From Syntrophomonadaceae bacterium (GTDB lineage Bacteria; Bacillota; Dethiobacteria; DTU022): 64,000 nt of DNA. The DNA lies in contig SKMK01000022.1 of NCBI GenBank assembly GCA_007121075.1, positions 1-64,000 of the forward strand, given 5' to 3'. A program made the position numbers and the translations under genes. The notes under the pieces were generated by a model. That model saw only the letters and a list, made by a program, of their open reading frames with translations. It was not told the origin of the DNA and did no database searches. Of this stretch, positions 1-64,000 are shown piece by piece (the stretch's first letter is position 1; the number at the start of each line of letters is the position of its first letter).

Positions 1-119
1 CCCTTGTTAATTACTTCCTGGGGCTTGGCACCCTCATCCACCATCTTGCGGGTCAGCTCATCCGCCTTCGCCGCATCACACTCAATTATCGCTCCTGCCA
101 AAGCTTCAAAATCTGCCAT
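1..119 (-). CDS. Corrinoid (cobalamin-binding) methyltransferase protein, N-terminus only
   Basis: Partial gene cut by the left window edge; 39 codons are visible, beginning MADFEALAGAIIECD. The start ATG has a good AAAGGAG about 8-10 bases upstream. The short helical N-terminus with an alternating acidic pattern and the stretch VDEGAKPQEVINKG matches the B12-binding_2 cap that opens MtbC/MttC/MtgC-type corrinoid proteins. These carry a methyl group between a substrate-specific methyltransferase and a tetrahydrofolate or CoM acceptor. The corrinoid-binding DxHxxG motif would lie beyond the edge, so the assignment rests on the cap and the context: a BCCT transporter and a sigma-54 activator follow on the same strand. 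Substrate (glycine betaine or methylamine) is inferred only. Confidence 0.7.
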   Translation of the reverse strand, partial: MADFEALAGAIIECDAAKADELTRKMVDEGAKPQEVINK

Positions 120-148
120 TACATACCACTCCTTTCTTATTTTTTTCT

Positions 149-177
149 ATTATATCCCTGTATTACTTATGCGGCAA
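149..177 (-). promoter_or_regulatory. Candidate sigma-A promoter for the corrinoid gene
   Basis: On the minus strand, TTGCCG (172-177) and TATAAT (149-154) are separated by exactly 17 bases. They lie just upstream of the corrinoid gene start at 119 and downstream of the hairpin that follows the transporter gene. The gene could therefore be transcribed on its own as well as by read-through from the sigma-54 promoter. Confidence 0.5.
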
Positions 178-180
178 ACC

Positions 181-210
181 GCCGCCGGATGATATTGCTC
201 ATCCGGCGGC
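181..210 (-). terminator. Perfect 12-bp hairpin after the BCCT transporter
   Basis: GCCGCCGGATGA at 181-192 is the exact reverse complement of 199-210, with a 6-base loop. It lies between the transporter stop (294) and the corrinoid gene. The T-run (TTTT, 211-214) is on the plus-strand side, so as a minus-strand terminator it is imperfect. It may be a weak terminator or a processing hairpin that sets the transporter to corrinoid-protein ratio. Confidence 0.45.
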
Positions 211-293
211 TTTTGCCATTACTCCTTTAAAGTCAAAAACTGCTTACTACAGTCTACCAAGGAACCTGCAATCCAAAAGAAACTGCCTTTATA

Positions 294-1883
294 TTACAGC
301 TTTCCTTTTTCCTCCTTCAACTCCTGGAGGGCGGCATCGATACGCGCTTTCTCCAGGGGCAGCGAGCCTTCCGCTCTTTCCTTGAATAGCGATTTCATCA
401 GGCAGTAAAGCATCAAGAGCATAATGATCATGAACGGGAACCCGCCGACAACCGAAGCTGTCTGCAGGGCGCCCAAACCGCCGGTAAAGAGCAGGATAGC
501 GGCAATCGCTCCCTCAAGGACCCCCCAGGTGATCCGCAGGGTTACCGGTGGGTTGGGGTTACCGCCCGAGGTGAGCATGCCGTTCACGTAGGTACCGGAG
601 TCGGAAGAGGTAATAAAGAACACCGCCACCGAGAAGCTGGCTGCTCCCACCAGCAGAGCGGATGCCGGCATAAGCTCCAGGAGGGTAAAGAAACCCATTG
701 CCTCGTCTAACTCTACTGCTTCACCGATCCCGCCGGCGCCGAAGTGCTCGAACCAGAGGGCGGCCCCGCCGAAAACAGCGAACCAGACCAGGCTGACCGC
801 TACCGGGACCAGTAGCACACCGGTGATAAAGTTACGGATGGTGCGGCCGCGGGAAACGCGGGCGATAAAGGTCCCCACAAAAGGCGCCCAGGCAATCCAC
901 CAGGCCCAGTAAAATACCGTCCAGGCGCCGTACCATCCTTCAGCTCCTTCACCGGCGGCATCGAGGCCAAATGACATGAAAACTATATTTTGCAGGTAAT
1001 CACCAATACCGTGGGTCAATGTGTTAAGAATGTAGAGAGTCGGACCGATGATAAATACCAGGGCCAGCAAAGCTAGCGCGACTACGATATTGATCCGGCT
1101 TAACCACTTAATACCACGGTCAATACCGGTGTAGGTGGAAATAACCGCTGCGGCAGTTACCACAATAACGATAACCACCCAGAGTGCATTGGTACTCGGA
1201 ATCCCGAATAAAAATTCCAGGCCGGCGCCGATCTGCATTGCGCCCAGGCCCAGAGAAGTCGCCAAACCGAACAGGGTAGCGAAAACACCGATGACGTTGA
1301 CAACAACGCCCCAGCCTTTGTTGATATTTTCCGGGCCAAGAATCGGTTCCAGGCAGGAGCTGAGCATCATCGGCAAACCCTTGCGGTAAGAAAAATAGGC
1401 CAGTGAACCGGCCACGACCGCATAAATGGCCCAGGGGTGGAAGCCCCAGTGGAAATACGAATAGCGCATGGCCATATGGACAGCGGCGGGAGTGCCCGCT
1501 TCACCCATTGGCGGCCACATGTAGTGCCAGATCGGTTCCGATACCCCCCAGAAGAGGAGGCCGATACCCATCCCACAGCTAAACAGCATGGCAAACCAGG
1601 TAAAGTTGCCGTACTCCGGTTTTTCGTCGTCCTTACCCAGCTTGATCTCGCCCACCGGGCTCAGGAGCAGGTAGATAATCAAAAACAGGAATATACTGGC
1701 CCCAAGGATGAAAGACCAGCCCCACTGCTCGACCATGTAGTCAAAAACGGTGCCGGCTACCTCACCAAAAGCTTCCGGCGCGGCAACACCAAAAACCACG
1801 AATACAAGCATGATAATAAGAGCAATCCAAAACGTCCTCTTGGCGTACATACTTCTTTCTTCTGGCGTTTGTTCCTTAACCAC
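294..1883 (-). CDS. BCCT family transporter (betaine/carnitine/choline type)
   Basis: Protein of 529 residues with about 12 hydrophobic segments. It carries BCCT hallmarks: GMGIGLLFWGVSEP near residue 105, and the tryptophan-rich segment WAWWIAWAPFVGTFIARVSR with the following RGRTIRNF in the second half. The family imports quaternary ammonium compounds such as glycine betaine, usually with Na+ or H+. Start is GTG at 1883 with GGAGGT seven bases upstream. A sigma-54 promoter lies upstream and a corrinoid protein gene downstream, which favours import of a methylated amine for demethylation rather than only for osmoprotection; that role is inferred. The C-terminus is short, without the long osmosensory tail of BetP. 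Confidence 0.9.
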   Translation of the reverse strand: MVKEQTPEERSMYAKRTFWIALIIMLVFVVFGVAAPEAFGEVAGTVFDYMVEQWGWSFILGASIFLFLIIYLLLSPVGEIKLGKDDEKPEYGNFTWFAMLFSCGMGIGLLFWGVSEPIWHYMWPPMGEAGTPAAVHMAMRYSYFHWGFHPWAIYAVVAGSLAYFSYRKGLPMMLSSCLEPILGPENINKGWGVVVNVIGVFATLFGLATSLGLGAMQIGAGLEFLFGIPSTNALWVVIVIVVTAAAVISTYTGIDRGIKWLSRINIVVALALLALVFIIGPTLYILNTLTHGIGDYLQNIVFMSFGLDAAGEGAEGWYGAWTVFYWAWWIAWAPFVGTFIARVSRGRTIRNFITGVLLVPVAVSLVWFAVFGGAALWFEHFGAGGIGEAVELDEAMGFFTLLELMPASALLVGAASFSVAVFFITSSDSGTYVNGMLTSGGNPNPPVTLRITWGVLEGAIAAILLFTGGLGALQTASVVGGFPFMIIMLLMLYCLMKSLFKERAEGSLPLEKARIDAALQELKEEKGKL

Positions 1884-2026
1884 TTAAGATACCTCCTTCA
1901 AAATAAGATTATCAGTGCTGGGTAAAAGGTGATTTTTCATGTTACATTTACCAACCCCCTAACTCGTTTTTAGGCATCTAAAAACAAACATCACATAAGT
2001 AAATTATCAATCTACTTTATAAATAC

Positions 2027-2042
2027 AGCAATATTCATGCCA
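2027..2042 (-). promoter_or_regulatory. Sigma-54 (-24/-12) promoter of the BCCT transporter
   Basis: The minus strand reads TGGCATG-AATA-TTGCT, matching the sigma-54 consensus TGGCACG-N4-TTGCW at all but one position, with the invariant GG and GC correctly spaced. It is about 145 bases upstream of the transporter start. The next upstream gene on the same strand is a sigma-54-dependent activator, so the pairing is self-consistent. The rest of the 1884-2234 gap is AT-rich and holds one clear palindrome (2208-2224). Confidence 0.8.
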
Positions 2043-2207
2043 TACGTTAAAAATTACCCGAAAACTCAATCCTGCCCTTGATATATGGACAAAAAGAAAA
2101 AGTGCTTATTATTGATAACAGGCCTCTTTCTCATAATTAGAAATACTGTGCGGCGATATACTGTAAAATGGATAGCAGTGACGGAAAACTTAAGGAAGAA
2201 TCAGCGT

Positions 2208-2224
2208 ATTATCATAATGATAAT
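2208..2224. repeat. 17-bp palindrome, possible activator-binding or 3' hairpin element
   Basis: ATTATCAT and ATGATAAT form a perfect 8-bp inverted repeat around one base. It lies 11 bases past the stop of the sigma-54 activator gene and about 165 bases upstream of the -24/-12 promoter, a usual position for an enhancer-like site. It has no T-run, so it is not a convincing terminator. Confidence 0.3.
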
Positions 2225-2234
2225 TTTTATCAAA

Positions 2235-4037
2235 TTAAGAAGCGTCCATTTCAATATCTTTTAGCTTTCGATAGAGGGTAGCTCTGCTTATACCGAGGGC
2301 ACTGGCAGCTTTTTCTTTGCCCCGGGTGCTGTACCCGTATTTTTGCAGGGCGGCCTTGATGGCTTTTTGTTCAAGCGAGGAAATATCTTCAATTCCAATT
2401 GAGTCGTTTCTGCTGTAATACCTGGTTATTTTTTCGGGCAAACTGCTTTTGCTAATTTGCGTTCCGGACTCTATATTAATGGCATACTCGATAGCGTTCT
2501 CCAATTCCCGGACATTGCCCGGCCAGGGATAGGCCAACAGTGCCTCACGGGTCTCTTCTTCAAATCCTTTGATCTTTTTATTAAGGCGCACCGAATAATA
2601 ATCAAGAAAGTGGTGCATTAAAAGAATAATATCATCTTTACGATCCCGTAATCCGGGCAGGATAAAAGGTATAACGTTAATCCGGTAAAAAAGATCTTCG
2701 CGAAATTTTCCTTCCTTAATTAATTCCTCCAGGTCTCTGTTGGTGGCGGCAATAATGCGCACATCGACATCACGGAATGAAACTCCGCCGATCCGGGCTA
2801 TGCTTTTATTCTCAATCACGTGCAGCAGTTTTACCTGAAAATCAAGAGGCATATCACCGATTTCATCAAGAAAAATTGTGCCGCCGTGAGCCATCTCAAA
2901 TTTTCCAGGTTTGCCGCCTTTACGGGCCCCGGTGAATGCTCCTTCTTCGTAACCAAACAGTTCCGATTCAAGCAGCGTGGCGGGTATGGCCGCACAGCTT
3001 ACAGAAACAAAAGGGTTTTTTCGGCGGGGGCTTTCCTCATGTATGGCGCGCGCAAAAATGCTCTTTCCGGTTCCGGTTTCGCCTCTAATTAATACAGTCG
3101 AATCAGTTGAAGCGATCAGCCTCATTTTTTCCTTAATTTCATTGATTTCTGTGCTGGCTCCGATAATACCGGAGAAAGTCGATTTTTTGTTTTCTTTCAT
3201 GATCCGGGTGGCCATTTCTTCTACTTCTTCTTTTTTGCGGAATGTCAAAACCGCCCCCGAAACTCTTCCGTCTTCATACATAGGGGTGACATTATAAAAC
3301 AGGTATAAGGTCTTGTTTTCAGGGCCGGTATAGCTCACTTCATTTACATAATAAAGATCTTCTCCAGCGCTGTTATACTTGCTGATGGCATCTTCAACTA
3401 CAAAATCTGGGAAAAGGTCGTTAATATGATTTCTGCTTTCGCTGTTATACTCAAGATCAAGCATCTCTTCCGCAGCATGGTTCATATTAGTGATTATGCC
3501 CTGGTTATTAATGGCAATAACGCCTTCATAAATAGAGTTGATGACATCCTTAAACTGGTTCATCAAGCTGGTAACCTTGGATTCCATTCTTTTTTCATTG
3601 AGTGAAATCAGAATGATATTGCCTAATTTACTTAAGAAATCCTGCATCTTTTCATAGTGGTTAAGCAGTTTCCGGCGGTGCTGTTCGGTCAGAGCCAGCA
3701 ATGAAATACTGCCAATTTTTTCATCTCCGTAGACGATGGGGCGCATTACAAAAGCAAGTACTTCGCACCTTTCCGAATATTCACATTCCGCGCAGCAAAC
3801 TGCATGGGCCGTATTCTCAACAAAAATAGATTCATCGCTTGCAGAGGATACTATTTTATGGGTCATGCAGCCCTCGTCATATACGGCCCCCACCTCTTTT
3901 TCGAAGTAGCCGCTACCGGCAATGACCTCGAGGTTGCTGCTGATAATGCCGATTTCTATATCCACTACCCCTGCAAAAGCTCCTGTAACCTGCTGTAAAA
4001 AGCTTTGAATCCTCTTTAATTCTTTCAAAAGAGACAT
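2235..4037 (-). CDS. Sigma-54-dependent transcriptional activator (sensor-PAS-AAA+-Fis HTH)
   Basis: Protein of 600 residues. Residues 1-150 form a sensory region I cannot assign to a named domain; it contains a cysteine cluster (C57, C81, C82, C85, C91). A PAS-like domain follows at about 155-270. The AAA+ core has Walker A GETGTGKS (319-326), the sigma-54 contact loop GAFTGA (366-371) and Walker B TIFLDEIGD (387-395). The C-terminus has a Fis-type helix-turn-helix (GISRATLYRKL). Such proteins bind upstream sites and drive sigma-54 RNA polymerase. The adjacent -24/-12 promoter at 2027-2042 makes the BCCT transporter the obvious target. The gene follows proX by 34 bases, probably in one transcript. 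Confidence 0.92.
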   Translation of the reverse strand: MSLLKELKRIQSFLQQVTGAFAGVVDIEIGIISSNLEVIAGSGYFEKEVGAVYDEGCMTHKIVSSASDESIFVENTAHAVCCAECEYSERCEVLAFVMRPIVYGDEKIGSISLLALTEQHRRKLLNHYEKMQDFLSKLGNIILISLNEKRMESKVTSLMNQFKDVINSIYEGVIAINNQGIITNMNHAAEEMLDLEYNSESRNHINDLFPDFVVEDAISKYNSAGEDLYYVNEVSYTGPENKTLYLFYNVTPMYEDGRVSGAVLTFRKKEEVEEMATRIMKENKKSTFSGIIGASTEINEIKEKMRLIASTDSTVLIRGETGTGKSIFARAIHEESPRRKNPFVSVSCAAIPATLLESELFGYEEGAFTGARKGGKPGKFEMAHGGTIFLDEIGDMPLDFQVKLLHVIENKSIARIGGVSFRDVDVRIIAATNRDLEELIKEGKFREDLFYRINVIPFILPGLRDRKDDIILLMHHFLDYYSVRLNKKIKGFEEETREALLAYPWPGNVRELENAIEYAINIESGTQISKSSLPEKITRYYSRNDSIGIEDISSLEQKAIKAALQKYGYSTRGKEKAASALGISRATLYRKLKDIEMDAS

Positions 4038-4071
4038 ACCACCTTTATAGCTTTAAGTCACCGGTCCCCGG

Positions 4072-4560
4072 CTAAATATAGATAACCTCATTGCCACAGT
4101 GCTTGAGGAGCTTTTCAAAATCCTTGAATGAAAGATTAACCGTGGCCGTATTAACATTGGGGTGAAAATTGACATATTCCTTTTTCTGCAAAGCGCGGTC
4201 AATTACCAGGGTAACTGCTTTTTTCTCATCGTTTATAATACCGAAAGGTGAAACCGCCCCCGTCTCAAGTCCAAGGTGCTCCTGCAAGCGGCGCTCAGAG
4301 GCAAAACTAAGTTTGCCCGCAGCCAGCTTGGCGGAAAGGTCTTTCAAATCGGCAGATTTCGATTGCTCCAGGACTACCAGGAAATGGCGGTTTCCCTTGT
4401 TATTTCTTAAAAACAGGTTTTTAGAATGGGCTCCTTCGATATCTTTCCAGTATTGTTGAGCTTCTTCGACCGTGTAAACCGGAGGATGCTCATAACGGGT
4501 GTACTGAATGCCCAGCTGATCCATAAGGTTATATACTTTTTGCTCATTTTCAGTAATCAA
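4072..4560 (-). CDS. ProX/YbaK-family prolyl-tRNA editing protein
   Basis: Protein of 162 residues, the usual length of free-standing ProX/PrdX proteins. Family features include the N-terminal YTRYEHPPVYTVEEA segment, KNLFLRN, and the central GAVSPFGIIND that forms the editing pocket. ProX hydrolyses Ala-tRNA(Pro) in trans. TTG is the start (4560), with AAAGGGG nine bases upstream. Its position directly upstream of a sigma-54 activator resembles the PrdX-PrdR arrangement of proline-reductase clusters in other Clostridia, but no proline reductase gene is present here. It is probably the first gene of a two-gene operon with the activator. Confidence 0.85.
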   Translation of the reverse strand: MITENEQKVYNLMDQLGIQYTRYEHPPVYTVEEAQQYWKDIEGAHSKNLFLRNNKGNRHFLVVLEQSKSADLKDLSAKLAAGKLSFASERRLQEHLGLETGAVSPFGIINDEKKAVTLVIDRALQKKEYVNFHPNVNTATVNLSFKDFEKLLKHCGNEVIYI

Positions 4561-4744
4561 TTTTATAATCCCCTTTCAGATATTTATTTGGTTGAAGTAG
4601 AGTGCAGTTTCATAAACCGGCACGATTTAGCCCGGGCGGCACAGCAAAAAGAGGGAATCATGCCCCGGCCGGATCTGGATTTCCAGTTAGATCAGGGCCG
4701 AAATAGGCAAAATAGATAATATATATGCACATAAATGTATATAA

Positions 4745-4773
4745 ACCTTATCACGGTTCACTTTCGGTGTCAA
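4745..4773 (-). promoter_or_regulatory. Candidate sigma-A promoter for proX and the sigma-54 activator
   Basis: TTGACA (4768-4773) is followed after 17 bases by TAAGGT (4745-4750), preceded by TGA as an extended -10. It points at proX with a leader of about 180 bases. The -35 is perfect and the -10 is weak. Confidence 0.45.
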
Positions 4774-4786
4774 ATTAAGAATTATT

Positions 4787-4818
4787 ATTAAAAAAAAGTA
4801 CTTTATTCAAAGCACTTT
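4787..4818 (-). terminator. Intrinsic terminator of the MORN-repeat gene
   Basis: On the minus strand AAAGTGCTTT pairs with AAAGTACTTT across a 4-base loop (10 pairs, one G-U), followed by eight T residues. It begins 13 bases after the stop of the MORN gene. Confidence 0.8.
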
Positions 4819-4831
4819 AAGGAAAAACAGC

Positions 4832-6364
4832 TCAGGTGCTCTCTGCTTTAAGTTTAAAGGGGCCCATACCTATGAACCAGAACCCTCTTTTGGCTTTATC
4901 ATTTTCCGACACCAGCCGCCCGAAGCCATGCCGGCGCCCCAGAAACCAGTTTCCAGTAAACCGTTCCCCGACCAGCGGTTTATAAGTACCATACCCATGA
5001 GGATGACCTTTCCACCACCGTCCCCGGTAGGTGCTTCCCCCGGGCCAGGTCCGGATACCCCAGCCGTGGAACTTGCCGGCGGCAAATTCGCCCTCGTATG
5101 AACCTTTTCCATCCATCTCAAAGTAACCGCGTCCATGCATCAGGCCCAATTCCCAGCTGCCGCGCCATGTTGATCGATCAGGCTTTTCAAGGCATCCTTC
5201 ACCGTGATACAGCCCTTTTTTAAAAGATCCTTCGTAACAATCACCATTGGTACTACGGTACCGGCCGAATCCTTCCATTAAATCATCCTGCCAGGAACCT
5301 TTATATTCAGAGCCATCTTTCCAGGTCATGACTCCGTAACCGTGTTTTTTGCTATTCTTGAACTCGCCCTTGTAGGCCGATCCATCTTTATAGGCGACCT
5401 CGCCCCCGCCAGCGGGCCGGCCGCCGGCCAACTCTCCGCTATATAAGGATCCATCGGGGAAAAAAAAGGTCCCTTCGTCCAGGAGCGTGCCATGGTTAAA
5501 GGTTCCCACAAAACGAGACTGGTCCTGGAAATACAAAGTCCCTTTTCCATGGGGCCGGTTATTTTTACATTCCCCGACATATTTTGTTCCATCGGGCAAA
5601 ATACACCGGCCGGTTCCGGTGTTTCTACCATGTTCATAAGTGCCTTTAAACCGGGTCCCATCCGGCAACAGGGCGGAGCCGCTGCCGTGGGGCAAGCCTT
5701 CCTGTAACCTGCCTTTGTATTTAGCGCCGTCCGGGAAAAAGTAATGGCCTTTATCGGTAAACCGCCCCTGCTTAAAGGTGCCTGTGTATCTCGCCCCATC
5801 GGCAAAAGTATAGGTGCCCCGGCCGTGCATTCGGTTGCTTCTCCACTCGCCTTCATACCTGCGGCCGTCAGGCCAAACTTGAGTTCCTGTCCCCTCGCGG
5901 CGATCTTCAACCCACTGCCCTTTATAACTCTTGCCATTCGGCCATACCATCACGCCTTGACCGTGGCGATAGGCCTGCTTCCATTCACCGGTATATTTTT
6001 TTCCATCGGGCCAGGTAAAAGTGCCATGCCTTTCATATAAGCCGTCTACAAATTCGCCCTCATATTTTTCACCGCCGGGCCAGTAATAAGTACCCAGCCC
6101 GTGCATTTGATCATTTTTCCACTCTCCGATATATTTACGCCAGTCGGCAAACAGGTATGTGCCCCGGCCGTGCATCTTATCTTCTTTCCAGTGGCCTTCG
6201 TACTTATCGCCATTGGACCAAACAAAGGTACCCTCGCCGTGGAAACGCCCGTTTTTCCATTCGCCGCTATACCTGCTCCCGTCAGGCCAGGTAACCGTGC
6301 CCCGGCCATGCGGCTTATTATTTAATAATTCTCCCCGGTATTCTCCATTTCCGGCCAGTTTCAT
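4832..6364 (-). CDS. MORN-repeat protein (about 21 tandem repeats)
   Basis: Protein of 510 residues made almost wholly of 23-residue MORN repeats of the pattern xYxGEWKNGxxHGxGTxxWPDG. I count 21 full units plus a degenerate one near the C-terminus. The last 10 or so residues are non-repetitive. There is no signal peptide, membrane segment or enzymatic domain, so it should be cytoplasmic or peripheral. MORN repeats form an elongated beta-solenoid that can bind proteins or acidic lipids; no function can be assigned here. Repeats 9-14 are the most divergent. Start ATG is at 6364 with only a weak Shine-Dalgarno. The gene is monocistronic by position, with its own terminator. Confidence 0.93.
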   Translation of the reverse strand: MKLAGNGEYRGELLNNKPHGRGTVTWPDGSRYSGEWKNGRFHGEGTFVWSNGDKYEGHWKEDKMHGRGTYLFADWRKYIGEWKNDQMHGLGTYYWPGGEKYEGEFVDGLYERHGTFTWPDGKKYTGEWKQAYRHGQGVMVWPNGKSYKGQWVEDRREGTGTQVWPDGRRYEGEWRSNRMHGRGTYTFADGARYTGTFKQGRFTDKGHYFFPDGAKYKGRLQEGLPHGSGSALLPDGTRFKGTYEHGRNTGTGRCILPDGTKYVGECKNNRPHGKGTLYFQDQSRFVGTFNHGTLLDEGTFFFPDGSLYSGELAGGRPAGGGEVAYKDGSAYKGEFKNSKKHGYGVMTWKDGSEYKGSWQDDLMEGFGRYRSTNGDCYEGSFKKGLYHGEGCLEKPDRSTWRGSWELGLMHGRGYFEMDGKGSYEGEFAAGKFHGWGIRTWPGGSTYRGRWWKGHPHGYGTYKPLVGERFTGNWFLGRRHGFGRLVSENDKAKRGFWFIGMGPFKLKAEST

Positions 6365-6451
6365 AATCTAGATCCAGCCTTTCCCAGAATTATCTGGAAT
6401 ATATTTCTACAGATCAACGCATTATCCCTTCATGAGAAATATAAGACCCAA

Positions 6452-7213
6452 TTAGCCGGCAGTCGCATCGGGCAAGTCCTGATCTTTCTTCTTGCGCCGA
6501 GACAGGTAAACCATGAATATCCCCAGCTCATACAATAACATCAGGGGAATGGCCATTAAGACCTGGGAAAATATATCGGGCGGAGTCAGTACCGAAGCAA
6601 AAATGATGATAATCAGCAGGGCAAACTTACGGTTTTTTCGTAAAAATGCAGTTGTCAGCAGACCTATACTGCCCAGAAACCAGAATAGCACCGGCATCTG
6701 AAATACCAGGCCAAAAGACAGCATAAAGGAAGTGGTAAAAGTTAAGTAACGGGCAATGCTGAAGCTTGGAACCAGGTCGGCTCCGGAAAAGCCCACAAAA
6801 AAATTCAAAGCAAAGGGAAGAACCACAAAATAGGCGAATGAAAGCCCCAGGGCAAAAAGGATATACATAACCAGGGTTAACAGCATAGCAGACCGTTTAG
6901 TCTTTCCGACGGCAGTTATGGCGATGGCCAGCAGCTGATAAAGAATCAAGGGCAGGGTTACAATTCCACTGGTAATAAATGCCAAACGCAGGTTGGCCAG
7001 GAGTGCTTCTGAGGGAGTCAAAAAGATAAGTTGAAGATCCAGGCCCTCTGCATCAAGGCCTGCATATGCCATATCGGCGGGCATCAATAAAATATGCCTG
7101 ATTTGATCACTAAAAGTAAAGCTGATAATGGCAAAAAGAAAAACTGTCCCCGCAATGATCATCAAGCGTACACGCAGCTCTTCAAAGAGACGAATTAACC
7201 TTTCTCTTTCCAT
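6452..7213 (-). CDS. tatC: Sec-independent protein translocase subunit TatC
   Basis: Protein of 253 residues with six predicted membrane spans and the TatC signature regions: an N-terminal EELRVRL segment, LTPSEALLANLRLAF in the first periplasmic loop and its flank, FGLVFQMPVLFWFL, and LTPPDIFSQVLMAIPLMLLYE. TatC is the receptor for twin-arginine signal peptides that exports folded, often cofactor-bearing proteins. No tatA is in the window, so the partner must be encoded elsewhere. It follows the upstream membrane-anchored gene by 33 bases and is probably co-transcribed. The nearest good Shine-Dalgarno is about 17 bases from the ATG, so the start is a little uncertain. Confidence 0.92.
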   Translation of the reverse strand: MERERLIRLFEELRVRLMIIAGTVFLFAIISFTFSDQIRHILLMPADMAYAGLDAEGLDLQLIFLTPSEALLANLRLAFITSGIVTLPLILYQLLAIAITAVGKTKRSAMLLTLVMYILFALGLSFAYFVVLPFALNFFVGFSGADLVPSFSIARYLTFTTSFMLSFGLVFQMPVLFWFLGSIGLLTTAFLRKNRKFALLIIIIFASVLTPPDIFSQVLMAIPLMLLYELGIFMVYLSRRKKKDQDLPDATAG

Positions 7214-7246
7214 AATAAAAGTATATTACGCTTCCTCTCCGGATAA

Positions 7247-8059
7247 TTATTCAAAGTAAATATCATCTTCGACGTCATCTTCGCTCTGAAGATAGCGCAA
7301 ATAGTTCTGGGCTTCTCTGTAAATCCAGCTGTCCCCTGTTTCATCTTCCAGGATATCCTCGAGCATTGATTTGGCCGTGGCCTGGTCACCCAGGTATTCA
7401 CCAAGTAAAAAAGTATAGTATAAGTGTTCTTCATTATCGGCCGTGCCTTCTGTTACCCTCGTTTCGAGATAATCAAAAAGCCATCCAATTTCTTCCTGCT
7501 GCAATTCTTCCCTATTACCGGTATCAAGCAAGGTAACAAAAGAAAGGTGGACCGCGGGATCGGGGTTTTCGCGGAGCAATTTCTGCAAAATGGTAATTTG
7601 ATCTGATATCAGGTCATCATCTTTCTCCAGTTCTTTATAAAAACCGATCAGCTCCAGCCGAAACCGGGGGTTCTCGGGTTCCATATCGGCCAGGGTTTCA
7701 TAGATGGACAGCAGCCTTTCCTGGTATTTTTCCACCGCTTCATGATCATTGAAGTACATTTGCTTGATCAGACTCAAATAGCGATAATTCTCAGCCAGCT
7801 CCTGGAGCACTGCAGGACTGGGATCATGTTCTTCCAGATGTTCTTCCAGGCGTTCTACTTCACCTTCATAGTAGTCCAGGTAATCTTCGGGCTCAGGATC
7901 AGCGTGCTCCTGGGGGATACCCGCGCCTTCTCCACCGAGGGTATGCCCGAGATACCCTCCTACTACGGATGCCACCATTCCAAAAGCCAGGACAGCAGCT
8001 ACGATAGCCGCCCAGCGTTGTCTTTTCAAGTCTTTTGGTCTTTCATTTTTCTTAGCCAA
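7247..8059 (-). CDS. Membrane-anchored helical (TPR-like) protein of unknown function
   Basis: Protein of 270 residues when started at TTG 8059, which has GGAGG eight bases upstream; the longer frame (start 8101) lacks such a signal. Residues 1-16 are basic, about 17-38 form one membrane span, and the rest is acidic and helical with spacing like degenerate tetratricopeptide repeats (LQELAENYRYLSLIKQMY; RFRLELIGFYKEL). The topology suggests an anchored extracytoplasmic helical scaffold. It sits just upstream of tatC with a 33-base gap. I do not recognise a named family; a role in export or envelope protein assembly is a guess from the neighbour. Confidence 0.7.
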   Translation of the reverse strand: MAKKNERPKDLKRQRWAAIVAAVLAFGMVASVVGGYLGHTLGGEGAGIPQEHADPEPEDYLDYYEGEVERLEEHLEEHDPSPAVLQELAENYRYLSLIKQMYFNDHEAVEKYQERLLSIYETLADMEPENPRFRLELIGFYKELEKDDDLISDQITILQKLLRENPDPAVHLSFVTLLDTGNREELQQEEIGWLFDYLETRVTEGTADNEEHLYYTFLLGEYLGDQATAKSMLEDILEDETGDSWIYREAQNYLRYLQSEDDVEDDIYFE

Positions 8060-8128
8060 AATAAAAACCTCCGGATCAATTTTACAGGTTCTATTAAACA
8101 TAGTTCAGGCAATTATTGGGATGCATGG

Positions 8129-8839
8129 CTATTCCAGTCTGACCAGCAATCGCCCGCAGTTTTCACAATACACCATCGAGCTCGGATTGTAAAGATGACC
8201 CCGTTGGGCTGAAGAAATAAACACCCGACAGCCTCCGCATATATCATCGACAACCCTGGCCAGGGCTTTGCCCTGGTATTTTTGAGCCAGGACCAAATAT
8301 TTTTCAAGGTATTTCTGATCAATCTTTTCTGCCAGTTCATCTCTTTGGGCCTGCAGCCTCTTAACTTCCCGGTTACATTGATCCAGCTCATCTGCAAGCT
8401 GCTTTTCCTTAATTGCAAGATCTTCCCTGGCCCGGCTAATTTTTTCCCCGAGCTCGCCCAGCTCTTCTTCCAGGGACTCGATTAGTTCCATTGAATTAAT
8501 AATTTTTTCTTCCAGTTGTTTCTTGTTATCAGCCAAATTGTCCAGCCGTCGCTGCATTTGTTCAAGCTCTTTAACATTGCTGACTTTGCCACCGTACATG
8601 TTGTCCTTTAACTCATTGCTGGTTTCAACAATAGATTGTTCTTCAAATTCCATCTGTTTTAACTCTTTACGAGCTGACTTAAGCAGGTTTTCTTTTTCAG
8701 CATAATCATTTTCCAGGTTTTTCAGGCCTTCTTTTGCCTCCTGTACCCCGCTCAGCCCGGGAGCTTCTTCAATTTTTAATTGTAGGCCTTTAATGGAAAG
8801 GTCAAGTTCCTGTAATTCCCAAAGCAGCTTCAATTGCAC
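8129..8839 (-). CDS. Coiled-coil zinc-ribbon protein (CT398/DUF164-like)
   Basis: Protein of 236 residues. About 170 residues of heptad-rich coiled coil are followed by a C-terminal four-cysteine zinc ribbon, with knuckles CGGC and CENC about 25 residues apart. This architecture matches the widespread CT398-type C4 zinc-ribbon family, which is often next to the Nif3-like gene, as here. Biochemical function is not established for the family. Start is GTG (8839), with GAGAGGAG upstream. A perfect hairpin (8865-8892) separates it from the Nif3-like gene, so the two genes may be only partly co-transcribed. Confidence 0.85.
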   Translation of the reverse strand: MQLKLLWELQELDLSIKGLQLKIEEAPGLSGVQEAKEGLKNLENDYAEKENLLKSARKELKQMEFEEQSIVETSNELKDNMYGGKVSNVKELEQMQRRLDNLADNKKQLEEKIINSMELIESLEEELGELGEKISRAREDLAIKEKQLADELDQCNREVKRLQAQRDELAEKIDQKYLEKYLVLAQKYQGKALARVVDDICGGCRVFISSAQRGHLYNPSSMVYCENCGRLLVRLE

Positions 8840-8864
8840 CCCTATACACTCCTCTCGGTTAATG

Positions 8865-8892
8865 AAAAAGGTAGGTGTAAACCTACCTTTTT
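8865..8892 (-). terminator. Strong bidirectional-type terminator hairpin between yqfO and the zinc-ribbon gene
   Basis: AAAAAGGTAGGT (8865-8876) pairs perfectly with 8881-8892 across GTAA, giving A- and T-runs on both strands. It begins 6 bases after the Nif3-like gene stop and ends only about 25 bases before the GTG of the next gene. It may act as an attenuator rather than a complete stop. Confidence 0.75.
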
Positions 8893-8898
8893 AAAAAG

Positions 8899-10017
8899 TT
8901 ATTTCCAGCCCGGGGAAACCGAAGTTTGCAGGTTAACTCCGGTTTCGTACCGATCAGCTTTCAAACGTTCTTCCAGGTATTTGTGGAGATGGATCACTCC
9001 CGGCCACTCGGTTGCATCATGGCCGGCATCAACCAGGGCCAGGCCGTAAGCCTGGGCCAGTTTTAAATCATGGTATCGGAAGTCACCTGAGATGAGGAGT
9101 TCTGCACCCTGCCGGACCACCGGCTCAATCAAAGACCCTCCACTACCTCCACATACTGCCACCCGGTTGAAGCTGCTTTTACCGGCATCCCAGCTGCGCA
9201 GGGATTCCGCCTTTAATGTAACCAGGCATTTATCTAGAATGAATTCCATTGAAATCGGTGGTTCCAGTTCAAACAGCAGGCCAAGGCCTATTTTCTCGCC
9301 CTCCAGGGCCAGCGGGTAAAGATCATAGGCAACTTCTTCATAAGGATGAGCTTCAATCAAGGCCTTAATTACTTCCTTTTTACTGGTCGCCGGAAGAATA
9401 GTTTCCATGCGTATTTCCTCAACTTTTTCGAGCCTGCCCCGGCTGCCGATATAGGGATCGGTACCCTCGCCGGGCATAAACGTTCCTGTTCCCGGCACTT
9501 GAAAAGTACAGTGGCTGTAATTGCCTATCTGGCCTGCCCCCGCCCTGGATACAGCGTCGCGAATATTGTCTTCATGACCGGCCGGTATAAATACCACCAG
9601 TTTTAAAAGTTGTTCACTGCCGGTTACCTCTACCACCCGGCCCTGTTCGGCCGGAAGGCCCAGCGCCTCTGCCAGGCGGTAGTTAACACCCCGGGGAGCA
9701 ATATCATAATTAGTATGGGCACTGAATATGTTCATGCCTTTTCTCAGTGCTTCCGCAGCCAGGTGTCCGGATGGATTGCTTTCATCCAGGGAAGCAATCT
9801 TGTTGTAAAACAAGGGGTGGTGGGTTACCAGCATATCAGCTTCAGACTCTGCGGCTTCCCGGATAGCATCGAAGCCCGGATCAAGGGCGACCAGTATTTT
9901 TTTTACCTCCGCTTCAGGATGGCCGAGCTGGAGTCCGACCGGATCACCGGACATGGCAATTGTGGAAGGAGCAAGCTCTTCCATGTAAGCGGCTACCGTT
10001 TTAACTTTAGCCAGCAT
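8899..10017 (-). CDS. Nif3-like dinuclear metal-centre protein (YqfO type)
   Basis: Protein of 372 residues from ATG 10017, chosen because AAGGGG lies seven bases upstream; the longer frame has no such signal. It has the two Nif3 halves that bind a dinuclear metal site, with HHPLFY and HTNYD in the first half and GDFRYHD and DAGHDATEWPG at the end. A YqfO-type insertion (about 130-230) resembling a PII/CutA-like domain lies between them. Family members are implicated in metal or GTP cyclohydrolase-like chemistry, but their role is unsettled. It follows the aminotransferase gene by 54 bases. Confidence 0.9.
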   Translation of the reverse strand: MLAKVKTVAAYMEELAPSTIAMSGDPVGLQLGHPEAEVKKILVALDPGFDAIREAAESEADMLVTHHPLFYNKIASLDESNPSGHLAAEALRKGMNIFSAHTNYDIAPRGVNYRLAEALGLPAEQGRVVEVTGSEQLLKLVVFIPAGHEDNIRDAVSRAGAGQIGNYSHCTFQVPGTGTFMPGEGTDPYIGSRGRLEKVEEIRMETILPATSKKEVIKALIEAHPYEEVAYDLYPLALEGEKIGLGLLFELEPPISMEFILDKCLVTLKAESLRSWDAGKSSFNRVAVCGGSGGSLIEPVVRQGAELLISGDFRYHDLKLAQAYGLALVDAGHDATEWPGVIHLHKYLEERLKADRYETGVNLQTSVSPGWK

Positions 10018-10071
10018 TTTTACACCCCTTATTGACAATACTTGAGGTAGTCTTTGAGTAACCACCGCCGC

Positions 10072-10947
10072 TTAATCCTGGCGTTTACCGCCATCGTAAC
10101 ATTCAGCTTCGACTTTTTTCCAGAATTCTTCTATTAATTTCTTACAGATCGGTCCGGGAACCGTATCACTAACCGGACGCCCGTCAATTTTCGCCACTGG
10201 CACTATCTCCATACCTGTAGATGTAGTCCACACTTCCGATGCTTTTTCCAAATCATCGAGTTTAAAGGCCGCTTCAGATACTGTAAAATCGTGTTTCTTT
10301 AAAATATCAAGCGCTATCATCCTGGTGATCCCGGATAAAATCAGCTTTGATTCCGGATGGGTCCGGATTATGCCGTCTATAACTGCAAAAATATTGGTCC
10401 GGGTGCCTTCGGTAACTACACCGCCAGGGCGATAAAATATTGCTTCTTCCGCTCCGGCTTCAGCAGCTTGATGCCGGGCTAAAACGTTTGGTAAAAGGTT
10501 GACCGACTTGATATAACAATTCATCCATCTTTCATCAGGCAGGGTTATACATGAAGACGGTTTGATGTCTTCTATGGAGGCCGGAGAGGTAAATTCCCTT
10601 ACATACATCACCATGGAGGGCTTGGTACCTTCGGGCAAAAGGTGATCTCTCTTTGCGCTGCCCCTGGTTAGTTGCATATATAAATAACCGCCCCTGCATT
10701 CGCTTTTCTTTATTAACCCGTTAATTTCTGTTTCAATTTCTTCTATCGAATAGGGAAGTTCAATGTCAATGGCATTGGCGCTGTTTTGCAATCTTTGCAG
10801 GTGAGGGTGCAGGTAAAATGGTTTCCTATTGTAAATCTTAATCACTTCATAAACTCCGTCCCCGAATAGGTACCCTCTGTCTTCCAGGGGAACTTTAGCT
10901 TCGGAAAGATCACATACATAACCATCAATCCATGTCAGGCATTTCAA
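10072..10947 (-). CDS. dat: D-amino-acid aminotransferase (class IV PLP enzyme)
   Basis: Protein of 291 residues of the fold-type IV aminotransferase family. The PLP lysine is K147 in YIKSVNLLPNVLARHQA, a spacing and sequence typical of D-alanine aminotransferase. The motif GGVVTEGTRTNIF supplies the cofactor-site glutamate, and the early DRGYLFGDGVYEV is a family marker. The enzyme interconverts D-alanine and D-glutamate with 2-oxo acids, supplying D-glutamate for peptidoglycan. A branched-chain aminotransferase or aminodeoxychorismate lyase is the main alternative, but the sequence around K147 favours dat. It precedes the Nif3-like gene. Confidence 0.8.
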   Translation of the reverse strand: MKCLTWIDGYVCDLSEAKVPLEDRGYLFGDGVYEVIKIYNRKPFYLHPHLQRLQNSANAIDIELPYSIEEIETEINGLIKKSECRGGYLYMQLTRGSAKRDHLLPEGTKPSMVMYVREFTSPASIEDIKPSSCITLPDERWMNCYIKSVNLLPNVLARHQAAEAGAEEAIFYRPGGVVTEGTRTNIFAVIDGIIRTHPESKLILSGITRMIALDILKKHDFTVSEAAFKLDDLEKASEVWTTSTGMEIVPVAKIDGRPVSDTVPGPICKKLIEEFWKKVEAECYDGGKRQD

Positions 10948-11026
10948 ACCTCATCAGCTCCAATCTTATGGGTGGTTTCTTGCTTTAAGTTAACATAAGC
11001 ACCCTGAAGTGTCTACCGACGAGCAC

Positions 11027-13069
11027 TTACTGCGGCCTGCCGGGGCCCTTCTTTCTTATCCTGTACAGGTAACATCCTCCCAGGGCCAGGGTCAGAAAAA
11101 ATACCAGCGGCCACATGATCAGCGGCATCGACCATACCGGGTTAATCCTGCCGGCAGTGACGGAATAATAGGGGTCGATTTCAGGCAGGCCCGAATCTCC
11201 CACCGAGTGATCGGCGGCATATTCCACCACAGCCTGCCATACTTTAAGTTCCTTATCATTGACATGAACGATCAGTTTCTCAATATCTTCAACTGCGACA
11301 GGGGTGCCGTCCCGGTCTTTTAAAACTACGTCCAGCCGGGGAATCATTTCGCCGACCATCGGCAGGAAAGAAGCGATATAGGCATCTGTAACCAGGCAGT
11401 ACAGTTCTTCGTCTCCTTTTTCAATCGGGACATAAGGACCTTCTCCCGGCACCTGCCGGCCTTTCCCCGTATATTTTTCGGCGTTGACAACTGCCCTGGC
11501 CGTGGGAACCGGGAGGTCTAAAAAAGGCACCGTGAACAAAACAGCGTTATGAGGGTTATAATCATAGCGCAATCCGGAAAACTGGAGGAAATATGTATTG
11601 CCCATTACTTCTTCCATCAAAACCGCTACCTCGAGGATGCGCCTTATTTCATCTCCCGTCAGGTAGGCGGCAACCAGGGGATACCCGGCATGACCATCTT
11701 CTCCCATCCCCAGCCCCACCAGTTCAACCAGATCGTAGAAAGATATTTTACCGTAAGAATGGGGCATGGCGCCCGGCATAATACTGCCCCTGATCACACC
11801 ATTGGCTTGAACGGCAAAATCAGGATCGTGGCCGGTTTTTTCAGCGGTCACCAGGCGCATCGCATCGGCTATAAAATTCCCCATAGGTGTTTCCTGCAGC
11901 GGGGGGTAATCCGGAAGTTTGAAATCGGAAAAAGCAACCGGATCCAGTATATGCTGGAAGCGCTCCTGCGTTTTTTCCTCAATATATTCGTTTAATAAGT
12001 CCGTATAAATCCCGATTGCTTCATCAGCGCCGGGGCGAAGAGGGATCGAGTGATCCAGTTTTTTTAGAAAAGGGGTTTGATCAGGATCGTTGCGGATGCT
12101 TACCGTACCGGAGGACAGGTCAAGGTTCAGTTCGAGATGCCCCACATACTCCAGGTGCGCGCCGGCCTGGACAATGATCGTATCATTTTCAATAACCGGT
12201 TTATCCAGGGCGGTGTGGCAGTGTCCGCCAACGATAACATCGATCCCTGCAACATCGGCAGCCAGGTCCCGATCTTCCTCCACCCCGGAATGGGTAAGAG
12301 CAATGATCAGGTCAGCTCCCTGCTGTTCAAGTGTTTCCACCATCCGGCTGGCCGCTTGATGTTGATCGGTGAATTCAACCGGCTCGTTGGCCGTGGTGAC
12401 TGCAGCGGCATCTTTGCCTATTAACCCAAACAATCCCACCTTCAGGCCGTTGTCAAGGGAGAGAAGGTGGTTTTCACGGTATAACTGGTCCCGGGCCAGG
12501 GGGTGATCGGGGGGCGGCAGGGTATTTGAAGCCAGGACTGCTGTTTCCTGGTGGGCTTCCGGATACCCGGCCTCTTTCAGGTATTCAGCTAAAACATCAG
12601 GACCGTAATCGTATTCATGGTTACCGATTACCACCGCATCATAACCAATCTTTTGTTTTATACTTAATTCAGGCGAATAACCCAGGGGAACCAGCCAGCT
12701 GTAGGCTGTCCCTCCTATAAAATCGCCGCCAGAAAACAATAATACTGGCTCTCCTGCAGCCTCTTTTTTCTGCCTGACCTCCTCAACAACTGTTGCCAGG
12801 CGGGCATATCCGCCAACAGCAGGGTTTTCCCTGTAGGGGTGAAAATCGACGGCCGGGGAATGGGGGATTAAGGCACCGTGTTCATCATTGGTGTAAAGGA
12901 TGGTCAGGTTTACCTTGTTCCCATGATCATGAAGATCTTGATTTGAAGCTCGAGCGCCGCTAGCAGGAATTAAAACAAATAAAATAGAGGTTAATATTAA
13001 GGAGAAAGCTAAAATAATTAATCGGTTCGAACCGGCTGTATACCCTGACACTAAAGCACCCCATCCCAT
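11027..13069 (-). CDS. Membrane-anchored 5'-nucleotidase/metallophosphoesterase (UshA-like)
   Basis: Protein of 680 residues. An N-terminal hydrophobic segment (about 17-40) serves as signal or anchor. The calcineurin-like phosphoesterase domain has the metal motifs TILYTNDEHGAL, GGDFIGG, IGNHEYDYG, THSGVEEDRD and VGGHCHTAL. A 5'-nucleotidase C-terminal domain follows at about 370-610, then a C-terminal membrane span with a basic tail. It probably hydrolyses nucleotides or related phosphoesters outside the membrane. C-terminal anchoring by a span with a positive tail resembles cell-surface nucleotidases, though no LPXTG is seen. An alternative GTG start at 13051 has a better-placed GGATGGGG; the ATG at 13069 is kept. 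Confidence 0.87.
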   Translation of the reverse strand: MGWGALVSGYTAGSNRLIILAFSLILTSILFVLIPASGARASNQDLHDHGNKVNLTILYTNDEHGALIPHSPAVDFHPYRENPAVGGYARLATVVEEVRQKKEAAGEPVLLFSGGDFIGGTAYSWLVPLGYSPELSIKQKIGYDAVVIGNHEYDYGPDVLAEYLKEAGYPEAHQETAVLASNTLPPPDHPLARDQLYRENHLLSLDNGLKVGLFGLIGKDAAAVTTANEPVEFTDQHQAASRMVETLEQQGADLIIALTHSGVEEDRDLAADVAGIDVIVGGHCHTALDKPVIENDTIIVQAGAHLEYVGHLELNLDLSSGTVSIRNDPDQTPFLKKLDHSIPLRPGADEAIGIYTDLLNEYIEEKTQERFQHILDPVAFSDFKLPDYPPLQETPMGNFIADAMRLVTAEKTGHDPDFAVQANGVIRGSIMPGAMPHSYGKISFYDLVELVGLGMGEDGHAGYPLVAAYLTGDEIRRILEVAVLMEEVMGNTYFLQFSGLRYDYNPHNAVLFTVPFLDLPVPTARAVVNAEKYTGKGRQVPGEGPYVPIEKGDEELYCLVTDAYIASFLPMVGEMIPRLDVVLKDRDGTPVAVEDIEKLIVHVNDKELKVWQAVVEYAADHSVGDSGLPEIDPYYSVTAGRINPVWSMPLIMWPLVFFLTLALGGCYLYRIRKKGPGRPQ

Positions 13070-13151
13070 ACCGATAAAACCGGACTTTTATAATCTAATC
13101 TTATCATATCCGGGCCCTCATTAGAATATTTCCGGGGAAATAAAACAGCTG

Positions 13152-13259
13152 ATAAAACCTGGCAGGCATGGAATAATGTTTATTGTATATATCAAATATT
13201 GATACAAGCAAATAATTTTCGGCCTTTTTTTAAGCTTCTAAGAGGTTGCCAGGTTTTAT
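13152..13259. repeat. 13-bp perfect inverted repeat enclosing about 80 bases
   Basis: ATAAAACCTGGCA (13152-13164) is exactly complementary to 13247-13259, with an AT-rich interior. The right arm runs into a T-rich stretch on the plus strand. No target-site duplication is visible. The 420-base gap 13070-13489 holds this element and the hairpin at 13366-13391; I see no gene in it. Confidence 0.5.
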
Positions 13260-13365
13260 TTTTTGTAGAGAACCGATTTGTCAAATGTAACTTGATTTTG
13301 CAAATATGATCACCTGTGCCGGGCAGCATGGCATGTTGATGGAATAACTCCAGGCGTAGGGAGCG

Positions 13366-13391
13366 AAAAACCAGCCGTACCGATGGGCTGC
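13366..13391 (-). terminator. Candidate terminator downstream of flaG
   Basis: On the minus strand CAGCC and GGCTG (13372-13376 with 13386-13390) form a short hairpin followed by G and five T residues (13366-13370). It lies about 100 bases past the flaG stop. A wider pairing of CCAGG with CCTGG around it may extend the structure. Confidence 0.4.
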
Positions 13392-13489
13392 ACCCCTGGT
13401 GTCAAGCGTAAATTTAAGTATTCCTATTTTATTAGCCGGGATTAAAAAAAGCTGAACATAGAGCCTGGCAGCCCCAGATTATAACAACC

Positions 13490-13873
13490 CTACCTTTTTT
13501 CATCCATTAGAATTCCATAAAGCCCCTGGATTCGATTTGCCACTTCAAGGGCCCGTTCAGTAGGTATTTCGTGGACTACTTCCTTGTTTCTAATATCAAC
13601 AACTTCTACCTGCCACAGCTTCGAATCTTTTTTAGCCCTGAATCGCAGTGTAGATCCGTTTTTTTCAGCATTGTCATTCAACTTGCTAATGGCTTTTTCC
13701 ACTTTTTCGTCATAACGGGTGTCTTTTCTATCAGTTTCATCGCTTTGAACGGAGCTTCTATCCCGGCTGACACGGGTATAGGTGGCACTGCTTTCTGGTT
13801 TCTGGATTTCTTTTAAATCAGGTTTTTCTTTAACTTTGTTAAGAAGCAAAGGATCGATGCCATCTATTTTCAT
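13490..13873 (-). CDS. flaG: FlaG-family flagellar protein
   Basis: Protein of 127 residues. The variable, polar N-terminal half is followed by the conserved FlaG core: LRFRAKKDSKLWQVEVVD, then NKEVVHEIPTERALEVANRI. FlaG is a small protein linked to filament length or cap function, usually encoded beside fliD. It lies 41 bases downstream of csrA, so the two are probably co-transcribed. No hook, filament or export genes are in the window, which makes this a detached pair from a flagellar locus. The family call is good; a role in motility is inferred. Confidence 0.8.
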   Translation of the reverse strand: MKIDGIDPLLLNKVKEKPDLKEIQKPESSATYTRVSRDRSSVQSDETDRKDTRYDEKVEKAISKLNDNAEKNGSTLRFRAKKDSKLWQVEVVDIRNKEVVHEIPTERALEVANRIQGLYGILMDEKR

Positions 13874-13914
13874 GGCTCCGAAACCACCTTTAAATACAAA
13901 TTGATTCCTGTCTT

Positions 13915-14211
13915 TTAACGGCCCTGCTCACCGCTTTTTTTTCTTTTACTTTCATTCAGCGCTTTGGCATTCTCCCGTCCGGAATCCGAAGACAAGATAT
14001 CGTTGATCCCACCCGTATATTTCGCCGCCGCTTCAATTGCACGCAGGTTTTCAGCACGGACTTCTTCAAAAGTTTCTTTACGGAGAATCTTAACGTCTTT
14101 TGGAGCTTTTATCCCAATGCGGACTGAATTCCTGTCTATTGACGAAACGATTATTTCTATATCATCGCCAATCATGATACTTTCCTGCGGTTTGCGGGTT
14201 AATACCAGCAT
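13915..14211 (-). CDS. csrA: Carbon storage regulator CsrA
   Basis: Protein of 98 residues beginning [20 protein letters not shown], the exact CsrA start. The ATG at 14211 has AAGGATG about nine bases upstream; the in-frame extension to 14355 is not CsrA-like. The core includes [17 protein letters not shown] and the RNA-binding end of the fold, EEVRAENL. CsrA dimers bind GGA motifs in mRNA leaders and, in Bacillota, restrain flagellin translation with FliW as antagonist; no fliW is seen here. The C-terminal tail of about 35 residues is longer than in most CsrA proteins and is basic and polar. Confidence 0.93.
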
Positions 14212-14424
14212 GTTGCTACCATCCTTTGCCAGCCGTAAATATGGCGGGTTTTTTATATTATTAAAAGACAGATTGCTATTTTTATAATAATATAAGAAAT
14301 TAAAGCCAAAAGCAACTCGAAGAAGAAAATTAAACCATGAAATATAAATCTGCAAAAAAGAAGCGGCTCAATCATATTAGAGGGGACAATGTTTTCACAC
14401 CGGAACCAGACTCATAAAAATATG

Positions 14425-14442
14425 CCCGGGATATAACCCGGG
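14425..14442. terminator. CCCGGG hairpin downstream of the membrane HTH gene
   Basis: Two CCCGGG copies separated by six bases form a hairpin. On the minus strand it lies about 70 bases past the HTH gene stop and is followed by CATATTTTTATG. On the plus strand it is followed by GTTTTATT. It may terminate in either direction. Confidence 0.5.
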
Positions 14443-14509
14443 GTTTTATTGATTTTCGTTATAATATTTTTCAGGCTTGAAATCCGCACAATACAATCAA
14501 TTTAACTGT

Positions 14510-15328
14510 TTAAAAACACCTGCCGGCAATCCTGCTTAAACCGCACCTGCCGATTTGGCTTTTACTAAAAAGAAACATTAAACCGGAAACAATAAAAGAG
14601 AACCCTGTAAGCAGCAGATTTATATTACCACCTGTTCTGGGGACTGATTCACCTTCTTCCTCCAGATCTGCTATTACTTGCTCCTTATCCGGCTCCGGTT
14701 CCACCTCAGGTTCTTTGTCCTGTTCCGATTTTTTTTCTGAATTATTTTGTGAAACCAGCACTGGATCTGTTTCTCTTGTGATATCTTCAGGATCGGTTTT
14801 ATCCTGCTCACCTGCAACCTGCTCAACTTCATTGTTTTCCCGGTCTATAAATGGCCCTTCCATTTCCTTTTTCACGGCATCCTGTTTTTCAGATTCTTCC
14901 ACCGGTGAGGCAATCAACCCATCAGGCACATCATGTTCTCCAAAGCTGCCCCAGATCATATAACCCCCAGCAGATAAAAACAGCGCCGCCAGGACTGCCG
15001 CCACACCATAATCCACCAGTTTGCGATCAGTGCCGAATATTCCTCTACCACTCTTGCCGTAACTTCTCTGCAGATAAGCTTTGGCCGTACTTGAATCCGA
15101 CCAGAGGTATTCAAATTCATCAATTATCTCACCGCGGCCCAAATCTAAGGTTGAAGCATATCTGGTCAGGCTTTCGATAACAGCATTCTTGTCCCGGAAG
15201 CTCAAAACATCTTCCCTTTCGAGAGCTTCAGCCTGTTTTCTCTTCAGGCCGGACTTTTTGGCCGCCTCTTTAAGGGAAAACCCCATGGCCATCCTTTTGT
15301 GTCTTAATTTTTCTCCCAGAAAAGGCAT
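14510..15328 (-). CDS. RodZ-like membrane HTH protein with sortase-like C-terminus
   Basis: Protein of 272 residues. Residues 1-65 form an HTH_25/XRE-like helix-turn-helix (GFSLKEAAKKSGLKRKQAEA) as in RodZ. A membrane span lies at about 106-126, followed by a long acidic linker (130-228). The end has VPRTGG (229-234), about 18 hydrophobic residues and a basic tail, the layout of an LPXTG cell-wall sorting signal with V in the first position. RodZ couples MreB to wall synthesis; this protein could bridge cytoplasm and wall. The second hydrophobic stretch may instead be an ordinary span. It is divergent from the HU-FlhG fusion gene 148 bases away. Confidence 0.75.
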   Translation of the reverse strand: MPFLGEKLRHKRMAMGFSLKEAAKKSGLKRKQAEALEREDVLSFRDKNAVIESLTRYASTLDLGRGEIIDEFEYLWSDSSTAKAYLQRSYGKSGRGIFGTDRKLVDYGVAAVLAALFLSAGGYMIWGSFGEHDVPDGLIASPVEESEKQDAVKKEMEGPFIDRENNEVEQVAGEQDKTDPEDITRETDPVLVSQNNSEKKSEQDKEPEVEPEPDKEQVIADLEEEGESVPRTGGNINLLLTGFSFIVSGLMFLFSKSQIGRCGLSRIAGRCF

Positions 15329-15401
15329 ATTTTTATCACCTCAATAAAAATCTCTTATCTGTATATATCTTCGGCATTTGTGCTATTTTATTAACCGGTA
15401 T

Positions 15402-15430
15402 GCAGGAAACATTTAATATTTGTGGAAATA
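15402..15430 (+). promoter_or_regulatory. Candidate sigma-H-type promoter for the HU-FlhG fusion
   Basis: GCAGGAAAC (15402-15410) and GTGGAAATA (15422-15430) are 11 bases apart. They fit the SigH pattern RNAGGAWWW-N11/12-RNNGAATWW with one mismatch in each box. The predicted start lies about 40 bases before the ATG at 15477. Confidence 0.35.
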
Positions 15431-15476
15431 ATACATCACTTAAAACAATATTTATAGCGCAGGAGAAATTTTTCTT

Positions 15477-16640
15477 ATGACAAAAAAAGAGCTTGTGGCC
15501 AGCACAGCAGCAAAAGCCGGCATATCAAAAACAGCAGCAAAAAGGGTTGTCGATGCAACCACCACCATAATTTCTGAGCAACTTTACCAGGACAATAAAA
15601 TCACCCTGAAGGATTTTGGCACTTTCAGCCTGCGTCAAAGGCCACTGCGCCGGGTTAGGAATCCGCAAAATCAAAAAATGATCACCATTCCTTCCGCCAG
15701 GATCCCTGTATTTAAACCGGGCAAAAGATTAAAAGAAACGATTAAAAGCACAGGAGACAGGGGTGGATCAGCAATGACCGGGGGAAAAAACAAGGAGCCG
15801 GTGGCAAACCCAAAATCAAGGCCGCCAAAAGTCATTGCCGTAACCAGCGGCAAAGGTGGAACAGGCAAAACAAACTTTATCATTAATACAGCCATAGCCC
15901 TGGCTCAAAGGGGCCAAAAAATCTACCTGATTGACGCCGACCTGGGAACAGCCAACGTCGATGTCCTGCTGGGCCTAAATTGCAAGCATACCATTAACAG
16001 CCTTGTAGAAGACAAGAACATGGATTTGATGGATATAATTGTAGATGGTCCTGAAGGAATACGGCTACTTCCGGGAGGTTCGGGTTTGCAATCGCTTGCA
16101 GAACTGCCAAAAGAAGAGCTGACCAGGATTATCGGCATGTTCAAGCCTCTTGAAGAACATGCTGATGTGATCATGATCGATACGGGTTCAGGCATCTCGC
16201 GCAATGTGGTTGAGTTTGCATTGGCGGCAGATGAAATAGTTGTTGTAATTACACCTGAGCCTCATTCCCTTTCTGATGCCTATGCCATAATTAAAGTCCT
16301 GAGCAATAATGAGCTTCAACCTCCGATTAGACTTGTCTTCAACCTGGTAGAAAACATAACCGAAGCCAGGATGGTCTCATCCCGTTTAACTGACGTAACA
16401 GAACGGTTTCTGCAATTAACTCCCGAAACTATTGGCCATATTTTAAAAGATGATAACGTCGTTAAATCGGTTAAACAGCTCAGGCCATTCGTGCTTTACA
16501 ACCCCCTGGCCCCAGCCTCAAGGTGTGTTGTCTCCATTGCTGAAAAACTGATACCCTTGCCCGAAGGCGAAAAACCGGCAGCCAGGGAAGAAAAAAAAGG
16601 GTTCTTAGGCAAATTGAAAACGCTCTTTTCCAGCGCATAA
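15477..16640 (+). CDS. HU/IHF-like DNA-binding domain fused to FlhG/MinD-type ATPase
   Basis: Single uninterrupted frame of 387 residues. Residues 1-90 are an HU/IHF fold (TKKELVASTAAKAGISKTAA; LKDFGTFSLRQRPLRRVRNP), complete with the beta-arm region. A basic linker (91-117) leads to a ParA/MinD-family ATPase with deviant Walker A SGKGGTGKT (124-132), a DADLGTANVD motif, and IDTGSGIS; overall it is closest to FlhG/YlxH. FlhG sets flagellar number and placement. A possible internal start, ATG 15774, has GGGGTGG eight bases upstream and would give the ATPase alone. It is the only plus-strand gene nearby and lies next to csrA and flaG, which supports a motility link. Confidence 0.87.
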   Translation: MTKKELVASTAAKAGISKTAAKRVVDATTTIISEQLYQDNKITLKDFGTFSLRQRPLRRVRNPQNQKMITIPSARIPVFKPGKRLKETIKSTGDRGGSAMTGGKNKEPVANPKSRPPKVIAVTSGKGGTGKTNFIINTAIALAQRGQKIYLIDADLGTANVDVLLGLNCKHTINSLVEDKNMDLMDIIVDGPEGIRLLPGGSGLQSLAELPKEELTRIIGMFKPLEEHADVIMIDTGSGISRNVVEFALAADEIVVVITPEPHSLSDAYAIIKVLSNNELQPPIRLVFNLVENITEARMVSSRLTDVTERFLQLTPETIGHILKDDNVVKSVKQLRPFVLYNPLAPASRCVVSIAEKLIPLPEGEKPAAREEKKGFLGKLKTLFSSA

Positions 16641-16707
16641 AATAAATCCCGGCTGGAAAAAGATGATCATCCAATCATTCAGCGGGAAACCCAGACTTAA
16701 CAAACTT

Positions 16708-18021
16708 CTATAGCTCAACATAAAAATCCTTCAAGTATATACCTAATTCTTCCAGCTCTTTTAGCACAGGGCGATACAATTCCCTGTCCACAGGAATTTG
16801 CACTCCCGGTTTGCCGTATTCCCCCCTGGCAATAATTTTGGCGACAATCGCCACCGGAAGTCCGGTAGTCCTGGCCATTGCCGAATCGCCGTCCGGTTCT
16901 CCATATTCAACCAGGGTCGATGTAATTCGTCCCGCTTTTCCACCCGGTTGAAGAACATCAAATTCATGAACCATAACAACCAGGTCTCTTTCCCCTTTAC
17001 CATAACTGAGTTTTTTCAATAAAAGATCTGACAAAATTTCTTTTGCTGCAGCATGTTCAAAAGGTAGAGGTTCATTGTCAAAAAATCCAAGCCACTCAAT
17101 ATTTTTAATCACCACTGAATACTCCCGGACCCCCAGGTATTCAGCCATGGTTCTGGCAATATTTTCATTGCTTGACAGGCCAATCCGTTTACAAATATAT
17201 TCCTTATAGGTCATATGACCGACGTCTTCAACACGGGTGTCAAACATTCCAACTTCATATAGACAGGCTATGGTTTCACACCAGCCGGGATAGCGGAAAG
17301 TGCCCCGGTAAATCGTGTCAACTTCCGGTATTCCGTATATATCAATATAAAAAATAGCATCGCTGTTAGGATATTCTTCAAACCAGCCGCATCCCGCCAC
17401 ATTTTTAAAAGAATAGTGTTTCATTAACTCGCTGCCGGTGATATTTATCTCTTTCCCTTGCTCCTGGAAACGGGCCGGGCAGGTGCAGGCTTCGATAGCC
17501 TCTTCTGGAGACCAGGAAAACTTGTACCTCACCGGCTCATTTGCCGCATCCGGGGCGGGAAACCCCCCGCACCAGGAACTAAATTTTTTTATTGCTCCGC
17601 CTTTTTCCTTAATTTCATCAATTACTTTTACGGCTGACATGTGATCTATTCCCGGATCCAGGCCAATCTCGCCAAGCACAGTAATCCCGGCTTCCTTTGC
17701 TTTTTGACCCAGATCTCTTATTTCGGGCGATAAAAAATTAGGGAAAACAAGAGATGTTTTATGCTCAATACACTTATTAATTACCTGCGAATCTAAAAAG
17801 CGAGGCAGCAGGCTCACCACCAGGTCTGCCTCATCTATTAAGTTGTCGGCATCCTGCAGATCCAAAGAAACCGCTTCGCCTCCGGGATGATTGGCAATGA
17901 TCTTTTGGGCGTTTTCAATTACCTTGTCTACTACTACCACTTGTAAATCAGGTTCTTTGAGCATGTGTCGAACACACGGGGTTGCTATTCTGCCTGCTCC
18001 GAATACAACTACCTTTTTCAT
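16708..18021 (-). CDS. Saccharopine dehydrogenase-family oxidoreductase (saccharopine reductase type)
   Basis: Protein of 437 residues. It has an N-terminal Rossmann motif VVFGAGRIATPCV, and the strongly diagnostic GEIGLDPGIDHMSA shared by saccharopine reductases (Lys9 type). The C-terminal domain has GERDLVVMVHEF and the ending ARTTGLPVAIVAKI. Such enzymes handle saccharopine and 2-aminoadipate semialdehyde, or related adducts such as carboxynorspermidine. No other lysine or polyamine genes adjoin it; an agmatinase lies 26 kb away. The family is firm, the substrate is not. It converges on the HU-FlhG gene and follows mnmA by 67 bases. Confidence 0.8.
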   Translation of the reverse strand: MKKVVVFGAGRIATPCVRHMLKEPDLQVVVVDKVIENAQKIIANHPGGEAVSLDLQDADNLIDEADLVVSLLPRFLDSQVINKCIEHKTSLVFPNFLSPEIRDLGQKAKEAGITVLGEIGLDPGIDHMSAVKVIDEIKEKGGAIKKFSSWCGGFPAPDAANEPVRYKFSWSPEEAIEACTCPARFQEQGKEINITGSELMKHYSFKNVAGCGWFEEYPNSDAIFYIDIYGIPEVDTIYRGTFRYPGWCETIACLYEVGMFDTRVEDVGHMTYKEYICKRIGLSSNENIARTMAEYLGVREYSVVIKNIEWLGFFDNEPLPFEHAAAKEILSDLLLKKLSYGKGERDLVVMVHEFDVLQPGGKAGRITSTLVEYGEPDGDSAMARTTGLPVAIVAKIIARGEYGKPGVQIPVDRELYRPVLKELEELGIYLKDFYVEL

Positions 18022-18088
18022 GACACCTTTCCTCCTTGAACAACTTTATTAGGATATTATTTCCGGTAATGCCTATAACCGGATTATC

Positions 18089-19201
18089 TTATTTTTTTAT
18101 GGGCTCATTAATTAAGCCGCCGCCTAAAACTTCATCGCCGTCATAAAAAACCGCCGACTGTCCGGGAGTAACCGCTTTCTGTTTTGACTCAAAATCCACC
18201 CTGGCATGACCATTTTCCGGCGGGTATAAGGTGGCCGGTACAGCCGGGGCTCGATAACGTATCTTGACTTCGATTTTGAAGGGTTTTGCGGGAGCAGTAC
18301 CGGAAATATAATTGAGTTTCTCTACGATCACCCCCGAGCTGTACGTTTCCGGTTCCGTTCCTACAATTACAAGGTTCCTGGAAGGATCAATGTCGATGAC
18401 ATATAAAGGCTCAGAATAAGTTATGCCCAGCCCTTTGCGCTGCCCGATCGTATAAAAAGCTATCCCCTGGTGACGGCCCAGTTTTTCACCGGAGGTAGAA
18501 AAAATGTCGCCCGGCCGGGCGGCTTCCGGGCACATCCTCTCCATGAAAGAACGGTAATCGTTGTCGGGAATAAAACATATTTCCTGGCTCTCTTCTTTAC
18601 CTGCCACCTTAAGCTTTCCTCTTTCTGCAATTTCCCGGATTTCCTGCTTGGTCTTATCTCCAACCGGAAACAGGCTTGCTCTTAGTTCTTCCTGGGTGAG
18701 CACATAAAGCATATAACTCTGGTCTTTCTGCCTGTCAACTCCCCGGTAAAGTTTATAGCTGCCACTTATTTCATCATATTCTATGCGGGCATAATGCCCT
18801 GTAGCCAGGCGGTTAATTCCCAACCCTTTTGCTTTTTGCAGCAGAAAAGAGAATTTAACGGTCCGGTTACATTCAACGCAGGGATTGGGAGTTCTGCCCC
18901 GCAGGTATTCGGACGTAAAATCACAAACTACGTTTTCATAGAATTCATCCTTCATATTTAAGACGTAATGGGGAATATCAAGCAGGGCGGCAACTTTTTG
19001 AGCATCAAGGACGGCTTCATAAGAACAACAGCTTTTAGCCTCTTCACCAGCCTGTACTTCGGATAAAGGATCAACCCACATCCGAAGGGTAACACCAACT
19101 ACATCATAGCCGGCTTCCTTTAATAAAAGGGCCGCTACAGAACTATCTACTCCACCGCTCATGGCGACAATTACTTTATGATTATTCGCTGATACACCCA
19201 A
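18089..19201 (-). CDS. mnmA: tRNA-specific 2-thiouridylase MnmA
   Basis: Protein of 370 residues, the normal length. The ATP-PPi loop AMSGGVDSS opens the protein. The catalytic cysteines are in NPCVECNRTVKF (about C108/C111) and ESQEICFIP (C209). The family motifs TGHYARIEY, KDQSYMLY and RHQGIAFYTIGQRKGLG are present. The enzyme puts sulfur on U34 of tRNA for Lys, Glu and Gln. Its usual sulfur donor is a cysteine desulfurase, and iscS lies far away at 58.5 kb. MnmH, also in this window, would use the 2-thiouridine it makes as substrate. Start is ATG at 19201. Confidence 0.96.
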   Translation of the reverse strand: MGVSANNHKVIVAMSGGVDSSVAALLLKEAGYDVVGVTLRMWVDPLSEVQAGEEAKSCCSYEAVLDAQKVAALLDIPHYVLNMKDEFYENVVCDFTSEYLRGRTPNPCVECNRTVKFSFLLQKAKGLGINRLATGHYARIEYDEISGSYKLYRGVDRQKDQSYMLYVLTQEELRASLFPVGDKTKQEIREIAERGKLKVAGKEESQEICFIPDNDYRSFMERMCPEAARPGDIFSTSGEKLGRHQGIAFYTIGQRKGLGITYSEPLYVIDIDPSRNLVIVGTEPETYSSGVIVEKLNYISGTAPAKPFKIEVKIRYRAPAVPATLYPPENGHARVDFESKQKAVTPGQSAVFYDGDEVLGGGLINEPIKK

Positions 19202-19430
19202 AAAAACACTTCCCGCAAATTAATCCTATTTTTGCTTTTAACATAACCGGGCTTACTGTAATACAACGTTAAATGGTTATTCTTTAGAACTGTAATAAAT
19301 TATACATGATTCCAGGGGGAAATACACAATTTAAGAAATAACTTAACGGCTTATTACCAGGGATGAGTCCATTTTCAGCCTCAAGCTGGCAAAAAAAGAA
19401 CAGGAGGGGACAAGTTTAAATATCCAATGC

Positions 19431-19467
19431 AAAATAAAGGACCTGGCTGATTAAATCAAGCAGGCCC
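19431..19467 (-). terminator. Terminator of the HD-domain gene
   Basis: On the minus strand GGGCCTG pairs with CAGGTCC, with a further inner TGATT/AATCA pairing, followed by TTTATTTT. It begins about 30 bases past the stop at 19499. Confidence 0.75.
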
Positions 19468-19498
19468 TCTACTGGCAATAATTTCTTATGAGCAAAGT

Positions 19499-20077
19499 TT
19501 AAAGGTTACCCCTTAAATCAAGTTCGTCTGCCGCATTCTGCATTCCCTTGATTGTTTCCTCTATAAGTTCGGTAACATCCATGCCGAGAAGGTTGGCCCC
19601 CTCTTCTATGATACCGCGGTCGACACCGGCTGCAAAGCCTTTTTGCTTCCATTTCTTTTTTACCGACTTGGCATTTAGATCCATAATGCTTTTGCTGGGC
19701 CGCATTAAAACAGTAGCCACGATCAGGCCGGTTAATTCATCTATGGCATAAAGGACTTTTTCCATAGGCTCCCTGGGTTCTACATCTGTGCAGATTTTCC
19801 AGCCATGGCTTTGCACCGCCCGGATATAGTCTTCGGGCCATCCTTCTTCCTCCAGCATTTCCCTTGTTTTATGGCAGTGCTCGTCGGGGTATTTTTCATA
19901 ATCTAGATCATGGATTAAACCTATTGCCTGCCATTTTTCCGGATCTTCGCCAAATTTCTCAGCAAAATGCCCCATGACTGCTTCAACCGCCAAAGCATGT
20001 TTGATTAAAGCCTCATTCTGATTGTGTTTTCTCAGCAGGGCCATTGCTTCTTCCCGATCAGGTTTTTTTACTTCCAT
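19499..20077 (-). CDS. HD-domain phosphohydrolase family protein
   Basis: Protein of 192 residues with an HD-superfamily metal site: KHALAVEAVM supplies the first His, GLIHDLDYEKYPDEH the HD pair, and AVQSHGW a later His. Proteins of this size and pattern in Clostridia are annotated as HD or HDIG hydrolases, sometimes as nucleotide or phosphate-ester hydrolases; the substrate is unknown. The C-terminal half is helical and contains IIEEGANLLGMD, commonly conserved in this group. The gene stands alone with its own terminator; no partner is suggested by context. Confidence 0.8.
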   Translation of the reverse strand: MEVKKPDREEAMALLRKHNQNEALIKHALAVEAVMGHFAEKFGEDPEKWQAIGLIHDLDYEKYPDEHCHKTREMLEEEGWPEDYIRAVQSHGWKICTDVEPREPMEKVLYAIDELTGLIVATVLMRPSKSIMDLNAKSVKKKWKQKGFAAGVDRGIIEEGANLLGMDVTELIEETIKGMQNAADELDLRGNL

Positions 20078-20425
20078 AATATTTCACTTCCTTTTTTAAT
20101 ATTTAATAAGCTGTATAAACATCCCGGGACAAATTCATTCAAATTACGTTTTCTTTAGATTAAACCACTATTATTTCCAAGTAAAATAGACATTTAAAAA
20201 CGCTTATAAATCTTTTTCTTTTTTGGGCATTAAAATCCTGCTTTAAACAAATGCTAATAATAAAAGCCTGCCGGGCTGTTTAATACAAATACCGCCCAAA
20301 CAGCCAAATCTAGATATTGTAAACCTCCACCGGTTAAACTATACTTTATAAGTAGCACCATTATCATAATAAAGGACATCTGCTTATAAGACTAAAACAA
20401 ACTAGTGTTAAAGGGAGGCCGGGAA
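20078..20425. other. Divergent intergenic region
   Basis: About 350 bases of AT-rich sequence between the HD gene (minus) and the zinc-ribbon/DUF4282 gene (plus). It should hold both promoters, but I find no pair of boxes close enough to consensus to assign, and no strong inverted repeat or gene. Confidence 0.5.
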
Positions 20426-20995
20426 ATGAGCGACCAGGAGTACAAGGAATGCCCCCATTGCGGGGAAGAAATCAAATCTAAGGCAATAAAATGCAAGCAC
20501 TGTCATTCTTTTTTAGACCGGGCAGACGAACCCGCAGGCACTTCGAGGCCATACGAAGGGAGGGAAACCCCACCGGAACAAGTCCCCCCCACGGAGGAAA
20601 TCCCGCCGGAACCGCAAAAAGCATTCCAGGAGCCTGAGGAAAATTTTAGTTCCAGGGGGAAAGGATTTTTAGCGTCTCTTTTTGATTTAAATATGACCGA
20701 AATGGTCACACCCAAAATCATAAAGGCCCTGTATATCCTGGGATTGCTTGGTATCGGACTGGGAATGGTTACTGCTATAATTTCATCCATAATTGCCGTG
20801 GGAGCAACCGGCTTTGGTAGAATCTTTATAGCCCTAATTACGGCACCGATTGGAGCTTTTCTAGCTGTAATTTTCTTAAGGGTTTACCTGGAATTAATCA
20901 TCCTGCTCTTTAATATTTATGATCAATTGAAAGATATCAAAACGGGTTTGGGTCAGCAGGAAGAGCAAGATGCCTCGAAAGTTGACACTCCATGA
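20426..20995 (+). CDS. Zinc-ribbon protein with DUF4282-like membrane domain
   Basis: Protein of 189 residues from ATG 20426, which has GGGAGG seven bases upstream; an upstream in-frame GTG at 20405 lacks a ribosome site. The N-terminus is a zinc ribbon with knuckles CPHC and CKHC (14 residues apart). A proline- and glutamate-rich linker (about 35-75) follows, then two membrane spans (about 100-125 and 130-155) preceded by SLFDLNMTEMVTPKIIK, typical of DUF4282. The C-terminus is polar. Function is unknown; such proteins are small membrane proteins found across bacteria. It is a single gene followed by a GC-rich hairpin. Confidence 0.75.
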   Translation: MSDQEYKECPHCGEEIKSKAIKCKHCHSFLDRADEPAGTSRPYEGRETPPEQVPPTEEIPPEPQKAFQEPEENFSSRGKGFLASLFDLNMTEMVTPKIIKALYILGLLGIGLGMVTAIISSIIAVGATGFGRIFIALITAPIGAFLAVIFLRVYLELIILLFNIYDQLKDIKTGLGQQEEQDASKVDTP

Positions 20996-21075
20996 AAGCT
21001 GCAACGGATATCATAAAAAGAAAAGAAGGGCTGTCTTAAACAGACAAGATAATGTCTGCCTGAGGCAAAATGTTT

Positions 21076-21098
21076 GGGCCCGGCATGATGCCGGGCCC
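21076..21098. terminator. 10-bp GC-rich hairpin between the DUF4282 gene and tRNA-Val
   Basis: GGGCCCGGCA (21076-21085) pairs perfectly with 21089-21098 across a TGA loop. It lies between two converging units and is likely to serve the tRNA-Val transcript (minus) or the plus-strand gene. T-runs are short on both sides. Confidence 0.6.
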
Positions 21099-21116
21099 CA
21101 AATTCAATTAAACTCA

Positions 21117-21191
21117 TGGTGGGCGAAGCAGGTTTTGAACCTGCGACCCCCTGCTTGTAAGGCAGGTGCTCTCCCGCTGAGCTATTCGCCC
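21117..21191 (-). tRNA. tRNA-Val (UAC)
   Basis: A full cloverleaf is readable on the minus strand: acceptor GGGCGAA paired with TTCGCCC, D-arm with AGCTCAGCGGGAGAGC, anticodon stem CCTGC/GCAGG around CTTACAA (anticodon TAC), T-arm with GGTTCAAAACC, and an encoded CCA. The T-loop reads TTCAAAA, which departs slightly from the usual TTCRANY. Confidence 0.95.
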
Positions 21192-21336
21192 TTGTATTTG
21201 TTATTGTAAGGGTTTTTGAATTAATTGTAAAGAGCAAAAAGATATGTTTATTGCGGTGCATCCTGTAGGAGTATATACCACGCTTGTCGAAGTATTAAAA
21301 CAAAATAATTAAATTTATCAAACAGGAGTGAAGAAA

Positions 21337-21777
21337 ATGTATCGAATTTTACTGGCTATTGATGGTTCTGATCATTCAAAAAAAGTTGTTGACGAAGCCC
21401 TGTCTATTGCAGAAGCTCAAAAAGCCGAGGTGACTATTTTAACTGTAACCTGGGGAAACATTGTAAGTCCCGGAGTCAGTATTCACTTCACGGATGAAGA
21501 ATGGAACAGGATTTCAAAAAATATCCAGAGAGAGGGTGAGGCAATTGTTGAAAAAGCCGCTGAACCCTTCAGGGAAAAAGGGTTAACAGTAAATACCAGT
21601 GTACTTTTTGGTCAAAAAACACCAGCCGATGCGATATGCGAAATGGTCAATAAAAAAGATTTTAACCTGGTTGTTTTAGGCAGCCATGGCCTGAGAGGCA
21701 TCAAAGAAGCTTTCCTGGGAAGTGTCAGCAACAAAGTCGCTCACTGTGCTGAATGCAACGTCCTGATTGTCAAGTAA
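21337..21777 (+). CDS. Universal stress protein (UspA family)
   Basis: Protein of 146 residues from ATG 21337, with AGGAG eight bases upstream; the GTG at 21328 overlaps that site. The UspA fold is clear: MYRILLAIDGSDHSKKV at the start and the ATP-binding pattern GSHGLRGIKEAFLGSVSNKV near the end, then CNVLIVK. Such proteins bind ATP or sense stress by unknown means; no specific role can be given. It is a single gene with a plus-strand terminator at 21900-21926. Confidence 0.92.
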   Translation: MYRILLAIDGSDHSKKVVDEALSIAEAQKAEVTILTVTWGNIVSPGVSIHFTDEEWNRISKNIQREGEAIVEKAAEPFREKGLTVNTSVLFGQKTPADAICEMVNKKDFNLVVLGSHGLRGIKEAFLGSVSNKVAHCAECNVLIVK

Positions 21778-21899
21778 AACAATCATTAAGTGCTAGTTTC
21801 TTATCCTAAATTACCGGGCAGCTTTGGCCGGATCTATTCGGCAATCCTGCAGATGTCAACCTAAACCAGGCCGGGAAAGGGCCATCATAAATCCAACTT

Positions 21900-21926
21900 A
21901 AAGATACTGGCTTATCCGGTATCTTT
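21900..21926 (+). terminator. Terminator downstream of the universal stress gene
   Basis: AAAGATACTGG pairs with CCGGTATCTTT across CTTAT (11 pairs, one G-U), followed by TATATT. It is 120 bases past the stop. The surrounding gap, 21778-22101, also holds the minus-strand tRNA terminator and a tRNA-like fragment, but no gene. Confidence 0.6.
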
Positions 21927-22002
21927 TATATTGTACCCTTGCTAAAAAATATCTATGGCAGCGGCTTTCTGCAGGTAAAGCCTTAAAAAGATAACTGCCG
22001 CT

Positions 22003-22043
22003 TAAAAAAACAACACACACGGAGCTTTTATACCCCGTGTGTG
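22003..22043 (-). terminator. Terminator of the tRNA-Met/Ile - tRNA-Glu transcript
   Basis: On the minus strand CACACACGG pairs with CCGTGTGTG (22014-22022 with 22035-22043), followed by TTGTTTTTTT. It lies downstream of tRNA-Glu and of the tRNA-like fragment. Confidence 0.8.
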
Positions 22044-22054
22044 CATAAAAAATG

Positions 22055-22090
22055 TGCCTTGTCAGGCAACTGTTCTCTCGCTGAGCATTA
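22055..22090 (-). pseudogene. Truncated tRNA-like fragment (resembles the tRNA-Val 5' half)
   Basis: The minus strand reads GCTCAGCGAGAGAACAG followed by TTGCCTGACAAG, close to the D-arm and anticodon-arm of the tRNA-Val gene at 21117-21191 (GCTCAGCGGGAGAGCAC, TGCCTTACAAG). The acceptor and T-arm are missing, so it cannot be a functional tRNA. It sits between tRNA-Glu and its terminator. Confidence 0.45.
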
Positions 22091-22101
22091 GCTCAGCTAA
22101 T

Positions 22102-22177
22102 TGGTGACCCCTAGGGGATTCGAACCCCTGTTGCCAGCTTGAAAGGCTGGTGTCCTAACCGATTAGACGAAGGGGCC
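22102..22177 (-). tRNA. tRNA-Glu (UUC)
   Basis: Minus-strand cloverleaf: GGCCCCTTCGTCTAATCGG start, anticodon arm CCAGC-CTTTCAA-GCTGG (anticodon TTC), T-arm with GGTTCGAATCC, encoded CCA. It follows the CAU tRNA by 8 bases, so both are likely processed from one transcript. U34 of this tRNA is the target of MnmA and MnmH, both encoded in this window. Confidence 0.96.
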
Positions 22178-22185
22178 AGGATTCT

Positions 22186-22261
22186 TGGTGGGCCCACCAG
22201 GACTCGAACCTGGGACCAACCGGTTATGAGCCGGTAGCTCTTCCAGCTGAGCTATGGGCCC
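22186..22261 (-). tRNA. tRNA with CAU anticodon (elongator Met or lysidine-type Ile)
   Basis: Minus-strand cloverleaf with perfect acceptor GGGCCCA/TGGGCCC, D-arm AGCTCAGCTGGAAGAGCT, anticodon stem ACCGG around CTCATAA, T-arm with GGTTCGAGTCC and encoded CCA. The G1-C72 pair rules out the usual initiator form with its mismatched first pair. The sequence alone does not let me separate elongator Met from Ile2, which TilS modifies. Confidence 0.9.
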
Positions 22262-22301
22262 ACATCGCCTGCCATCAGCTTAACCCCTAACGGCTATATG
22301 A

Positions 22302-22330
22302 GTTTAACACACCATTAAGATTGTTGTCAA
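22302..22330 (-). promoter_or_regulatory. Candidate promoter for the CAU tRNA - tRNA-Glu unit
   Basis: A perfect TTGACA (22325-22330) is 17 bases from TTAAAC (22302-22307). It points toward the first tRNA, 40 bases away. Confidence 0.5.
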
Positions 22331-22389
22331 GAACTTGGAAGCAAGTTAAAATGATAAACAGATTGTTCTATTTATAGGAGGTAAACTGC

Positions 22390-23070
22390 ATGTATGAACT
22401 GGTCACTGAATTTGATTTTACCCTTACAGAGGAGGATGTGCTAAAAGGCCAGGGTATAGATCCAGAAAGGGCTTCACCAAAGCTCTTTGAAAATGCAAAG
22501 GATATAATTGAAGAAACCCATTCCCTGATCAAGCCCGCGGCTGTGTATACTATCATCGAGATAGCCAACTTTGAACACCAGAAAATCACCTTCGAGGGAG
22601 GTAGCTTTGAAGGACCGCTGGTTGGCAAAGCAATGGCCGGAGCAAAACACCTGAATATTGCCATATGCACAATCGGCGGCGATCTTGAACAAAGGGTCCA
22701 GGAGCTAATGGCTGAAAATCCGATCATGGGAGTAGCTCTAGACGGTGCCGGCATTGCGGCTGTGCGCAAAGTCTCGGAGACTGTAGAAGATATAATCAGC
22801 AAGAAAGCCTGCGAATTGGACTTGGCCCTGGGCATGCGTGTTCAACCCGGTCAGGAAGGATGGCCAATTGAGCAGCAGCGATTGGTTTTTTCTATTTTAC
22901 CGGCCGATAAAATTGGAGTCCGCTTATCAGACAGCTGCCTGATGATCCCCAGGAAATCAGTTTCTTTTATCATTCCCAGGGGGGAAGATCTCGACAGCAG
23001 TATGATTCCCTGTGACTTCTGTTCCAAAAGGAATCGCTGTGATTGGAGAAAGCAGAAGCAAAGCAGTTAA
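22390..23070 (+). CDS. Methionine-synthase activation-domain protein (B12 reactivation type)
   Basis: Protein of 226 residues with AGGAGGT just upstream of ATG 22390. It matches the stand-alone form of the vitamin-B12-dependent methionine synthase activation domain: VALDGAGIAAVRKVSE, then RVQPGQEGWPIEQQRLVFSIL, ADKIGVRLSDSCLMIPRKSVSF, and a cysteine-rich end (CDFCSKRNRC). In MetH this domain binds S-adenosylmethionine and reactivates oxidised cobalamin. The C-terminal cysteines could bind a metal or cluster. No methionine synthase or corrinoid gene adjoins it, but a corrinoid protein begins the window. Partner unknown. Confidence 0.8.
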   Translation: MYELVTEFDFTLTEEDVLKGQGIDPERASPKLFENAKDIIEETHSLIKPAAVYTIIEIANFEHQKITFEGGSFEGPLVGKAMAGAKHLNIAICTIGGDLEQRVQELMAENPIMGVALDGAGIAAVRKVSETVEDIISKKACELDLALGMRVQPGQEGWPIEQQRLVFSILPADKIGVRLSDSCLMIPRKSVSFIIPRGEDLDSSMIPCDFCSKRNRCDWRKQKQSS

Positions 23071-23084
23071 AAAGTACATAAAAT

Positions 23085-23159
23085 TGGCTCCCCAGGCAGG
23101 ATTCGAACCTGCAACCTACCGGTTAACAGCCGGTCGCTCTGCCGTTGAGCTACTGAGGA
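23085..23159 (-). tRNA. tRNA-Asn (GUU)
   Basis: Minus-strand cloverleaf: acceptor TCCTCAG with CTGGGGA, D-arm AGCTCAACGGCAGAGC, anticodon stem ACCGG around CTGTTAA (anticodon GTT), T-arm GGTTCGAATCC, discriminator G and encoded CCA. It stands alone behind a near-consensus promoter. Confidence 0.96.
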
Positions 23160-23176
23160 ACCTTATCGGCATTTGT

Positions 23177-23205
23177 ATTATACTGAATTGAGACAAACCC
23201 GTCAA
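23177..23205 (-). promoter_or_regulatory. Strong promoter of tRNA-Asn
   Basis: TTGACG (23200-23205) and TATAAT (23177-23182) are 17 bases apart on the minus strand, giving a start about 10 bases before the tRNA. The -35 box lies at the loop of the hairpin at 23188-23218 that follows sigA. Confidence 0.85.
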
Positions 23206-23218
23206 GGGTTTGTCTCAA
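23188..23218 (-). terminator. 13-bp hairpin downstream of sigA
   Basis: TTGAGACAAACCC pairs exactly with GGGTTTGTCTCAA across a five-base loop. It starts 19 bases past the sigA stop. The downstream T-run is weak (TTCAG), so termination may be partial. The stem contains the tRNA-Asn spacer and the loop its -35 box. Confidence 0.7.
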
Positions 23219-23237
23219 ATATTTGCCCCTTTTTAGC

Positions 23238-24353
23238 TTATTCAAGGTAGTCGCGCAGTCGCTTGCTGCGCATGGGATGGCGCAGCTTGCGAAGCGCTTT
23301 AGCTTCTATCTGGCGGATTCTTTCCCTTGTCACTCCAAAGTACTGTCCAACTTCTTCAAGCGTCCTCGAGCGTCCATCATCTAAACCAAAACGCAGCCGC
23401 AGCACTTTTTCTTCCCGCGCAGAAAGGGTATCCAAAACGTCCTCAAGCTGCTCTTTGAGCAGTTCGAAGGCGGCGGCATCTGCCGGAGCCTGTGCTTCGT
23501 GGTCTTCGATAAAATCGCCGAGATGGCTGTCATCTTCTTCACCAATGGGCGTTTCGAGTGAAACCGGTTCCTGGGCTATTTTCAAGATTTCCCTGACTCG
23601 ATCTTCACTGATATTCATTTCCTCGGCAATTTCCTCCGGCAAGGGCTCTCTGCCCAGATCCTGGACCAGCTGCCTGGAGATGCGAATCAATTTGTTGATA
23701 GTTTCAACCATGTGGACCGGGATGCGGATTGTCCGGGCCTGATCGGCTATAGCCCTGGTTATGGCCTGCCTGATCCACCAGGTAGCGTAAGTGCTGAATT
23801 TATAGCCTTTACGATAATCAAATTTTTCTACAGCCTTAATCAAGCCAAGGTTGCCCTCCTGGATCAGGTCCAGGAACAGCATTCCCCGTCCCACATATTT
23901 TTTCGCTATGCTGACTACAAGGCGGAGGTTGGCCTCGGCAAGACGCCTTTTGGCGCTCTCATCATTTTGCTCAATAGCCTTGGCCAGCTCAACCTCCTCT
24001 TCCGAAGTGAGCAGAGGAATTTTGCCAATCTCCTTCAGGTACATCCGAACCGGATCATTTACCGTGACCCCCTCCGGCACCGCTAGAAGATTGCTTTCCC
24101 CCTCTTTTACCCCTTCATCCTTATCGGCAGGTTGAACATCTTCCTTAACGTCGGCTGTGGTATCATCAGTTATTTCTATCCCGTGCTGGGCCAGTTTGTC
24201 ATAAAAGTTGTCGAGTGCATCCACTGAAAGATCATACGGCTGAAGGGTCTCAATGATCTCCTTATAACTAATTGAGCCTTTATTTTTACCGCGCTCGATT
24301 AATTCCTGCTGCGCGTCTTCCAGGGAAATTGTTTTTTCTATATCTTTAGCCAT
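23238..24353 (-). CDS. sigA: Primary sigma factor SigA (RpoD)
   Basis: Protein of 371 residues, the length usual for Bacillota SigA. Region 1.1 is short. Region 1.2 has [17 protein letters not shown]. Region 2 has [19 protein letters not shown] and [14 protein letters not shown]. Region 4.2 ends with the helix-turn-helix [20 protein letters not shown]. It directs RNA polymerase to -10/-35 promoters such as those listed here. The ATG overlaps the end of dnaG by eight bases with a GGAGGGG ribosome site inside dnaG, the classical dnaG-sigA coupling. Confidence 0.97.
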
Positions 24354-26181
24354 TGATATCCCCTCCTTTTTCCATCCGGCAAGGGTTAATTTCTTTTCTT
24401 TTCAACAAGTGCTGATGTTCTTTCAGCAGTTTCTCTATCTGCTCTTCAGAACCCTGCTGCTCCAATTCTTTTAGTTTTTTCTGCAATTCTACTTGTTTCC
24501 GTTTTGCCCAAATCATGTACAACTTGTTGATACAATCTTCTGTCATACGCTTCGCGGTTTGGGGTGGCAAATCCTGCAAAGCAGGATCAGTTACCGCCTC
24601 AGTTATTAAATTAATTGTCTGCGGGTCTTCAAAATGATCTAGTATCCTGTCTACAGAAGCCATTTTTTCATCTTTTGTTTGTTCAAAGATTAAGGTAAAA
24701 ATATTCCTGACCTGCTCATCTTCAATAATATCCAATTGTAATTGACTTCGACCTTGTTTTGCTATTTCCTTGCTCTGAAGCATTAAAGATATCAATATTT
24801 TTTCGGCAGGTTTAACATTAATTTGTTGTTTCTTCTCCGGTACTTCCTGTTTTCCTGTCTGTATGGAGAAGTTTCCCCTGTAACGGCGTTTTTTCAGTTC
24901 GCTGCGCAGTGCGTCTTCATCAACACCGAGTTCTTCAGCAGCTTTTTTTAAATAGTAATTTTGTTCGATCTGATTACCAGCCGTGACCAATATCTCCATT
25001 AGTTCTTCTGTGTAATCGCGACGGCCCCGGTCTGAGGACAGATCGTACCTTTTCTTTAACTGCTTCAGCCGGTATTCCATCAGGGGGCAGGCATTGCGGG
25101 TGATCTCCAAAAATTTATCCGCTCCCTGTTCCCGGATAAAATCGTCAGGATCGCTTCCTTCCGGCAACTCGGCTATCTGGACCAGACATCCGGTGGACTG
25201 CAGAATGCTCAACCCTCTCCAGGTTGCAGATTCGCCGGCACTGTCTGAATCATAGGCCGTAACTACTGTATCAGCCTGGGATCTGAGGCTGCGGGCCTGG
25301 CTGGTCGTTAACGATGTGCCAAGAGAAGCAACTGCATTCTTTACCCCGGCCTGATAAGCGGTAACCACATCGGTGTAACCTTCCATCACAATGGCCTGCT
25401 TCTCTCGCCTGATCCATTCCCGGGCCAGGTTCATCCCGTACAGGATTGAACCTTTGTTAAAAACCGGCGTTTCTGGCGAATTCAGATACTTCGGACCCTG
25501 TTTTTCTTCACCGTTCAAAAGCCTGCCACCAAAACCGGACACTTTCCCGCTGATGTCAAAGATCGGAAAAATGATTCTGTTTCGAAACCGATCATAAAAA
25601 CCTTTTTGCCGACCCGGCGATGCAAGGCCGGCTTTTACCAGCAGCTCAGCACTAAATCCTTTCTTTTGGGCAAAGCTGAAAAAACCGGTCCAACCCACCG
25701 GTGCGTAACCGATCATGAATTGCTCTATTGTTTTTTGTCCTATTTCCCTCAGATGCAAATAGTCAAGAGCCTTTTTACCGGCACCGGTGTTGTTTAAGCA
25801 ATAAACATAATAATTAGCAGCCAGCTGGTTAAGCTGATATAGTTTAGCTTTCAAATCGTCTTCGGCCGGTGCTGATTTTTTCTGTTCCGGGATTTTTACC
25901 CCGGCTCGTACGGCCAGAAATCGGGCCGCTTCCGGGAATGTCAAGTTGTCCATCTGCATGATAAAGCTAAAAACATTACCGGAAGCCCCACAGCCAAAAC
26001 AGTGAAAAAGTTGTTTCTCGGGCGAAACTGTAAAAGACGGGGTTTTTTCACTGTGAAAAGGGCAGAAGCCGATCATGTTTTTCCCTCTCCTTTCAAGGCT
26101 CAGATATTCCCCTACCACTTCTACCAGGTCGGTGTGCTGCCTGATTTCCTCGATAACATTTTCCGGTATGCCCCGGCTCAT
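24346..26181 (-). CDS. dnaG: DNA primase
   Basis: Protein of 611 residues. The N-terminal zinc-binding domain has C40, H43, C61 and C64 (CPFH and CFGCG). The Toprim catalytic core includes [14 protein letters not shown] and the acidic patch AYDSDSAG. The C-terminal third is the helicase-binding region and is less conserved. It makes RNA primers at the replication fork with DnaB. It heads the dnaG-sigA operon, with a leader of about 290 bases that contains a terminator-like hairpin (26264-26293) downstream of a sigma-H-type promoter. Confidence 0.97.
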
Positions 26182-26263
26182 AAAAACACCTGCCGTCTAA
26201 TTTTATCTTCAAATTAACAATCCAGTCCCTAAAGCTGAAGTTAATCCAGGATATTAAGATAAC

Positions 26264-26293
26264 AAAAACCCCATCTCGAAAACAGAGACGAGG
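26264..26293 (-). terminator. Terminator-like hairpin in the dnaG-sigA leader
   Basis: On the minus strand CCTCGTCTC pairs with GAGATGGGG (nine pairs, two G-U), followed by five T residues. It is 83 bases upstream of the dnaG ATG and downstream of the promoter at 26476-26504. It could be an attenuator, or mark the end of an upstream transcript with a second promoter below it. Confidence 0.6.
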
Positions 26294-26475
26294 TAAACCC
26301 GATCAGCTTAGTTATTCAGGTTAAAATTAATGCTTATTAAGAGTTATTTCCTTCCTTTCAACTCCAGGTATATTTTAAAATCCTGACCGGATTTAAACTT
26401 AAGTGCTTTTGGTAATCATTTGTTTTCATATTGAAGACAAGTTAGAACCCGGCCCGGTTTCATTCAGGTATTAAT

Positions 26476-26504
26476 CTATTCGACAGTTATGTTTGAATTC
26501 CTGC
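26476..26504 (-). promoter_or_regulatory. Sigma-H-type promoter of dnaG-sigA
   Basis: On the minus strand GCAGGAATT (26496-26504) and GTCGAATAG (26476-26484) are 11 bases apart and match RNAGGAWWW-N11/12-RNNGAATWW at all but the last position. In Bacillus subtilis the sigA operon is also read from a SigH promoter, which supports the call. The remaining gap 26182-26685 holds two hairpins and no gene. Confidence 0.65.
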
Positions 26505-26625
26505 CTTCATTTTTTGTTTGAAACCTGCCCAAACGGAAACATAAATGAACCGTCTTTTCGCGTGGTAAAGCCATGCTCACAACTGGTTTTCACAGCCAGG
26601 CTAAAGAACAGACGGGGCGCACTAA

Positions 26626-26662
26626 AACAGCCCCGGTGCATCACCAGGGACCCGGGGCTGTT
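26626..26662 (-). terminator. Terminator of the GltD-ferredoxin-MvhD gene
   Basis: AACAGCCCCGG (26626-26636) pairs perfectly with CCGGGGCTGTT (26652-26662); on the minus strand the stem ends in TTTTAG. It begins 24 bases past the stop at 26686. Confidence 0.75.
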
Positions 26663-26685
26663 AAGTCCTGAATTTATAGGGTAAC

Positions 26686-28782
26686 TTACTCTTCTTCACC
26701 CTCGGATGGTGAGCCGCCTTCTTTAAGATTTTTAACAGCTTCGGCTACCACCTGGTCAAACTTGTCAATTTCTTCACCGGCCAGTTCGGCAAAGGAAATT
26801 CTTTCCCGTTCCAGGCCGATCGACTCCATCAAATCGGCAGCGTGGTTAACTCGTTTTTCCGCCCACTGGCTGATTTCTTTATACTGGCACTTAAATCTAT
26901 CGCTCTCGCTGCAGCCGACCACAACCACCCCGTCAGCGCCTTCTTCGATCGCTTTAAGCAGGTGGTCAGAATCAACTTTACCCACGCATGGGTAACGGAC
27001 AACTACAGTGTTATTGTGTTCCTGATTCAGGAATTCCGGCAGGGCAAAGGCTCCATAAGCACAGGTTATGGTCAGCATAGCCGGCTCCCCGTTGCGCCTG
27101 GAAACCAGTTCTTTCACAGCCGGTTCTATAGCATCGGCTGCTTCCTCCACATAAGAGGAGCGGAATTTGATGGCATAGACCGGACAGATCCCCATGCACA
27201 GGCCACAGGCCTGGCAGTGTTCATTGCGGATGGTAACCGTACCTTCTTCGTTGATAACAGGGACATCGTAGGGGCAGATTCGGACACAGGTCAGGCAGTT
27301 AACGCAAAGCTCATCAATTCGCTGAGCCCCTGCGGCGCAGGTCAGGCAACGACGCGCTTCACGAACTGCCGCTTCAGGATCATAACCCAGCTCCGCCTGC
27401 TTGAAGTGGCGGATCCTTTCTTCCGGGGCCATCATCGGGATGGGATTGCGTTCAACCCGATCTATTTCTTCAGCCACCTGAGAGTCCAGTTTTTCAAGTT
27501 CCGACACCTCTTCCAGGGAGGCACTGTCAAAAGGCACTCCCTGCAGGTAACTGGCAATCGCTTTTGCGGCCAACCGACCGTTGCCCATGGACTGTACAGC
27601 AGTACTGGGACCGAAAACCATTTCTCCACAAGCAAAAACACCAGGCCGGCTGGTAGCCATAGTCCGGTTATTAAAAACGATCCGGCCGCGTTCATCAACA
27701 TCAATTTCGCCGCGGACAGGCCCGGCGTCGCCGCCCTGGCCGATAGCGAAGATAACTATATCTCCTTCGATCATATCCTTATTTTCTTTATTAAATTCCG
27801 GATTAAAACGCCCCTGTTCATCAAACACGCAGGTGCACTCAACCAGCTGGAGCCCTTTAATCTTGCCATTTTCCCTGATAATTTCGTCCGGCCCCCAGGA
27901 AGGGCTCATTTCAACTCCTTCTTCCTGGGCTTCTTCGATTTCCCAGCTAAAAGCGGGCATTTCCTCATTGCACTCCAGGCAGGCCAGCTTGACTTTGCCT
28001 GCACCCGCCCGCAAAGCCGAACGGGATACGTCCATGGCCACATTTCCGCCTCCGATTACGATCACGGTTGGACTGCCTTCAAACTTAAAACCTTCCCGTT
28101 TGGCCTGCTTCAAGAAAGGCAGGGCATATAATATACCTTCTCCTTCGGCGCCGGGCAAATTCAGGCCCCTGCTTACAGGCAGGCCCATAGCCAGCAGAAT
28201 AGACTGGTAACCTTCTTTTTCCAGCTGCTCTATAGTTATATCTTTACCCAGCTCAACTCCGGACTTAAACTTAACCCCCTGTTCGGCAATTTCATCGATA
28301 TCCTGATCTATCACTTCATCAGGCAACCGGTAAAGGGGGATATAGTGGCGGACAGCTCCCCCAGGCATGTTATCATTGTCAAATACTGTTACATCAGCCC
28401 CCATCCGGGCCAGATCGTAAGCGGCGGTGAGGCCGGAGGGGCCGGCACCGATTACGGCCACTTTTCCTTCGATTTCTGGCCCTTCAACCGGCGGCTGTGC
28501 TTTCGCATTGCCGTATTCAATGGCAAACCGTTTTAACCCCCTGATTGAAGGCGGCTTGTCCACATCATTGCGGCGGCATTCATCTTCACAGTGGTGGGCG
28601 CAGATAGTACCGCACACAAACGGTAAAGGGTTTGTTTCTTTGATTATTGCCAGCGACCGATCAAAATCACCGGTGGCAATGGCCAGCAAGTAATCACGGA
28701 CCCCCTGGTGCAGCGGGCAGGCTGATTGACAGGGCGGGTGAATATTTTCTAAAGCTAAATCTTGGTTTCCATGTTGAGTCAA
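26686..28782 (-). CDS. GltD-like FAD/NAD(P) oxidoreductase fused to ferredoxin and MvhD domains
   Basis: Protein of 698 residues in four parts. Residues 15-95 are a Fer4_20-type N-terminus with clustered cysteines (C18, C22, C57, C61, C65, C69). The GltD/DPYD-like flavoprotein core (105-440) has IGAGPSGLTAAYDLA and a second nucleotide motif VIGGGNVAMDVSR. A double 4Fe-4S domain follows (CVNCLTCVRICP, CQACGLCMGICP). The end (about 565-675) resembles MvhD/FlpD with VRYPCVGKV and GADGVVVVGCSESD. It should move electrons between NAD(P)H, FAD, ferredoxin-like clusters and a partner such as a heterodisulfide-reductase-like or methylene-THF reductase complex; the partner is not encoded nearby. Confidence 0.85.
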   Translation of the reverse strand: MTQHGNQDLALENIHPPCQSACPLHQGVRDYLLAIATGDFDRSLAIIKETNPLPFVCGTICAHHCEDECRRNDVDKPPSIRGLKRFAIEYGNAKAQPPVEGPEIEGKVAVIGAGPSGLTAAYDLARMGADVTVFDNDNMPGGAVRHYIPLYRLPDEVIDQDIDEIAEQGVKFKSGVELGKDITIEQLEKEGYQSILLAMGLPVSRGLNLPGAEGEGILYALPFLKQAKREGFKFEGSPTVIVIGGGNVAMDVSRSALRAGAGKVKLACLECNEEMPAFSWEIEEAQEEGVEMSPSWGPDEIIRENGKIKGLQLVECTCVFDEQGRFNPEFNKENKDMIEGDIVIFAIGQGGDAGPVRGEIDVDERGRIVFNNRTMATSRPGVFACGEMVFGPSTAVQSMGNGRLAAKAIASYLQGVPFDSASLEEVSELEKLDSQVAEEIDRVERNPIPMMAPEERIRHFKQAELGYDPEAAVREARRCLTCAAGAQRIDELCVNCLTCVRICPYDVPVINEEGTVTIRNEHCQACGLCMGICPVYAIKFRSSYVEEAADAIEPAVKELVSRRNGEPAMLTITCAYGAFALPEFLNQEHNNTVVVRYPCVGKVDSDHLLKAIEEGADGVVVVGCSESDRFKCQYKEISQWAEKRVNHAADLMESIGLERERISFAELAGEEIDKFDQVVAEAVKNLKEGGSPSEGEEE

Positions 28783-28878
28783 TTAGATCACTCCTTGCAA
28801 CAATTTTAACATATAAATTATTCGCCATAAAAAGTTATTCTCCTGTTTGCAGGTAAAGGCAATTTATTAAAAACAGCT

Positions 28879-31536
28879 TTAGTCATGATCTTTTTCAGAA
28901 ATCACAGCCCTGGCTGCCGAAAGCCTGGCAATTGGCAGGCGATATGGAGAACAGCTCACGTAGTCAAGGCCGGCCGAGTTAAAGAAGTGGATCGAGGCCG
29001 GATCGCCACCATGTTCTCCGCATATGCCAATTTTTAGATCAGGGCGGGTTTTCCTGCCTTTTTCAATGGCAGTTTCTACTAACCGGCCTACCCCCTCAAC
29101 ATCAATCTCGGCAAAGGGGTTGGCTTTCAAGATCTTTTGTTGAATATAGAAGGGTAAAAATTTACCTTCCGAGTCGTCCCTGCTGTAGCCAAGGGTGGTC
29201 TGGGTCAAATCATTGGTCCCAAAGGAGAAAAACTCTGCCGCACCTGCCAGGTGGTCTGCCACCAGGCAGGCCCGGGGGAGCTCGATCATAGTCCCGACCA
29301 GGTAAGGAATCCTGGCTCCCTTCTCCTCAAACAGTTCTTCCACTGTTTCTTCTACCAGTTTTCTCATCCGTTTCATTTCTTCAAAATGCCCTACCAGGGG
29401 GATCATTACTTCAGGTTGCAGCTTCCCGGCATCGATCCCTTCATCGAGAAGTTCAAAAGCAGCGTAAAAAATTGCCCTGACCTGCATCTGGTATATTTCC
29501 GGGTATACCAAACCCAACCGGCAGCCGCGGTGCCCGAGCATGGGATTAAACTCTGAAAGGGACTGCACTTTCTGAAGCAGTTCTTCTTTTCTCCGGAGTT
29601 TTTCCGGATCACTGCCTTCCCGGCGCATTTTATCAACCTCGAGAAGAAGTTCTTCCCGGTCTGGCAAAAATTCATGCAGGGGCGGGTCAAGCAGGCGGAT
29701 GGTAACCGGAAAACCGGCCATTTCCCATAAGATTCCCTTAAAGTCCCCCTGCTGCATCGGTAACAGCTCTTCCAGGGCTTCTTTGCGTTTTTCCGAATCG
29801 GCTGACAATATCATCTTCTGGACTGACGGAATCCTGTCGGCTGCCATGAACATATGCTCAGTCCGGCACAGACCGATACCCTGTGCCCCCAGCTCCACCG
29901 AGCGACGCGCGTCTTCAGGGGTGTCTGCATTGGCCCTTACCCTGAGGCGGCGAATTTCGTCCGCCCAGCCGAGCAGCTCATAAAAGTGTTCGCTAAACCG
30001 GGGTTCAATCAGGGGCGCTTCACCGAGGATAACCTGGCCGGTAGTGCCGTCAATGGAAAGGACTTCTCCCTCGGAATACTGCTGGTCTCCAACATAAAAA
30101 ATTCCCCTGGTCAGGTCGATCTTTAAATCTTCACAGCCGCTGACACAGGGTTTGCCCATACCGCGGGCCACTACAGCGGCGTGGCTGGTCATGCCGCCCC
30201 GGCTGGTCAATACCCCCTGGGCGGCAATAATGCCGTGAATATCATCAGGAGTGGTCTCAGGGCGGACCAGGAGCACTCTTTCCCCCTCCTGGGCCATGTC
30301 GTGAGCCCGATCGGCATCAAAAACAACTTTTCCCGATGCCGCGCCCGGTGATGCAGGAAGCCCTTTGGCGATATAGTTCATTTTGGCCTCGGGATCGATC
30401 TGCCAGTGCAGGAGCTGTTCCAGCCGGGCCGGTTCCACTTTTTCAAGAGCCTGTTCTTTATCGATCAGGCCCTCTTCAACCATGTCCACGGCTATCCGCA
30501 GGGCGGCATGGGCCGTTCGCTTGCCGGTGCGGGTCTGAAGCATGTACAGCTTTCCTCTTTCAATCGTAAATTCGATGTCCTGCATATCCAGGTAGTGCCT
30601 TTCCAGATTCCGGCAGGTTTCAATAAACTGATCATATGCTTCCGGCAAATCTTCTTTTAGGCCTTCCAGGGGCTTGGGGTTACGAATCCCGGCTACAACA
30701 TCTTCACCCTGGGCATTAAGCAGGTACTCCCCGTATATTTTTGGCTCTCCCGTAGAAGGATTGCGGGTGAAGGCAACCCCGGTTCCGCTGTCATTGCCGA
30801 TGTTGCCAAAAACCATGGCCTGGACATTGACCGCTGTTCCGAGATCATCAGGAATCTTATTGGCCTGGCGGTAAACTGTCGCCCGGGGAGTATTCCATGA
30901 TTTAAAGACCGCCTCCACCGCCATAAAAAGCTGCTCTTCGACGCCCAGGGGAAATTCCCGGCCAACTTCTTTTCTGACCAGATCCAGGAAATCAGCGACG
31001 ATTTGTTCCAGGTCCTTTTCTTCCAGTTCGGCATCTGTGGCGGCCTGTTTTTTTTGCCTGGCCTCCGTTAATATATTTTCAAAGTGATGGTTTTCAACCT
31101 GTAAAACCACATCGCCAAACATCTGCAGGAACCGGCGGTAACAATCAAGAGCAAAATGGCGATCCCCGGATTCTTTGGCCAGGTGTTCGACCGTTTCGGG
31201 GTTCAAGCCAAGATTTAAGATGGTATCCATCATCCCGGGCATGGAAACAACCGCTCCGGAACGAACAGACAGCAGGAGCGGGTTTTCGCCTCCAAATTCG
31301 CGCCCGGTTTTCTTTTCCAGTTTTTTTAAGTTATCCAGTATCGCCTCTTTCAATTCCGGCCAGAGTTTCTCACCGCTGCTTAAATAGCGGTTGCAGGTCT
31401 CGGTCGTAACCGTAAATCCCGGGGGGACAGGAAGGCCTATTCCGGCCATTTCAGCCAGGTTGGCCCCTTTCCCGCCCAGCAAGCCTTTCATTGATCGGTC
31501 TCCTTCTTCGAAGTTGTAAACATACTGCCCGGTCAT
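28879..31536 (-). CDS. ppdK: Pyruvate, phosphate dikinase
   Basis: Protein of 885 residues from ATG 31536 (a TTG one codon earlier is less likely), with AGGAGG nine bases upstream. The N-terminal nucleotide-binding domain has LLGGKGANLAEMAG, the swivelling phosphohistidine is in LTSRGGMTSHAAVVARGMGK, and the C-terminal TIM barrel has KIGICGEHGGDP near the active-site Cys. It interconverts ATP, phosphate and pyruvate with AMP, pyrophosphate and PEP. In anaerobes it often works toward PEP or in PPi-linked glycolysis. Its start overlaps the stop of ppsR, the gene for its regulator. Confidence 0.97.
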   Translation of the reverse strand: MTGQYVYNFEEGDRSMKGLLGGKGANLAEMAGIGLPVPPGFTVTTETCNRYLSSGEKLWPELKEAILDNLKKLEKKTGREFGGENPLLLSVRSGAVVSMPGMMDTILNLGLNPETVEHLAKESGDRHFALDCYRRFLQMFGDVVLQVENHHFENILTEARQKKQAATDAELEEKDLEQIVADFLDLVRKEVGREFPLGVEEQLFMAVEAVFKSWNTPRATVYRQANKIPDDLGTAVNVQAMVFGNIGNDSGTGVAFTRNPSTGEPKIYGEYLLNAQGEDVVAGIRNPKPLEGLKEDLPEAYDQFIETCRNLERHYLDMQDIEFTIERGKLYMLQTRTGKRTAHAALRIAVDMVEEGLIDKEQALEKVEPARLEQLLHWQIDPEAKMNYIAKGLPASPGAASGKVVFDADRAHDMAQEGERVLLVRPETTPDDIHGIIAAQGVLTSRGGMTSHAAVVARGMGKPCVSGCEDLKIDLTRGIFYVGDQQYSEGEVLSIDGTTGQVILGEAPLIEPRFSEHFYELLGWADEIRRLRVRANADTPEDARRSVELGAQGIGLCRTEHMFMAADRIPSVQKMILSADSEKRKEALEELLPMQQGDFKGILWEMAGFPVTIRLLDPPLHEFLPDREELLLEVDKMRREGSDPEKLRRKEELLQKVQSLSEFNPMLGHRGCRLGLVYPEIYQMQVRAIFYAAFELLDEGIDAGKLQPEVMIPLVGHFEEMKRMRKLVEETVEELFEEKGARIPYLVGTMIELPRACLVADHLAGAAEFFSFGTNDLTQTTLGYSRDDSEGKFLPFYIQQKILKANPFAEIDVEGVGRLVETAIEKGRKTRPDLKIGICGEHGGDPASIHFFNSAGLDYVSCSPYRLPIARLSAARAVISEKDHD

Positions 31537-32363
31537 CAACGTTCGCCTCCTCTTTCTTCAAGCATCCGGATAATCCGATTAGCCACCTCTTCTACAGCTT
31601 TATCGGATACTTCAAAAATAGTACAGCCAATTTTTTTCATGAGCCTTCGGGCATAAGCAAGTTCTTCCTCGATCCTTTCTACGGCCCCATAATTGGCGTG
31701 TTCATCAAGGCCCAGCGCCTTGAGGCGTTCCTTCCTGATTTGTTGAAGGTGGTGGGGGGTTATGATCAAACCCATAATTTTCTGCGGTGGAAACCAGAAC
31801 AACTCTTCAGGTGGTTCCACCTCAGGAACCAATGGCAGATTGGCCACCTTGATTCCCTGGTGAGCTAGGTACATGCTGAGGGGAGTTTTTGAAGTGCGGG
31901 AAACGCCGATCAGGATTACATCAGCTTCCAGGAGGCCGCGAGGGCTCTTGCCGTCATCATGTTTTACGGCGAATTCAATCGCCGCCATCCGGCGAAAATA
32001 TTCTTCGTCAAGCTGCCGCAGCCGGCCGGGTTCAAAGTGCGGTTCTTTACAGGTAGCGCGGGCAAAAGCGCCCATCAGCGAGCCGAGGATATCGGCGGTG
32101 AGGACAGAGTGCTTGGCGGCTTCTTCAGCCATCACCTGCCGCAGTTCAGGGATCACAATCGTATAGGCAATGATAGCATTGCAGATTGCTGCTTCCTCAA
32201 AAACCTTTTCAATTTGTTCCCTTGTTTCAACAAAAGGAACCCGGCGCATTTCCATCTCACCGGAATCAAACTGGCTTGCTACAGCTTTTACAACAAATTC
32301 AGCCGTCTCGCCAACAGAATCTGATACTATATACACTACCGGTTTTTCCCCGGAATATTCCAT
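31536..32363 (-). CDS. ppsR: Bifunctional kinase/pyrophosphorylase regulating PPDK
   Basis: Protein of 275 residues of the PDRP/YqfL family. It begins VVYIVSDSVGETAEFV and has the P-loop GVSRTSKTPLSMYLAHQG at about 150. It phosphorylates PPDK with ADP on a threonine near the catalytic histidine and removes the group with phosphate, setting dikinase activity. ATG 32363 has AGGAGAGGGG seven bases upstream, and its stop overlaps the ppdK start, so the pair is translationally coupled. In many Bacillota this gene is next to glyS, as here. Confidence 0.95.
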   Translation of the reverse strand: MEYSGEKPVVYIVSDSVGETAEFVVKAVASQFDSGEMEMRRVPFVETREQIEKVFEEAAICNAIIAYTIVIPELRQVMAEEAAKHSVLTADILGSLMGAFARATCKEPHFEPGRLRQLDEEYFRRMAAIEFAVKHDDGKSPRGLLEADVILIGVSRTSKTPLSMYLAHQGIKVANLPLVPEVEPPEELFWFPPQKIMGLIITPHHLQQIRKERLKALGLDEHANYGAVERIEEELAYARRLMKKIGCTIFEVSDKAVEEVANRIIRMLEERGGER

Positions 32364-32573
32364 TCACAAACCCCTCTCCTGGACCTTAAACAGGACTATA
32401 ACCGGAATAAAAACAGGCCCGCCATTTATGGGTTAAGTATACGGGAACCTCAGTGATCATCATCCCTGAACATGAAAACCCGGCTCCCGAATACCAGGCA
32501 AGTACAGTTACTTTCTTATTGTATTTAATATACTATACAGATCAGCCCTGTTCCTGCTTAATGCCCGGCTATT

Positions 32574-34652
32574 TTAAGGAGCTTGCATTTTTGAAAAGTC
32601 AGCCAGCCGGTTAAATAGTTTTGTTACCCCTGACAGGAGATTTAAGCGGTTGGAGCGCAACTTTTCATTATCAACCATAACCATAACATGATCAAAAAAA
32701 CTGTCAATCGGTTTTTTCAAATCTCTCAGGACTGTCAGTTTATCAACAGGACCGGCGGCACCGTTAAATTTGGCTTCGGCTTCCCGCCACTGCTTATACA
32801 GTTCTTTTTCCGCCGCTTCTTCAAATAAGGATGAATCCGGCTCGCTGCCCGGTGCATTCCTGGCCAGGTTGGCAACCCTGTTGTAAGCTGCAATAACATC
32901 ATTCAAAAGCGGCCCTTGCTGCTGCTGATCCAGTACCGCAGCCCTGTTAAACAACCCGGTGACATTATTAAAAGGCACCGTCAGGACAGCCTCGATAACA
33001 TCACTGGCTAGACCCCGTTCCTGGAAAGCAAAGCGGATCCGCTGGAGCAGAAAATCCTGCAAATTTTGTTTAACCTGCTGTTCTTTTTCAGAATCTAATT
33101 CGATTTCACCGGAAAGGACGTCGAGGGCATGGCCAATATAACTGTTTAGCGCTAAATCCAGTTCCAGGTTTAACAGGATATTGACCGCTCCCTGGGCCTG
33201 CCTGCGCAACCCGTATGGATCCTGGGAACCGGTGGGCTGAATCCCGATTGCAAAACATCCAGCCAAGGTATCAAGCCGGTCGGCCAGGGAAACAAGGGCT
33301 GACTCGGTATAAGAGGGGAGCTCATCTCCCGGGTAACGGGGGAGGTAGTGTTCGTATATTCCCAAGGCCACTTCTTCCGATTCACCGCTGAGCCTGGCAT
33401 ATTCTCGGCCCATAACCCCCTGGAGTTCAGTAAACTCTTTGACCATGCTGGTAACCAGGTCGGCCTTGCAAAGGTGGGCAATACGCTGTGTTTTTTCAAT
33501 CTTTTCCGCCGCCAAATTAAGCTCATCTCCCAGCTTGCCGGCCAGGTTGACCAGGCGGGCCCTTTTTTGGTCAAGATTACCCAGTGATTCCAGGAAAATC
33601 ACGCTCTTCAACTGTTCCACGTAATTTTCCAGTGGTTCTTTGCGGTCTTCGTTAAAGAAGAACCGCCCGTCGGCAAGGCGGGCCTGAAGAACCTTTGCAT
33701 AGCCTTTTCGGATATTAGGATTAAACCGGTTATTGCTGATCCCAATAAAATAAGGGAGCAGCCGCCCGCTTTCTTTCTCAACAATTGGAAAATAACGTTG
33801 ATGGTTCTGCATGGAAGTTATAGGCACTTCCTGGGGAAGGTCCAGGTAGGCTTCGTCAAACCAACCATCGACGGCAACAGGGTATTCAACAAGGTAAGTA
33901 ACCTCTTCAAGGAGATCGTCGTCAACCAGAGCCACCCCGCCAATTTCTTCAGCTTTTTCTCTCAGCTGTTCCAGGATCATATCCCGGCGGCGATTATGAT
34001 CAAGAATAATATAGTTTTCCTCCAGGCATTCAAAAAAGTGTTCCACATTGCTTATTTCAAATGGGCCCGGAGCCAGAAAACGATGACCGTAGGTTATATT
34101 ATCCGCTTCCAGGCCGGCAAACCTAAATCGGGCCGGTTTATCGCCGTAAAGGGCCAGGAGCCAGCGGATCGGGCGTGCAAAGCGGACATCTTTGCTCTGC
34201 CAGTACATGGGTCTCGGGAAGGACAGTTTCCTTATTAACTGCGGCATCAGTTCCGAAAAAAGTTCTTCGGCCGGCCGGCCGGGAGTCTCTTTACGGGCCA
34301 TAACGTACCGGGCATTTTTAATTACTTCTTCTTCCACCTGTTCCATGGTAATCTCCTGGTTTTTCACAAACCCGTGCAGGGCCCTGGTTGGTTCGCCTTT
34401 TTCATCATAGGCCTTGTCCACGGGGGGACCCTTGATCTTTTCCACCAGGTCAGCCTGCTCGGAATCCAGATCTTTGATCAAAACAACCAGGCGGCGGGGA
34501 GTGGCAAAAGTTTTAATTTTTCCGTACCCGAGCCTGTTTTCCTCCAGGAGGGAAGCGGCACCCTGTTCCAACTGTTGCATGGCCCCCGGCAAAAACCGGG
34601 ACGGAATCTCTTCGCATCCGATCTCCATTAAAAAATCTCTGTTTACTGTCAC
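32574..34652 (-). CDS. glyS: Glycyl-tRNA synthetase beta subunit
   Basis: Protein of 692 residues, the usual length. It begins [18 protein letters not shown], has [12 protein letters not shown] and the HD-like and anticodon-binding regions ([33 protein letters not shown]) near the end. With the alpha subunit it forms the alpha2beta2 enzyme that charges tRNA-Gly. The start overlaps glyQ by 4 bases. The operon is controlled by the T-box upstream of glyQ. The gap to ppsR, 32364-32573, shows no gene. Confidence 0.97.
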
Positions 34653-35530
34653 TTAACTCCACCTCCAGCCATTAACGGGTATCCGGCAGCTTCACGCTGC
34701 TCCAGGTAACACTCGGCACAAAGCCTGGCCAGGGTCCGGACCCGGCCAATATAGGCGGCTCTTTCAGTAACGCTAATTGCCCCCCTGGCATCAAGGTTGT
34801 TGAAAGTATGCGAACACTTCAAAATGTAATCATAAGCCGGGTAGACCAGGTTCAATTCCAGCAGCCGCTTGGCCTCGGTTTCGTACAATCCAAACAGCTT
34901 AAATAACAGCTCCCGGTCGGCATAATCAAAACTGTAACTGGATTGTTCCCACTCCACTCTTTTATATACTTCACCGTAGGTAATGTTTCCGGTCCAGATC
35001 AGATCAAAAACGTTATCGCAATCCTGCAGGTACATGGCGATCCTTTCCAGCCCGTAGGTCAGCTCTACCGGAACTTCTTCCACATCATAACCACCTACCT
35101 GCTGAAAATAAGTGAACTGGGTAATTTCCATGCCATCCAGCCAGACTTCCCAACCCAGTCCCCAGGCGCCGAGGGTGGGGGCTTCCCAGTTGTCTTCTAC
35201 AAAACGGATATCATGCTCCAACGGGTCAAGCCCGAGGTAGGCCAGGCTGTCCAGGTACTGCTGTTGGATATCCGCCGGTGTGGGCTTAATTATGACCTGG
35301 TACTGCAAGTGCTGGTAGAGGCGGTTCGGGTTTTCGCCGTACCTGCCGTCCGCAGGCCTCCTGGACGGTTCCACATAAGCTACTGACCACGGCTCAGGCC
35401 CCAGCGATTTTAAAAAAGTTGCCGGGTTCATGGTTCCCGCCCCTTTTTCGACATCATAGGGCTGCCAGATCAGGCAGCCGCGTAGGGCCCAGTAATCCTG
35501 GAATTTGATCATCAGTGTCTGTAAGTTCAA
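34649..35530 (-). CDS. glyQ: Glycyl-tRNA synthetase alpha subunit
   Basis: Protein of 293 residues from TTG 35530, which has AAAGGAGG seven bases upstream and gives the family N-terminus ([17 protein letters not shown]). The longer frame to 35656 would run through the T-box terminator hairpin and is rejected. Conserved segments include [36 protein letters not shown] and [20 protein letters not shown]. It carries the catalytic class II core. The gene follows a complete T-box leader and is co-translated with glyS. Confidence 0.97.
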
Positions 35531-35570
35531 AAAAATTCCTCCTTTATTTTGATTATGCTTACAGCATATA

Positions 35571-35796
35571 AACATCTCCCGCCCTGTGGCTTTCAAAAGC
35601 CATAGGGACGGGAGATGTTCCCGCGGTTCCACCCTACTTGGCCGTGCTTCCATCAAGACACGACCCGCTTAATTGGGGATTGGCTCAGGAACGCCATTCA
35701 CCGAATTTCCTGCCGGTCTCCCACCAACTCCGACTCGCTGCTAAAAAGGATTGATCCGGTTACTTCTTTCCATCTTCGCCGAATGCTTATTTGATT
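35571..35796 (-). promoter_or_regulatory. T-box riboswitch (glycyl, specifier GGC) of glyQS
   Basis: The conserved T-box AGGGTGGAACCGCGGG is read on the minus strand at 35620-35635. It is followed by a long terminator stem (35571-35619) whose arms are AACATCTCCC and GGGAGATGTT. Upstream, a Stem I region carries the specifier context GAATGGCG, giving codon GGC (35693-35695) for glycine. Uncharged tRNA-Gly would favour the antiterminator and switch on glyQ-glyS. Confidence 0.93.
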
Positions 35797-35802
35797 ATAA
35801 AG

Positions 35803-35831
35803 ATACTAACAACTGGCCACATCATTGTCAA
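35803..35831 (-). promoter_or_regulatory. Promoter of the glyQS T-box leader
   Basis: TTGACA (35826-35831), a 17-base spacer and TAGTAT (35803-35808) place the transcript start a few bases ahead of the T-box Stem I. A TATAAT further down (spacing 26) is not compatible with this -35. Confidence 0.65.
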
Positions 35832-35925
35832 GTCATAGTTGCCCTGCCACTTGCCCATGAACAGCGCTGCATTCCAAATAATATATAATGACAAAAATGA
35901 ACAAGCAGATTGTGATTAATCCAGA

Positions 35926-36393
35926 TTAGAATAACCCGACCAGGGTTTCAACGGCTTTATTAATGCTTTCGACACGCTTGCCTTCTGTCCAAAAGACAAT
36001 TTCCGCACCTTTAACCATCGCCCCTTTCGCTTCGCAGGCGGACTTTATTTTACCGACAGCCTGGGTCCCGCCGCTCCACTTTACAGGAATATGCTTGGTT
36101 ATAAAGCAGGCCACTTCTTTGCCGCGCAGCGATGGCAACTGATCCAGGTAAGTCCTCATGACCGGATTGAGATTAAATGCCTGAACCGGGGAGCCAAAGA
36201 TCACGGCATCATACTGAACCGGATCAGGTATGGCCGAAAGTTCGAATTGTCCCGGTTGGGCGGGCATTTTACCGTTAATAGTAATCTCTTCGATACTGGC
36301 CTGATGTCCTTTTTCTGCAAGTTTTTGCTGCAACAGGCCGGCGACTTTCCTGGTGTGCCCGGTCTGTGAGTAAATTATTATTCCGACCTTCAT
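35926..36393 (-). CDS. Flavodoxin-family protein
   Basis: Protein of 155 residues with the FMN phosphate-binding loop IYSQTGHTRKVA at the start, and the later aromatic-rich loop FGSPVQAFNLNPVM. It has the size of a flavodoxin or a stand-alone FMN-binding domain. It would carry single electrons or act as a small NADPH-dependent FMN reductase; partners are unknown. It lies between recO and the glyQS leader, 75 bases from recO, and is not part of the conserved Bacillota order, so it may be an insertion. Confidence 0.88.
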   Translation of the reverse strand: MKVGIIIYSQTGHTRKVAGLLQQKLAEKGHQASIEEITINGKMPAQPGQFELSAIPDPVQYDAVIFGSPVQAFNLNPVMRTYLDQLPSLRGKEVACFITKHIPVKWSGGTQAVGKIKSACEAKGAMVKGAEIVFWTEGKRVESINKAVETLVGLF

Positions 36394-36468
36394 TCCTGAT
36401 ATCCCCCTTTACCCAACGAGCCTTTGCTGTCGGTTCTTTAGCAGGTCTTCACCTGGCAGCCGCTTGAA

Positions 36469-37200
36469 TTACTCCTTCAACAGTCGCTTCGATTTCAATT
36501 CACCCAGGTCAAGATGATACGTAAAAAGACTGTTATTCATCCGGGCCAGTTCTTCTTTTTGCCGGACGCTCGGCCTGATCATGGCCACCTGCTGCAGCGG
36601 GATTTTCAGCAGGCGCCGGGCCAGGGCAATCGTGCCGCTGTCCAGGTTGACATAATCAGCAGAGCGGCACGCTAAGCATAACAGGCTGCCTTCCCTTGGG
36701 CTAAAACCGCCGGTATCTGAAGAGCCGCATCCCGCACAATGATGCAAGCCGGGACTGTATCCCAGGTAATGGGCCAGGTTAAGCTCAAAAGCCCTTAAAA
36801 CCAACACCCGATCACAATTTTTGCCCAAAAGGCGCCATCCTTCGAGCAGCAGCCGGTAAAGCTCCGGGCACGGCTCTTCTCCAACGACAAGGCGGTCGGT
36901 CAGTTCGGCCAGGTAAAGGCCGTAAGGATAAAGCTCCGGGTCTTCCCTAAACCACAAAAATCGTTCCAGGGGAAGCTGTCCGGTAACAATCGGCCAAGTT
37001 TTGCCCCGGTGAAAGGTGTATTCACCTCGGGTAAACAGGTCAATGCCTGCCGCCAGTTTGCTTTTCATTTTACGGGCGCCCCGGGCTACGGCTTCAAATT
37101 TCCCTCCTCCGCAGGTCAGCAGTGTAACCAGGCGGTCCGCTTCACCGAGGATCCGGGTCCGCAGCACAAGGCCTTCATCTTTAAAAATTCGGCTGGCCAT
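36469..37200 (-). CDS. recO: DNA repair protein RecO
   Basis: Protein of 243 residues from ATG 37200, with GGGGAG six bases upstream; the 18 extra residues of the longer frame are not RecO-like. The N-terminal OB fold begins FKDEGLVLRTRILGEADRLVT. A C4 zinc-finger region has CAGCG and CLAC. RecO loads RecA on SSB-coated DNA together with RecR. It follows era by 19 bases in the conserved order era-recO-glyQS. Confidence 0.95.
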   Translation of the reverse strand: MASRIFKDEGLVLRTRILGEADRLVTLLTCGGGKFEAVARGARKMKSKLAAGIDLFTRGEYTFHRGKTWPIVTGQLPLERFLWFREDPELYPYGLYLAELTDRLVVGEEPCPELYRLLLEGWRLLGKNCDRVLVLRAFELNLAHYLGYSPGLHHCAGCGSSDTGGFSPREGSLLCLACRSADYVNLDSGTIALARRLLKIPLQQVAMIRPSVRQKEELARMNNSLFTYHLDLGELKSKRLLKE

Positions 37201-37219
37201 TTTTTTCTCCCCAGTCCTT

Positions 37220-38107
37220 TTAATCGCTGTAACCCAGGCGGCGCAATTCCTCATCGCGATTGCGCCATTCCCGCTTCACTTTAACCCTCAGGTCAAGAAA
37301 AATATGCTGTCCGAATAGAGCCTCCAATTCCTGCCTGGCCCTGGTTCCGGCTTCCTTTAGCATGGCCCCGCCTTTACCAACAATTATTCCTACCTGGGAT
37401 TTTCTTTCCACGTATATTTCCGCCCAAATGTCAAGCAATTTGCCATCTTCCCTGGGCCTCATTTCTTCGATGACCACTGCTACGGAAAAGGGGATTTCCT
37501 GCCTGGTCAGGGCAATAAGCTTTTCCCGGATAATTTCTGCGGCAATAAAGCGTTCCGGTTGATCGGTAACCATATCCGGAGGATAGTACTGCGGCCCTTC
37601 CGAAAAATATAAAACGGTAGTTTCCACCAAAGACTCCAAATTATGACCATGAAGGGCAGAAACGGAAAAATGCTCTGTGAAAGGGCACAACCTCTGGTAT
37701 AGATCCCTGTAGGTGGCGCGCTTTTCCGGCGCTGCCAGGTCAGCCTTGTTCATGATTAAAAATACAGGGGTGACAGGATTTTGCAGGATCTCGGCGATGT
37801 AATGGTCTCCCCCGCCCGGCGGATAATGAGCTTCAACAATAAAGTAAATCAGATCCACCTCACGGATTGTATTGCGAGCTTTTTGGACCATCGCCGAGCC
37901 AAGCTTATGCCTGGGTTTGTGCATGCCGGGCGTATCTATAAAAATCAGTTGATCTTCGGGCCTGGTCAATACCGCCCTGATTTGATTCCTCGTGGTCTGG
38001 GGGCGTTCAGATATAATAGCCACTTTTTCTTTGACCAGGGCATTGAGCAAGGTCGATTTTCCGACATTAGGCCGGCCAATCAAGGCCACAAAACCCGAAC
38101 GGTGCAT
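37220..38107 (-). CDS. era: GTPase Era
   Basis: Protein of 295 residues from ATG 38107 (GAAGGGTT just upstream). The G1 loop is GRPNVGKST, the G2/G3 region has TTRNQ and DTPGMHKP, and NKAD is G4. The C-terminal KH domain contains GIIVGKGGAMLKEAGTRAR, which binds the 3' end of 16S rRNA. Era couples 30S assembly with growth control. The longer in-frame start at 38191 lies within the gap to cdd and is rejected. Confidence 0.97.
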   Translation of the reverse strand: MHRSGFVALIGRPNVGKSTLLNALVKEKVAIISERPQTTRNQIRAVLTRPEDQLIFIDTPGMHKPRHKLGSAMVQKARNTIREVDLIYFIVEAHYPPGGGDHYIAEILQNPVTPVFLIMNKADLAAPEKRATYRDLYQRLCPFTEHFSVSALHGHNLESLVETTVLYFSEGPQYYPPDMVTDQPERFIAAEIIREKLIALTRQEIPFSVAVVIEEMRPREDGKLLDIWAEIYVERKSQVGIIVGKGGAMLKEAGTRARQELEALFGQHIFLDLRVKVKREWRNRDEELRRLGYSD

Positions 38108-38210
38108 AGTTATAACCCTTCTTTTCTTTCTGCTGCTATCATGGATCAGGGTATCGCGAAATAATTTTACCACTGGAATGATGATCTGCAAGAGTAGTGA
38201 AGTCCGCCGT

Positions 38211-39038
38211 TTAATTGCCCGGCATGATCGTCTTCAAATCAAGGATCGGAGTCCCGTTGGCCAGATCCGCACCTCTCACCGTCAGGACGTTGTTATCCCT
38301 GTCAACCAGGTCTACCGTGGTCTGGGCAATGGAATTGGGTCTTAAAGGAGCCCGGCAGACAAAAACGCCGTAAACCTCGTTTCCCCGGCCCGTCCTCTTG
38401 CCTTTCAAAGTATAACCCCGGGCCCGGTGGAGGTATGATATAATATTTATTTTCTCTTCTTCCTCGATGCGGTAAAGACCTTCTTCAAATTCCGGAGCGA
38501 CGACAACCCTGGACAGCAGTTCTTTGTAATTGCCGGGAATATGATCGGGATCATTAAAATCATTGGCCACGTAACCGATTGGGTGAAAGGATACCGGTAT
38601 CCTCCAGCCTTCCACAGAATTAAACAAGCTCTCATCCACAGGATTATCAATCCACTTCCCATAACCAAAGGGGCTGGGGTATAAAACCTGCAGTGATTCC
38701 GTCAATACTTCATTCTCCAGGTTCCCCATAATTACTTCAACAGGGCCGGCCAATTCCCATAAAACCTGCCTGCAAGCTCCGCAGGGAGAAGGAGGCGGCG
38801 AACAATCGGCCACAACGGCAATTTTTTTAAAGGAATGGAAACCGGCATGGACTGCCGCCATGACAGCTGCCCTTTCAGCGCAAACAGTCATACCGGAAGA
38901 AGAATTTTCAACATTTGCCCCGGTTATAACCGCGCCTTCTTCAGTAAGCAGGGCGGCGCCGACCGAAAATCTGGAATAAGGGGCATAAGCCCTGATCCTG
39001 GCCGCCCGCGCCGTTGCCAGGAGTCTTTCACTTAACAT
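38211..39038 (-). CDS. Cytidine deaminase fused to a TrmO (TsaA) tRNA-methyltransferase-like domain
   Basis: Protein of 275 residues from ATG 39038, with AGGAGGT six bases upstream. Residues 1-130 are a full cytidine deaminase: NVENSSSGMTVCAERAAV (C53, E55) and SPCGACRQVL (C86, C89) give the zinc site. Residues 150-275 match TrmO/TsaA: PIGYVANDF, GVFVCRAPLRPNSIAQTTV and GTPILDLKTIMP. TrmO methylates the N6-threonylcarbamoyl group of t6A37 in tRNA using SAM. The deaminase half sits in its standard place between era and dgkA, so the second domain is an addition to it. No stop separates the two. Confidence 0.87.
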   Translation of the reverse strand: MLSERLLATARAARIRAYAPYSRFSVGAALLTEEGAVITGANVENSSSGMTVCAERAAVMAAVHAGFHSFKKIAVVADCSPPPSPCGACRQVLWELAGPVEVIMGNLENEVLTESLQVLYPSPFGYGKWIDNPVDESLFNSVEGWRIPVSFHPIGYVANDFNDPDHIPGNYKELLSRVVVAPEFEEGLYRIEEEEKINIISYLHRARGYTLKGKRTGRGNEVYGVFVCRAPLRPNSIAQTTVDLVDRDNNVLTVRGADLANGTPILDLKTIMPGN

Positions 39039-39049
39039 AACTCCACCTC

Positions 39050-39427
39050 CTAATAAAGCAGCAAAGCGTCCCTGAACAGTTCCAGCAGGGGCGGCCCAAG
39101 GATACAAAGGCCCACCACGACAGCAAACAAAGAGGTGAGCAGGACGGCCCCGGCGGCTATATCTTTTGCTTTATGGGCAAAAAGATTGCGCTCTGTAGTA
39201 AACAGGTCAATCGCCTGTTCAAGGGCGGTGTTAAGCACTTCTGTTATCATAACAGCCATAATTGCTGTGAGCAAAAAAAGCATTCCGGTAAGCGGTATAT
39301 TCAGGTAAAATGCCGTTAAAAGCACAATGGCGCCGATAACTGCATGTACAACCATATTGCGCTGGGTACAAAAGCAATGCCTCAGGCCTATACAGGCATT
39401 CTTGAGGCTGAAAAGTACCTTTTGCAT
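39050..39427 (-). CDS. dgkA: Diacylglycerol/undecaprenol kinase family protein
   Basis: Protein of 125 residues with three membrane spans and the DgkA motifs EVLNTALE (acidic metal-binding residues) and AHKAKDIAAGAVLL. In Bacillota this family mainly phosphorylates undecaprenol, so it recycles the lipid carrier for wall synthesis. The start has GGGGAG upstream. It lies 11 bases upstream of the deaminase fusion and 17 bases downstream of ybeY in a tight operon. Confidence 0.95.
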   Translation of the reverse strand: MQKVLFSLKNACIGLRHCFCTQRNMVVHAVIGAIVLLTAFYLNIPLTGMLFLLTAIMAVMITEVLNTALEQAIDLFTTERNLFAHKAKDIAAGAVLLTSLFAVVVGLCILGPPLLELFRDALLLY

Positions 39428-39444
39428 CCTGCTCCCCCGCCTGC

Positions 39445-39903
39445 CTAAAAGTCAAATCGTTCGATTATTTCTCGCTCTTTATTTTGCATCAGCTGCTTTT
39501 CTTCTTCCTCTTCGTGATCGTATCCAAGAAGATGAAGCAGGCCATGAACGGCAAGAAGGATAATTTCTCTTTCCAGGCTGTGCCCGGCATCTAGTGCCTG
39601 CTCGCGGCCCCTGTCCACCGAGATGTAAATATCTCCCACGGCAAATTCCTTATCACCGGCACTGTCTGCCCTGTCAGGTTCAAGAAAAGAGAATGAGAGT
39701 ACATCAGTGGGGACATCTTTATGCCGGTACTGTTTATTAAGCGACCTTATATACCGATCATCAACCAGGATCAAACCAACCTCGCCGCCGGAAAGGTCAT
39801 ATTCTTCCAGGATCCGCTCAACTTTTGCTGTAAGCGCACCAGTCAAGAGCTTGGATAATTGATAATCTTCATTCAGGCAGTTAATATATAAGCCCACTTC
39901 CAA
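39445..39903 (-). CDS. ybeY: Endoribonuclease YbeY
   Basis: Protein of 152 residues with the zinc-binding HGLLHLLGYDH motif (H120, H124, H130) and TDVLSFSF in the fold. YbeY takes part in 16S rRNA 3'-end maturation and late 30S quality control. Start is TTG at 39903 with a GGGAG site. It is 18 bases from the pgpH stop, in the standard phoH-pgpH-ybeY-dgkA-cdd-era order. Confidence 0.96.
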   Translation of the reverse strand: MEVGLYINCLNEDYQLSKLLTGALTAKVERILEEYDLSGGEVGLILVDDRYIRSLNKQYRHKDVPTDVLSFSFLEPDRADSAGDKEFAVGDIYISVDRGREQALDAGHSLEREIILLAVHGLLHLLGYDHEEEEEKQLMQNKEREIIERFDF

Positions 39904-39921
39904 ACGGCGCTCCCTTCATGC

Positions 39922-42027
39922 TTAAGCTCCGCTTTCCAGTTCCGCTTTTAGGGTTTTCTCCGGGTACTCTACCCGCTGATGATAGATCCCCGACATAATA
40001 TAAATAAAAGATTCGGCAATCTGATCCAGCTCTTTCAGGGTCAAATCGGATTGATCCAGCTGGCCGTCTTCAAGTTTATCCTTGATCATCCGCCGGGCCA
40101 TCGTTTCCACCCTGCTGCTGGAAGGCTTATTAAGGGAACGGACTCCCGCTTCGACAGCATCGGCCAGCATAACAATCGCCGCCTCCTTGGATTGCGGTTT
40201 CGGCCCTTCATAGCGGAATTTGTCCATAGATACTTTTTCCTGGGTGCCGCTTTCCAGGGCCTTCTGATAAAAGAATGAAACCATGCTGCTGCCATGATGC
40301 TGGGCCACGATCTCGAGAATCGGTTCCGGCAGACGGTGTTTCCTGCCAATCTCCAACCCGTCCTTGGGATGGGAACTGATCACCAGGGAACTTAAATTTG
40401 GCGTAAGCCTTGTATGGGGGTTATCTCCCGATAACTGGTTTTCCGAAAAAAAATAGGGCCTTTTAAGTTTGCCGATATCATGATAATAGGCACCCACCCT
40501 GGTCAGCAGGGCATCGGCATTAACTGTTTCCGCAGCCGATTCGGCCAGGTTGGACACCATCATGCTGTGATAATAGGTGCCCGGTGCTTTTAAAAGCATT
40601 TCTTTCAAGAGCGGATGGTTGGGGTTTGATAATTCCAGCAAAGTAATGGCCGTGGTAACCCCGAAGAAACTTTCCAGGTACGGCAGTAAACCAATAGCGA
40701 CAACAGATGAGAAAATGCCGCTTCCAATTCCGGCCATCATGCTGTAACTGAAGCTAATCAAAGAGTCATATTCCAGGCTGACATTGCCGAAAAAAAGGTA
40801 GGTGGATATGATAACAAAGGCATTGGTCACAGCTACAAAGAACCCGGCCCGGGCCAGATCACTTCTCTGGCTCAGCCTGGTAACGGCATATATTGAAACA
40901 AGGCCTCCGGTCAGGGCAACCGTCATATATGAAAAGTTACCCCCGGTAATCAGGCCCACAGTCAGGACAAGGACCAGGTTAATAATCAGGGCCAGTTTGT
41001 AACCAAACATTACTGTAATCAGGATCACTCCGATAGCCACCGGGATCAGGTATCCGGAAAAATAGTTGGCCGCTACGCAGAACAGAAGGGTAATCAAAAA
41101 TACTATCCCCATCAACATGAGAAGCCTGGGGCTGACAAACACTTCCTTGGCAAAAATGGACATATAAATGCCCACCAGCACAAATACGATCACAAGAAGC
41201 AGAAATAGACCGATATAGGCGGGGTAATCAGCCCTATGCCCCCTGATCAGGCCCAGATCTTCCAGCTGGGAATACTGGTGCCCGGAAACCGGCTCGCCTT
41301 CGCTGACAATAAGGGTATCGCGCATAATAATAACCGGTTCTACTTCTTCACGGGCCCGTTCTCTTGCCTCTTCCGTCGCTTCTTCATTATAAAATTGGTT
41401 GACCTCAACCAGGGGGTTCACCAGGATTTCAGCAGCCCTCTTCAAACCGGGACTGGAAGGGTAAAGGGCTATTTCCTGGGTAAGCCTTCTTCTGGCTGCT
41501 TCAACTTCGTTTTCTTTGATGCCATTTTCAAATACTTCCCTGACTGAATTATTCAACCTTTCCTGCAGATCCCTCAGGTTACCCTCACTGGTGAGCAAGG
41601 ATGCCGCTGTATCATCCGCCACTTCCTCGGGCAAGAGGTCCTGAATCATCTCCACCTTGTCTTCAGTTTCCAGTTCATCGTTCATGTCGTTAATCTCCAC
41701 GACTTGATCAAAAAATCGATCTATCTCCGCCAGGGTTCCTTCCAAAACCAGGGGATGGTAGTCGTAAACTTCGGACACGTTTTCGGCCGCTTCCTCGCGC
41801 AGCTGCTCAGTAGCATATGAATCCTCAGCATCGCGGGGAGCATAAATAGTCCTGGGGCTGGGCCTACCAACCGATATATCCAGGCGTGCCGGCATGCTGA
41901 CTACAACCAGAATTAAGTAGACAGTAAAAAAGAGGACAGCAACCAGGACAAGTTTTTGCAGTCGGACATTGTCTTTAAATGACACAGACCGGTCAAAAAT
42001 ATCACTGAGCCTTGTTTTCTTTTTCAT
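39922..42027 (-). CDS. pgpH: 7TM-HD family c-di-AMP phosphodiesterase-type protein PgpH
   Basis: Protein of 701 residues. An N-terminal membrane span at about 25-50 is followed by a large extracellular 7TMR-HD domain (to about 265) and seven spans (about 270-450). The cytoplasmic HD domain has YHSMMVSNLAESAAE and RVGAYYHDIGKLKRP, then SSHPKDG and the late HHG. PgpH proteins hydrolyse the second messenger c-di-AMP. The ATG at 42027 lies inside the end of phoH (26-base overlap), so translation is coupled to that gene. Confidence 0.95.
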   Translation of the reverse strand: MKKKTRLSDIFDRSVSFKDNVRLQKLVLVAVLFFTVYLILVVVSMPARLDISVGRPSPRTIYAPRDAEDSYATEQLREEAAENVSEVYDYHPLVLEGTLAEIDRFFDQVVEINDMNDELETEDKVEMIQDLLPEEVADDTAASLLTSEGNLRDLQERLNNSVREVFENGIKENEVEAARRRLTQEIALYPSSPGLKRAAEILVNPLVEVNQFYNEEATEEARERAREEVEPVIIMRDTLIVSEGEPVSGHQYSQLEDLGLIRGHRADYPAYIGLFLLLVIVFVLVGIYMSIFAKEVFVSPRLLMLMGIVFLITLLFCVAANYFSGYLIPVAIGVILITVMFGYKLALIINLVLVLTVGLITGGNFSYMTVALTGGLVSIYAVTRLSQRSDLARAGFFVAVTNAFVIISTYLFFGNVSLEYDSLISFSYSMMAGIGSGIFSSVVAIGLLPYLESFFGVTTAITLLELSNPNHPLLKEMLLKAPGTYYHSMMVSNLAESAAETVNADALLTRVGAYYHDIGKLKRPYFFSENQLSGDNPHTRLTPNLSSLVISSHPKDGLEIGRKHRLPEPILEIVAQHHGSSMVSFFYQKALESGTQEKVSMDKFRYEGPKPQSKEAAIVMLADAVEAGVRSLNKPSSSRVETMARRMIKDKLEDGQLDQSDLTLKELDQIAESFIYIMSGIYHQRVEYPEKTLKAELESGA

Positions 42028-43006
42028 TACTACCCCTTCCCTTTGCGCCTTCGTATGCTTCGTAGGCTTTGATGATGCTTTGAACCAGGGGGTGTCGGAC
42101 TACATCTTTTTCACTTAGATATATAAGGGCAATCCCTTCGATGCCTGACAAAATACGGGAAGCTTCTTCTAAACCCGAATACCTGCCGCCGGGCAGATCA
42201 ACCTGGGTTACGTCCCCGGTGACTACCGCCTTGGAACCAAAACCAAGCCTCGTTAAAAGCATTTTCATTTGCTCGGAGGTGGCATTCTGGCCTTCATCCA
42301 GGATAACAAATGAATCATCCAGGGTCCGTCCGCGCATGTATGCCAGGGGGGCAATTTCAATAATTCCTTTTTCCCTGTACTTTTGGAAAACATCCACTCC
42401 TAAAAGATCATACAGCCCATCATAAATAGGCCGCAGGTACGGATCCACTTTTTCTTGAAAATCGCCCGGCAAAAAGCCGAGATGCTCACCGGCCTCCACT
42501 GCGGGACGGGTCAGGATTAAGCGCTGTACCTGCTTGCACTTAAGGGCATCAACCGCCATGGCCAGGGCAAGATAAGTTTTGCCTGTCCCCGCCGGCCCAA
42601 TTGACAAAACGATATCATGAGAACGAATTGCTTCCAGGTATTTTTTTTGGCCGATTGTTTTCGGCCTGATCTGCTTGCCACGTGCCGTCACCATGACTAA
42701 ATCGCTGAACAGGGAGCGGATCGAGCCGACATCTCCCTGCCCGGTGAGTTTAAGGGCATATTCAAATTCCCGCCCGGTCAGCATGTGGCCTTTACGAATA
42801 TGGGCAAGCAATTCCTGAAGCATGGCATAAAGCGCTTCCACATCTTCAGAATTGCCTTCGATCAATAATTCATGGCCTTTTGGGATCAGGCGGACATCAA
42901 ACTTATCTTCAATCAGGCTGAAATGACGGTCCTGTTTGCCCAGCAACTGAACTGCTTCATCGCCGCTGGCAAGCGTTATGGTCCTGCTCGTAATACTATC
43001 TGCCAA
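42002..43006 (-). CDS. phoH: PhoH-like ATPase
   Basis: Protein of 334 residues with Walker A SIGPAGTGKTYLALAMAV and the Walker B region DDSFVILDEGQNAT, followed by TRLGFGSKAVVTGD, all PhoH hallmarks. PhoH proteins are ATPases linked to RNA metabolism. Start is TTG at 43006. The end overlaps pgpH. It lies 89 bases from the agmatinase gene; in spore-forming relatives the adjacent genes would be yqfD and yqfC, which are absent here. Confidence 0.95.
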   Translation of the reverse strand: MADSITSRTITLASGDEAVQLLGKQDRHFSLIEDKFDVRLIPKGHELLIEGNSEDVEALYAMLQELLAHIRKGHMLTGREFEYALKLTGQGDVGSIRSLFSDLVMVTARGKQIRPKTIGQKKYLEAIRSHDIVLSIGPAGTGKTYLALAMAVDALKCKQVQRLILTRPAVEAGEHLGFLPGDFQEKVDPYLRPIYDGLYDLLGVDVFQKYREKGIIEIAPLAYMRGRTLDDSFVILDEGQNATSEQMKMLLTRLGFGSKAVVTGDVTQVDLPGGRYSGLEEASRILSGIEGIALIYLSEKDVVRHPLVQSIIKAYEAYEGAKGRGSNEKENKAQ

Positions 43007-43095
43007 TAAGCAGCATTCTCCTTTCTATTCTTTGCAGATCCTATTTTAACACTTGTTGTTAAACTTAGATAGTTGGAATATTGCCGGGTCCGGGT

Positions 43096-44001
43096 TTAAT
43101 TATTTTGTTCCTTTGAGGAAGCGACAGAGGCAAAAATTTCGTAGATCACTTTTAAGGCGGCCCTGGAGGTAATATCGGAGATGTCAATCGGCGGAGCCAC
43201 TTCAACAAGATCGATTGCTTTTACCGGCAGTCCGGCCATTGTCCCCCGCACCAGCTCGATTAATTCCCTGGTTGAAATGCCCCCGGCCTGGGGCGTGCCC
43301 GTTCCCGGGGCGTAAGCAGGATCAAGAATATCTATGTCAATGGAAAGATAAACAGCTTCCAGGTTCTTTAATCTTGAGAACATCTCATCCAGTACCGCCT
43401 CAAGTCCTTTCCGGTAATAGCGGCGGGCAGTTACCAGGCCCAGGGCCGGATTGTCCTCAATAAATTCAACCTCTTCAAGCTCAAATTCTCTGATCCCCAC
43501 TAAAAACATATTTTCAGGGCTCACATTATCCTGTTCAAGAAAGCGCCTTTGAGGGCACGCATGCGACCATTTTTCACCCTGGTAGATATCCATCAGGTCA
43601 CAGTGGGCGTCGAAGTGGACCATTCCTACAGGTTTTGGATAATAATACCTGGCAAAAGCCCCGGCCAGGGGAATGGTAACCGAATGATCTCCGCCCAGGA
43701 ACAGGAGTAGCCCGACGGTTTGAAGCAGGCTTAAAGCCTCTTTTTCAACTTCCATGTAGTAACCGGTCCAATCATTGTTATATTGAACATTGTCCCGGTC
43801 ATAAATAACCAGGTTACGCAGATCCACTCCTTCTTCAGACAAAGGCGTAGTACTTTTGGAGAGTTCCCTCAATCTGCCCGGGGCCTCAGCCGCCCCCCTG
43901 GCACCGCTAACAGCATCGTCAAAAGGTACTCCCATAATTAAGATATCGCTGTTCCCCGGAGCACCGGTTTTTATACCTTCCCAGTACTTTTTACCGGACA
44001 T
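43096..44001 (-). CDS. speB: Agmatinase/arginase-family ureohydrolase
   Basis: Protein of 301 residues from ATG 44001, the second ATG of the frame, which has the GGGAGGG site at the right spacing. The binuclear manganese ligands are in GGDHSV, HFDAHCDLMD and SIDIDILDPAYAPGTGTP. It probably releases urea from agmatine, giving putrescine; formiminoglutamase or guanidinobutyrase cannot be excluded. It is unusual here, between phoH and floA. A saccharopine dehydrogenase-like gene at 16.7 kb is the only other candidate for amine metabolism. Confidence 0.88.
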   Translation of the reverse strand: MSGKKYWEGIKTGAPGNSDILIMGVPFDDAVSGARGAAEAPGRLRELSKSTTPLSEEGVDLRNLVIYDRDNVQYNNDWTGYYMEVEKEALSLLQTVGLLLFLGGDHSVTIPLAGAFARYYYPKPVGMVHFDAHCDLMDIYQGEKWSHACPQRRFLEQDNVSPENMFLVGIREFELEEVEFIEDNPALGLVTARRYYRKGLEAVLDEMFSRLKNLEAVYLSIDIDILDPAYAPGTGTPQAGGISTRELIELVRGTMAGLPVKAIDLVEVAPPIDISDITSRAALKVIYEIFASVASSKEQNN

Positions 44002-44018
44002 TATCATACCCTCCCAGC

Positions 44019-44507
44019 TTATCTCAACCGGCTGAAAACAGTTTTCCCTTTTTTACGCAGGGCCGGTGACCCCGATATGGCTTCGTGGAAAATAAAGGCT
44101 GCCACCAAAGAATCCTTATCGCTTAACAACTGCTGCAGCTTATTTGAAGGGGGGTCCGTTGGAGCGCTTATTTTAGCCCTTCTTTTCGTGATAAATTCTT
44201 CTTCAGTCCCGGTTCCAGCCTGCCATTCCCCTTGCCGATCCACTTCGTAGCCGCTTTCTTCACCTTCATCATCTTCTTCGCCTTCATCGTCTTCTTCTAA
44301 CCCGGCAAATAAATCTTTCGGCCTGGTGGATCGAAAATATCGGGGTTCCTCTTCCTTTCTTTCAAACTGCCTTCCGGATAGCGGGCGAGACTGATCATAT
44401 GTCCTCCCCCGGGAAACAGGCTGCTGCTTTTTTTTAGCAGCGCCTACCAGCCGGTTCAGGAGGTTAAATATAATAATTATTACAATAAAAGTAATAATTC
44501 CTTCCAT
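44019..44507 (-). CDS. Acidic single-span membrane protein of unknown function
   Basis: Protein of 162 residues. One N-terminal span (about 4-21) is followed by a basic patch (KKKQQ), then a strongly acidic low-complexity segment near 75-90 (EDDEGEEDDEGEE) and a helical C-terminus ending KLQQLLSDKDSLVAAFIFHEAI. The C-terminal piece resembles short segments that bind partners, but I recognise no family. It lies between speB and floA with 11- and 17-base gaps, so it is co-expressed with the membrane-scaffold genes. Confidence 0.65.
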   Translation of the reverse strand: MEGIITFIVIIIIFNLLNRLVGAAKKKQQPVSRGRTYDQSRPLSGRQFERKEEEPRYFRSTRPKDLFAGLEEDDEGEEDDEGEESGYEVDRQGEWQAGTGTEEEFITKRRAKISAPTDPPSNKLQQLLSDKDSLVAAFIFHEAISGSPALRKKGKTVFSRLR

Positions 44508-44524
44508 TGGAAAGCCTCCTGCTT

Positions 44525-45517
44525 TTAATTATTGTCTTCTTCCTGGTCTTCCTGGCCCATTTTACCGATGCTTTCTCTCATATCGGTATCAGCCATTACA
44601 TTTTTCAGCTGGTAATAATCCATTACTCCCATGCTTCCTTCCCGTAAAGCCTGGGAAAGAGCCTTTGGCACTTCTGCTTCCGCTTCGGTAACTTTGGCCC
44701 TCATTTCCTGGACGGAGGCAATCATTTCCTGTTCTTTAGCCACAGCCATGGCCCGGCGTTCTTCAGCCTTGGCCTGGGCAATACGCTTGTCTGCTTCAGC
44801 CTGATCTGTTTGGAGCTGGGCCCCGATATTTTTGCCCACATCGACGTCGGCTACGTCAATCGATAATATTTCATAAGCAGTTCCCGAGTCCAGTCCTTTT
44901 TCCAATACTGTATTGGATATTTTATCCGGGTTTTCCAGGACCACCTTGTGGTTGTCCGAAGAACCGATGGTAGTAACAATACCTTCGCCAACCCTTGCAA
45001 TGATGGTTTCCTCACCGGCCCCGCCGACCAGACGATCAATGTTGGCCCTTACTGTAACCTTGGCCCGGGCCTTGACTTCAATCCCGTCTTTGGCCACAGC
45101 AGCTACCACAGGGGTTTCAATAACCTTAGGGTTGACACTCATTTGAACAGCTTCCAGGACATCGCGCCCGGCCAGGTCAATAGCGGCAGCTCTTTCAAAC
45201 TGCAGGGGTATTTCAGCGCGCTGGGCGGCAATAAGGGCATTGACAACCCGGTCAACATTACCCCCGGCCAGGAAATGCCCTTCAAGTTTATTAACGCTCA
45301 GGTCAAGCCCGGCCTTGGTGGCTTTAATCAACGGGGCTACAATTTTAACCGGGATTACCCGGCGCAGCCGCATCCCAATCAGTGAAAAAATTCCCACAGG
45401 TGCCCGGGCGGCAAGGGCGGAAATCCACAAGCCCAGGGGAATAAAACTAAAAATAATTGCAACAAATATGACAACAATGATTATAAGCGCAAGCAGGGGA
45501 ATTAAACCTTCAATCAT
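44525..45517 (-). CDS. floA: Flotillin-like protein FloA (YqfA)
   Basis: Protein of 330 residues from ATG 45517, which has GGGAGGT at good spacing; the longer frame adds unrelated residues. An N-terminal membrane hairpin region (about 2-45, [20 protein letters not shown]) is followed by the flotillin core ([21 protein letters not shown]-like region, [19 protein letters not shown]) and an alanine/glutamate-rich coiled coil ([20 protein letters not shown]). FloA organises functional membrane microdomains. It follows nfeD by 51 bases, the standard pair. Confidence 0.95.
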
Positions 45518-45568
45518 CAAACAAACCTCCCGTTTCTGGTTTTCTGAATCGACATCCAAACCTAAATT

Positions 45569-46906
45569 TTACTTACCCTCATCTTTATCCTCCTTGAGGC
45601 TGCGGACGATAACCCGCACACCCTCAACCCGGTCAACCCGGATTGGTTCCCCTTTGGCAATATAGGAGCCGTCACTGACCACATCAATTCGTTTACCGTC
45701 AATTTCCGCCACGCCGGAAGGACGCAGCGTAGAGACGGCCACCCCCGTCCTTCCGGATAAAGCTTTTTGGTCAAGAGGGGCCACATAACCCAGGTCAGCA
45801 GTCTCTTCTTCAGACAAAATAATATGGCGCAGGGCTCCCCGGCGGGCAAAAAAGCGAAAAGCAATGATGGAAAAAACTGCAGCCAGTACTAATGAAATTA
45901 ACAGCATTACCATCCCGGTCTGAACCGAGACCGCCGCCAGGACTATGGAAAAAATGGTAGCAATTAAACCGGCGACGCCAAAAACCCCAAATCCGGGCAT
46001 CACCGCCTCTATTAACATCAATCCAATCCCGAAGGCGAAAAGGATCAAAACCCAGTACTCGGCCATCCCGGCAGCAATATTGCCCCCAAAATAAAGGGCA
46101 AAAGCAGCAAGGCTGATGACACCGGCGGCACCAAAGCCGGCCGTTATAACCTCCAGGGCCAACCCGCCCAGGCCGATCATCAATAATATAGTACCCACCG
46201 CGGGGTTGGTGGTCCAGCGTACCAGACCGTCGACAGCCCGCTGCTCAACCGGCCGCCATTCGGCCTCCTTAAGACCGACTGCTGTTAACAGTGAAGCCTG
46301 GTCATTCACAGTACCTTCGCTGTACCCTACTTCCAGGGCTTCCCCGGCAGTCAGGGTCAGCAAAACACCCTCCTCAACCAGGCCTTCAACAGCGATATCC
46401 CTGCGCACCATGGCCGAAGCGATTAGCGGATCCCTGCCTCTGCGCTCGGCCACCCCGGCCATCTCTTTTTCCCAGACAGATAGCATCTTTTCATCGACTT
46501 CGCCTATCCCCAGGTAACGGGGTTCGGCGGCGCCAATTGTGCTGCCCGGGACCATGTAAATCTCATCGGCGACCAGGGCCAGGTAAGCTCCCGCTGATAT
46601 AGCATTGGGGCGGACAAAGGCATACACCGGCAGATCATGTTCGTCCATGATCCTCCTGATTGATTCGGCAGAGTTGATAAAGCCGCCGGGAGTATCAAGT
46701 TCCAGGACCACTGCTTCCGCTCCCATGTTCAGTGCCTCTTCGAAGGCATAAGCAACATGGCTTGTGGTACCCGGATCAATCGTCCCCTTGATTTCAATAA
46801 CCGCTACCGCTTTATTATCGGCTGCTCCGCTGCCAAAAGGCATCAAAATAAGCAGTCCGCAGAACAGACAAGCCAGCCATAAAAAAGTCCTTTTTAGTAC
46901 CGACAC
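45569..46906 (-). CDS. nfeD: NfeD-family membrane serine protease (YqeZ type)
   Basis: Protein of 445 residues with a signal or anchor at the N-terminus (about 5-28). The ClpP-like protease domain has the serine in NAISAGAYLALVAD and the later IGAAEP. Four or so membrane spans (about 235-345) precede the C-terminal NfeD OB fold (about 370-440, GRTGVAVSTLRPSG). Such proteins cleave membrane-associated substrates and work with flotillins. GTG at 46906 has GGAGGG just upstream. It is downstream of yqeY in the usual rpsU-yqeY-nfeD-floA order. Confidence 0.93.
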   Translation of the reverse strand: MSVLKRTFLWLACLFCGLLILMPFGSGAADNKAVAVIEIKGTIDPGTTSHVAYAFEEALNMGAEAVVLELDTPGGFINSAESIRRIMDEHDLPVYAFVRPNAISAGAYLALVADEIYMVPGSTIGAAEPRYLGIGEVDEKMLSVWEKEMAGVAERRGRDPLIASAMVRRDIAVEGLVEEGVLLTLTAGEALEVGYSEGTVNDQASLLTAVGLKEAEWRPVEQRAVDGLVRWTTNPAVGTILLMIGLGGLALEVITAGFGAAGVISLAAFALYFGGNIAAGMAEYWVLILFAFGIGLMLIEAVMPGFGVFGVAGLIATIFSIVLAAVSVQTGMVMLLISLVLAAVFSIIAFRFFARRGALRHIILSEEETADLGYVAPLDQKALSGRTGVAVSTLRPSGVAEIDGKRIDVVSDGSYIAKGEPIRVDRVEGVRVIVRSLKEDKDEGK

Positions 46907-46960
46907 AACCCGCCCTCCAGAGATAAAAACCCGGCTTTTTAAGCAGGGCTTTTATTTCAG

Positions 46961-47413
46961 TTATTGCAGTTTTTCTTCAACCATCCGGCGAACGTCATTG
47001 CCGTCGGCTTTGCCTTTAACACGAGACATCAGCAGGCCCATTACCTTGCCCATGTCCCGCTTTGTTTCAGCCCCGGTTTCAGATATTGCATCCCGAACCA
47101 TACTTTCCAATTCTTCTTCAGAAAGCTGCTCGGGCATATATTCTTTAAGAATTCCTATCTCACGTTCAAGGTCATCAAGCAGCTCCTGGCGGTTGGCTTT
47201 TTGATAATCGCCCAAGGATTCCTGGCGTTTTTTTACTTCCCTCGTAAGAACTGTCAGTTCTTCTTCAGCATCTAGTGGTGCATTCTTGGCAATAGTACTG
47301 TTTTGCAATTCCGACCGGAGCATTCGGATTACCGATAAACGGAACCTATCCTTGGCTTTTTGGGCTTCTTTTTGATCTTCTACAAGCTTTTCTGATAGAG
47401 GTTTTTCCGCCAT
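46961..47413 (-). CDS. yqeY: YqeY/GatB-like protein
   Basis: Protein of 150 residues from ATG 47413, with GGGAGG seven bases upstream; the longer frame runs antisense-like through rpsU and is rejected. The sequence is typical: LSEKLVEDQKEAQKAKD, SVIRMLRSELQN, EIGILKEYMPEQLSEEEL and GKVMGLLMSRVKGKADG. The C-terminal part resembles the tail domain of GatB, so it may bind tRNA; the cellular role is not settled. It lies 19 bases from rpsU. Confidence 0.95.
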   Translation of the reverse strand: MAEKPLSEKLVEDQKEAQKAKDRFRLSVIRMLRSELQNSTIAKNAPLDAEEELTVLTREVKKRQESLGDYQKANRQELLDDLEREIGILKEYMPEQLSEEELESMVRDAISETGAETKRDMGKVMGLLMSRVKGKADGNDVRRMVEEKLQ

Positions 47414-47432
47414 ACAACTGCCTCCCTGTTTA

Positions 47433-47606
47433 TTAACGGCGTCTTTTCCGTGCAGCATCGGCTTTCTTTTTCCGGCGCACACTAGGCTTTTCATAATGCT
47501 CCCTCCGGCGGGCTTCAGAGATGACCCCGGCGCGGGCACATTGTTTCTTAAACCTCTTCAAAGCTTTATCTAAGGTCTCGTTTTTGCCAATTTTTACTTC
47601 TGCCAT
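47433..47606 (-). CDS. rpsU: 30S ribosomal protein S21
   Basis: Small gene of 57 codons. The protein begins [19 protein letters not shown] and ends in a basic stretch ([14 protein letters not shown]), the standard S21 form. It has [20 protein letters not shown] in the middle. S21 helps the 30S subunit to start translation. ATG 47606 is preceded by AGAGGGGGGAAG. It is co-oriented with hinT upstream and yqeY downstream. Confidence 0.97.
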
Positions 47607-47660
47607 AACTCTTCCCCCCTCTCCTTAAAACCAATACCCAGGGACTGTAATTCATTGAGT

Positions 47661-48023
47661 TTAAACACCCCTGCCCTTGGCTATGGTCTGCAGCAAAGGT
47701 CTTCCTCCCAGGAGGTGGAGGTGGAGATGAAAAACAATTTGTCCAGCATCAGCACCGCAATTGATCACAATCCGGTATCCTTTTTTATCGATCTTAAAAG
47801 CTTTGGCAATTTCATTTGCAACTGAGTGTAAATGGCCAATCAGGTCCTCGTCATCTTTTTCCACATCCAGAAGGGTGGGAATATGCTTGCGCGGGACTAC
47901 CAGGATATGGACGGGAGCAGCGGGGTTGATATCCTTAAAGGCAACCGCTTTTTCGTCATCATAAACAATGTCTGCATCCAGCTCCCGGTTAATGATCTTG
48001 CAAAAAACGCATTCTGCCGACAT
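47661..48023 (-). CDS. HIT-family nucleotide hydrolase (HinT type)
   Basis: Protein of 120 residues with the histidine triad HLHLHLL (H99, H101, H103) and HILVVPRKHIPTL. A CVFC pair near the N-terminus is typical of zinc-containing HinT proteins. The enzyme hydrolyses nucleoside phosphoramidates, including aminoacyl-adenylate-type substrates. ATG 48023 follows a GGAGGA site. It heads the hinT-rpsU-yqeY-nfeD-floA transcript. Confidence 0.95.
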   Translation of the reverse strand: MSAECVFCKIINRELDADIVYDDEKAVAFKDINPAAPVHILVVPRKHIPTLLDVEKDDEDLIGHLHSVANEIAKAFKIDKKGYRIVINCGADAGQIVFHLHLHLLGGRPLLQTIAKGRGV

Positions 48024-48043
48024 ACTGATTCCTCCTGACCGCT

Positions 48044-48072
48044 ATTATAACACAGCCCTATTGCCTTGAGAA
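48044..48072 (-). promoter_or_regulatory. Promoter of the hinT-rpsU-yqeY operon
   Basis: TTCTCA (48067-48072) and a perfect TATAAT (48044-48049) are 17 bases apart, and TGT ahead of the -10 makes it an extended type. It lies 20 bases upstream of hinT. Confidence 0.65.
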
Positions 48073-48163
48073 GCAAACAGCCCCTTGTTCCGAGCTATGC
48101 TAGTGATTAGTTCGCTAAATGATCCTTTATTACCTTTTTCCGGTAAAAATTTTTTGTCATAAT

Positions 48164-48198
48164 AGCCGGGGTAAAGATAATCTTTATTCAACCCGGCT
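48164..48198. repeat. Two-part hairpin in the hinT-mnmH divergent gap
   Basis: AGCCGGG/CCCGGCT (48164-48170 with 48192-48198) encloses TAAAGAT/ATCTTTA (48072 is not included; arms at 48172-48178 and 48180-48186). It lies between divergent genes, so it is not an ordinary terminator. The rest of the 400-base gap 48024-48424 holds the hinT promoter and no gene. Confidence 0.45.
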
Positions 48199-48424
48199 TG
48201 ACAACACAGGATGCTTCTCCTTAGCCGCCCTGGATTATTGCTTATGAATTGACTGCAGCCAGAAGCTGCGATCATTTTGTTACTCCCGGTTCTATGCTAT
48301 TATGTATTTAAGCTATATCTTCAGCAATGAGCAAGCCGGACCGGATTGCAATATACTCGGCAAACAGAATCAACTGCATAAAATAGGGATATAGAAAACT
48401 GCTGGTATTCGGGGGGAAGAGATT

Positions 48425-49474
48425 TTGGAAATAGATATCCGGGAAGCCCTGGAACAAAATAATGTGCTGTTTATCGACGTCCGCTCACCCGGCGAATACT
48501 ATGAAGCTTCAATACCCGGGGCAGTCAACATTCCTCTTTTTGATGACAGGGAGTATTACCAGTTAAGCATCATTTTTTACCAGATGGGTGAACATGAAGC
48601 CAGGAGAGCGGCCCTGGATATGGTGGCCCCCAGGTTGCCAGGCCTGGTCAAAAGCATAACAGAAGCAAGCGGCAGCAAAAAACCCCTCTTTTACTGCAAA
48701 AGGGGCGGTATGCGCAGCTTGAGCCTGGACCAGATCTTATCACTGACCGGGGTGCCGGTTTACAGGCTAAAAAACGGCTACAAAGCTTACCGACGTTACG
48801 TAAATGAACGCCTCCGGGATTATAACTTAAAAAGCAAACTATACGTCCTGAACGGCCTGACGGGTGTAGGAAAAACCCTGGTTTTAAAAAAACTGGAACA
48901 GCGTGGTGTGCCGGTCATAGATCTGGAAGGGCTGGCCAGGCACCGCGGATCCGTTTTTGGGGCAGTTGGTTTTGACAAACCCCGGTCCCAGAAAGATTTT
49001 GATGCCCTCCTGCTGGAGCAGCTCGATCAAGCCCGGAACGAACCCTACCTGGTTACCGAGGGGGAAGGGCAAAGGATCGGCAACATCTATCTTCCCCACT
49101 TTTTCGTGAAAACGATGAAACAGGGAGAGCATATCCTTTTGACCGCCCCGTTTGAAGTCAGGGTAAAGCGCATTGTTGATACATATGTCAAAGTTACTCC
49201 GGGTAATGATATACAAAGGCAGCTTGAATCCTCGTTAAAATCCCTGGAACGGCGTTTGGGAAAAAGAAAAACAGAGATGTTGACAGCTATGATCAAAAAA
49301 GGTAATTATTACACTGTTGCAGAATTATTATGCAGGGATTATTACGATCACTTTTACAGTGAATCCAGGCCGGGGGCTTCCAGGTTTACAGAAACAATAG
49401 ACGCTTCAGATTTGAATCAAGCAGCGGAGCAGGTTATGGCTGTGATAGTCCAAAAATTTACCGCTCCCGCATAA
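48425..49474 (+). CDS. mnmH: tRNA 2-selenouridine synthase MnmH (SelU)
   Basis: Protein of 349 residues. The rhodanese domain (1-130) has DVRSPGEY and the catalytic FYCKRGGMRS (C91), the family mark. The P-loop domain begins GLTGVGKT (144-151). MnmH replaces sulfur of 2-thiouridine 34 in tRNA for Lys, Glu and Gln by selenium, using selenophosphate from SelD and a geranylated intermediate. TTG 48425 has GGGGGGAAGAG upstream. SelD is not in the window, but mnmA, which makes its substrate, is at 18 kb. It implies a selenium-using cell. Confidence 0.95.
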   Translation: MEIDIREALEQNNVLFIDVRSPGEYYEASIPGAVNIPLFDDREYYQLSIIFYQMGEHEARRAALDMVAPRLPGLVKSITEASGSKKPLFYCKRGGMRSLSLDQILSLTGVPVYRLKNGYKAYRRYVNERLRDYNLKSKLYVLNGLTGVGKTLVLKKLEQRGVPVIDLEGLARHRGSVFGAVGFDKPRSQKDFDALLLEQLDQARNEPYLVTEGEGQRIGNIYLPHFFVKTMKQGEHILLTAPFEVRVKRIVDTYVKVTPGNDIQRQLESSLKSLERRLGKRKTEMLTAMIKKGNYYTVAELLCRDYYDHFYSESRPGASRFTETIDASDLNQAAEQVMAVIVQKFTAPA

Positions 49475-49573
49475 AAATTCCCTTATTTATATATGTAAAC
49501 AATTAACGAACTGTGTATGATTGACCCGGCTATTAAATAATATTCTTAAACTTCGAAAGGAGAAATAAAAGTT

Positions 49574-49957
49574 ATGAATCCTTACGACGCTGCTCACAAG
49601 CTGGCAGGGGCATTACGGGAATCGGAAGAATTCAAGGAGTTTAAAAAAGCACAGCAAGAATTAAAGGATGATCAAACAGCAAAAAAAATGATTCTCGACC
49701 TGCGCGGTAAACAGATGGAGTTGCAGAGGCAAAAACTGTCCGGAATTGAAGTATCCAAAGAGCAGGAGGAAAGGCTGGAAAAGCTACTGGAAGTGGTAAA
49801 TATGAACATGGTGGCAAAGCGTTTTTTACAGGCGGAATACAAGGCCATAGTTCTTCTGCAGGATGTACAAAATATTATCGGCGATGCCACCAATGAAATA
49901 TACGACGAAGAATTAATGAACTTTCCTGAAAGTGAAAACCGGGGTGAACAAGAATAA
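49574..49957 (+). CDS. YlbF/YmcA-family protein
   Basis: Protein of 127 residues, all helical, with the YlbF-like features: an N-terminal AHKLAGALRESEEFKEFKKA and a long amphipathic helix KMILDLRGKQMELQRQK. In Bacillus, YlbF, YmcA and YaaT form a complex that tunes RNase Y cleavage and has iron-sulfur clusters. The protein here is a single paralogue without its partners, so a partnership cannot be confirmed. ATG 49574 has AAAGGAG upstream, and it overlaps the HAD gene by one base. Confidence 0.85.
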   Translation: MNPYDAAHKLAGALRESEEFKEFKKAQQELKDDQTAKKMILDLRGKQMELQRQKLSGIEVSKEQEERLEKLLEVVNMNMVAKRFLQAEYKAIVLLQDVQNIIGDATNEIYDEELMNFPESENRGEQE

Positions 49958-50700
49958 TGGCTGAAGGAAGGACCGGGAAATACGAAGCCCTGCTGATTGA
50001 TTTAGACGGCACACTTCTTAACCTGGATATTGAAAAATTCATACCGGCCTATCTTGAAGCCCTGTCCAAACAATTTACCGGCCATCTCCACCGTGATGAT
50101 TTTATCAGGCACCTTTTTGAGGCAACAAGGATCATGGTCGAAGACAATGATCCGGATAAGAAAAACGAAACTATTTTTTACAAGGAATTCTGTAAAAGAA
50201 TTGGCAAAAGCCAGAAACAGATCCAACCCATAGTTGATGACTTTTATCGTAATGTATTTCCGAGCTTGCAATGCTGGGGCAAAGTCCATCCCCATGCCCG
50301 GGCAGTTGTCAAATATGCCCGGAGAAAAAACTTGATCCTGGTTTTGGCTACAAACCCTATTTTCCCGGCTGTCGCTATTTTACAGCGCCTGTCCTGGAGC
50401 GGGTTCTCCCCGGATGATTTTGACCTGGTCACCACTATGGAAAATATGCATTTCTGCAAGCCAAATCCATCTTATTATACAGAAATCACCCGGATTATTA
50501 AATGTCCTCCAGAAAAGTGCCTGATGGCAGGTAATGATACCCTGGAAGACCTCAGTGCATTAAAAGCGGGGTTAGATACTTTCCTGGTCGAAGATTTACT
50601 CCTGCACCGTACTGACAAAGAACCCGTCAGTACCTATAGGGGAAAGTTAAAGGACCTGGCTGTCCTGATGAAAAGTTTAGAACCTGTAAGAAGGAATTGA
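49957..50700 (+). CDS. HAD-superfamily hydrolase
   Basis: Protein of 247 residues. Motif I is ALLIDLDGTLL (nucleophile D15, acid D17). A helical cap follows at about 25-100. Motif II/III regions are VLATNP and KPNPSYY, and motif IV is MAGNDTLEDLSALKAG. It is a phosphoglycolate-phosphatase-like HAD with unknown substrate. It is the last gene of the plus-strand mnmH-ylbF-HAD set, coupled to ylbF by the shared A of TAATG. It then faces mtaB. Confidence 0.87.
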   Translation: MAEGRTGKYEALLIDLDGTLLNLDIEKFIPAYLEALSKQFTGHLHRDDFIRHLFEATRIMVEDNDPDKKNETIFYKEFCKRIGKSQKQIQPIVDDFYRNVFPSLQCWGKVHPHARAVVKYARRKNLILVLATNPIFPAVAILQRLSWSGFSPDDFDLVTTMENMHFCKPNPSYYTEITRIIKCPPEKCLMAGNDTLEDLSALKAGLDTFLVEDLLLHRTDKEPVSTYRGKLKDLAVLMKSLEPVRRN

Positions 50701-50730
50701 TAGTATAGAAACAGTAGAAATGCCGACGCC

Positions 50731-52044
50731 TTATTTCTTTTTAACCCGAATGGCCCTGATCTCAGAGCCGTCTTCTTTTTCCAGTCGGGTATTGATTAAT
50801 TTGCCGCGCCAGTGCAGACCTTTTATATCCATATCAATTTTAACCCGCAGGTAATGCTGTGTAAAACCTTCACCGTAAGAGTAAGGCACTACTTTTTCAA
50901 CAAGTACCGGTTGGACAGTACCTAAAAATTGACGCCTGTAAGTAGAAGCCATTTCTTCGCCCAGCTCGATCATCTCTTTGCTGCGCCTGTCTTTAACTTT
51001 TTTGGGGACCTGGCCGGAATAATCAGCCGCCGGGGTGCCAGGCCGCGGTGAATACTTGAATACATGGAGGCGGCTAAACCCAACATCTTTGATCAATTTC
51101 ATACTGCGCCGGTGATGCTTTTCTGTTTCGCCCGGGAAACCCACAATAATATCGGTACTCAAGGCCAGGCCCGGGATTTCCTGTTTCAACCATTTGGCCA
51201 GGTAAAGATATTCCACTGGCTCGTAGGGCCGGTTCATCAGCCGCAGTATTTCCCCGTCACCGCTCTGGAGAGGAATATGCAGGTGCGGGCAGACAATCCA
51301 GGATCCGGTGATATGGTCCACGAGCTCTGCGTTTATATCGGAGGGTTCCAGGGAACTGAGGCGAAGCCTGATCAGTTTCGGGATTTCTTCCAGATCCTTC
51401 AAAAGTGAGGGCAGGGAAACATCCTCCAGGTCGGCGCCGTAAAGCCCTAAATGGATACCGGTTAAAACAATTTCCCGGCAGCCGGAAGCTACCAGTTTCT
51501 TAGCCCTTAGAACTGCTTCTTCCGGATGAAGGCTTCGCAGAGGGCCCCTCACCGACGGCACAACACAGTAACTGCAGTGCTGATCGCAGCCTTCCTGGAT
51601 TTTAAGGAATCCCCTGGTCCGGCCCCTTCTTTTAACCTGGGGGAGCATTTCAAAGCGGCTGCCAGCAGGATGGGGCGATACAAGATCCAGGGCAGTACCT
51701 GGTTCCAGAGAGGCTAAGATTTGGGGCAGTTTTTCTCGCTCCCGGTTACCGACAATCAGATCGGCCTGTTCCATTTCTTTAATTTTTTCAGGAGAGCCCT
51801 GAGCATAACATCCTGTAGCAATTACGATGGCCCCGGGCGAACGTTTCCGGGCCCGCCGAATTGTTTTTCTTGATTTATGGTCGCTGCTGCCGGTCACTGT
51901 ACAGGTATTGATCACATAAACATCAGCCTGGTTTTCAAAATCGGTAATTTTATAACCGGCCTGCTCAAAAAGCGCTTGCAGCGCTTCTGTTTCGCAAAAA
52001 TTAACTTTGCACCCGAGAGTGAAAAAAGCAGCTTTTTTCTTCAT
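50731..52044 (-). CDS. mtaB: tRNA t6A37 methylthiotransferase MtaB
   Basis: Protein of 437 residues from ATG 52044 (AAAGGGAAA upstream). The N-terminal MTTase domain has AFFTLGCKVNFCETEA and three clusters of cysteines (C-terminal one TGCYAQG). The radical-SAM site is EGCDQHCSYCVVP. A TRAM domain ends the protein. MtaB adds a methylthio group to t6A37 of tRNA-Lys. It shares one base with the rsmE stop (TAATG). The longer frame to 52077 is rejected. Confidence 0.95.
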   Translation of the reverse strand: MKKKAAFFTLGCKVNFCETEALQALFEQAGYKITDFENQADVYVINTCTVTGSSDHKSRKTIRRARKRSPGAIVIATGCYAQGSPEKIKEMEQADLIVGNREREKLPQILASLEPGTALDLVSPHPAGSRFEMLPQVKRRGRTRGFLKIQEGCDQHCSYCVVPSVRGPLRSLHPEEAVLRAKKLVASGCREIVLTGIHLGLYGADLEDVSLPSLLKDLEEIPKLIRLRLSSLEPSDINAELVDHITGSWIVCPHLHIPLQSGDGEILRLMNRPYEPVEYLYLAKWLKQEIPGLALSTDIIVGFPGETEKHHRRSMKLIKDVGFSRLHVFKYSPRPGTPAADYSGQVPKKVKDRRSKEMIELGEEMASTYRRQFLGTVQPVLVEKVVPYSYGEGFTQHYLRVKIDMDIKGLHWRGKLINTRLEKEDGSEIRAIRVKKK

Positions 52045-52799
52045 TAAATTTCCCTTTCTTTCCCCAGATCGCCCCATTCCGCCTGGATCACAGCAACAAC
52101 GGCGGCGGCGGCTGTTTCTGTCCGCATAATCCGAGGTCCCAGGTGGATTATTTGGGCTCCGGAATCCCTGATCGCTTCTATTTCGCTATTCTCAAAACCT
52201 CCCTCGGGCCCAATAAACAATAAAACAGCCTTATCTTCCGGACAGGGCTGTTTTAAAACGCCGGATAATGAAATTCTTGATTCATCTTCCCAGGGAACCA
52301 GGGTCCGGTATCTGTTGAATTCGGCCAGGGTATCTTTTAAGTCAAGGGCCTGTTCAACCGGGGGCAGGAAAGCCCGGCGGCACTGCGCTGCGGCTGAACG
52401 GGCTATATTTTGCCAGCGCCTGATTTTTTTCTCCCCTTTAGGGCCACCCAGGTTGGGTATACTTCTCGACACAGCCACAGGGACAATCTTTTTAACTCCC
52501 AATTCCACGGCCTGCCTGATGACCAGGTCCATTTTTTCGCCCCTGGACAGTGATTGAAACAAAGTAATATTTAACGGGGATTCAGCTGAAGGAAGTTCGT
52601 CACCAAGCCTGACTCTGACACGCTGTGGTTCGGATATGGTTATCACTGCGCTTAAGGCCTTGCCCCGGGCATCGGCTACGGCTACCCGATCTCCGGGTTT
52701 CAAGCGAAGCACACGGTAAGCATGGTTAAGATCTTGTTCATGAAGGTCTACTTCCAGCCCACCGGTCAAGGTGTATCCTTCTAAAAAGAAGTAGTGCAT
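52044..52799 (-). CDS. rsmE: 16S rRNA (uracil1498-N3)-methyltransferase RsmE
   Basis: Protein of 251 residues of the SPOUT superfamily. The N-terminal PUA-like domain has HAYRVLRLKPGDRVAVADARG. The knot region has FIGPEGGFENSEIEAI and LGPRIMRTETAAAAVVAVI, which form the SAM site. It methylates U1498 in 16S rRNA. It lies downstream of dnaJ by 23 bases. The gene prmA, which usually sits between dnaJ and rsmE, is missing. Confidence 0.95.
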   Translation of the reverse strand: MHYFFLEGYTLTGGLEVDLHEQDLNHAYRVLRLKPGDRVAVADARGKALSAVITISEPQRVRVRLGDELPSAESPLNITLFQSLSRGEKMDLVIRQAVELGVKKIVPVAVSRSIPNLGGPKGEKKIRRWQNIARSAAAQCRRAFLPPVEQALDLKDTLAEFNRYRTLVPWEDESRISLSGVLKQPCPEDKAVLLFIGPEGGFENSEIEAIRDSGAQIIHLGPRIMRTETAAAAVVAVIQAEWGDLGKEREI

Positions 52800-52822
52800 T
52801 TATACCTCCGGGCTCCCGGTTG

Positions 52823-53974
52823 CTATCCGCCGCCAAAAGCATCTTTCATCCGGTCAAAAAAACCTTTGTTTTCAACCCCCACTTCTTCACCGTTAAGATA
52901 GGCAAATTCTTCCAATAGCTCCTTCTGACGAGGTGTGAGGCGTTTGGGAACATTTACCTTGACTGTTACGCGCAGGTCGCCCCGTCCAGAACCACGCAGG
53001 TAAGGCATACCCTGGCCTTTTAAGCGGAAGGTAATACCGTGCTGGGTCCCTTCAGGGATCCTGAGGTTAGCAGTACCTTCGAGAGTCGGCACCTCTTTTT
53101 CCACGCCGAGGGCAGCCTGGCTAATGCTTATTGTTTCTTCTATCCATAAATCACTGCCTTTTCTCTGAAACACCTTGTGAGGGCGGATCCGGAACACCAC
53201 ATATAAATCTCCGGAAGGTCCGCCGCGAACACCGGCTTCGCCGCCACCGCTAACCCTGAGCCTTGAACCGTCTTCCACCCCGGGTGGTATTTTAATTTCA
53301 ATTTTTCTTTCCTGCACAATCCGGCCCTGGGCACTGCAGGTGGAACAGGGATCGCTTATAATTACACCTTCACCTCTGCAGTTACTACAGACCTGCATGC
53401 TGACGAAACGGCCGAAAGGTGTGCTCCGGGTATACTGCTGCTGCCCGCTACCGCCACATGAAGGACAGGTCTCGGAACCGCCGGCGGATTTAGTTTTCTT
53501 GCCATCGCAATCAGGGCAGGTTTCGGTTCGCGGTATGGTGATTACTTTTTCACCGCCATGAAAAGCTTCTTCCAGGGTAATCTCCAGGTCATAGCGCAGG
53601 TGGTCCCCCTGTTCGGGTCCGCGCTGCCTGCGGCGTGTACCCATACCGCCCATTCCGCCGAAAAACTGTTCAAATATTTCATCGATGCCGCCGAAACCAG
53701 CCTGACCAAAACCGGTGCCGCCAAAACCTTCAAATCCACCCGGGCCACCGGCTTGATGCCCGAAGCGATCATAGTGCTCTCTCTTTCGGGGATCGCTCAG
53801 GACATCATAAGCTTCTTTCATCTCTTTAAATTTATTTTCGGCGTCAGGATCATCCTTGTTTAAATCGGGATGATACTGCTTGGCCAGCCTCCTGTACGCT
53901 TTTTTCACTTCGCCTTCGCTGGCATTGCGGTTCAGTCCTAAAATTTCGTAATAGTCCCGTCTTTCCATACTCAA
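52823..53974 (-). CDS. dnaJ: Chaperone DnaJ
   Basis: Protein of 383 residues. The J domain has [20 protein letters not shown] with the HPD motif. A glycine- and phenylalanine-rich linker follows. The zinc region has four CxxC repeats (CPDC, CPSC, CSNC, CSTC), and the C-terminal substrate domain ends about residue 350. It stimulates DnaK ATPase and binds unfolded clients. TTG 53974 (MSMERR) has AAGGA six bases upstream and is preferred to the ATG two codons on. A 232-base gap with a long inverted repeat separates it from dnaK. Confidence 0.95.
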
Positions 53975-54077
53975 ATATCATCCTTTTCGCCCTGGTAATT
54001 ATTTTATGGTTTTCTTAAACAATCTGGCTCCGTCCAACTTTTAAAAAAGGCTGGACTCACATATATAGTATAACACT

Positions 54078-54180
54078 AACGCCGGGTTTCTGCCTAACGC
54101 AAAATCTCGCCCTGATCAATTATAAAGTCAGTTGGTGATCATGGCAACCGGACCGGTTGTTAAGGCAAAAACCCGGCATT
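54078..54180. repeat. Long imperfect inverted repeat between dnaK and dnaJ
   Basis: Two arms of about 21 bases, 54078-54098 and 54159-54180, are nearly complementary (AACGCCGGGTTTCTGCC against its partner AATGCCGGGTTTTTGCC on the other strand). Inside is a perfect AACCGG-A-CCGGTT palindrome (54146-54158). A likely -10 (TATACT) for dnaJ lies just beyond the outer arm. It could be an mRNA processing or stability hairpin in the heat-shock transcript. Confidence 0.6.
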
Positions 54181-54206
54181 AAAAATGCATTACCATGGAG
54201 TTAATT

Positions 54207-56084
54207 CTACTGTTCCTGCTTGTCCTCGCTCTCTTCGGCATCTCCCTCATGAATATCATACTCGGCGTCTACTACATTTTCATCTTCAGCTGTTTCCCCG
54301 CCGGGCTGAGAGCTGTCGCTTTCTGCACCAGCCTCCCGGGCCTCAGCCTGCTGTTGTTCATATAGTTTCGAAGACAATTCATGCATAAAACCGTTCACCT
54401 TTTCGGTGGCTTCCTTGATCTTATCCAGGTCCTCTCCCCGGGACGCTTCACGCAGTTCTTCGGCAGCCTTTTTGACTTCTTCTGCTTTGCCTGGTTCTAC
54501 TTTATCACCCAGATCCTTCAAGGCTTTTTCTGCACTGTAGGCAAGGCTGTCGGCCTGGTTACGGGCTTCGGCCAGTTCCTTGCGCTTGCGGTCTTCCTCA
54601 GCAAATTTCTCGGCCTCATTTACCATTTCGTCAATTTGATCTTTTTCCAGTCCGCTGGAAGCCGTAATAGTTATTTTTTGTTCGCGGTTCGTGGCCAGGT
54701 CCCTGGCAGAAACATTGACAATGCCATTGGCATCAATATTAAAGCTTACTTCAACCTGGGGAACACCGCGGGGCGCCGGGGGAATTCCATCGAGCATAAA
54801 CCGTCCCAGGGTCTTATTATCGGCTGCCATGGCCCTTTCTCCCTGCAAGACGTGAATATCAACACTGGTCTGGTTGTCGGCGGCGGTGGAGAAAATTTGT
54901 TTTTTCTCGGTGGGAATGGTTGTATTACGTTCAATAATCTTTGTAAAAACACCGCCAAGAGTTTCGATACCCAGTGACAGGGGGGTTACATCAAGAAGCA
55001 GAACATCTTTTGCTTCGCCGCCCAGGACAGCCGCCTGGTACGCCGCCCCCATGGCCACAACCTCATCGGGGTTTACGCCTTTATGCGGTTCCTTGCCTAA
55101 CAGGCTGCGAATAGCATCCTGGACGGCAGGAATCCTGGTCGATCCTCCGACCATGATAATTTTATCAATATCATTGGTACTTAATTCAGCATCAGTTAAT
55201 GCCTGCCTGGTCGGGCCCATGGTCTTTTCGACAAGATCGCCGGTTAATTCATCAAATTTGGCCCTGGTCAGGGTCATATTAAGGTGTTTTGGCCCCTCCT
55301 GGGTAGCGGTAACAAAAGGCAGGTTGATATCGGTAGAAGTTACTGAAGATAGTTCTACTTTTGCTTTTTCCGCCGCTTCCATTAAACGCTGGAGGGCCAT
55401 CCTGTCCTGGCGCAGGTCAATACCGTAATCTTTTTTAAATTCGTCAGCAATATAATCGACCACGCGCTGATCAAAATCATCACCGCCCAGGCGGTTATTA
55501 CCACTGCTGGCTTTAACTTCAACCACATCGTCTCCGAGTTCCAAAACGGACACGTCAAAAGTTCCTCCGCCCAGGTCAAAAACCAGTATCTTCTGGTCTT
55601 CACCTTTTTTGTCCAGCCCATAGGCAAGAGCTGCCGCTGTCGGTTCGTTTATAATCCTGAGCACTTCCATCCCGGCAATCGTCCCCGCGTCCTTCGTGGC
55701 CTGACGCTGGCTGTCGGTAAAATAAGCGGGAACCGTGATAACCGCCCGGGTAACTTCTTCGCCAAGATAGCTTTCGGCATCGGCTTTCAGTTTTTGCAAA
55801 ACCATTGCTGAAATTTCCTGAGGGGTATATTCTTTATCATCAATTTTTACCTTGTGATCGGTTCCCATCTCACGCTTGATCGAGACGATCGTCCGTTCAG
55901 GGTTGGTCACAGCCTGGCGCTTTGCTACCTGGCCCAATAAACGCTGGTCGTCTTTTGTAAAAGCCACTACAGAGGGCGTCACCCTGCTGCCCTCAGCATT
56001 TGCGATAATTTCAGGTTCGCTGCCAATTAGAGCGGCAACTGCTGAGTTGGTGGTTCCAAGGTCAATTCCTACAACTTTTCCCAT
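54207..56084 (-). CDS. dnaK: Chaperone DnaK (Hsp70)
   Basis: Protein of 625 residues. The N-terminal ATPase has [43 protein letters not shown] and [11 protein letters not shown]. The beta substrate-binding domain and helical lid follow, and the C-terminal tail is acidic ([11 protein letters not shown]). It folds and refolds proteins with DnaJ and GrpE. It is in the hrcA-grpE-dnaK-dnaJ order under CIRCE control, 36 bases downstream of grpE. Confidence 0.98.
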
Positions 56085-56120
56085 TTTCCCTGTCCTCCTT
56101 GTAAAGTATATGACTGCAAT

Positions 56121-56780
56121 TTATTTACGGCAAACTTTAACCATGGCTGGCCGAAGAACCCTTTCCCGGTGACGGTACCCCCGCTGAAGCTCTTCTACGA
56201 CGCTTCCTGGTTCTGTTTCATCACTTTCCACTGCCATCACGGCATGATGGCAGTGCGGATCAAAAGGATTTCCTTCCGCCTCTATGACGCTAACCCCTTC
56301 CTGCTCCAGGATCTGAAAGATTTGCTTATAGATCATTTCCAGTCCATCAACATGGGAATCGGGGACTTTTTGATCAGAACGGGCAGATTCCAGGGCCCGT
56401 TCCAGGTTATCCACTACCGGCAGGAGCCTGCTTAAAAAATCGTGGAGGGCATACTCCCTTGCTTCAGCCTGTTCCATCTTGCTAATCCGACGTAAATTGT
56501 CCATTTCGGCCTGTTTTCGCTTCAGCCGGTCCAGGAATTCTTCTTTTTCCTGCATCCATTCCGCTTCAGCTGTTTCTTCTTCCTGCCCTGGTTCTTCTTC
56601 AATTAACCCGTCCTTATCAACTGCCAGGTCATTATCATTTTGATCCGGCAGCTCTGGTTCCACTCCGGACTTGCCAGGTTCTCTTTCGGGCACTGTTTCC
56701 TGTTCCATTTGCCGCTGCTGTCGTTCTTCCTGTTCTGCAGATTGTTTTGCTTGTTGTTCTTTTCGTTTTTTTCCGGACAT
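56121..56780 (-). CDS. grpE: Nucleotide exchange factor GrpE
   Basis: Protein of 219 residues from ATG 56780, since the GTG four codons earlier is part of the AGGTG ribosome site. The first 75 residues are a Glu/Gln-rich, probably disordered extension. The core has DRLKRKQAEMDNLRRISKM, LLPVVDNLERAL and the beta end DPHCHHAVMAVES and GYRHRERVLRPAMVKV. GrpE releases ADP from DnaK. It lies 101 bases downstream of hrcA. Confidence 0.96.
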   Translation of the reverse strand: MSGKKRKEQQAKQSAEQEERQQRQMEQETVPEREPGKSGVEPELPDQNDNDLAVDKDGLIEEEPGQEEETAEAEWMQEKEEFLDRLKRKQAEMDNLRRISKMEQAEAREYALHDFLSRLLPVVDNLERALESARSDQKVPDSHVDGLEMIYKQIFQILEQEGVSVIEAEGNPFDPHCHHAVMAVESDETEPGSVVEELQRGYRHRERVLRPAMVKVCRK

Positions 56781-56881
56781 AAAAAATTTCACCTGCTCGT
56801 CTAAGATTGAGGGTAATAAAGAGTCTACAGTCTTAAATCAATTCAGTGTACTGCCGTGCCCCCGCCTGTAGTTTAACCCGG

Positions 56882-57919
56882 TCAGGAACTGCTGAGGCTC
56901 TGGTTAAGCTGATCGACAAGACGACGCATAATGCTGATCACCTTTCCGTAATCCATCCTGGTCGGCCCGAGGACTCCTACAGTCCCCAGGGTTTTATCAT
57001 GGATCCGGTAGGTGCCCGTAATCAGGGTACATTCTTTAATGTCTTCAAATTCATTCTCAGAGCCTATCCGCACCACGATATTGTCTTCTCTTGAAGTGTC
57101 CTCAAGGATTTTGAACAGGAGCGGTTCCTGTTCAAACAGGTTAAGCATCCTGCGGATCTTATCTACATCTTTAAATTCAGGCTGATTCAGGATATTGGTT
57201 GTCCCACCGAGGAATACCCGGATCTGCTTTTCTTCCTTGAGGCTTTCTTCAAGAAGGATAAATGCCTGTTCCAGTATTTCCAGGCGCCGAAACAGATCCC
57301 TTTTCAGCTCATTAATTAGTGAAGCGGTAACCTGGTCAATAGTTAACCCGTACAGTTTTTGGTTCAAATAGGAAACAATCTGCTGCAATTCAGTCTGGCT
57401 TAACTGATGCTGAAAATCGATGACCTTGTTCTTTATAAAACCAGTATCGGTAATTAAAACTACCAGTCCTCTTTTTTCATCCAGGGGCAGTATTCTAAGT
57501 TGATGAAAAGCACTTTTCTTAAACTGCGGGCCCATAATCAAGGAAGTCTGATTGGTGGCAGATGACAATACCCTGGTCGAGTTCATAATAATCTGTTCGA
57601 TCTCTCGCATCTTGCCTGCGCTAAGGGAGGTGCTAATCTTCTCTTCAACATCCTCACTTAGTTCGTTCAAATCCATTAAATTATCGACATAATAACGATA
57701 TCCCCGCTGGGAGGGAATTCTTCCGGCGGAAGTATGAGGCTGAATCAGGTATCCCATCTCCTCCAGGTCAGCCATCTCATTTCTGATTGTTGCTGAACTG
57801 AGGCCCCCGGGATGGGATCTGGCTATTGTACGCGAACCAACAGGCTCAGCTGTTTTAATATAATTAATAACTACGGATCGAAGAATCTGCTCTTTTCTAT
57901 CGTTTAATTCGGCAGTCAT
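56882..57919 (-). CDS. hrcA: Heat-inducible transcription repressor HrcA
   Basis: Protein of 345 residues from ATG 57919 (GGGGGGA upstream). The N-terminal winged helix has RKEQILRSVVINYIKTAEPVGS and TIRNEMADLEEMGYL. The GAF-like middle part is less conserved, and the end has GTVGVLGPTRMDYGKVISIM. HrcA with GroE binds CIRCE and represses heat-shock genes. A perfect CIRCE lies 24 bases upstream, so the operon is autoregulated. Confidence 0.97.
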   Translation of the reverse strand: MTAELNDRKEQILRSVVINYIKTAEPVGSRTIARSHPGGLSSATIRNEMADLEEMGYLIQPHTSAGRIPSQRGYRYYVDNLMDLNELSEDVEEKISTSLSAGKMREIEQIIMNSTRVLSSATNQTSLIMGPQFKKSAFHQLRILPLDEKRGLVVLITDTGFIKNKVIDFQHQLSQTELQQIVSYLNQKLYGLTIDQVTASLINELKRDLFRRLEILEQAFILLEESLKEEKQIRVFLGGTTNILNQPEFKDVDKIRRMLNLFEQEPLLFKILEDTSREDNIVVRIGSENEFEDIKECTLITGTYRIHDKTLGTVGVLGPTRMDYGKVISIMRRLVDQLNQSLSSS

Positions 57920-57942
57920 TCTTAATCCCCCCGTTTCGCTCT

Positions 57943-57969
57943 TTAGCACTCTATACTATAGAGTGCTAA
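57943..57969 (-). promoter_or_regulatory. CIRCE operator
   Basis: TTAGCACTC-N9-GAGTGCTAA is perfect (57943-57951 and 57961-57969), the HrcA binding site. It lies in the leader between the candidate promoter and hrcA. Confidence 0.97.
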
Positions 57970-57979
57970 AGCTACTAAA

Positions 57980-58009
57980 AAAATATCATTTTTAAGGGGG
58001 TTTTGTCAA
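57980..58009 (-). promoter_or_regulatory. Candidate sigma-A promoter of the hrcA operon
   Basis: TTGACA (58004-58009) and TATTTT (57980-57985) are 18 bases apart. The start would fall at the edge of CIRCE, so bound HrcA would block transcription. Confidence 0.6.
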
Positions 58010-58049
58010 GCTGATCACAGTACAACCAGAAACAATCCATGCCAATTGC

Positions 58050-58424
58050 TTATCCTGAATGCTGCTTGCTTTTATAATCTACAATTGCATTCTGGAGGGC
58101 ATCCGCCGCCAGGTTTGAACAGTGCAGCTTAAGGGGCGGCAGGCCGCCCAGTTTATCGGCAACATCATGGTTGGTCACCCGGGCTGCTTCATCGATGGTT
58201 CTGCCTTTTACCATCTCGGTCAACATGCTGCTACTGGCAATCGCCGCCCCACAGCCAAAGGTCTGGAACTTTATATCCTCGATCCGATCATTTTTGACCT
58301 TGAGGTAAAGCTTCATGGTATCGCCGCATTTAAAACTGCCAGTTTCGCCAATTGCATCTGCATCAGGAAGTTCACCCACATTGCGGGGATTGGTAAAGTG
58401 ATCCATTACTTTCTCACTGTACAT
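58050..58424 (-). CDS. iscU: Iron-sulfur cluster scaffold protein IscU/NifU-like
   Basis: Protein of 124 residues with the three cluster cysteines: C33 in FKCGDTMKLYL, C58 in FGCGAAIASSSM, C102 in LKLHCSNLA, plus D35. It is the scaffold on which IscS-derived sulfur and iron assemble. The order iscR-iscS-iscU with 15- and 30-base gaps is a minimal Isc operon of the clostridial kind; no hscA, hscB or fdx follows. The stop is 40 bases from the hrcA promoter. Confidence 0.96.
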   Translation of the reverse strand: MYSEKVMDHFTNPRNVGELPDADAIGETGSFKCGDTMKLYLKVKNDRIEDIKFQTFGCGAAIASSSMLTEMVKGRTIDEAARVTNHDVADKLGGLPPLKLHCSNLAADALQNAIVDYKSKQHSG

Positions 58425-58454
58425 CCAATGTTTCTCCTTTCGTCTTTTAAACCT

Positions 58455-59618
58455 TCAGCGGGCATGATAAGTCGGAGACATGCTGCGCAGTCTCTCTACA
58501 ATCGGTGAGGCTTTTTCCAGCACATAATCAATATCTTCTTCAGTGTTGCCATAACCAAGACTAAATCGCACAGATCCATGAGCCATGGAGTGATCGAGCC
58601 CGATCGCCGATAAAACATGAGACGGCTCCAGTGAACCAGAAGAACAGGCCGAACCGCTGGAAGCAGCAATACCTTCCATGTCAAGACTGAGAAGCACCGA
58701 TTCCCCTTCTATGTATTGAAAGCTTACGTTTACATTGCCGGGCAGGCGTTCTTTGTGATGACCGTTCAAATAGACCTCTCCAATATCAAGCAGGCCTTTT
58801 ATAAGACGGTCTCTTAAATGCTCCAGTTTCTTTTTCTTTTCAGGAATTTCAGATACGGCCAGTTCAATCGCTTTGCCCAGGCCAATAATACCGGGAACAT
58901 TTTCCGTCCCCGGCCGTAGTTTCCTCTCCTGGCTCCCCCCCCGGTAGAGAGGGTCGATTTTTATACCCTTTCTCATGTAAAGAGCTCCAATCCCTTTCGG
59001 TCCGTTAAATTTGTGGGCCGACAAAGACAGGAAATCGACATTTAGATCGGCTACATTGACCGGTAGCTGTCCGACAACCTGAACGGCATCGGTATGAAAA
59101 AGGATCCCCTTATCCCTGGCCACCGCTCCAAGCTCGCGGACCGGTTGCAGGGTACCAATTTCATTGTTGGCAGCCATGATCGAGATCATAAAGGTGTCAT
59201 CTTCTATGGCTTCCTTTAATGATTCCGGATCGACCCTGCCGTACTGATCTACCGGCAAGTACGTTACCCGGTGGCCTTCGTTTTCCAGTTCTTTACATAC
59301 ATCCAGCACCGCATGGTGTTCAACAGAAGAAGTAATTATATGTCCCGGCTTGGCTCTTTTTTTTGCGGCACCGCGCAGGGCTATATTATTGGACTCCGTA
59401 CCTCCGGCGGTAAAATAAATTTCGTCCTCCTTTGCCCCCAGAGCAGAGGCTGTTTTTTCGCGGGACTCTTCTACTGCCTGGCGCACCTCTCTACCCGGGG
59501 CATGCAGGCTGGAGGGGTTGCCATACTGTTCCTGGAAATAAGGCGCCATATAATCAAAAACTTCTTTCCTAACTGGAGTGGTCGCGCCATGATCCATATA
59601 AACCAGCCGACTTTGCAT
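58455..59618 (-). CDS. iscS: Cysteine desulfurase IscS/NifS
   Basis: Protein of 387 residues. PLP lysine K203 is in SAHKFNGPKGIG. The active-site cysteine C325 is in GSACSSGSLEPSHVL, and MDHGATTPVR and HHAVLDVCKE are other family marks. It removes sulfur from cysteine for clusters and for thiolation such as that by MnmA. It is in the same operon as the Rrf2 regulator and scaffold. It should also donate for MnmA at 18 kb. Confidence 0.97.
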   Translation of the reverse strand: MQSRLVYMDHGATTPVRKEVFDYMAPYFQEQYGNPSSLHAPGREVRQAVEESREKTASALGAKEDEIYFTAGGTESNNIALRGAAKKRAKPGHIITSSVEHHAVLDVCKELENEGHRVTYLPVDQYGRVDPESLKEAIEDDTFMISIMAANNEIGTLQPVRELGAVARDKGILFHTDAVQVVGQLPVNVADLNVDFLSLSAHKFNGPKGIGALYMRKGIKIDPLYRGGSQERKLRPGTENVPGIIGLGKAIELAVSEIPEKKKKLEHLRDRLIKGLLDIGEVYLNGHHKERLPGNVNVSFQYIEGESVLLSLDMEGIAASSGSACSSGSLEPSHVLSAIGLDHSMAHGSVRFSLGYGNTEEDIDYVLEKASPIVERLRSMSPTYHAR

Positions 59619-59633
59619 TTTATACTCCTCCCT

Positions 59634-60062
59634 TTACGTTATGTTGGTCGGCTTAACATCAATTAGCTCATCAAGAGATACATCATCCAAAACATCGTTG
59701 ATTTTATCTCTCAGTTTCTCCCAAACCTGCCTGGTCAGGCACCCATTTTTGCGATTACAGCAGGGATCATCGCCATTTTCAGCCAGGCAATCCATCGGGG
59801 CAATCGGCCCCTCGACAGCCCGGACTATATCCCCAATATTGATCTCAGCCGGGGGCCGTGAAAGCATGTAGCCTCCACGAGAGCCGCGCACACTGGAGAT
59901 CAAATTATTACGCCTGAGCTCCGGGACAATTTGCTCCAGGAAATTTAGGGAGATGCTTTCCTGTTCCGCAATTTCTCTTAACGGTAAAGGGCCGGTTTGA
60001 TAATAATAGGCAAGAATTGCCATGGCCCTTACGCCATATTCCACTTTTGCCGATAACCTCAT
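59634..60062 (-). CDS. iscR: Rrf2-family regulator (IscR-like)
   Basis: Protein of 142 residues from ATG 60062, beginning MRLSAKVEYGVRAMAILAYYY as IscR/Rrf2 proteins do. The winged helix includes PLREIAEQESISLNFLEQIVPELRRNNLISSVRG. Cysteines in CLAENGDDPCCNRKNGC can hold a cluster. It probably represses its own operon according to Fe-S status, as suggested by the inverted repeats at 60087-60115 next to the start point. CymR-like roles are possible. Confidence 0.92.
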   Translation of the reverse strand: MRLSAKVEYGVRAMAILAYYYQTGPLPLREIAEQESISLNFLEQIVPELRRNNLISSVRGSRGGYMLSRPPAEINIGDIVRAVEGPIAPMDCLAENGDDPCCNRKNGCLTRQVWEKLRDKINDVLDDVSLDELIDVKPTNIT

Positions 60063-60086
60063 CCCTGTATACACCGCTTTTTTTGA

Positions 60087-60115
60087 ATTCCGACCAAACA
60101 AGTCGGGTATCCGAC
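60087..60115 (-). promoter_or_regulatory. Probable IscR/Rrf2 operator
   Basis: Three copies of the half-site GTCGG or CCGAC occur (60090-60094, 60102-60106, 60111-60115), giving two overlapping inverted repeats. They cover the predicted transcript start of iscR-iscS-iscU. Confidence 0.55.
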
Positions 60116-60122
60116 AAAAAAA

Positions 60123-60151
60123 AGAATAACACCTCAATTAAATACTGTCAA
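60123..60151 (-). promoter_or_regulatory. Promoter of iscR-iscS-iscU
   Basis: A perfect TTGACA (60146-60151) and TATTCT (60123-60128) are 17 bases apart. Confidence 0.7.
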
Positions 60152-60171
60152 CGGTTAAATCAATTTTTTAA

Positions 60172-60199
60172 CAAAATAAAGCCGGCATTTAATGCCGGC
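60172..60199 (-). terminator. Terminator of the cold-shock gene
   Basis: GCCGGCATT and AATGCCGGC (60181-60199) form a very tight hairpin, followed on the minus strand by TTTATTTTG. It begins 59 bases past the stop. Confidence 0.8.
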
Positions 60200-60257
60200 C
60201 AGTTTAAATTTTGTTTTATAAGGTTCTTTTTGATTAGTCAAAAGATTACTTAAGGAG

Positions 60258-60455
60258 TTACACCTTCACTACATTTGCAGCCTGCGGTCCGCGGTTGCCT
60301 TCTACGACTTCAAACTCGACTTCCTGTCCTTCTTCCAGAGTTTTAAAGCCTTCTTCCTGGATCTCCGAGTAATGCACAAAAACATCTTTTCCTTCATCGA
60401 TTTCAATGAAGCCGTACCCCTTTTCAGGGTTAAACCATTTAACCTTACCTTGCAT
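60258..60455 (-). CDS. Cold-shock-domain protein
   Basis: Protein of 65 residues, the full length of a CspA-family OB fold. RNP1 is KGYGFIEI and RNP2 is VFVHYSEI. It binds single-stranded RNA and DNA as an RNA chaperone. ATG 60455 has AGGAGGT upstream, and its own promoter and terminator enclose it. The untranslated leader is about 50 bases. Confidence 0.96.
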
Positions 60456-60508
60456 TAAAACATTACCTCCTAAAATAACCCCGATAAACGAGATGTTATA
60501 TCATCTAA

Positions 60509-60537
60509 AGATTACCACAACCTTGATTAAAAAGCAA
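60509..60537 (-). promoter_or_regulatory. Candidate promoter of the cold-shock gene
   Basis: TTGCTT (60532-60537) and TAATCT (60509-60514) are 17 bases apart, and TGG ahead of the -10 gives an extended form. Confidence 0.45.
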
Positions 60538-60575
60538 TATATCTTCAGGGTTTTTCAGCTGTTTAACTATAAATA

Positions 60576-60584
60576 TGCTATAAT
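60576..60584 (+). promoter_or_regulatory. Extended -10 promoter of acpS
   Basis: TGCTATAAT (60576-60584) is a consensus extended -10 element. It is 23 bases upstream of the acpS ATG. No good -35 box is seen. Confidence 0.55.
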
Positions 60585-60607
60585 CTGCCTTGGAGGTGAG
60601 TTAGTTA

Positions 60608-60997
60608 ATGTTCCTCGGTGTTGGTGTGGACCTGGTAGCAGTTGAAAGAATTACAAGAATTCATGAAAAATATCCTGAGCGTTTTCTGGACAAAATTTTT
60701 ACAAGACTGGAAAAAAAGCGCTTCCTGGGCCAGAAGGCTTCGCCTGCTTCCCTTGCCGCCCGGTACGCCGCCAAGGAAGCAGTTTTAAAAGCAATCGGCT
60801 GCGGTATCGGTCCGGCCGCCTTAAAAGAAGTGGAAATCTTTACCTCCCAGGGGAAACAACCCCTGGTCAAACTGCACGGGGAGGCTACCCGCCTGGCCCG
60901 AGAAAAAAAGATTACCGCGATTGCCGTTTCACTAACCCACGAGCCTCCTTTTGCCTGTGCTGTCGCCGCCGCGTATACCGCTCCTGAAAAAAGCTAA
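60608..60997 (+). CDS. acpS: Holo-[acyl-carrier-protein] synthase
   Basis: Protein of 129 residues with the magnesium-binding residues D8 (GVGVDLVAVERI) and E57 (RYAAKEAVLKAIG). It puts the phosphopantetheine arm of CoA on acyl carrier protein. ATG 60608 is preceded by GGAGGTGA. It stands alone between cold-shock and carrier genes, with the terminator at 61077-61126. Confidence 0.96.
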   Translation: MFLGVGVDLVAVERITRIHEKYPERFLDKIFTRLEKKRFLGQKASPASLAARYAAKEAVLKAIGCGIGPAALKEVEIFTSQGKQPLVKLHGEATRLAREKKITAIAVSLTHEPPFACAVAAAYTAPEKS

Positions 60998-61076
60998 ATT
61001 ATTAAGTATGGACATCTGCTCTTTAAATACAGCTGCAGGGTGCTGTAATTTAACTGACCGGCAGTCCTTGTATCAC

Positions 61077-61126
61077 AGGCCTTTACCAACCCGGCCGTAG
61101 CCCCGGCCTGGTGTAAGGCCTTTTTC
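61077..61126 (+). terminator. Terminator of acpS
   Basis: AGGCCTTTACCA pairs with TGGTGTAAGGCCT (one bulge) and an inner GGCC/GGCC, followed by five T residues. The rest of the gap to 61209 has no gene. Confidence 0.7.
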
Positions 61127-61209
61127 AATAAAAGCTTTGATCCAGGCCTGCTTATGTCCTGCCAGTATTATCTCCCTATCAATTATTGACCCAGTTTAAA
61201 AGGGTCTGA

Positions 61210-62400
61210 TTAGGGCATGTAAACCCGCAGCCTTGTCCTAAACATGTAAACTGCCACCGGGACAACCATAACAGCAGCACATAAGATAAACACTGCCTTG
61301 AAATCTAGCCAGTTCAGCAGGATGCCAATTATACTCGAACCGGCCACTATGCCAAGGTCAAAAGCTCCTGTAAAAGTGGCCATACCAACTCCTCTTTCCA
61401 TAACCGGGAGCCTGTCTGCAGCAAGGGCCATTACCGATGAATGGGCCGCTCCAAAGCCGGCGCCAAAGATAAAAGCGCTAAGAATCAGCTCAAACACCGT
61501 AGAGGCAAGGGCAATCATTATCAGCGCCACCCCTGCTACAATCAAAGCCGGCAGGAAAATCCAGGAACGCCCCACCCGATCCGATATCCGGCCGAAGGTT
61601 GGTCGAAATACAACTGCCGTCAGGGCAAAGACAGTAAAAAAATAACCAACGGCCTCAATATTCCTGACTTCGCCCAGAAGGGGTAAAAAGGTCAGAATGC
61701 AGCCCAGGTTGAAGGTCATAAAGAAAATGATCAATGAAGGTAGAAATACTTTACGGGAAAGCAGCGGGGACTTTTGATCTTCGCTTTTATCTCTTTCGGG
61801 TTCCTTTACCAGCAAAGCCATCACCAGGGCCAGCACGGCAGCAGCGGAAGCAATAAAAAACAGCAGTGCATAATTGCCGTCAGTAGATATCCGCAGTTGT
61901 TCACCCAGTATGGGAGCTACAGCCAGTGAAAAAGGCGGGGCTATACCCATCAGGCCAAGAGCTTCACCGCTTCTGCCGTCCGGAGCAAGATCCAGGGTGA
62001 GGGTGTTAAAAGATAGCAAAAATGCCCCCCAGCCAAACCCCTGGACAGCACGAAATATAAAAACCAGGGGAAGAGGAGGCAAAAGCAACAGCCCCACGCC
62101 GGCGGCGGCATAAAGAGAAATACCCATCACAAGGAGCCTTTTGCGCCCCCGGCGGTTGAGATCGCGCCCTTGAAAGGGGCGAAGGATTATCGAGCAAAAA
62201 GTAAAAAGGCCCATTAAAAGCCCCACGGCAGCCTCTCCACCCCCGACGTCCAGGACGTAAAAAGGAAGGATCGGGATATAGAAATCCAGGGCAAAAAAAA
62301 GGAAAAATACTGCTCCTAGAAGGGCCATAAAATTGAAAGTTAATATTTTCCTATTTCCACCGCCCCGGAATGTCGTCTTAACCGGTAAAGGCCTCATCAT
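61210..62400 (-). CDS. MFS transporter
   Basis: Protein of 396 residues with about 12 membrane spans. The loop between spans 2 and 3 has GRDLNRRGRKRLLVMG, and the second half has GRISDRVGRSWIF, the MFS signature repeats. The substrate is unknown; the drug-efflux-like form is closest by general pattern. Its ATG overlaps the apgM stop by 4 bases, so it is coupled to that gene. A metabolic link with glycolysis is not evident. Confidence 0.87.
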   Translation of the reverse strand: MMRPLPVKTTFRGGGNRKILTFNFMALLGAVFFLFFALDFYIPILPFYVLDVGGGEAAVGLLMGLFTFCSIILRPFQGRDLNRRGRKRLLVMGISLYAAAGVGLLLLPPLPLVFIFRAVQGFGWGAFLLSFNTLTLDLAPDGRSGEALGLMGIAPPFSLAVAPILGEQLRISTDGNYALLFFIASAAAVLALVMALLVKEPERDKSEDQKSPLLSRKVFLPSLIIFFMTFNLGCILTFLPLLGEVRNIEAVGYFFTVFALTAVVFRPTFGRISDRVGRSWIFLPALIVAGVALIMIALASTVFELILSAFIFGAGFGAAHSSVMALAADRLPVMERGVGMATFTGAFDLGIVAGSSIIGILLNWLDFKAVFILCAAVMVVPVAVYMFRTRLRVYMP

Positions 62401-63611
62401 CTCTGCTTTATAAACCGGTCCATCAGGCGAAATCCTTTGCCAAGAAAAAGCCCGGTTTCAGCAGCGCTTGCCTCGTCGAACTTCCGGGAGGGGTTATCTT
62501 TTGGCTCGCTGCTGCGGTAAATTACAAAAGGAACAGGTTCCCTGGTATGGGTGCCCAGGGACAGCGGAGTGGCATGATCGGTAATTAAAAGGATGCTGTG
62601 CTCAATACCGCTCCGTTCCAGATCCTCCACAATTCTTTTAACTACAAGGTTGTCAATAATCTCAATCGCTTTGACCTTGTTTTCAGTTTCGAAGCGGTGT
62701 GAACATTCATCAGGCGCTTCCACATGAAGATAAACAAAATCGTCTCCATTAATTAGAGCTTGAACAGAAGCTTCAGCTTTGCCTCTAAAGTTGGTGTCGA
62801 TGTTGCCGGTAGCCCCTTCAACCTGGATTAACTTTAACCCGGCCAAAAGACCGATTCCTTTGACCAGGTCCACCGCAGAAATAACCGAACCCTTTATTTC
62901 GTATTTTTCTTCAAAAGGAGGCAGGAGCGGCTTTTTCCCATTGCCCCAAATCCAGATCGAATTGGCCGGGTTTAGGCCTTTTTCTATCCGCCTGCGGTTT
63001 ACAGGGTGATTGGCCAGGAACTCAAAGCTTTTTCCCATCATTTCCCTAATCCTGGCGCTGCCGCTGCCTTTAGGAAGATATTCTTCAATTGATTTACCGC
63101 TGATATCATGAGGAGGGGTTAATTCCCAATCTTCCGGGGCGCCATGCCAGACCATCAGATGGCGATAATTAGAGCCGCGATAAAAATCTATTTCTCCACT
63201 GCCGAGGTAATTTTTAACTTCTTCGATCAATATTTCCGCTTCCTCATTTGTTATTTCACCGGCACAATAATCAGTCATAGTTTTTCCGGCATAATTTCCA
63301 TCGGAAGAAAGGGTGACCAGGTTGCAGCGGAAAGAAATGTCTTCGGGATTTAGCTCAACCCCCAGGCTGGCTGCCTCAAAAGGTGATCTTCCGGTATAGT
63401 AGGTGAGAGGATCATAACCCATAACCGAAAGATTGGCTGTATCGCTCCCAGGGGGCAATTGATCGGGAATGGTCCGGGCCAGGCCCAGCTCGCCCCTGGT
63501 GGCGAGTTTGTCAAAATTGGGGGTGCTGGCAAATTGAAGGGCTGTTTTGTTTTCCAGTTGTTCCAGGGGGTAATCGGCCATTCCATCTCCGACGATAACC
63601 AGGTACTTCAA
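62397..63611 (-). CDS. apgM: 2,3-bisphosphoglycerate-independent phosphoglycerate mutase (archaeal type)
   Basis: Protein of 404 residues of the ApgM group of the alkaline phosphatase superfamily. Metal-binding motifs are IVGDGMADYP near the N-terminus, the SDTANLSVMGYDP phosphoserine region, and LHVEAPDECSH plus LLITDHATP. It interconverts 3- and 2-phosphoglycerate. TTG 63611 has AAGGAG upstream. A consensus-like promoter lies at 63677-63705. The MFS gene follows as a coupled second cistron. Confidence 0.92.
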   Translation of the reverse strand: MKYLVIVGDGMADYPLEQLENKTALQFASTPNFDKLATRGELGLARTIPDQLPPGSDTANLSVMGYDPLTYYTGRSPFEAASLGVELNPEDISFRCNLVTLSSDGNYAGKTMTDYCAGEITNEEAEILIEEVKNYLGSGEIDFYRGSNYRHLMVWHGAPEDWELTPPHDISGKSIEEYLPKGSGSARIREMMGKSFEFLANHPVNRRRIEKGLNPANSIWIWGNGKKPLLPPFEEKYEIKGSVISAVDLVKGIGLLAGLKLIQVEGATGNIDTNFRGKAEASVQALINGDDFVYLHVEAPDECSHRFETENKVKAIEIIDNLVVKRIVEDLERSGIEHSILLITDHATPLSLGTHTREPVPFVIYRSSEPKDNPSRKFDEASAAETGLFLGKGFRLMDRFIKQR

Positions 63612-63676
63612 CTTGTAATCACGCTCCTTAGGTTTGCTGAGGCTTAATCGGTGAAGTTAGTGCAAGTCGTGTCCTG

Positions 63677-63705
63677 AAAATACCCTTTTACCAACATTTT
63701 GTCAA
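63677..63705 (-). promoter_or_regulatory. Promoter of apgM-MFS
   Basis: A perfect TTGACA (63700-63705) and TATTTT (63677-63682) are 17 bases apart, giving a leader of about 60 bases. Confidence 0.65.
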
Positions 63706-63829
63706 GGGCACCCCTCATCCTTAACAGGATTTAACCGGAAAAAGAAGAATTGGAGATATATAAAAGGTATATAGCTATTGGGAATACTGTGACATATCAT
63801 TGATCATAAAGCAGAAAGGAACACTTGAA

Positions 63830-64000
63830 ATGCGCTACTACAGTACCAGGGACAAAACAATATCTGTCAATGCTTCAAAGGCTATATTAAAAGGTCTCGC
63901 CCCTGACGGAGGTTTATTTGTACCTGCTGAAAGCCCGGAACTTTATTTAAGCCAAGGCTTGCCAGGCAACAGTTACCAGGCCATAGCCGCGGAAATTTTT
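63830..64000 (+). CDS. thrC: Threonine synthase, N-terminus
   Basis: Partial gene cut by the right window edge; 57 codons are seen. The start MRYYSTRDKTISVNASKAI followed by LKGLAPDGGLFVP is typical of threonine synthase, which makes threonine from O-phosphohomoserine with PLP. AAAGGA lies nine bases upstream of ATG 63830. The PLP lysine is beyond the edge. No promoter of good match was found in the 124 bases between it and the apgM promoter. Confidence 0.88.
   Translation, partial: MRYYSTRDKTISVNASKAILKGLAPDGGLFVPAESPELYLSQGLPGNSYQAIAAEIF

Follow-up and report, generated by a model that had tools for sequence, protein, structure and literature searches.

The window, by which we mean the whole 64,000-nucleotide stretch of DNA that was analyzed, contains a gene for a 387 amino acid protein that joins an HU/IHF domain to a MinD/FlhG-type ATPase (hereafter HU-ATPase), a divergent gene for a RodZ-like membrane protein, and the neighboring genes csrA and flaG. 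The features of the locus, with the evidence for each, are:

13490..13873, reverse strand: flaG (PF03646, 9e-18)
13915..14211, reverse strand: csrA (PF02599, 8e-24), with its start at the methionine of MLVLTRK
14510..15328, reverse strand: gene for a RodZ-like membrane protein of 272 amino acids (PF13413, HTH_25, 2.7e-6; alignment, hydropathy, co-occurrence)
15368..15394, reverse strand: sigma-28-like box TTAA-N15-GCCGAAGA directed toward the RodZ-like gene (same layout in 6/6 family carriers)
15477..16640, forward strand: HU-ATPase fusion gene, 387 amino acids (open reading frame without internal stop; single-frame homologues in seven other genomes)
15477..15755, forward strand: HU/IHF domain, residues 1-93 (PF00216, 7e-26; pLDDT about 97; residue table)
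15759..15818, forward strand: disordered, fast-evolving linker, residues about 95-114, with an internal ATG at 15774 (pLDDT; omega)
15819..16562, forward strand: MinD/FlhG-type deviant-Walker ATPase, residues 115-362 (motifs GKGGTGKT, DADLGTAN and IDTGSG; structural match)
16602..16634, forward strand: C-terminal helix, residues 376-386 (helix in the model with pLDDT about 60; conserved tail core)

Elsewhere in the window, a 510 amino acid open reading frame (4832-6364, reverse strand) appears by eye to consist almost wholly of MORN-like repeats.

An HU fold and a FlhG/MinD-type ATPase in one frame had been suggested by the sequence-only reading, and Pfam domains, an AlphaFold2 model and homologous fusions in seven genomes bear this out. 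Pfam places Bac_DNA_binding (PF00216) on residues 1-89 of the fusion (7e-26, 90.7 bits against a cutoff of 22.4; positions 1-89 of the 90 in the profile) and matches families of the MinD/ParA type from residue 118 onward. MinD subfamilies of NCBIfam align over about residues 118-384, all with scores below their own cutoffs. Among sequences with solved structures, the ATPase is nearest to FleN (1e-54) and FlhG (5e-39), and the N-terminus to HU (4e-17). The AlphaFold2 model, made from a 41-row alignment, has a mean pLDDT of 89.9 and contains two confident domains, HU to about residue 93 and the ATPase from about residue 117 to 360. By part, pLDDT is about 97 for HU, below 50 for the linker (95-111), mostly above 90 for the ATPase, and about 60 for the helix at 376-386.

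The best structural match of the ATPase is FleN (5j1j; Z 37.3, rmsd 1.6, 247 residues aligned), and FlhG (4rz3) aligns with Z 35.1 and rmsd 1.5 over 243 residues. The rows of this fold comparison span residues 115-361 of the fusion only, so the HU assignment rests on sequence and on viral HU models. The ATPase motifs are invariant across four aligned fusions; this alignment was used for motif invariance instead of a stricter Walker-motif pattern, which passed five of the eight fusions. At the C-terminus, the helix at 376-386 sits where MinD and FlhG carry a membrane-targeting sequence. A tail core, [FL]-x-x-KLK, is kept in 9/9 tails (eight of the HU type and that of a bare ATPase from the distant genome G174), and the helical moment of the tail is not above that of shuffled tails. 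As a separate observation, the alignment of a 456 amino acid phage "ParA" (BFVD A0A8S5RVM6) with the model covers 324 columns (rmsd 17.8), a longer span than the ATPase alone.

We found the one-frame fusion in six of the 43 genomes of the window's family, distributed over two genera (G000, the genome of the window, and the compared genomes G002, G010, G008, G064 and G065; other G numbers below are also compared genomes). Identity to the window protein is 80% in G002, 68% in G010, 64% in G064 and 63% in G065; the G008 protein is 78% identical in the ATPase and 55% in HU. The fusion is also encoded in a distant family, by G180 (52% identity) and G142 (51%), in both aligned over residues 1-384. 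These two carriers come from 398 genomes drawn evenly from the phylum, in which matches were listed at E 1e-60 or better and the four best candidates per genome were scored, a search that can miss fusions. No further fusion was found among the matches listed at E 1e-55 in the order (71 genomes) or the class (97 genomes), by a search that can also miss fusions. G174 encodes a close ATPase (58%) that lacks HU, and we saw no relative with HU and a fusion-type ATPase as two neighboring genes. A two-pattern peptide scan of genome contigs, which can miss fusions with other P-loop spellings, kept 80 loci that include at least one full fusion, L052; this is SKOR01000070.1 from a Syntrophomonadaceae MAG and is identical to the G064 contig.

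A frameshift or misassembly, named beforehand as what would undo the fusion, was not seen: the same single frame occurs in seven other genomes, two of them in the distant family. For this reason an annotation or assembly artefact that joined two genes is already refuted, with a probability that we regard as negligible, and HU-ATPase is a genuine single protein. We did not find the fusion on plasmids, for which tblastn at E 1e-5 returned one record, outside the 15 matches listed, with one place covering at least 80% of the query and none at E 1e-8, or in phages, where none of 100 matching records covered the query to that extent. Two scans of viral contigs with HU queries returned 3 and 80 relatives of HU.

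Both halves of the protein appear to be under selection. Between species, omega of HU is 0.08-0.21, which indicates constraint, with synonymous sites near saturation; omega of the ATPase is 0.03, a value from the one pair with unsaturated synonymous sites. The HU half thus evolves faster than the ATPase half, yet is constrained. The linker is loose, with omega of 0.62-0.82 in those three of the four pairs for which it was computable. The internal ATG at 15774, from which a second product (the ATPase alone) had been proposed, is present in the window, but the corresponding Met100 occurs in only one of the six family members and the other linker methionines lie elsewhere, so we do not retain the proposal.

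HU acts as a dimer and is largely sequence-non-specific. We take F47, F50 and F79 of the fusion to form the HU dimer core and R53, R55, R58, R61, K80, K83 and K86 to lie on the DNA side. The three phenylalanines are present in all eight fused copies. Arg or Lys is found at positions 53, 55, 58, 61, 80 and 86 in 8/8 copies and at position 83 in 7/8. At position 63, the arm tip, three copies (window, G180, G142) have Pro and the other five have Leu or Met, and the usual arm-tip TGE is found in none of the six family copies. DNA bending by the fused HU may be altered, given the Leu or Met at the arm tip in five of the six family copies. G000, G002, G008 and G010 keep a stand-alone HU besides the fused copy (the stand-alone HU of G047 was omitted from the residue table).

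In an HU tree, one group (99/94) contains all fused HUs of the window's family and also the HU belonging to another kind of fusion, from G001. The two carrier families are separate in this tree, and a single clade is not rejected (AU p 0.098). The G001 gene (L042, contig C69, 4465-5223, reverse strand) encodes HU (8e-25) and, after it, a hydrophobic part that resembles PgaD (E 0.024, a match below cutoff); the gene adjoins an apparent glycosyltransferase gene, and in the tree its HU falls with the fused copies of the same genus.

The ATPase half has a different set of relatives. In a 51-row ATPase tree (L053, L056 and L075 are absent, having no open reading frame that passed the motif filter), a single supported clade (100/99) comprises the eight HU-ATPases and the bare ATPase of G174. 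This clade nests among ATPases with an N-terminal PilZNR module (PilZNR-ATPases), with one PilZNR protein as its sister (100/97). The module scores above the Pfam cutoff in all 20 rows that carry this label. HU seems to have replaced a PilZNR module in front of the ATPase, judging from this branching. Canonical FlhG rows fall outside the HU-ATPase/PilZNR clade and do not themselves form one clade.

The ATPase type given by the sequence-only reading holds in part: the fold and motifs are of the MinD/FlhG type, and the protein is not FlhG itself. An N-terminal DQAxxLR enhancer helix is described as defining FlhG/FleN (PMC12826062). We found DQA before the P-loop in 17/17 canonical FlhG rows, in 0/8 HU-ATPases and in 0/20 PilZNR-ATPases. 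Five carriers (G002, G008, G010, G064 and G180) encode a separate DQA-type FlhG, and a gene of the FlhG type adjoins flhF in G002, G008, G010 and G180. In G000 no FlhG was found at E 1e-20, which agrees with the missing flagellar core cluster in this assembly. The fusion gene is not beside flhF in any of the stretches read around the eight fusions (3 kb only in G002). Based on the DQA counts, the separate FlhG of five carriers and the different clade, we reject orthology with FlhG. Identity with MinD was also rejected, as the fusion scores 112.9 bits against TIGR01968, which has a cutoff of 212.9. When the neighbors of the fusions were read, neither minC nor minE was recognized.

The RodZ-like gene, which the sequence-only reading did not mention, is head-to-head with all eight fusions and also with the unfused ATPase gene of G174; in the window, the divergent region between the two genes is 148 bp. 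Within the order (71 genomes), this protein occurs in the six carriers of the fusion, as a remnant in G004, and as one weak match in G047 that reads as an ordinary RodZ. HTH_25 is present in all six partners scanned. Between the helix-turn-helix and the transmembrane segment is a motif, WxDxxTAxxY, that occurs in 9/9 partners and in none of the three other hits of a profile built from the partners. The RodZ_C domain was found in 3/3 distant partners and in 0/3 family partners scanned, including that of the window. All six family partners have an acidic stretch, an LPxTG-like motif (for example VPRTGG, VPRTDG, LPRTSG or LPQTGG), and a second hydrophobic peak. In the window protein the order is HTH_25, WSDSSTAKAY, a hydrophobic peak at about residues 109-127, the acidic stretch, VPRTGG, and a peak at about residues 236-254. 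It may be noted in its own right that the six family partners have an LPxTG-like motif followed by a C-terminal hydrophobic stretch in proteins that have an internal hydrophobic peak as well. RodZ of B. subtilis is reported to bind MinJ and to give a strong two-hybrid interaction with MinD (PMC5778138), so the pairing of RodZ with a MinD-type protein has precedent.

A flagellar role had been suggested from the position of the gene next to csrA and flaG. Pfam identifies both neighbors (PF02599 and PF03646), and they lie beside the gene pair in 5/5 family carriers with enough contig (G000, G010, G008, G064 and G065; the G002 contig is too short to show this neighborhood). Neither gene was found within the 16-18 kb around the pair in G180, G142 and G174. 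The flaG of the window is a second copy in G000, the other being with the flagellins on contig C76. On that contig (L160), two open reading frames of 681 and 859 amino acids (6721-8766 and 11469-14048, reverse strand) encode large flagellins, with the second flaG between them.

The divergent region contains promoter-like boxes. In 6/6 family carriers, a TTAA-N15-GCCGA box is directed toward the RodZ-like gene; 4/6 also have one toward HU-ATPase, of the form T[TA]AA-N15-GCCGA (it is absent in the window and in G002). Of 2000 draws of shuffled intergenic regions, 0-8 hold a box of either kind, with a pattern that was widened and shaped after we had viewed scores against the sigma-28 consensus, which is TAAA-N15-GCCGATAA-like. 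The best scores against this consensus are no better than those of shuffles in the window and G002, for which 46% and 40% of shuffles are as good; the values are 1% for G010, 0% for G008, 9% for G064 and 8% for G065. As one match in the window alone is expected by chance (0.73), the case for the boxes rests on their conservation. Of the two flagellin genes in G000, one has the same layout and the other lacks it, as does csrA. There is no clear box of this kind in the divergent regions of G180, G142 and G174. Outside this locus, a PilZNR-ATPase gene in G002 (L038, contig C11, 307-1455, reverse strand) has a sigma-28-like box at 1492-1518, 37 bases upstream. PilZNR-ATPases may form a wider flagella-linked family.

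The fusion also co-occurs with flagellar genes. We found flhA in 12 of the 43 family genomes. With G000 set aside, the fusion is encoded in 5/12 genomes with flhA and in 0/30 without (Fisher p 9e-4; p 0.004 if G000 is counted as lacking flhA), a statistic that is inflated by shared ancestry and further weakened by gaps in the MAGs. Within the two genera, the counts are 3/4 against 0/7 and 2/2 against 0/5. G000 has two flagellins on C76 although flhA and rod genes were not found, and for this reason the assembly probably lacks its flagellar core cluster. The distant carrier G180 is flagellated (flhA, flhF, flhG and flagellin). Seven of the 12 family genomes with flhA lack the fusion, including G001, which is 95% complete, so the fusion is not needed for flagella.

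A decayed copy of the locus is found in G004, a close relative (MnmA 96% identical) in which no flhA was found and which is 71% complete. All that remains is residues 250-285 of the ATPase, in two frames, the final 32 residues of the RodZ-like partner and FlaG residues 62-126; the neighbors on both sides are intact. We found no CsrA match at the decayed locus. The remnant block of HU-ATPase, RodZ-like and flaG genes spans about 6292-6719 of contig C14 (L158). The evidence for a flagellar role extends beyond adjacency: the boxes in all six family carriers, the co-occurrence with flhA, the joint decay of the csrA/flaG locus in G004 and the csrA/flaG adjacency itself support a place for HU-ATPase in a flagellar regulon.

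From the computed results (the architecture, its conservation in two families, the ATPase motifs, the predicted fold, the constant partner, the sigma-28-like boxes of the family and the co-loss with flagellar genes), we propose that HU-ATPase is an ATP-switched tether from nucleoid to membrane that acts with the RodZ-like partner and is made with late flagellar genes. We put this at somewhat below even odds (roughly 45%). The DNA binding, membrane binding, partner contact and cargo that we infer would work together as follows. ATP would pair two ATPase domains, as in FlhG and MinD, and the dimer would then be anchored to the membrane by its two C-terminal helices. Nucleoid DNA would be gripped, with no strict choice of sequence, by the HU pair, which is carried on flexible linkers. 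The RodZ-like protein would be a dedicated partner that docks or stimulates the ATPase through its juxtamembrane WxDxxTAxxY segment, and it would set where and how long DNA is held before release. The protein would likely serve to position flagellar (or chemosensory) machinery with respect to the nucleoid, working alongside FlhF/FlhG and not replacing them, with the cargo being a guess. Noc of B. subtilis is reported to need DNA and membrane at once (PMC4331003), so bridging of the two by one protein can be functional.

Several other functions would use the same parts. ParA proteins bind DNA through their own surface, and HU could give DNA binding to a positioning ATPase that, like ParA, works on the nucleoid only; the tail would then be no anchor and the RodZ-like protein would be a membrane cargo or adaptor moved over the nucleoid. 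The intact HU, the unremarkable helical moment of the tail and the reported use of nucleoid DNA as a matrix by ParA-type ATPases (PMC10241942) agree with such a function. We consider it unlikely, as the ATPase is closest to FleN/FlhG and not to ParA, and the tail core is kept in 9/9 proteins at the position of the FlhG/MinD membrane-targeting sequence. That the closest solved structures are FleN, including FleN-FleQ complexes, and that flagellar-type boxes adjoin the gene pair would instead suit a FleN-like regulator, in which an ATPase that senses the state of the flagella would be delivered to promoters by its HU domain, with DNA at the membrane not being the point. The largely sequence-non-specific nature of HU and the membrane protein that is the constant neighbor make this regulator improbable in our judgment.

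The RodZ-like partner also brings cell division into consideration. In the manner of Noc or MinD, HU-ATPase could act at the division site or in nucleoid occlusion and, by way of RodZ/MreB, prevent septation or wall growth over the nucleoid in the motile phase. RodZ of B. subtilis is reported to be needed for septum positioning and to interact with Min proteins (PMC5778138), and Noc to act through DNA-membrane bridging (PMC4331003). The sigma-28-like boxes and the joint loss with csrA-flaG point to motility and not to constitutive division, so this function, too, seems improbable. Beyond the nucleoid-to-membrane tether that we prefer, a more speculative version, which we hold to be rather doubtful, would make HU-ATPase a MinD/ParA-type ATPase with two matrices, nucleoid DNA through HU and membrane through the tail. 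With a RodZ-like partner that is possibly wall-anchored (LPxTG-like motif), it would give an ATP-gated linkage of chromosome, membrane and wall at the time when flagella are made.

A dedicated DNA domain together with a tail at the membrane-targeting place would make HU-ATPase a natural test of whether one ATPase couples chromosome and envelope. The analysis also brings to light FlhG-like ATPases that form a family with exchanged N-terminal modules (PilZNR, HU or none), and the short candidate docking motif of the RodZ-like partner offers a way to study the possible placement of flagella with respect to the chromosome. We found no description of a fusion of HU with a FlhG/MinD-type ATPase in the open-licence literature, and an earlier mention is possible; a survey of HU superfamily fusions reportedly exists. 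As far as the literature was searched, novelty lies in how the parts, each of a known kind, are combined, in the constant partner and its private motif, and in the flagellar-type boxes. According to PMC10241942, the matrix of a positioning ATPase is either the nucleoid (ParA, McdA, ParC) or the membrane (MinD, FlhG).

HU-ATPase has in common with FlhG/FleN/YlxH the ATPase fold and motifs and a predicted C-terminal helix at the equivalent place, and those carriers that could be tested are flagellated. Unlike FlhG, it has HU in front, no DQA helix and a separate clade, and its gene was not beside flhF in the stretches read. PilZNR-ATPases (a YcgR N-domain with a FlhG-like ATPase) are the closest relatives in the tree and are likewise made of an N-terminal module of about 90-120 amino acids and an ATPase; they differ in that the module is PilZNR and not HU, and the profile found no RodZ-like partner in their fetched stretches. 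The HU half matches PF00216 over its whole length and keeps the dimer-core and most DNA-side residues of HU, whereas it is joined to an ATPase, evolves faster than the ATPase half and has an altered arm tip in the family. The partner resembles RodZ in having HTH_25 and a transmembrane segment, as well as RodZ_C in the distant three, and differs from it in the private WxDxxTAxxY motif and in the outer part of the family proteins, which is made of the acidic stretch, the LPxTG-like motif and the second hydrophobic peak. Noc of B. subtilis, as described in PMC4331003, binds specific sites, is related to ParB and has no relation to HU-ATPase; what the two would have in common is that one protein is proposed to bind DNA and membrane together.
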